From: a virus
Length of the DNA: 22,375 bases
IMG/VR virus record: IMGVR_UViG_3300045135_000141
Coordinates: 1-22,375 of that record
Reading direction: 5' to 3' (one strand)
Position numbers and translations under genes: made by a program
Notes under the pieces: generated by a model
The model's database searches: none
What the model was told of the DNA's origin: nothing
The model's input: the letters and a program-made list of their open reading frames with translations, nothing else
Part shown: piece by piece, positions 1 through 22,375 of the stretch
How positions within the stretch are numbered: position 1 is the first letter of the stretch
Layout of the letters: each line of letters begins with the position of its first letter

Positions 1-446
1 CTGTTAACTTGAATACATTTCGTATTAAAAGAAACGAAGACCTAGAGGTAGAAACTGTTAAGTTAAAAGTACTTAACTACGAAGAATACCTTGACAAGTA
101 TGCTGATTCTGAGTATAACTCTATTAACACAGGACAACCACGGTTTGTTGTACGTGCACCTAGTTTAGAACTCCTCTTTATACCTACTGCTGATAAAGCA
201 TATGAAGTAGTCTATGAGTATTATACAGTTGGCTTTAACCTCAACTTAGCTACAGATGTACCAAACTTACCTGAAGCATATGAGCATGTCATTGTCGATG
301 GCGCTATGTATTATGTCTATCAGTTCCGTGGAGACTTTCAGGCAGCCAATCTAGCACTTCAAAAGTTTGAACAAGGTATTAAACAACTTCGCAGCATCTA
401 TATTAACCGCACTGAATACTTACGAGATACACGGGTTCATTACTAA
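1..446 (+). CDS. Tail tube protein A-like (T7 gp11-like head-tail adaptor), 5' end cut by window
   Basis: The frame is open from the first complete codon at base 3, so the true start lies upstream. A TTG at 9 gives 145 residues but is probably internal. The visible part is mixed alpha/beta and ends in a helical tail rich in Q, F and K, with a YYVYQFRGDFQAAN-type segment near residues 101-114. This style is seen in podovirus gp11-like tubular proteins that join portal and nozzle. The next gene begins inside its stop codon (TAATG at 444-448), which suggests coupled translation. The order (this gene, a nozzle-like gene, the tail fibre) matches a podovirus tail module. The family call rests on sequence style and synteny. 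No catalytic motif exists to confirm it. Confidence 0.55.
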   Translation, partial: VNLNTFRIKRNEDLEVETVKLKVLNYEEYLDKYADSEYNSINTGQPRFVVRAPSLELLFIPTADKAYEVVYEYYTVGFNLNLATDVPNLPEAYEHVIVDGAMYYVYQFRGDFQAANLALQKFEQGIKQLRSIYINRTEYLRDTRVHY

Positions 447-1984
447 TGGCAACACAGTGGCAGACATTTCCTATTGAGTTTAGAGGTGGTCTTATCTCTA
501 ATCTCAGTCCGTTACAGCACGGCGCTAATGCTGTAGGTTCTGCTACTATTCTGCAGAACTTTGAACCATCTAAAGAGGGTGGTTACAGTAAGCTGCGTGG
601 CTATGAAAAGTACGACAGTGATGTTGTCCCTGGTACAGGCCCAGTTGTAGGTGTTAAGGTTATAAACAACGACGAAGTATTAGCAGTTCGTAGTGATACA
701 ACTTCTAGCGTGGTGTATCATAGCTCAGGTACAGGTTGGGCATCTAAGCATACCATGGCTTACAACGGCGGAAAGGTGAGGTTCACAGATCTTAACTTTG
801 GTGTAGGGCATAAAGTCTTAATGGTAGATGGGGTTAACTACCCTGCTGTGTTTGATGACGCTACTAATACAATAACATCTATTACAGGCAATACTGATGT
901 AGAAGGTGCACAATACGTAGCTGTATTTAAGACTACCGTATTTTATGCAAAAGGTACAAACCTATACTTTACTGCGCCTAGTACGTATGATGATTTTTCT
1001 GCTGCTAATGGTGGTGGTGTTATTAACGTAGCACACCAGATTACAGGCTTAGCAGTGTTCAGGGATCAGCTTATTGTATTTTGTCGTAACAGCATTAAGC
1101 GTATTACAGGTTCAACGACTGCTGACTTTGTTATGGCACCTATCACAGATACAATAGGTTGTATCAGCGGTGATACCATTCAAGAGGTAGGCGGTGATAT
1201 TATGTACGCTTCGCCTGACGGTCTACGCCTACTAAGTGCTACAGATCGTATAGGTGACTTTGGTCTAGATATTTCATCAGACCCTATAGCTAAAGATGCA
1301 GATTTATTCTTAAAGTCTACTTCTGATTTTTGCTCTGTCGTGCTGCGTGAGAAAGCGCAGTATCGTGTATTTGCTTATCTATCAGCAGAACAGAGGCCTG
1401 CAGCAAAAGGTCTTCTTGCTACAAAGATTGTTGCACAAGGTGGTTCAGGTTTTGAGTGGGCTACTCTTAAAGGTATTAAGGCTTACGTAGCAGACAGTAA
1501 GTACACAGAGAGTTTTGATGAAACAGTTATCTTTGCTAATGAGGATGGCTATGTGTATCAATTAGAATCTGGTTCTAGCTTTGATGGTTCTATTATTGAA
1601 GCTATCTTCGAATCTCCTTACATGCCTATTACAGACCCTCAAATACGTAAGACGTTCTACAAGATGACTTTGTATGCTGAGCCTCTAGGTAACATGTATA
1701 TAGACTTCAACCTCAAGTTCGACTTTGGTGCCAATGCAAGTATAGGACATATTCAACCTAACACCATTAACCTTTCAAGTACTGGTAACTCAGTTTTTAT
1801 CTTTGGTAACACGGAATCAACCTACGGAATATCTACCTTTGGCGGTGAACTAGATAAAGTATATAGTGAAAATGTTATTGGTTCAGGTAAAACAGTAGCA
1901 CTTCGTATTGAGGACAACTCTTCTAACCCTTCATTTACTCTAGATACTATTCTGCTAGAGTTCAGACAAAACGATAGACAGTAA
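446..1984 (+). CDS. Probable tail nozzle / stabilisation protein (tail tubular protein B-like)
   Basis: A 512-residue, beta-rich protein with no signal peptide or membrane segment. The start overlaps the stop of the tail tube gene. The N-terminus (about residues 6-60) has the GGL..N..P..H pattern followed by a region of G-Y-SKLRGYEKYD type, common in podovirus nozzle/stabilisation proteins. Around residues 195-222 is a strand pair containing FRDQLIVFCRNSIKRITG, which resembles a beta-propeller blade. In T7 the equivalent gp12 forms the tail nozzle and contacts the fibres. Position between the tail-tube-like gene and the fibre gene supports that role here. The length is below that of T7 gp12 (about 790 aa), so it may instead be closer to the shorter stabilisation proteins of marine podoviruses. 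The function is inferred from position and general pattern. Confidence 0.5.
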   Translation: MATQWQTFPIEFRGGLISNLSPLQHGANAVGSATILQNFEPSKEGGYSKLRGYEKYDSDVVPGTGPVVGVKVINNDEVLAVRSDTTSSVVYHSSGTGWASKHTMAYNGGKVRFTDLNFGVGHKVLMVDGVNYPAVFDDATNTITSITGNTDVEGAQYVAVFKTTVFYAKGTNLYFTAPSTYDDFSAANGGGVINVAHQITGLAVFRDQLIVFCRNSIKRITGSTTADFVMAPITDTIGCISGDTIQEVGGDIMYASPDGLRLLSATDRIGDFGLDISSDPIAKDADLFLKSTSDFCSVVLREKAQYRVFAYLSAEQRPAAKGLLATKIVAQGGSGFEWATLKGIKAYVADSKYTESFDETVIFANEDGYVYQLESGSSFDGSIIEAIFESPYMPITDPQIRKTFYKMTLYAEPLGNMYIDFNLKFDFGANASIGHIQPNTINLSSTGNSVFIFGNTESTYGISTFGGELDKVYSENVIGSGKTVALRIEDNSSNPSFTLDTILLEFRQNDRQ

Positions 1985-1995
1985 GGACGTAACAC

Positions 1996-4542
1996 ATGGC
2001 AGGATATACACGTCAGGATACGACAAACAACATTGCTAATGGTAAAGTTATTGATGCAGACGATTTTGATGCAGAGTATAATGCCTTAGAATCTGCTTTT
2101 AATAGTATCACAGGACATTCCCATGATGGTACAGAAGGAGAGGGTGCGCCTATTACGGTTGTTGGCCCTACCCAAGATGTTATCGTTTCAGGCACACAGG
2201 TTCTACCTAAGACTACAAACACGCTAGACCTAGGCTCTGCTGCAGCACAGTACAAGAACGCTTGGTTTGATGGTACTGTAACAACAGATGTACTAAAGGT
2301 AGATCAGACAACTACTCTTACAGGCAATGTCACAGCCTCTGCAGATTTGTCTGTTGGTGGCAACCTTACTGTTACAGGTAATGCTACTATCGCAGGCAAC
2401 TTGACATTTGGTGATGCAGCTACAGATACTGTGTCTTTTGCAGCAGACGTAAACAGCCATATTCTTCCAGACGTTGATAACACATATGACTTAGGTAGCT
2501 CCACTAAAGAGTGGCGTAACTTGTATATTGATGGTACAGCTAACATTGACAGTCTTGTAGCAAATACAGCAGACATTAATGGTGGCACACTTGATGCGGT
2601 TACTATTGGTGGTACTACTGCGGGTGCTATTACAGGTACTACTATTAGTGCTACTTCGTTTGTTGGACCTCTTACAGGTAATGTTACAGGCAGTGTAACA
2701 GGGAACGTTACAGGCAACTTAACAGGTGATGTTACTGGTGACGTAACAGGTAATGTGACGGGTAATGTTACAGGCAACTTAACAGGCAATGTTACAGCAG
2801 GTACAATTACAGTTACGGGTACTGTTGATGGTGTAGACATTTCAGCATTTAAGAGTGCTTACGATAGCCACAACCATGATGGTCGTTACTACACAGAGAC
2901 GGAAGCAGACAACCGCTTCTTGAGAGATAGTGAGGTTACAAACCTAGCTCAAGTAAAAGCCTTTGATAGTGCTGACTACGCAACTGCTGCACAGGGTGTA
3001 AAAGCAGACGCTGCGTTGCCTAAGACAGGCGGTACAATGACAGGTAACATTACGTTTAATAGCACGCAGCTATTTGATGGACGTGATGTAAGCGCAGACG
3101 GTGCTACACTAGATGATCTAGAAAACAGAGTAGACACCCTAGAAACTGCACCTTCTACAAACCAAACGATTGTTGCAGGAGACGCCTTAACAGGAGGTGG
3201 CTCCACTAATACAGTAACGATTAACCACGCAGACACATCAGGTCAAGGCTCTGTAAACTTAGGCGGTCGTACTTACATTCAGGGTATCTATCTAGATAAT
3301 TATGGTCACGTTATAGATATTACAACTGCTACAGAGACAGTAACTGATACTAACACTAATAAACTTACAACCTTCCAAGTAGAGGATGGTGATGGTACAG
3401 AGGTCACTATCTCTCATGCTAAAGAGTGGAAGTTTGTTGAGGGTGGTGGTATTAACATTAACTGGACAGATACCTCTCCAGGTTCTGATGCAGACCCTTA
3501 TGACTTGATGTTCACTATCAATACAGGTGTAACTGCAGGTAACGGTCTGACTGGTGGTGGCACTCTAAATGCTACAAGAACTCTTCATGTAGGAGCAGGT
3601 AGTGGCATTACTGTTACTGCCGATACTGTTGCACACGCAGACACCTCTACTGCATCAAGTAGCAACAACTCTGGTCGTACTTATATTCAAGATATTACTC
3701 TTGATGGGTTTGGGCATGTTACAGCTATAGGAACTGCTACCGAAACAGTAACTAACACGACTTACACAGCAGGTTCTGGCCTTACCCTATCAGGTACAAC
3801 CTTTAGCCATACTGACACATCTAGCCAAAGCTCTGTCAACAACTCTGGTGGTACAGTTATTCAAGATGTTACTCTTGACGGGTTTGGACACGTGACGGGC
3901 CTTGTAAGTTATAATCTTGATGGACGTTACTACACAGAGACAGAAGCAAATAGTCTTTTTGTAAATGTCGCTGGTGACACCATGACAGGCAACTTGACGC
4001 TTAGTAGCGGTAATATCACAGTTGGCGGCACTGTCTATGGGCAAAGGTTTAGGCCCACAAGTACAAATAACTGGCTATTTGAGAACACCGCAGGTGAAGC
4101 TTTATATTACTATAATGACACAGCCCAGCTTTGGATATGGCGTCCAAATGGGGCAGACGAAGTAATGCGGGTGGATACAACTAGGTTAAAGGTCACAGGT
4201 AACATTGAGTACACAGGAACTATCACAGACGTATCAGACGATAACCTGAAGGAAAACAAAGTCCAGATTACTGGTGCACTTGATAAGATCGCAGCACTTA
4301 CAGGCTATACTTACAATATGGTCTATGAAGATGCAGATCAGACAGAAATGGGTGTCATTGCTCAGGATGTTCAGGCTGTTCTTCCTGTTGCAGTTAAGAA
4401 TATCAAACTAGATACCGATGGTGACGGAGCAGACGAAGGTTACCTTGGTGTTTCTTACGTCCAACTTATTGCTCCTATGATTGAAGCTATCAAAGAGTTG
4501 AAGACACGTGTAGAAGAACTCGAAGCACAGCTAAACGCATAG
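1996..4542 (+). CDS. Modular tail fibre with C-terminal S74 intramolecular chaperone
   Basis: An 848-residue receptor-binding-type fibre. A TAAGGA ribosome site precedes the ATG. The N-terminal region (residues 1-60) is the probable virion anchor, with GKVIDADDFDAEYNALESAF and a GHSHDGT turn. Two NT.DLGS....W segments (about 75-95 and 160-180) repeat. Ten tandem G-[NSD]-[VL]-T tetrapeptides cover residues 228-267. DGRYYTETEA occurs at 295 and 642. Three beta modules starting at H411, H547 and H605 share an I-Q-D-[IV]-x-L-D-G-[FY]-G-H-V type core. The C-terminus (747-848) fits a Peptidase_S74 trimerisation chaperone: S747-D-D-N-L-K752 matches the Ser-Lys cleavage region, followed by MGVIAQDVQ and a helical, coiled-coil-like end. 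In this family the chaperone trims itself off before Ser once the trimer has folded. Confidence 0.9.
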   Translation: MAGYTRQDTTNNIANGKVIDADDFDAEYNALESAFNSITGHSHDGTEGEGAPITVVGPTQDVIVSGTQVLPKTTNTLDLGSAAAQYKNAWFDGTVTTDVLKVDQTTTLTGNVTASADLSVGGNLTVTGNATIAGNLTFGDAATDTVSFAADVNSHILPDVDNTYDLGSSTKEWRNLYIDGTANIDSLVANTADINGGTLDAVTIGGTTAGAITGTTISATSFVGPLTGNVTGSVTGNVTGNLTGDVTGDVTGNVTGNVTGNLTGNVTAGTITVTGTVDGVDISAFKSAYDSHNHDGRYYTETEADNRFLRDSEVTNLAQVKAFDSADYATAAQGVKADAALPKTGGTMTGNITFNSTQLFDGRDVSADGATLDDLENRVDTLETAPSTNQTIVAGDALTGGGSTNTVTINHADTSGQGSVNLGGRTYIQGIYLDNYGHVIDITTATETVTDTNTNKLTTFQVEDGDGTEVTISHAKEWKFVEGGGININWTDTSPGSDADPYDLMFTINTGVTAGNGLTGGGTLNATRTLHVGAGSGITVTADTVAHADTSTASSSNNSGRTYIQDITLDGFGHVTAIGTATETVTNTTYTAGSGLTLSGTTFSHTDTSSQSSVNNSGGTVIQDVTLDGFGHVTGLVSYNLDGRYYTETEANSLFVNVAGDTMTGNLTLSSGNITVGGTVYGQRFRPTSTNNWLFENTAGEALYYYNDTAQLWIWRPNGADEVMRVDTTRLKVTGNIEYTGTITDVSDDNLKENKVQITGALDKIAALTGYTYNMVYEDADQTEMGVIAQDVQAVLPVAVKNIKLDTDGDGADEGYLGVSYVQLIAPMIEAIKELKTRVEELEAQLNA
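2677..2796 (+). repeat. Ten 12-nt repeats encoding G-[NSD]-[VL]-T in the tail fibre
   Basis: Ten consecutive in-frame 12-nt units of the form GGN-AAY/GAY/AGT-GTN/TTA-ACN encode residues 228-267 of the fibre. The protein repeat is nearly perfect, but third codon positions vary between units, so the array is old or under selection at the protein level. Such repeats probably form a regular beta structure that extends the shaft. Confidence 0.9.
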
Positions 4543-4554
4543 GGGAGATAGGTC

Positions 4555-4815
4555 ATGGGCAACATCTCCTTGACAGCAGAGGAATTAGAGGCTATGCTTG
4601 ACAGAGCAGCTAAGCGTGGTGCTAGAGAGATACTAGACCAGCTTGGCTTGCATGATGAGACTGCTGCTAATGACCTACGTGAAATGCGTAACCTCTTAGA
4701 CACATGGCGAGACACACGTAAGAGTATCTGGAATACCTTCGTTAAGATTTCAACTATCGCAATTATAACCTTTATCGCTGGCGCTGTATGGATGCAGGTC
4801 GGCAATGGTAAGTAA
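4555..4815 (+). CDS. Small one-helix membrane protein (DUF6127-like), candidate holin
   Basis: An 86-residue protein. A GGGAGATAGG ribosome site lies just before the ATG. The N-terminal two thirds is charged and helical (LTAEELEAMLDRAAKRGARE at 6-25, LREMRNLLDTWRDTRKS at 41-57). One hydrophobic helix follows at about 62-81, with a short polar tail. The pattern resembles DUF6127-type proteins found in alphaproteobacteria and their phages, recalled from memory. The gene sits directly after the tail fibre, the place T7 uses for its holin 17.5, so a role in membrane permeabilisation is plausible. A single helix is unusual for canonical class I/II holins but occurs in class III and T7-type holins. 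An alternative is an inner-membrane partner of the lysin. Confidence 0.6.
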   Translation: MGNISLTAEELEAMLDRAAKRGAREILDQLGLHDETAANDLREMRNLLDTWRDTRKSIWNTFVKISTIAIITFIAGAVWMQVGNGK

Positions 4816-4826
4816 GGACTACTATT

Positions 4827-7520
4827 ATGGCTAAACGATTTGCAGGCTTTACACCTGAACAGCTAGGAAAGATCATCCCTGAGATGTCGGGTATGCAGTC
4901 TGACGAACAGGCTAAGTTCCTGGCTGCTACGCCCAGCGCTGCTGCACGGGTTAACATGATGTCAGAGAAAGCTCGTGCAGCTATTGAAGGTCGTATAGGT
5001 ATGGCAGCAGGGGGTGTACCAAGTCAGTTCATTTCCTACGTGGATGCAGAGGGCCGCAACTCACAGAAGTTAAACCCAGAGTGGACAGCTTGGAAGAACC
5101 AACCTAAAACCCCCGCTCCTACAGTTAAGAAGCCTGCCACTACACCTGCTCCTGCAGTTAAGAAGTCCGCCACTACACCTGCTCCTGCAGTTAAGAAACC
5201 TCCAGTAACTCCAAAAACAGGCTCTGCACCTACACCTATTACCAATGGATATTCTGGCGGCAGGAAAGTTAATACTACCGATAGATTTATTACATACACA
5301 GATGCAGAAGGGCGTGTATCTCAGAAGCCAAATCCTGACTACGGTAAGCTTTATAATGTTGGCATTCCAAATCCTCCTAAAACACCTTCTAAAACACCTA
5401 CAACTATGCCTACGGAGCCTACGCAACCTCCTACAACACAACCTTCTACAGGCAAAGCACCTAGTAGGTGGATTACGTATGAAAATGAGGAAGGCTTAAT
5501 TAGTCAGAAACCAAATCCTGACTATGAAGTATGGAAAGAGACAGGAAAAACACCTGAGCAAATACAAGAAGAAGAACGTATTGCAGAGGAAGAAAAGCAA
5601 CAGCGTCGAGCAAATGCTGCTAAGAAGACCTTTGAAAGAACGCAGGGTGGTACTATTGATTTAGACAATGCTAAAAGTAATTTGGCTAATGAAGGTACAC
5701 GCTTAAATAACCTAAAGTCTGCACTAGATAATCTAGACCCTTCTAGTGAAAACTACGAGAAAGACTTAGCTAGGTATGAAGAAGCCATTAAAATGGCTGA
5801 AGCCGAATACAATAAGGCTGAAGAAAGTTACAAGCTAGCACAAGAGCAGTACTCGCTTTTGAATAAGCCTAGCAAAGATGAGCTACTAGGTACTGCTATT
5901 GATGATCCAAGCGCTTTAGTCTCAGAAGCTGACGTAAAAAAGATTGAGGTTACTGAAGATCAGTTCCTTGGCGATGATGTAGGTAAACTCTCTGATGAAA
6001 CGCCGAAGGCAGATGTAACTACTGCAGATGGAGATTACACAGCAGAAACACCAGAAGCTAAAGAAGCTGTTTCCGTAGATACGGCAACTGTTACTGCGGA
6101 AGTACAGGCCACACTAGATAAGCTAGAAGCGGCTACGGGTAAGCCAAGCGATGAAGCACTGGTTGATGCAGCTACTATGTCTCCAGAAGATCTAGCACAA
6201 CTTGGCCTATCTGCTGCACAGATTGAAGAAGCTATTCGTGTACAAAAACCTACAGAGCGTACCCTTCAAGAGGGTGAGCTTATCTCTGGCTCTAGCGTTG
6301 ACATGGATCGTGTCACAGAAGAGATTGACTATACTGCTGCAACAGGTACACCGTCTAGTCAAGCTACTGTACAAGGACAACTTACAGGCTTGATGAAGCA
6401 GTTTGAGGGTGGTGCTACACCTCCTTGGGCTGCAGGTGCTATGCGTGCCGCTGCTGCACAGATGGCTGCACGTGGTTTGTCTGCTTCCTCTATGGCAGGT
6501 CAGGCTATTGTACAAGCTACTATGGAATCCTCCATTAACATTGCTTCTGTAGATGCAGCTACCTTCTCTCGCTTTGAAGAGCGTAACCTATCAAACAAAC
6601 AACAGATGGCTGTACTTGCTGCAGAGCAACGTGCAAGCTTCCTTAACCTAGAGTTTACACAGGACTTCCAAGCTAAGGTAGAGAACGCATCTAAGATCAC
6701 AGAGATTGCTAATGCTAACTATAACACAGATGTACAGATTGCACTAGAGAACTCTCGTAATGCTCAGTCCGTACAACTTGCAAACTTGAATGCTCAGAAC
6801 GCTAAGATCCTAGCGGATGCTGCAGCTATGACTAACATAGACATGGCTAACCTTAACAACCGTCAACAGGCTGCTGTTACTAACGCTAAAGCTTTCCTTG
6901 AAATGGATATGGCTAACCTAGACAATGAGCAACAGACTGCTACGTTTAAGGCGCAGGGCTTAATCAATGCAATGTTCAATGACCAAGCTGCAGAGAATGC
7001 ATCACGTCAGTTTAACGCTACCTCACAAATGCAGACAGATCAATTCTACGACAACCTATCTGCTACTGTATCCATGTTTAATGCAGAACAGCGTAGCACT
7101 ATTGACCGCTTCAACGCAGGTGAGATAAACAGTGCTGAACAGTTGTATGTAAAGATGAAGGATGCACGTGAACAGTTTAACGCACAGAACTCTCTGTTGG
7201 TTGAACAAGCTAACACGGCGTGGCTTCAGTCTGTCTCTACTGCTGATACGGCTGCACAGAACTTAGCTAACCGTGATGCTGCACTTGCTGCAACAGGCCT
7301 GACTTCCATGGCATTTGAAGGGCTACTACAGGAGTCTCGTGATATTATGTCATTTGCATGGCAGACGGAGAACAACGACGCAGACCGTGCTGTACAACTC
7401 ATGCTAGGGAAGATGAAGATTGATGAGGCGAAATCTGCGGCTAAAGCTTCTGGTAGGGCTGGTTTCTGGGGTGCTATTGGTAAAGTTGCTGCCTCTGCAA
7501 TCTTCAAGGTTCCTAATTAA
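4827..7520 (+). CDS. Repeat-rich structural / internal virion-type protein (897 aa)
   Basis: Function not known. Three parts can be seen. (1) Residues 1-240 carry three copies of a roughly 20-residue module, [FW]-I-[ST]-Y-x(4)-G-x(2)-S-Q-K-x-N-P-[DE]-[YW], starting at 68, 154 and 215. They are separated by Pro/Thr/Lys linkers, including an 11-residue repeat of APAVKKPATTP type. (2) Residues about 245-360 are strongly charged and helical (coiled-coil-like), then an acidic Thr/Ala-rich stretch runs to about 500. (3) The C-terminal 350 residues are Ala/Gln/Asn-rich helix with repeats of N-L-[SND]-N-x-Q-Q near 588, 675 and 697, a composition seen in internal virion proteins of marine podoviruses. 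No membrane helix or enzyme motif was seen. The TAAGGA ribosome site fits the ATG at 4827. An ejected virion protein or tail-associated protein is inferred from position. Confidence 0.65.
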   Translation: MAKRFAGFTPEQLGKIIPEMSGMQSDEQAKFLAATPSAAARVNMMSEKARAAIEGRIGMAAGGVPSQFISYVDAEGRNSQKLNPEWTAWKNQPKTPAPTVKKPATTPAPAVKKSATTPAPAVKKPPVTPKTGSAPTPITNGYSGGRKVNTTDRFITYTDAEGRVSQKPNPDYGKLYNVGIPNPPKTPSKTPTTMPTEPTQPPTTQPSTGKAPSRWITYENEEGLISQKPNPDYEVWKETGKTPEQIQEEERIAEEEKQQRRANAAKKTFERTQGGTIDLDNAKSNLANEGTRLNNLKSALDNLDPSSENYEKDLARYEEAIKMAEAEYNKAEESYKLAQEQYSLLNKPSKDELLGTAIDDPSALVSEADVKKIEVTEDQFLGDDVGKLSDETPKADVTTADGDYTAETPEAKEAVSVDTATVTAEVQATLDKLEAATGKPSDEALVDAATMSPEDLAQLGLSAAQIEEAIRVQKPTERTLQEGELISGSSVDMDRVTEEIDYTAATGTPSSQATVQGQLTGLMKQFEGGATPPWAAGAMRAAAAQMAARGLSASSMAGQAIVQATMESSINIASVDAATFSRFEERNLSNKQQMAVLAAEQRASFLNLEFTQDFQAKVENASKITEIANANYNTDVQIALENSRNAQSVQLANLNAQNAKILADAAAMTNIDMANLNNRQQAAVTNAKAFLEMDMANLDNEQQTATFKAQGLINAMFNDQAAENASRQFNATSQMQTDQFYDNLSATVSMFNAEQRSTIDRFNAGEINSAEQLYVKMKDAREQFNAQNSLLVEQANTAWLQSVSTADTAAQNLANRDAALAATGLTSMAFEGLLQESRDIMSFAWQTENNDADRAVQLMLGKMKIDEAKSAAKASGRAGFWGAIGKVAASAIFKVPN
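5115..5197 (+). repeat. 33-nt tandem repeat encoding an 11-aa Pro/Lys/Thr linker
   Basis: Two full 33-nt copies (5115-5147 and 5148-5180) differ at only three bases. A third copy starts at 5181 and holds for about 17 nt before diverging. Each encodes A-P-[TA]-V-K-K-[PS]-A-T-T-P. Near identity at DNA level suggests a recent tandem duplication that lengthened the linker between modules one and two of the 897-aa protein. Confidence 0.85.
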
Positions 7521-7536
7521 TAAGGGTAATATATAC

Positions 7537-9084
7537 ATGGCTGATTTTCAAAACTTTACGTTTGATATTGAAAAGTACAAACAAGAACGCCCTAAAGAAG
7601 AACCTACTCCGCAGGGCTTAGCTTCTAAACCTGAACAGAATAAAGCAGAACCAGGGCAAGTTGATCCTATGGAAATGCTCAAGTCTGATATTGCTAGGTA
7701 TTCTGCTAGGTACTTCTCACCACGTCCCAAGGCTAGACCTGATGATGTATCCATCGAAGGTACAGGACCAGAAGTATTACGCCCTCAAGGTAGAAAGGGG
7801 CCAGAGGTAGTACGTCCTTCAGCTAAGCTGTCTGTAGTAGAACAGTGGGAAAAAGCTATGAAAGAGGCTAAAGACTTAACAGACTTTGAAAAGGAAGTAC
7901 TCCAGTCTGTAACTCCTAGCCTGGAGATGCGTGAAGAGCAGGGTATTACACAGTCTCGTAGAAGCCCTTACATCAAAGCTAATGATGCTGATGAACCTCT
8001 TCTAGAGCCTACGCCTATCGAGGAGTCTCCTCTACAGGATACAGGTACTGGCTTGATGTCTAGGGATTCTAATGTTGAGCAGGATGATTCTACACCTATT
8101 GTAACTACAGAAGATGTAGTGGCAGATGTACTTGAATCTGTAGAAGTTGAAACCCCTACGACAGAGGAAGCTACTGCTGTAGAGGACTCTGAAGGTGAGG
8201 GGTTGATGACACGCCCTGTGGCTAAACCTGACTGGATAAAAGAAGCGCAAGAATACTTAGGTCTCTCTGTTGATGGCCTTTGGGGTAAGAATTCTAAACG
8301 TGCTATGGCTTCGTTCCAGATGCAAAACGATCTCCCTATTACAGGGCAACCTGATTCAGATACAATGGCGGCTATGAGGAACGTAGATACGAAAGACCCT
8401 CGAAATCGTAAAGCACCCTCTAACCTCCTTACTGCAGACGGCAAAAAGCCTGAGATGGCTAAGGTGAAAGAGTGGGCAAAGTCTAACATTAAAGATCCTA
8501 CACGGGCTGCTGCATTTGTAGCTACAGTAGAGGCAGAATCAAAAAGATCCCTGACAGAGGGTGGGTATCTTTGGAGTAGGGATCTTGGTAGAAACAGGAC
8601 TCCAGAGGAGATCGCAAAGAAGCTAGGTGGTAGCTCATCAAGAAGAGCAGCATTCAGAGCACTTGCTTCAAATCCACTATATACCGAAGGTAGCAATGCA
8701 ACAAAGAATGCAATGATCTTTGATATATATTACGATGATCAGTATCGCAGTAAAGCTTATAAGTTAGGCAATACAGAAACTGGTGATGGGTCTAAGTTTA
8801 AGGGTAGGGGTTTGATTCAACTTACAGGGCGCAGAAACTATAAAGAAGTTGGCGATGTTTTGGGAATAGATCTTGTGAAAAACCCAGAGCTTGTGAATGA
8901 CCCTGAGTATGCAGTACCTGTTGCTCTTGCTTACTTGAATATAAAAGATAAGAACTTTTTTGGTAGAGATATTACTCAAAACAGTCTTGCATCTATCGTA
9001 GGTCACGCAGATGACGACAATAAAACAAAAGCAAAAGCCCGTTGGAAAAGAGTCACAGACTTAAAAAAAGAGATGTATAAATAA
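7537..9084 (+). CDS. Peptidoglycan hydrolase: PG-binding domain + GH19 (chitinase/lysozyme-like) lysin
   Basis: 515 residues from the ATG at 7537, preceded by AAGGG about ten bases upstream. The frame is open further upstream, but that part overlaps the previous gene and reads as out-of-frame sequence. Residues 1-230 are low-complexity, Pro/Glu/Thr-rich and probably disordered. Residues about 231-285 fit a peptidoglycan-binding-1 domain (LGLSVDGLWGKNSKRAMASF). Residues about 310-515 fit a GH19 lysozyme: VEAES with E334 in the place of the usual HES catalytic Glu, and GDGSKFKGRGLIQLTGR at 416-432 as the family hallmark. It should cut the glycan chain of the cell wall. It has no signal peptide, so it needs a holin or delivery in the virion. 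The long N-terminus and position among internal virion genes leave both endolysin and virion-associated lysin open. Confidence 0.85.
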   Translation: MADFQNFTFDIEKYKQERPKEEPTPQGLASKPEQNKAEPGQVDPMEMLKSDIARYSARYFSPRPKARPDDVSIEGTGPEVLRPQGRKGPEVVRPSAKLSVVEQWEKAMKEAKDLTDFEKEVLQSVTPSLEMREEQGITQSRRSPYIKANDADEPLLEPTPIEESPLQDTGTGLMSRDSNVEQDDSTPIVTTEDVVADVLESVEVETPTTEEATAVEDSEGEGLMTRPVAKPDWIKEAQEYLGLSVDGLWGKNSKRAMASFQMQNDLPITGQPDSDTMAAMRNVDTKDPRNRKAPSNLLTADGKKPEMAKVKEWAKSNIKDPTRAAAFVATVEAESKRSLTEGGYLWSRDLGRNRTPEEIAKKLGGSSSRRAAFRALASNPLYTEGSNATKNAMIFDIYYDDQYRSKAYKLGNTETGDGSKFKGRGLIQLTGRRNYKEVGDVLGIDLVKNPELVNDPEYAVPVALAYLNIKDKNFFGRDITQNSLASIVGHADDDNKTKAKARWKRVTDLKKEMYK

Positions 9085-9530
9085 TGGGCGGTCTACCTCT
9101 AGAACTCGTAACAATGCTAGGCTCCACCGTACTTGGTGGGGTCATGTCCATATGGGGTCAAAGCATTAAAGCTAAAGAAGCACAACAGAAGATGCTCATG
9201 GAGCGTGCTAACTTTAATATGCAGGCTGCTAACACTGCACGAGAGCACGGCAAGAACGACAAGCATTTTGCTTGGACACGACGCCTCATTGCTTTATCTT
9301 CAGTTTTTGCTATTATAGTATTGCCAAAGCTAGTAGCAGTATGGTATCCTGAAGTAAGCGTTATCGTAGGATACTCAGAAGTACAGGTTAGGTTCCTAGA
9401 CTTCTTGTTTGGTAATGGCCCTGAAGTAGTAAAATGGAAAACTGCACAAGGTTTCGTTATAACCCCGTTAGATACACATATAGTTTCAGCAATCGTAGGT
9501 TTGTACTTCGGTGCAGGCTTCACAAAGTAA
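9084..9530 (+). CDS. Three-helix membrane protein, candidate holin
   Basis: A 148-residue protein whose ATG overlaps the stop codon of the lysin gene (TAATG at 9082-9086). Hydrophobic segments lie at about residues 5-24, 67-88 and 129-145. A charged, Gln/Ala-rich helical stretch (about 27-66) separates the first two. Close coupling to the GH19 lysin and the three-helix layout fit a class I-like holin that would release the lysin to the periplasm. The loop of about 40 residues between helices one and two, and the WTRRLIALSSVFAIIVLPKL segment, are not typical of holins I know. It could instead be a membrane-targeting virion protein. The function is inferred from topology and neighbours. Confidence 0.55.
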   Translation: MGGLPLELVTMLGSTVLGGVMSIWGQSIKAKEAQQKMLMERANFNMQAANTAREHGKNDKHFAWTRRLIALSSVFAIIVLPKLVAVWYPEVSVIVGYSEVQVRFLDFLFGNGPEVVKWKTAQGFVITPLDTHIVSAIVGLYFGAGFTK

Positions 9531-9540
9531 GGTAAGTATT

Positions 9541-10116
9541 ATGCCAAGTCAATTCTCTGTGCCCATTCCAGGGCAGTCTCTCACAGACACACCTAAGAAT
9601 GCACGATGGGAACGTCCACCTGAGATGGTTGATCCTGTCAAGATCGTAGAATACTATGTTAAGATGCTTGCAGATGAAGAGCTTCTACAGGATATCGGTA
9701 TTGTGTTTGAACTGGGTGGAGACATTAAGTCTTTCACAGAGGCGTTCATGCTTCTTGGTGTTGCTAATGGTTTGCATACAGTTGAAGCAGGCATGGTTGC
9801 AGCCCCCGTAGTAGGTACTCTAATCAAGCTTGCCATGGAAGACATGGGTATAGAGGCACGTGAAACTAACGTAGACTACGAGAAGCTCTCTACTGAGCGG
9901 GAGAATGAACGTATCAAACTTCTTATTATGGCTGCTATTGAAGAGGACGCTAAGAATGATGGAGAGTCTTCTGGCGTACTAGAGCAAATCACAGCGGAGA
10001 TGGGTACTGAAGAAGAGCCACAAGAGACAGAGGCTCCTGCTGAAGAGCCTGAAATGAATGAAGAAACAAGCCCAGCGCCACAGGGTATGGGTCTTATGGC
10101 GAAAGGTAATATGTAA
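9541..10116 (+). CDS. Acidic phage protein of unknown function (191 aa), virion-associated by context
   Basis: The start was chosen at the ATG at 9541, with TAAGG upstream. An earlier in-frame ATG at 9511 lies inside the previous gene. The N-terminus has a P-I-P-G-Q-S-L-T motif (residues 8-15) and a W-E-R-P-P motif (22-26), a pairing I recall from uncharacterised proteins of marine phages. The middle (about 35-110) is helical and moderately hydrophobic (AFMLLGVANGLHTVEAGMVA) without a clear membrane span. The last 60 residues are Glu/Pro-rich and probably disordered. The next gene starts within its stop codon (TAATG at 10114-10118). The position between a holin candidate and two internal-virion-type genes suggests a virion or assembly role, but no function can be named. 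Confidence 0.6.
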   Translation: MPSQFSVPIPGQSLTDTPKNARWERPPEMVDPVKIVEYYVKMLADEELLQDIGIVFELGGDIKSFTEAFMLLGVANGLHTVEAGMVAAPVVGTLIKLAMEDMGIEARETNVDYEKLSTERENERIKLLIMAAIEEDAKNDGESSGVLEQITAEMGTEEEPQETEAPAEEPEMNEETSPAPQGMGLMAKGNM

Positions 10117-12134
10117 TGTCTGATGCTTTTATGGCTTTTGCAACAGGGTTTCTGGATCGTACTTCAGAGATCATTGATAAGGCAAGAGAGAAAGAAGAAG
10201 AATACCGTGATAAACTAACGCAGGAAGCTGATAAAGCTAAACCTAAGATCGGTAGAATAAGAGAGATTGTAGGTCAAGCTCGTGGTTTAGCTGCTCAAGC
10301 TAAGCAGCTTGGTGCAACGCCTGATATGATTGAGGCTGCAGTTGCTTCTGGTCCTAATGGTCTAGTTACTCTTACTACGGACCTTACCAAGATTAAGAGG
10401 AACATGGGTAGTCGTTGGGATCCTGAAGTAGTAAAGAACTATGCAGAGATGCCTGAAGGCTTTAAGGGTAGCGGCAGACCTATTGATGAAATAATCAATG
10501 AAACCTATGGGTTTAAGGTAAGTGGTGTAGGTTCTACTGCAGCACCAGAGCGTAATTGGTTACAGCGGTTGGGTGGCAAAGGTTATAAGGCTGCAATACG
10601 TGCTGAGCTTGATAAAGATGTCTATCATGATGGTTACACCATTACGGACTTGGCAGAGCTTGCAAACCAAGAAGAATATAAGAGCTTGATGCCTGGCACC
10701 TTCATGACCATTGCCTCACCTAAGTTCTTTGACCCTGATGATGTAAAAACTGAGCGTAGCGCTTTTGATGACATACGAACTGATGCGGTACTTCAAGCTA
10801 AAAATAGTGATGCTTATGTAGCCTTAGAAAACGACATTACTACGGCAAAGGGTAGGAAGGATATCTCCCCGCAAGAGAAACCAGAGCATATTGCTTATAT
10901 TAAAAGTCTAGAAGCTCGACAGGCTGCTTTGTTAAGAGATAGCTATAAACCCATGTTAGAGGCTTATATCAGAGGTCGTGTAAAAGACTACACTGGCGGT
11001 GGTTATCTAGAATCAATGGGTGACATTATTGATCTATATCTAGGTGAAGGTGCTACTGCTGCTCTTATAGGTGAGCCTGAAAAGGACGAGACAAAAGAGG
11101 CTACTGGTACTGACGCTAAAGAGCAAACAGATACTGAAATCAAAACAGAGGAACTAGATCCTACAATAACGACTCTAATACAAGATGCAGGTGGCGAAGC
11201 TGAGACTACAGAAGATGGTAATCTCCGTATTAAACACCCAGCTATAGCAACAATTACAGGTGGGGTTGTAGATGAAGTAGAGGCTGTTTATCAAGATGGT
11301 AAGATTGTAAGCTATAAGGTTATGGTAGATGGCAAAGTTGCCTACCTTGATGCTCCAGAAGATGTACAAATGGTTACAAAAACTATACGTAGTATTAGGG
11401 CTGAAGAGGGTTCAGGTAGATCTATAACTCAGGCAGGTGTAGACCTTACTACATTGTCTTCAGAAGATCTTCAAAAGCTATATGAGGCTGACCTTCTAAG
11501 TACAGACGATTTGAAAGCTATAAGAAATACAGCAGGGGGAGATAAAAAGCTTAGAGCAGCAGGGTTGCCAGAAAGCCCTCTAGGGTCTTTGTTCTCAGAT
11601 GTACCTAAAGAAGATACAGTACGTAGAATTGAGAACAACCTAACTGTAAAGTATAACGTAGATCCAGAGGCGTGGTATGTTATCTATGTTCCTCAATATA
11701 TGGGTGAACGTAAGATTAAAGGCTCTGATCTGGCTACTATCCCAGACTCTAAGCTTACGAGTAAACGTGATGAGATTGTAGTGCGTGAACTTGAGCCAGG
11801 CGAAAAGCCGCCTAGAAAAACTGCAAGCCTTAACAAGGTACAGAGAATGCTAAGGTACGATGCATCTAAGCCACAGAAAGAAGCTGATGAGATTGTTACA
11901 AAAGAAGAAGACGTAACTCCTACACAGTCGTTCTTTGATAAGCATTCTGAAGAAGTCCTTAAAGCCTTAGAAGAAATAGGTTATACAAAAGCAGACACAG
12001 AAATGGATATTGCTGCAGAGCTACAGGACTGGTATGAAGAAAACAAAAACAAACCAGGTATCATACCATTACCTGAAGATGAAGATCTAACTGAGCTAGT
12101 TAAAACAATCAAATCTATGCTGAAAGAAGAGTAA
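10116..12134 (+). CDS. Large hydrophilic internal virion-type protein (672 aa)
   Basis: Function not recognised. The ATG overlaps the preceding stop. The first 90 residues are helical and Lys/Glu/Ala-rich (REKEEEYRDKLTQEADKAKP, residues 25-44). Residues about 190-330 hold further charged helices. A beta-type stretch around 360-410 contains paired V-D-G-K and D-G-K-I turns. The rest, to the C-terminus, is acidic and helical. No signal peptide, membrane helix, Walker motif or nuclease motif is visible. It lies immediately upstream of the 1202-aa protein, with three bases between stop and start. Size and place correspond to the T7 gp15-type ejection protein, which forms a tube across the periplasm. 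The assignment is by synteny only. Confidence 0.55.
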   Translation: MSDAFMAFATGFLDRTSEIIDKAREKEEEYRDKLTQEADKAKPKIGRIREIVGQARGLAAQAKQLGATPDMIEAAVASGPNGLVTLTTDLTKIKRNMGSRWDPEVVKNYAEMPEGFKGSGRPIDEIINETYGFKVSGVGSTAAPERNWLQRLGGKGYKAAIRAELDKDVYHDGYTITDLAELANQEEYKSLMPGTFMTIASPKFFDPDDVKTERSAFDDIRTDAVLQAKNSDAYVALENDITTAKGRKDISPQEKPEHIAYIKSLEARQAALLRDSYKPMLEAYIRGRVKDYTGGGYLESMGDIIDLYLGEGATAALIGEPEKDETKEATGTDAKEQTDTEIKTEELDPTITTLIQDAGGEAETTEDGNLRIKHPAIATITGGVVDEVEAVYQDGKIVSYKVMVDGKVAYLDAPEDVQMVTKTIRSIRAEEGSGRSITQAGVDLTTLSSEDLQKLYEADLLSTDDLKAIRNTAGGDKKLRAAGLPESPLGSLFSDVPKEDTVRRIENNLTVKYNVDPEAWYVIYVPQYMGERKIKGSDLATIPDSKLTSKRDEIVVRELEPGEKPPRKTASLNKVQRMLRYDASKPQKEADEIVTKEEDVTPTQSFFDKHSEEVLKALEEIGYTKADTEMDIAAELQDWYEENKNKPGIIPLPEDEDLTELVKTIKSMLKEE

Positions 12135-12137
12135 CCC

Positions 12138-15100
12138 ATGGCGAGATCTATTACACTTAGAGAGCTTCGAGGTGAAGTTGAGGAAGATCAACAAGAAGAC
12201 AATAAGCAGATAGTACCCAACATGGGTGCTACCTTCTCTCAGACAGAAGAGGTTCTTGATACAACTAAAGATAAGCCTAGGTCTATCTCCCTTAAAGAGT
12301 TACGGGGTGAGGTTGAAGAAGATGAGGAAACCCCTCTCTTTGAAGATGCCACTACTCTACGCAAGAAAGACCTTAAAGTAGGTAGTAACGCTGATGATAT
12401 TCGTAACTACATGGTTGATCGCTTTGGTGTTGACTACAATACAGCAGGCGGTAAGAGCAATGATGAGGTTGTAGAAGACTTTGTAGATCACATGCGTTAC
12501 GTCAACGGTAACGTAGTATCTGTAGCAGGTGAAGCTCGTTACATGACTAATGCAGACGAAGCTAAGCGTGCTAGGGCTGATAAAGCTTTTACTTTGTATG
12601 ATCGTATGGGTAACGTGTTTATCAACGATGGCTTTACAGGTGCTGTGGATGGTATCCTTGACTACATGGGTGCGACTTTAACAGATCCATCTACCTACAT
12701 AGGTGTATTGACTGGTGGTATAGGTAAGGCTTCAGGTGTTGGCCTTACTCAGGGTGCTAGAGCGGCAGTTAAAGAAATGGCACTTGCTGCTGGGCGTCGT
12801 GCTGCAGCTTCTGCTCCTACTAAAGAAGCAGCTAAGACTGCAGGTGAGGCTGCGGCTAAACGTGCTGCTGAACGCTTTGCTGCTGCTAGTGTTAGCTCAG
12901 CAGAGTCTAAGGCTGTTCGTGCTGCGGCTGCTCGTATGGAACGTGAAATCTTTATGCGTGAGGCTAAGAAGAAAGCTCAGCGTGACGCACTTAATGCTGC
13001 AGCCTCTGCAGACGCTAAGAAGATTCTACTTGCTACAACAGCTTTGGACTCTACGTTTGCTGTGATGCACGATGTAACACTACAGAATACTATGTTGACT
13101 GCTGGCTCTCAGGAGCAATACAGTTTGTTACAGACAGGGTTTAGCTCCTTGTTAGGCGGTGTGGGCGGTTTAGCACAGCTAGGCTTTGGTAAGTTTAAGG
13201 GTTCTTCTGGTCTTAGTGAAACAGACATCAAACTAAAGTTTGGTGCCCAGCGCAATGAAGCAATGCGTAAAGTAAACGAAGCCGTAGAAAACATTAAGAA
13301 GAAAAGAGAACGTGTTCCTGTTGAGACATCAGACGATATAGCTAAAGAGGCAGCTAAGATTATCCGTGATGAAGCCGATCTCTGGAAAGCTAAGGTAGCA
13401 CGTGGTAAGGATCAGTTTGATGATGTCCCTACTTCTGTAGACTTCCTTAAAAGTGTGATGGTAGGAGAAGACAACAAAGGCGGCCTTGTTAAACTGTACA
13501 AAGACAATGGTGTACCCCTGCCAAAAGGAACTATTGTATCTGATGTTATGACTTCTCTTGTGCAGAAACTACCACAAGAACAGCTAGACGTTATCAATAA
13601 ACAACTAAAGCCTATGGGTATTAACTTAGGTGAGACAACGCAGGTAGCTACAAGTCTAGGTGATCTTCTTGCTGTAGAGATTAGTAAGAGTGGCCAGGTC
13701 TTGAACGTCATGTCTCAAGTACGTAAGTCTATTGATGCTGCTGTACTTTATGGAGACTCTGTTGTTAACAAACAGGTTGAGGTTATTGATGCCGTAGAAG
13801 AGGAAGCTGCTAAACTTACAAAGTCTAAGCTTGGTGAGTACGGTCAGAATATCTGGCGTCGTTTGCTTGTTTCATCTCCTGCTACTACTGCCGTTAACGT
13901 CATGGGCTTTGGTCAGTTCTATGTAGGTCAGTCTCTAGCTGATATCTTCTCTGGTACAGCAAGCACTCTGTACGGCATTGCTCGTGGTGGTAATGCTACC
14001 AAAGAAGGACGTGAGGCTCTTCGTGTAGGACGTGTTTATCGTCAGATCCAAGCACAGAAGATGCGTAACCTCCTAGATCCATATACTACACATGATGCTT
14101 ATATGTCTTTCTTGCAAGAGAACAAAGACGTAAGTAAGATCTTGTTTGAAAGCTTTAGTGGTGGTATTCAACGTAGTGGTAAACGCTTTGGTATTGACCC
14201 TGATGCTAAGTGGTTCCAGACAACAGAGATGGTTGTTGATGGCGCTAACCGTTTGACTGGTGTTAAGATCCAGGATACCTTCACTAAGTCCCAGATGTTC
14301 ATGACAGAGATGGACAAGTGGCTACGTCTTAACAAAGATCGTACACTAGAGGATGTCTTGAAGAAGGGTGACTTTGATGTAATTGACAATGATGTCATTG
14401 GCTCGGCTCTAGATACAACACTAAAGTCTGTATTCTCTAAGGACTACACAACAGACGATCAACTCCTAGCTAACGCAGCGAGGCAGGTTGAGAAGTTCTC
14501 TAACATCCCTGTAGTCGGTACAATCCTACCCTTTGGTCGCTTCTTCAACAACACTATTGCTACGGCATACCAGTGGTCTGTTGGTGGTGGTGTGCAGATG
14601 GCAGGTGCTATGTATAACCGTGCTATCAAGGGTGCTCCTATTCCTAAGACTGCTAACGAAGCATTTGCTCGTAGCTTGGTAGGTATTACAGCTTATCGTC
14701 TTGCTATGGAGTACGATGAAGGGCGTCGTGAGCAAGGTCTAGGAACCTTTGAAGTAGATGCAGGTGGTGGTAACATTCTGGATGCTAAGAACATGTTTCC
14801 TTTCTCTCTCTGGTTGGCTGTAGGACGTGCAGGTAACTTGAGCCGTAATGGTGAGATGGTACCTAGAGAGCTTATTGAGGATGTTGCTGCGCAGCTTGCT
14901 ATCGGTCAGTTTGCTAGTGACATTGAGTTTGGTAATGACTTGTACAATGTCTTTGATACACTGTTAAACAGTGATGAAGGTGCTCGTCAGATGACATTTG
15001 ATGCATTCTACAAGCAGGGCGGTAACATTCTTGCAGGCTTCACTCGTCCTCTAGATGCTGTTAACCGTATGGTAGGTCTAATCAATAACTCAGATGCTGC

Positions 15101-15746
15101 ACGAGATCAACGTCAACAGACTGGTATTGGTGTAGGCGTTATGGGTGCAACTAAATACGTAGACAATCTAATTGAAATCTTCACAGATAAACTTGATAAT
15201 GTTACAGGTGAAGAGCTACGAGTTGCTACTCGTGAGGGTTCACTACGAGACGTTAACCCTATCCTACGTATTATGGGTATTAAGACTATGCCAGCACGTA
15301 CAGCTACAGAGAAAGCCTATAGCATGGCAGAGATGCACTCTTGGCAGGCTAATGAACGTAGCCAGATCCCTGCATATGATAAGATCTTTAATACCCTAAT
15401 TGCACCTGAGTTTGAGAAGCGCTTTCTAGCTTTGGTAGACTCTAAAGAGTTTAGGGAAGCTCCTGTAGCTCGACGTCGTAACCAGCTAACAAAGTGGAAG
15501 AACCAAATTACAGGTGAGATGCGTGCCTACCTTTCTGAATCTAAGGAAGGAGGCTTATACGCTGCACAGCGCAAGGCCACTACGGTTGGTAATAAGAACG
15601 TAAGACACGAAGCATTGAAGCATATGCGTGAGCATTACGGGTACTCTGGTTCTGGTCCACGAGAGATGAACTGGGAAGAGGTTCAACTATTCATAGAACT
15701 AGCTGAGTACTACGAAGCCCTTAATGCACCAGGTAAAGCAATGTAA
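12138..15746 (+). CDS. Giant internal virion / ejection-type protein (1202 aa, gp16-like by position)
   Basis: The last gene of the plus-strand block, closed by the hairpin seven bases after its stop. The N-terminus carries the same 15-residue motif twice: R-S-I-[TS]-L-[RK]-E-L-R-G-E-V-E-E-D at residues 3-17 and 48-62. Glycine-rich, weakly hydrophobic segments appear at about 160-200, 330-355 and 577-605, and a strongly Ala/Lys/Arg-rich helical block at about 205-305. The rest is helical. No lytic transglycosylase or lysozyme motif was found, unlike T7 gp16, whose N-terminus is a transglycosylase. In this phage a separate GH19 gene could supply that activity. The size, position and small hydrophobic patches fit a protein ejected into the host envelope with the DNA. 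That role is inferred. Confidence 0.6.
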   Translation: MARSITLRELRGEVEEDQQEDNKQIVPNMGATFSQTEEVLDTTKDKPRSISLKELRGEVEEDEETPLFEDATTLRKKDLKVGSNADDIRNYMVDRFGVDYNTAGGKSNDEVVEDFVDHMRYVNGNVVSVAGEARYMTNADEAKRARADKAFTLYDRMGNVFINDGFTGAVDGILDYMGATLTDPSTYIGVLTGGIGKASGVGLTQGARAAVKEMALAAGRRAAASAPTKEAAKTAGEAAAKRAAERFAAASVSSAESKAVRAAAARMEREIFMREAKKKAQRDALNAAASADAKKILLATTALDSTFAVMHDVTLQNTMLTAGSQEQYSLLQTGFSSLLGGVGGLAQLGFGKFKGSSGLSETDIKLKFGAQRNEAMRKVNEAVENIKKKRERVPVETSDDIAKEAAKIIRDEADLWKAKVARGKDQFDDVPTSVDFLKSVMVGEDNKGGLVKLYKDNGVPLPKGTIVSDVMTSLVQKLPQEQLDVINKQLKPMGINLGETTQVATSLGDLLAVEISKSGQVLNVMSQVRKSIDAAVLYGDSVVNKQVEVIDAVEEEAAKLTKSKLGEYGQNIWRRLLVSSPATTAVNVMGFGQFYVGQSLADIFSGTASTLYGIARGGNATKEGREALRVGRVYRQIQAQKMRNLLDPYTTHDAYMSFLQENKDVSKILFESFSGGIQRSGKRFGIDPDAKWFQTTEMVVDGANRLTGVKIQDTFTKSQMFMTEMDKWLRLNKDRTLEDVLKKGDFDVIDNDVIGSALDTTLKSVFSKDYTTDDQLLANAARQVEKFSNIPVVGTILPFGRFFNNTIATAYQWSVGGGVQMAGAMYNRAIKGAPIPKTANEAFARSLVGITAYRLAMEYDEGRREQGLGTFEVDAGGGNILDAKNMFPFSLWLAVGRAGNLSRNGEMVPRELIEDVAAQLAIGQFASDIEFGNDLYNVFDTLLNSDEGARQMTFDAFYKQGGNILAGFTRPLDAVNRMVGLINNSDAARDQRQQTGIGVGVMGATKYVDNLIEIFTDKLDNVTGEELRVATREGSLRDVNPILRIMGIKTMPARTATEKAYSMAEMHSWQANERSQIPAYDKIFNTLIAPEFEKRFLALVDSKEFREAPVARRRNQLTKWKNQITGEMRAYLSESKEGGLYAAQRKATTVGNKNVRHEALKHMREHYGYSGSGPREMNWEEVQLFIELAEYYEALNAPGKAM

Positions 15747-15752
15747 AAGAAG

Positions 15753-15770
15753 AGGGGGCTTGCGCCCCCT
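15753..15770. terminator. Bidirectional hairpin terminator between convergent blocks
   Basis: A perfect 7-bp stem, AGGGGGC / GCCCCCT, with a TTGC loop. It sits six bases after the stop of the 1202-aa gene and nine bases before the stop of the last minus-strand gene. A short T-run follows on the plus strand (TTT) and the flank read on the minus strand is CTTCTTTTAC. Stem strength and the convergent setting support termination in both directions, although the U-tracts are short. Confidence 0.85.
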
Positions 15771-15779
15771 TTACTATAG

Positions 15780-15983
15780 TTATTTAGCACCGTACCTGCT
15801 TAAACAATGCTTGGCCCAGAGAGATGCTTCTGTCAAAGAATCCAAGGCCTTGTCTCGTTCTGCAGTATCGTGTAGATGACTCAACAGGAAAGCCTCTACT
15901 TGTGCTACACGATCTGCTAGCATGACATTAAAGGTCTGTTCCTTTTTCTGTATATGCATAGCAGCTTCATGTTCTATATCCAT
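15780..15983 (-). CDS. Small helical protein resembling the Acb2/Tad1 hairpin family (candidate anti-CBASS/anti-Thoeris)
   Basis: 67 residues, the last gene of the minus-strand block. AGGG lies eight bases before the ATG. Two helices are predicted by eye: about 10-36 and 41-64. The second carries R43-D-K-A-L47-x-x-L50-x-E52-A53-x-x-W56-A57-x(3)-L61-x-R63. This matches the RE.SLA.T.LEEA..WAN.A.AR pattern that I recall at the C-terminus of many phage proteins with the Acb2/Tad1 hairpin domain. Known members form oligomers that bind cyclic nucleotides or ADP-ribose-type signals made by CBASS or Thoeris and so silence these defences. The usual small, non-essential-looking neighbourhood at an operon end also fits. 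Only the motif is seen. Ligand binding is inferred, and the N-terminal helix is shorter than in several known members. Confidence 0.6.
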   Translation of the reverse strand: MDIEHEAAMHIQKKEQTFNVMLADRVAQVEAFLLSHLHDTAERDKALDSLTEASLWAKHCLSRYGAK

Positions 15984-16004
15984 AGGTTAACCCTATTGTT
16001 ATTG

Positions 16005-16184
16005 TTATTCTTTTGGTAAGTCTGACAGTGCTTTGATTGTACTAAACACTGCATCAAGGTTAGGACAGATGATCTTCATAGAAGCCCAATCGTCGTTTGC
16101 GTTACGTCCATTAGCACGTACAACAAAACCATTATCAGCAAACTCTACTGAACACTCATCTACTTCTTTAGTTAGCTTCATCAT
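16005..16184 (-). CDS. Small conserved-looking protein of unknown function (59 aa)
   Basis: A short gene between PhoH and the Acb2/Tad1-like gene. Its first ATG (16184-16182) overlaps the PhoH stop in an ATGA. GAAGGAAGGG lies just upstream as a strong ribosome site. A second ATG follows at once. The protein starts MMKLTKEVDECSVEF and looks like a small beta-beta-alpha fold: strands around VEFADNGFVVRANG (13-26), then an N-A-N-D-D-W-A-S-M-K segment (28-37) and an amphipathic helix to the end (LDAVFSTIKALSDLPKE). There are two cysteines (11 and 40). It is not recognised as a named family. The overlap, ribosome site and balanced composition make it a convincing gene. Confidence 0.7.
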   Translation of the reverse strand: MMKLTKEVDECSVEFADNGFVVRANGRNANDDWASMKIICPNLDAVFSTIKALSDLPKE

Positions 16185-16894
16185 AACCCTTCCTTCATAA
16201 AGACTTTAACCCACTCAGCACAGATGTCACTACGTACAATATCATCAATACCAAACTCCACCACAGGTACTGGCAGCATGTGTTTCTTAGCCAAGTGAAT
16301 AACTTTAGATAAGCCATCTGCTTCTTTAAGATCTGACTGCTGCACATCACCATTGAGCACAATCATACTACCTTCACCGACCCTTGTCAAGAGCATCTTT
16401 AACTCGTGTGTTGTAATGTTCTGTGTTTCATCTACAATGATGAAGGCATTATCAAAGCTACGCCCTCGCATAAGTGCAAGTGGTGCCATCTCAATGTTGC
16501 CATTCTTGATGCCTGTCTCTACTGTACCCTTACCTAAATGCTTAGTCAGTACATCCAACACAGGCAAAGCCCAAGGGTAAGTCTTCTCTTCCAGTGTACC
16601 TGGTAGAAAGCCTAGCTCCTTACCTACCGCTACGTGAGGCCGAGTGATGACGATCTTGTCTATCTCCTTTAGTGTGTATAGATCCGCAGCATACGTAGCT
16701 GTAACATATGTTTTACCTGTACCTGCAGGACCAAGGATAAACACTTGGTTAAACTCCTTTAGTGCACTAAGTAACTGTGCTTGCCTCTGAGTCTTGGGAA
16801 CAAGGCCAGAGGTTTTCTTGTTTTCAGCATTCTTGTAGTTTGTCTTACGTCGTGTACGTGTTTGTTTCTTAGGAGGTTCAAGACTGTCGTTCAT
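16181..16894 (-). CDS. phoH: PhoH-like P-loop ATPase
   Basis: 237 residues. A basic N-terminal tail (about 8-27) precedes a PhoH domain covering nearly the whole remainder. Walker A is GPAGTGKT at 55-62. The PhoH-typical ITRPHVAVGKELGFLPG follows at 83-99, Walker B FIIVDE at 151-156, and LNGDVQQSD at 190-198. PhoH proteins are cytoplasmic ATPases of uncertain role, with some evidence for nucleic-acid helicase activity. They are very common in marine phages, where a link to phosphate starvation is often suggested but not proved. The start overlaps the 3' end of the endonuclease VII-like gene by 17 bases, and its stop is shared with the next small gene. All key motifs are intact. Confidence 0.93.
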   Translation of the reverse strand: MNDSLEPPKKQTRTRRKTNYKNAENKKTSGLVPKTQRQAQLLSALKEFNQVFILGPAGTGKTYVTATYAADLYTLKEIDKIVITRPHVAVGKELGFLPGTLEEKTYPWALPVLDVLTKHLGKGTVETGIKNGNIEMAPLALMRGRSFDNAFIIVDETQNITTHELKMLLTRVGEGSMIVLNGDVQQSDLKEADGLSKVIHLAKKHMLPVPVVEFGIDDIVRSDICAEWVKVFMKEGL

Positions 16895-17324
16895 TGTGTT
16901 TCTCTAGATATGCTATAGCCATTTTCAAACCCTCAATGTTATCCCCTAGAGAGCCTATACCACTGTTGCAGGACTTACATATCCAACCTCTAAACTGGTA
17001 TGTTGTATGATCATGGTCTAGTAAAAGCTTACTGGGTTCTGTTATTTCTTTGCAGCACTCACACGCTGTTGGCTCTATTGGTTTATAGGTTGCAGTCTTT
17101 TTTGCGATATACTTGCCTTTATGGTATTTAGAGCTACAGCTTTTGCAGTATAAAGCACCACCTCTACCTGAGAGCTTTTCAATACCACTCTCTTGCTTAA
17201 ACACACGCTGTGCATAAGAGTAGAAACTGTCTAAAGGTAAATCTTCTTTACAGCATCTGCACTTGTAAAGGTTTGTATCTACAGTTGCATCTTCTTTATT
17301 AGTGTCAAACAAAGCTAGTTGCAT
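16878..17324 (-). CDS. Endonuclease VII-like HNH nuclease
   Basis: 148 residues. The C-terminal half is a classic recombination endonuclease VII fold: Cys pair at 88-91, L-D-H-D-H at 102-106, C116-x-x-C119 with N120, and a helix L-G-D-N-I-E-G-L. This matches the zinc site and the D/H...N active site of T4 gp49. The family cuts branched DNA (Holliday-type junctions) during packaging and repair. The N-terminal half has a second zinc-ribbon-like unit (C22-x-C24-C25 ... C60-x-x-C63) that lacks the DHDH motif and may bind DNA or stabilise the fold. It lies two bases downstream of glutaredoxin and overlaps the PhoH start. All predicted catalytic residues are present. Confidence 0.88.
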   Translation of the reverse strand: MQLALFDTNKEDATVDTNLYKCRCCKEDLPLDSFYSYAQRVFKQESGIEKLSGRGGALYCKSCSSKYHKGKYIAKKTATYKPIEPTACECCKEITEPSKLLLDHDHTTYQFRGWICKSCNSGIGSLGDNIEGLKMAIAYLEKHNERQS

Positions 17325-17326
17325 TG

Positions 17327-17554
17327 TTATCCTTTCAGTGAAGCTTCTAGTTCAGTGTAACCTCCAATATGTTTACCATCCATACCAAAGATCTGCGGTA
17401 CTGTAGTGTACCCTGCTTGTTTGATCAGTGTCAAGAGCCACTTGTTTGATAAGTCATCTACCTTAAACTCCTTATAAGGCAAGCCTTGTTGGATCAGTAC
17501 GGTCTTAGCACGATCACAAAAGTTACACTGACTGCGGCTTATGATTGTATACAT
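17327..17554 (-). CDS. Glutaredoxin-like thiol reductase
   Basis: 75 residues from the ATG at 17554. A start 27 bases further upstream is in frame but runs into the previous gene, whose TAA overlaps this ATG (TAATG). A thioredoxin-fold protein: C10-N-F-C13 active site, cis-Pro motif T-V-P-Q-I-F at 51-56, and the G-G-Y-x-E-L motif at 64-69, close to NrdH/glutaredoxin patterns. It probably reduces the C-terminal cysteine pair of the ribonucleotide reductase encoded a few genes upstream, which needs a dithiol donor after each turnover. Length is normal for phage glutaredoxins. Whether glutathione or host thioredoxin reductase recharges it cannot be told from sequence. Confidence 0.92.
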   Translation of the reverse strand: MYTIISRSQCNFCDRAKTVLIQQGLPYKEFKVDDLSNKWLLTLIKQAGYTTVPQIFGMDGKHIGGYTELEASLKG

Positions 17555-17739
17555 TATGCGCTTTCTCCCCAAGCAATACAACGCCAGTCTTTTACAAACA
17601 TTCCGTTACCTTCTACTGTAGCAATGCCATACTTTAGAGATTCCATACATTCATCACGTGATGTAAAGAGGTACTGGTTAACCATGAGGCTACAGTCTGT
17701 TAGCTCTACCCCGCAGTACAAGATTATGGCTGTGAACAT
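17554..17739 (-). CDS. Four-cysteine small protein of unknown function (61 aa)
   Basis: A small protein with a hydrophobic start (MFTAIILYCGVE) and cysteines at 9, 16, 31 and 54. The pattern C-x6-C-x14-C-x22-C ends in W-R-C-I-A-W. A similar layout (two early cysteines, F.S...C in the middle, RC..W at the end) occurs in short uncharacterised proteins of alphaproteobacteria and phages, as far as I recall. It would fit a disulphide-linked protein acting outside the cytoplasm, but there is no clear cleavable signal peptide. It overlaps the DUF1289 gene by 16 bases upstream and the glutaredoxin start by one base downstream. No function is assigned. Confidence 0.65.
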   Translation of the reverse strand: MFTAIILYCGVELTDCSLMVNQYLFTSRDECMESLKYGIATVEGNGMFVKDWRCIAWGESA

Positions 17740-17909
17740 TGTTTGATCCTTTCAAGTATCATTAGTTGTTGTTCGTCAGACATAATAGACCAATCCCTTA
17801 TCTCGTCGATATGCCTGTTACACCCTGTGCAGAAGTCATCATTATCTAAACGACAAACTCTTACACAGGGTGAAGGTGTAGACCCTAGGTTAGGTCTACG
17901 ATTTCGCAT
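17724..17909 (-). CDS. DUF1289 family small zinc-type protein
   Basis: 61 residues. The core runs S-P-C15-V-R-V-C19-R-L-D followed by C27-T-G-C30 and R-H-I-D-E-I-x-D-W40 with S-x-M-S-D-E-Q. This is the full DUF1289 signature found across proteobacteria. The four cysteines probably bind a metal. The molecular role of the family is not established. The ATG lies inside the last codons of the ribonucleotide reductase gene (25-base overlap) and its ribosome site is weak, so translation is likely coupled. A host origin is plausible because the family is mainly bacterial, but this is an inference. Confidence 0.85.
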   Translation of the reverse strand: MRNRRPNLGSTPSPCVRVCRLDNDDFCTGCNRHIDEIRDWSIMSDEQQLMILERIKQCSQP

Positions 17910-19795
17910 GAGTCACCAGAGCAAGCTAGTGTTTGACTACCTGCAGTATTGTCTTCCTTCTCATACTCTGAAAGTAGAGACCAGTCAATAGCTTTTGGCA
18001 TAAGCTCTAGCAATTCGTGGTAGTCTGTTGCTTCACACTCCTGATAAGGTGCTTGCTGATATGTGTGCTCATTGTATGGTAGGAACGATACACCAGACAT
18101 CTCATCGAAGTGTTTGTACACAAAGGCACCAACCTCTAGCCACTCATCTGCTTTAACATTGATAGTCACAGAAGGCTTGTGTTCACACCAATGACGCTGA
18201 TACATGAGCCACATCTCTAGCTGTTCAATAGCAGTAAGATCAGCAGTTACAACAGCATTCTGAGGTGCCTTGATAGGGAAGCTAAACACTGTAGTCTGGT
18301 CTGGCTTGAACACGTCTGGCTCATTAGGAATACCCTGATCAATCATGAACTGTGTCAGAGGATCTTTGTTGTCGCCACGTACGGTACGGATATAGTAAGG
18401 GCTATGCCGTGCATGAATACCTGAAGCAGAGTCAACAAGTTGTGATACTGTACCTGAAGGCTTGACACATGTGATAGCAGCGGAGACAGGAATACCTAGA
18501 CGCACAGCCCACTCCTCGTTTGTAGCAACAGCAACCTGGCGTAGGTGCTCTAGTGTTTTATCTAGACCTGCATTCTTTGTGGTCATCAATGGGTTATCCA
18601 TGATGCCTGTAAGAGATACACCCAACAAGCGTTCATCTTCTGTGTTGTTCTGCCAGATCTTACGTAGGTAAGGGAACTTAGTGTAAGAGGACTGGATAGT
18701 ACCAAGGATAGTAGCCAAGCGTACCTTGCGTTCCAAGTCTTCAATGGTATCTGTAGCACGTACCACACACTCTGTTAGGTTACAGAACTGGTAGGGTCGT
18801 AGAATGATTTCACTACATGGGTTTGTACCAAACTCAAAGTTAGGATCACGGCGTCCGTTCTTCTTGGCTTGTGCAATAGAAGCCTGACGGTTAAAGATAC
18901 CACGCTCACCAGAGCCTGACTCAACAAGAGCCATCCACTCACGCATGAAACTAGTCGCATCTGGCTTCTCAGTATAGCTTACAGAGTTGTTAGCTAGTGC
19001 ACGTTGTGGGTTGTTCTCCCACCATTGACCTGACTTAGCATGGCGCATACGATCATCTGATAGATTAGACAGAGAGATCATAGCACTACGGCGTACACCA
19101 CCAACGACTACGACTTCCCCGATCTTACACATGATGTCATGGCATTCAATAGAGGATAGCTTACGGTGTTGTGCATCCTTGAATACTTTGATAACAAAGT
19201 TAAACAAGTCTACCAAAGGTGCTGGGCCAGAGGCACGTCCACCGAATGTCTTTAGTCGTGCACCTGCAGGGCGAACCTTAGATACATCCCACTTAGGGAT
19301 CTCACCACTATAGAGGAGTGCAATCACTTGACGCAGAGACTTAGCCCATCCCTCCTTGCTGTCCTTAACAACGACAGTAGTATCACTCTCGAACAACTCA
19401 GGAACTTCAGGGAGCTTAGAGACGAACTGACGCTCAACACTGAAGCCAACACCAGTACCGCAGAGCAGGATGAACATAGCCTCATCGAAGCTTTTAGGAT
19501 CATCTACGGGTAGGTAACTACAGTTATACCCTGCAGTGTTATCTCGGTTAAGCGCTGGGCCTGCAGTCATCATAGCACGCATGGATGGCATGACTTCTGT
19601 GTTAAGAATAGCATTCTGAATCTCTTCATATACCACCCATCCAGACTCATCTGTAAGTACAGGGGCTACCAGGTTATCCATGTAACGCTCTACTGTTTCA
19701 GTCCAAGACTCACGGCGTCCCTCATCATCTAGCCAACGTGCGTATCGGCTCTTGTGGATGAAGGCTTGGTAGTCTGTTGGTAAGTAGTTGTTCAT
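17885..19795 (-). CDS. nrdJ: Class II (adenosylcobalamin-dependent) ribonucleotide reductase
   Basis: A 636-residue monomeric-type enzyme that turns ribonucleotides into deoxyribonucleotides for phage DNA synthesis. By motif comparison with the Lactobacillus leichmannii enzyme, C92 (A-G-Y-N-C-S) and C338 (F-C-N-L) form the active-site redox pair. C327 in N-P-C-S-E is the thiyl-radical cysteine and E329 the catalytic acid. The 11-residue spacing from C327 to C338 equals that of C408 to C419 there. The C-terminal C625-S-G-D-S-C630 pair passes electrons in from glutaredoxin or thioredoxin. The protein is about 100 residues shorter than the 739-residue Lactobacillus enzyme. Its start overlaps the MazG stop (ATGA). 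It needs B12 cofactor from the host and is oxygen-independent, a common choice in roseophages. No R2 subunit gene is seen, as expected for class II. Confidence 0.95.
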   Translation of the reverse strand: MNNYLPTDYQAFIHKSRYARWLDDEGRRESWTETVERYMDNLVAPVLTDESGWVVYEEIQNAILNTEVMPSMRAMMTAGPALNRDNTAGYNCSYLPVDDPKSFDEAMFILLCGTGVGFSVERQFVSKLPEVPELFESDTTVVVKDSKEGWAKSLRQVIALLYSGEIPKWDVSKVRPAGARLKTFGGRASGPAPLVDLFNFVIKVFKDAQHRKLSSIECHDIMCKIGEVVVVGGVRRSAMISLSNLSDDRMRHAKSGQWWENNPQRALANNSVSYTEKPDATSFMREWMALVESGSGERGIFNRQASIAQAKKNGRRDPNFEFGTNPCSEIILRPYQFCNLTECVVRATDTIEDLERKVRLATILGTIQSSYTKFPYLRKIWQNNTEDERLLGVSLTGIMDNPLMTTKNAGLDKTLEHLRQVAVATNEEWAVRLGIPVSAAITCVKPSGTVSQLVDSASGIHARHSPYYIRTVRGDNKDPLTQFMIDQGIPNEPDVFKPDQTTVFSFPIKAPQNAVVTADLTAIEQLEMWLMYQRHWCEHKPSVTINVKADEWLEVGAFVYKHFDEMSGVSFLPYNEHTYQQAPYQECEATDYHELLELMPKAIDWSLLSEYEKEDNTAGSQTLACSGDSCEIVDLT

Positions 19796-20172
19796 CTATT
19801 ATCTCCGCTTCCTTTTAGTTTTCCTCGTGACGCTCGGCTGTCGAGCTTCTCTATATTCAAATCAATGACCTGTTGCAAGCCATTTCCGTAGATGTTTGCT
19901 AGTGCCGTAGCGTAAAACACAACATCACCTAACTCTTTAATGATGTCCTCTGCTTGGTAACGGCTACCATCACGGATAAGTTTCTTAATCTTTTCAGCTA
20001 CTTCACCTGCTTCGCCTACAAGACCTAGGACGTTTTCGACTAGGCGTTCATCCCCGTGGGTCATGATCTTCTTCTCAACCCAGTCGCTATACATATCAAT
20101 CGTATCTCGACCTTCGCTATCTTGGAACATCTCAAAGAAGCCTAAACCCTCTAAGTCTTTGTTACTAATCAT
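19792..20172 (-). CDS. MazG-like nucleotide pyrophosphohydrolase
   Basis: 126 residues in the all-alpha NTP-PPase superfamily. The metal-binding pattern is complete: E54-x-x-E57-x-x-E60 in L-V-G-E-A-G-E-V-A-E-K and E80-x-x-D83 in K-E-L-G-D-V-V-F-Y, with 22 residues between the two halves. These enzymes cleave NTPs or dNTPs to monophosphates and diphosphate. Phage versions have been proposed to adjust nucleotide pools or ppGpp, though the latter is disputed. It lies directly upstream of nrdJ with a four-base overlap, so it is probably co-translated with it. AAGGAG precedes the ATG, inside the end of the small upstream gene. Confidence 0.88.
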   Translation of the reverse strand: MISNKDLEGLGFFEMFQDSEGRDTIDMYSDWVEKKIMTHGDERLVENVLGLVGEAGEVAEKIKKLIRDGSRYQAEDIIKELGDVVFYATALANIYGNGLQQVIDLNIEKLDSRASRGKLKGSGDNR

Positions 20173-20339
20173 GTTCTCTCCTTTACTAATAAGCTGTCCA
20201 TTGTAATATCATCCACATCATACATGACATCCATAATCATATCAAAGACATCATCCTCATGCGAAGCCTCATAACTAGAGAGAATGTTGTTATCCTCTTC
20301 TACTGTTATGAGGAATGTTACACTAAACTTCTTCTTCAT
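20169..20339 (-). CDS. Small acidic protein of unknown function (56 aa)
   Basis: A short gene filling the space between DUF3310 and mazG. The ATG at 20339 lies 17 bases inside the end of the DUF3310 gene. The TGA overlaps the mazG ATG (ATGA). The protein starts MKKKFSVTFLITVEED, a beta strand pair by eye, followed by a strongly acidic helix with E-D-D-V-F-D-M-I-M-D-V-M (residues 28-39) and more Asp. This compact beta-hairpin plus acidic helix may mimic DNA or bind a basic partner, but that is only a guess. The two-sided overlaps and lack of any other use for the interval support it as a real gene. Confidence 0.65.
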   Translation of the reverse strand: MKKKFSVTFLITVEEDNNILSSYEASHEDDVFDMIMDVMYDVDDITMDSLLVKERT

Positions 20340-20568
20340 TTGCCACAAGCACCCATTGTTTACGTAGACGGTTTAGATACCAGATAGCTTTATCAATATC
20401 TTCTAACCCATTCTTGTACTCACACCGCCACATATACTTCAGTACGTTAGCTGCGTGAGGCGCTATGAAGCCAGACATGTTCTCTGTCATAGCTTCAATA
20501 GCGTCGATGCATTCAATCCTAGCGTGGTTGTAGTGCGCTGGGCTGTTGACTACATCATGCGTTCCCAT
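20323..20568 (-). CDS. DUF3310 family protein (T7 gp1.7-related nucleotide kinase family)
   Basis: 81 residues, nearly all of it the DUF3310 domain. Visible motifs are N-S-P-A-H-Y-N (8-14), I-E-C-I-D-A-I-E-A (18-26), N-V-L-K-Y-M-W-R (41-48) and K-N-G-x-E-D-x-x-K-A-x-W-Y-L (52-65). In T7 the related gp1.7 is a nucleotide kinase acting on deoxynucleoside monophosphates. Most phage members, like this one, are much shorter than gp1.7 and have not been shown to have activity. It overlaps both neighbours (14 bases upstream, 17 downstream). Within a cluster of RNR, MazG and nucleases, a role in nucleotide supply is reasonable. Confidence 0.88.
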   Translation of the reverse strand: MGTHDVVNSPAHYNHARIECIDAIEAMTENMSGFIAPHAANVLKYMWRCEYKNGLEDIDKAIWYLNRLRKQWVLVANEEEV

Positions 20569-20893
20569 ATGTCTTACTCCATCTTGTTAAGCTTACTACG
20601 TTGTCACCCTTTTGTTCAGGCTCATCTTCTTCATCGTCATCAAACATATCTTCCATCAAACGATTACGATGTTCACGTACCTCCTCTATAACAGAAGGGT
20701 TATCCTTTGACCAGTCCAAGAATGCAGACATCATTGTTACAAGATCTAATAGGATATTTACTTCCTCGTCTGACAAAGATGTCGAAGGGTCTAGCGTTAC
20801 AGCACTAGAGATGTCGCCCTCCCAGTACCCTGCTTCGTTCATGATAGGCTTAATGATAAGGCCTACCTCTTCTGAGTCTAGCTTATAGCTCAT
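20555..20893 (-). CDS. Acidic phage protein of unknown function (112 aa)
   Basis: Not recognised. The ATG overlaps the stop of the endonuclease I gene (20893), so translation is probably coupled. The N-terminal part (1-35) looks like strand-turn-strand, with G-L-I-I-K-P-I-M-N and Y-W-E-G-D-I. Residues 40-80 form a helix pair containing L-S-D-E-E-V-N-I-L-L-D-L-V-T-M-M, then E-V-R-E-H-R-N-R-L. A strongly acidic linker (D-D-D-E-E-D-E at 90-96) leads to a conserved-looking C-terminal tail, N-V-V-S-L-T-R-W. The short tail after a disordered acidic stretch suggests a peptide that docks on a partner. No enzyme motif was found. Confidence 0.7.
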   Translation of the reverse strand: MSYKLDSEEVGLIIKPIMNEAGYWEGDISSAVTLDPSTSLSDEEVNILLDLVTMMSAFLDWSKDNPSVIEEVREHRNRLMEDMFDDDEEDEPEQKGDNVVSLTRWSKTYGNA

Positions 20894-21342
20894 TATACTT
20901 TCCTTCGTGTTACTGTGGTCTTTAGATCAGGTAATCCTTTTCCCTTTTCTTTCAACCACTCTTCAGGGATTTCTTTATCAGCCCACAGGAAGCCGTTCTT
21001 CTCACACCACATAGCGTATGTAGTCTTTGAACCCTTGTACAACTTTGATCTTGCGTTGCTGAAGACAAACCTAATATCTAGATGCGGATGTTGCTTCTTG
21101 ATTTCCTGGTGTTTGCGCCGATCATCATTGCCGAAGATGCCCTTGGTCTCTACGATGATACCGTTATCTAGCACAAAGTCAGGTGTGTAAGTACGATACT
21201 TTAGATCTTCCCATTCAATCTTGTGTGTCTCGTATCTTACTTCTTTCTGTTTGTCTTTGAGATACGCAGCGGCCTTGTCTTCTAAGCCGCTACGATATAG
21301 TCTTGACTGGTGCCGCCTCCCGAAGGATTTAGCTTTCTTCAT
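20893..21342 (-). CDS. T7-like endonuclease I (Holliday-junction resolvase)
   Basis: 149 residues from the ATG at 21342, the same length as T7 gp3. A TTG seven codons upstream is also open but less likely. It has clear gp3 features: S-G-L-E21-D near the N-terminus, T-Y-T-P-D55-F, and G-I-x-V-E65-T-K67-G, the PD-(D/E)XK active site. D55, E65 and K67 fall at the same positions as in T7, and E21 is one off from E20. Conserved D-D-R-x-K-H, H-P-x-L-D-I-R and S-K-L-Y-K-G-S follow. The enzyme resolves branched DNA and helps break down the host chromosome. The start overlaps the preceding small gene by 14 bases. All catalytic residues are intact. Confidence 0.95.
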   Translation of the reverse strand: MKKAKSFGRRHQSRLYRSGLEDKAAAYLKDKQKEVRYETHKIEWEDLKYRTYTPDFVLDNGIIVETKGIFGNDDRRKHQEIKKQHPHLDIRFVFSNARSKLYKGSKTTYAMWCEKNGFLWADKEIPEEWLKEKGKGLPDLKTTVTRRKV

Positions 21343-21526
21343 CTGAATTAGCAAGCTGTTCAATCATACCTGCTAGCATCTGACGCCGTGCATCTAGTAC
21401 CTGTGCTACGTAAGAGATACGTTCCATCTCAGAAGATGCAACCATGATTTCTTGGTACGCTTTGGATTGCTCTTCGTTGAAGTCATCAGTGTAATACTCT
21501 TTGTCGTTGATAGTGATCTTAGCCAT
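21329..21526 (-). CDS. Small DUF6447-like phage protein (65 aa)
   Basis: Starts M-A-K-I-T-I-N-D-K-E-Y-Y, a beta-hairpin of the type that opens DUF6447-family proteins, then an E-x-x-K-A-Y-Q-E-I segment and a long helix (about 34-60) rich in Ala, Gln and Leu. The family name is recalled from pattern, and its function is unknown. GAGG lies about ten bases before the ATG, which sits eight bases inside the exonuclease gene. It ends 14 bases inside the endonuclease I gene. Placement between two nucleases suggests a DNA-metabolism accessory, but nothing in the sequence proves it. Confidence 0.75.
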   Translation of the reverse strand: MAKITINDKEYYTDDFNEEQSKAYQEIMVASSEMERISYVAQVLDARRQMLAGMIEQLANSDEES

Positions 21527-22375
21527 TGCTGTATTCCTCTGCTAGATATACATAATCCACCATGGGTGGGTTCTTTGCCTTTGATTCTACGGCAGGTAAA
21601 GTTTGTAGACCAGGCCAACATTTGTGTTTGAAAGCACAGAACCCACAGCCTACACCAAGCTTGAGGTTGCCTGTCTTCTTCTTGTAGAAGGTTTCCTCAA
21701 CTGCTTCATAGCATCGTTCAAAGGGTTTATCCTGATTGATGTAGTCTGTCAAGTCTTCGATGTCTTTAAGTACAGCATCTTTATCGACACCCTCCGCAGG
21801 GACATACTTAAACTCACCGTTAGCTTTGTTGATTACCCACCAACCACCAACCTCTTTGCCTGCAGCTTCAGCATAACCTACAAGCTGTGGGATGTAACCG
21901 AAGCTGTCACCTGTAGCAAGTGAATCATACGAAGCAAACTTGTTCTGATAAGACCAAGGTGATGCAGACTTTACATCGTCAATCTTACCATCAAGCTCCA
22001 TGTCATACTCACCGTTGATCTCTACCCCATTAGGCAGTGACAGTGTGACCTTGGCATTATCCTTAAACTCCACACCTGCAGAACGTAGGATACCCTTGAA
22101 CACAGCCTCGACAATATCGCCTAGGATCATGTTCATTAGGAAGTGAGGCGGGAAGTCAGTCTTACCCTCAGAGTCATTCTTCTCAAACCACAACTGGCAC
22201 TTAGGCTTACCAATGTTAGACATACGTAGACGGAACTCATCACGAGGACCGCTATCAAACTGCTTAAACAACGCAGCCTTAACGTCAGAGGCGACTTGTT
22301 CAGCCACCTCCTCAGTCATTGTAGTCTCACCTGCCATAGCCTTCTGCAAGAAAGAGAAGATTGCTAGTTCGGCTG
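21519..22375 (-). CDS. Cas4/RecB-like Fe-S PD-(D/E)XK exonuclease, 5' end cut by window
   Basis: The frame is open to the window edge. Counting from a TTG at 22349 gives 276 residues, but the real start is probably further upstream. A Cas4/AddB-type iron-sulphur nuclease: C51, then C215-x-x-C218-x5-C224 supply four cluster ligands. D116, D125-V-K127 form the nuclease core, and Q155-x-x-x-Y159 is the RecB-family helix motif. An E-A-V-F helix after G-D (77-84) fits motif I. Such phage exonucleases process DNA ends for recombination and recycle host DNA into nucleotides. It is the first visible gene of the minus-strand block and overlaps the next one by eight bases. All expected residues are present, and the only defect is truncation by the window. 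Confidence 0.88.
   Translation of the reverse strand, partial: AELAIFSFLQKAMAGETTMTEEVAEQVASDVKAALFKQFDSGPRDEFRLRMSNIGKPKCQLWFEKNDSEGKTDFPPHFLMNMILGDIVEAVFKGILRSAGVEFKDNAKVTLSLPNGVEINGEYDMELDGKIDDVKSASPWSYQNKFASYDSLATGDSFGYIPQLVGYAEAAGKEVGGWWVINKANGEFKYVPAEGVDKDAVLKDIEDLTDYINQDKPFERCYEAVEETFYKKKTGNLKLGVGCGFCAFKHKCWPGLQTLPAVESKAKNPPMVDYVYLAEEYSNG

Follow-up and report, generated by a model that had tools for sequence, protein, structure and literature searches.

We identified, at the end of the early operon of a marine virus of the roseophage type, a 67-aa protein that very probably belongs to the Acb2/Tad1 hairpin superfamily, an assignment supported through its relatives. It is a distant, fast-evolving, minimal relative consisting of the hairpin only, and is neither a strict Acb2 nor a strict Tad1. 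Phages use Acb2/Tad1 proteins to soak up bacterial alarm molecules, and both Acb2 and Tad1 bind cyclic trinucleotides at trimer interfaces.

Gene and operon context

The window, i.e., the whole stretch of DNA analyzed, is a 22,375-base IMG/VR virus record. Its minus-strand early operon ends, in order, with genes for MazG, class II RNR, DUF1289, a 61-aa ORF, glutaredoxin, endonuclease VII, PhoH, a 59-aa protein and the 67-aa hairpin protein. An earlier note, made from the sequence alone, had proposed an operon-terminal ORF at 15780-15983, and this was borne out: the ORF is the last early gene, with a terminator-like hairpin behind it. The product, read from an ATG at 15983 to a stop at 15780, is MDIEHEAAMHIQKKEQTFNVMLADRVAQVEAFLLSHLHDTAERDKALDSLTEASLWAKHCLSRYGAK. 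The features of this region are as follows.

15780..15983 (stop codon included), minus strand: gene for the 67-aa Acb2/Tad1-hairpin-like protein (ORF; same-slot homologs; family match to PF24729/phrog_1454)
15770-15753, minus strand: terminator-like hairpin at the early-operon end, directly behind the 67-aa gene (consensus scan)
12138..15746, plus strand: gene for a 1202-aa protein, the convergent neighbor (ORF; homologs in CRP-603 and CRP-207)
16005..16184, minus strand: gene for a 59-aa protein between PhoH and the hairpin gene (ORF; same-place homolog in locus L064, 38.6% identity)
16181..16894, minus strand: PhoH-like ATPase, the upstream neighbor, kept in nearly all relatives (PF02562, 2e-64; synteny)

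The 1202-aa neighbor, probably a large protein of the virion, belongs to the structural operon on the plus strand, which converges on the hairpin gene. The 59-aa protein matched no database family and, among the loci examined, had a homolog only in L064. A 61-aa DUF1289 protein (17724-17909, minus strand; PF06945, 1e-18) represents a cysteine-rich family common in bacteria and lies here within a phage nucleotide-metabolism operon. The MazG of this operon was set aside as an anti-defense candidate on account of MazG being common in these phages.

Homologs in roseophages

Using tblastn, we detected homologs in the Roseobacter phages CRP-603 (E = 5e-5), CRP-207 and CRP-2, in each of which the gene is the last early gene, follows phoH and is convergent with the large virion gene. 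Public phage records label the homologs "hypothetical protein". Two alignment-based scans of IMG/VR yielded 31 distinct contigs with homologs in that slot; a scan of IMG/VR with the 67-aa protein alone gave no match, and when genome contigs were scanned with the family, no copy turned up in bacteria. A weak match in Acinetobacter phages, Minot among them (E = 6), was a chance hit within an unrelated protein.

Synteny was examined at 20 loci. PhoH was present in 19 and RNR in all except two, both at contig edges; most loci also had the convergent virion gene. Identity to the window ortholog was 28-39% for the 67-aa protein, compared with 63-86% for PhoH, 75-88% for RNR and mostly 44-65% for the virion protein. 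The hairpin gene is fixed in position and diverges far faster than its neighbors. No hairpin gene was found at the corresponding place in CRP-4 and CRP-5. In CRP-1 and CRP-345 (L091 and L092), a MazG pyrophosphohydrolase gene, and not the hairpin gene, closes the early genes ahead of the convergent virion gene, which suggests that the operon end is an exchange slot.

Assignment to the Acb2/Tad1 hairpin superfamily

The earlier note had recognized the motif R-D-K-A-L..L.EA..WA....L.R, which is present as described except that three residues, not four, separate WA from L. Its assignment to the Acb2/Tad1 hairpin domain holds by way of the relatives and not for the window protein alone. The latter had no Pfam match, NCBIfam, PADLOC and PDB searches returned nothing useful, and phrog_1454 was matched marginally (E = 0.016), because of which the assignment is not provable from the window sequence. 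A phmmer match of the single protein in PDB was to a designed repeat protein and was discarded.

When the relatives were compared with PF24729 (Acb2/Tad1 hairpin), L057 scored 2.5e-4, CRP-207 0.0058 and others 0.016-0.05, all below the curated cut-off of 27 bits; the divergent homolog L050 registered no PF24729 match. Matches of the relatives to phrog_1454 reached E = 6.3e-7. This family, which has no assigned function, also matches T4 Vs.4, a known Acb2, at 7e-4, and, in SUFG_00048 of Sulfitobacter phage phiCB2047-B, covers exactly the 44 residues with which that protein passes PF24729 (5.4e-8; 33.4 bits). The nearest sequences among clear PF24729 members were the SUFG_00048 hairpin, phiCB2047-B being likewise a roseophage, and the stand-alone hairpins of L089 and L090. 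The 67-aa family aligns without gaps over 42-45 residues, across both helices, with the phiCB2047-B and L089 hairpins. Unlike the window protein, the SUFG_00048, L089 and L090 hairpins carry F-N-P-S ahead of helix 1 and R-R-R in the loop.

SUFG_00048 itself (L039:2075-2641), annotated as hypothetical, contains an RyR domain (PF02026, 3e-10) fused to the PF24729 hairpin (5e-8); the hairpin of L089 and L090 is a separate small ORF. SUFG_00048 is possibly a two-domain nucleotide sponge.

Several controls addressed the resemblance. In a set of 6,464 ORFs, drawn from all loci together with reference sequences, a search with the family profile raised its own members and then only Acb2-type references above the inclusion threshold. 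In the reverse search of the same set with an Acb2 reference profile, only references and the 67-aa family did so. Profile-profile comparison of the family with the Acb2/Tad1 reference gave a score of 39.7 (probability 92); 200 column-shuffled versions averaged 10.7 (sd 2.4) and scored at most 21.3, and by this measure the resemblance exceeds chance. Against all 177,635 PDB sequences, the family-only profile ranked Tad1 first (8kbb, E = 0.53) and T4 Vs.4 second (7uq2, E = 0.66); each match is insignificant individually, and two sponge families in the top two ranks would not be expected by chance. A match of the A3 profile to Vs.4 (2e-15) was circular, Vs.4 itself being in A3, and was not used.

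Predicted fold

The AlphaFold2 model, built from 14 sequences, is a two-helix hairpin with a mean pLDDT of 93.8.

15876..15977, minus strand: helix 1, residues 3-36 (AlphaFold2 model)
15792..15866, minus strand: helix 2, residues 40-64, carrying the conserved motif E-[RK]...L.E...W (AlphaFold2 model; conservation)

In a search of viral predicted structures the top match (probability 1.00) was an unnamed protein of 68 aa that is probably closely related; the second was an "Acb2/Tad1 hairpin domain-containing protein" of 64 aa (probability 0.99, TM 0.69). Fifteen of the best 50 matches were named Acb2/Tad1 hairpin, and phiCB2047-B appeared at rank 18. E-values in this search were modest, as one would expect given the simplicity of the helical hairpin. 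The PDB fold search with the window model gave no significant match and listed Tad1 four times; the same search with a genuine PF24729 hairpin (a single-sequence model of lower confidence, pLDDT 80) also gave no significant match, and no Acb2/Tad1 protein was among its best 50. The hairpin fold agrees with what the earlier note had expected, and no unrelated family scored higher. Its description of the protein as unusually short did not hold, as the phage proteins annotated as Acb2/Tad1 hairpins include examples of 61, 64, 65 and 72 aa, and PDB 9ptq, a solved structure, has 76 aa.

Comparison with known Acb2 and Tad1 proteins

Like the 67-aa protein, the Acb2 proteins T4 Vs.4 (PDB 7uq2) and Pseudomonas phage p26/gp24 (8h2j, 8ixz) are small accessory phage proteins that form a two-helix hairpin with A..[KR]L.EA..W in helix 2. 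Acb2 is longer (88-94 aa), and its G-Y segment (Tyr8) and Phe82 are absent from the window protein. T4 Acb2 requires Tyr8 to bind dinucleotides, and its Phe82 stacks against the base (PMC12657218). Every member of the 67-aa family lacks the N-terminal G-Y segment, and the window protein begins inside helix 1; in an anchored alignment its Ser62 occupies the position of Phe82, which is not conserved. Lacking both the tyrosine segment and the stacking phenylalanine, the window protein cannot have a canonical dinucleotide pocket.

The C-terminal hairpin of Tad1 (8kbb, 7uav, 8smd) has a loop-helix, R-E...TKL.E..MW, that corresponds to that of the 67-aa family. In Tad1 the hairpin is preceded by an N-terminal beta-sheet domain (PMC12043709), whereas the window protein is all-helical and has no such domain. 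PDB 9ptq, "Acb2 homolog 43", is a short, stand-alone hairpin like the window protein; it aligned without gaps over 40 residues with the combined profile A3, a match that is non-circular but draws on the reference sequences that A3 contains. Its loop reads G-R-E-K, and it keeps Arg41 and Thr48, both of which are lost in the window protein.

At the positions that align with residues 41 and 48, most other hairpins carry Arg and many carry Thr, respectively; judging from conservation, these are putative ligand contacts. In the 67-aa family, Arg41 occurs only in L057 and near-identical copies and Thr48 only in L050 and L051. Glu42 is invariant, Lys/Arg43 nearly so, and the Trp56 pattern is kept. 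With Tyr8 and Phe82 lacking equivalents and Arg41 and Thr48 mostly lost, the putative ligand site is therefore remodeled or lost.

Host context

Phages with relatives of the 67-aa protein infect Rhodobacteraceae. Across 198 genomes of one Rhodobacterales family, SMODS nucleotidyltransferases were found in 15, SAVED effectors in 12 and a ThsA-type STALD in 1. CBASS genes thus occur in a minority of the sampled genomes, and the SMODS and SAVED genes indicate that cyclic-oligonucleotide signaling is present in likely hosts. PF24729 itself was detected in 9 of the 198 genomes, several of these proteins being short; judging from these matches, PF24729 hairpin proteins already circulate in the likely host family. 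In L180 (Rhodobacterales), a PF24729 hairpin of about 53 aa, containing S-R-E-L-D-Q-A-K-V-R-L-E-E-A-L-M-W-A, is among the shortest members seen and is probably prophage-borne.

Function and alternative explanations

We lean toward the 67-aa protein being a divergent nucleotide sponge with a remodeled site, as its homology, position and fast divergence suggest; taking membership in the hairpin superfamily as given, a sponge role appears fairly probable. During infection, several protomers would assemble into an oligomer like those of Acb2 and Tad1, probably hexameric. Sites between its protomers would capture a nucleotide immune signal and, without degrading it, keep it away from effectors belonging to CBASS or a comparable system. 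A cyclic trinucleotide or another signal would be a more likely ligand than the canonical dinucleotide. The terminal accessory slot, the fast divergence and the CBASS genes of the host family speak for such a role. Counted against it were the missing equivalents of Tyr8 and Phe82, the loss in most members of Arg41 and Thr48, the lack of a direct significant match for the window protein, the position of all relatives below the Pfam cut-off, the failure of any PDB fold match to reach significance and the small share of sampled host-family genomes with CBASS.

The same missing ligand residues would fit a hairpin that was kept as an oligomerization module, lost nucleotide binding and now acts, for example, as an adaptor or regulator binding a phage or host protein. 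Whereas many anti-defense genes are patchy in occurrence, this gene is kept by almost all members of a single phage clade and always sits in one slot, and hairpins are also found fused to other domains, such as RyR. However, fast divergence suits an arms race better than housekeeping, the conserved Glu42-Lys/Arg43 and Trp56 pattern remains, and the short solved homolog 9ptq was deposited as an Acb2 homolog; we regard loss of binding as possible but rather unlikely. Convergence, in which an unrelated small helical phage protein acquired a similar amphipathic second helix, draws on the simplicity of helical hairpins, the weak single-protein E-values and the span of the strongest similarity (about 30-45 residues). 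Yet reciprocal profiles, shuffle control, PDB ranking and viral fold search all point to the same family, and the ungapped alignment to the phiCB2047-B and L089 hairpins runs through both helices, making convergence very improbable. The ORF is short and adjoins a terminator, as a spurious frame might, but its frame, length and position are kept across about 35 loci. Substitutions among close homologs fall mostly at third codon positions (e.g., 15/22 for CRP-603 vs CRP-2), and the ORF is therefore a real coding gene; conservation refutes the opposite view, to which we attach a negligible probability.

A bolder form of the sponge reading is that these proteins make up a roseophage clade of their own, in which sponges reduced to the hairpin have discarded the entire canonical dinucleotide pocket and bind a different immune signal at a remodeled interface of Glu42-Lys/Arg43, Trp56 and the C-terminal [HY]-G-x-K. 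We consider this version doubtful and offer it tentatively.

The assignment would extend the Acb2/Tad1 superfamily to a marine roseophage group missed by current models, every member tested being below the Pfam cut-off. It suggests that nucleotide-signal defense and counter-defense matter in marine Rhodobacteraceae, and the missing dinucleotide pocket makes it possible to test directly how much of a sponge can be dispensed with while a signal is still bound.
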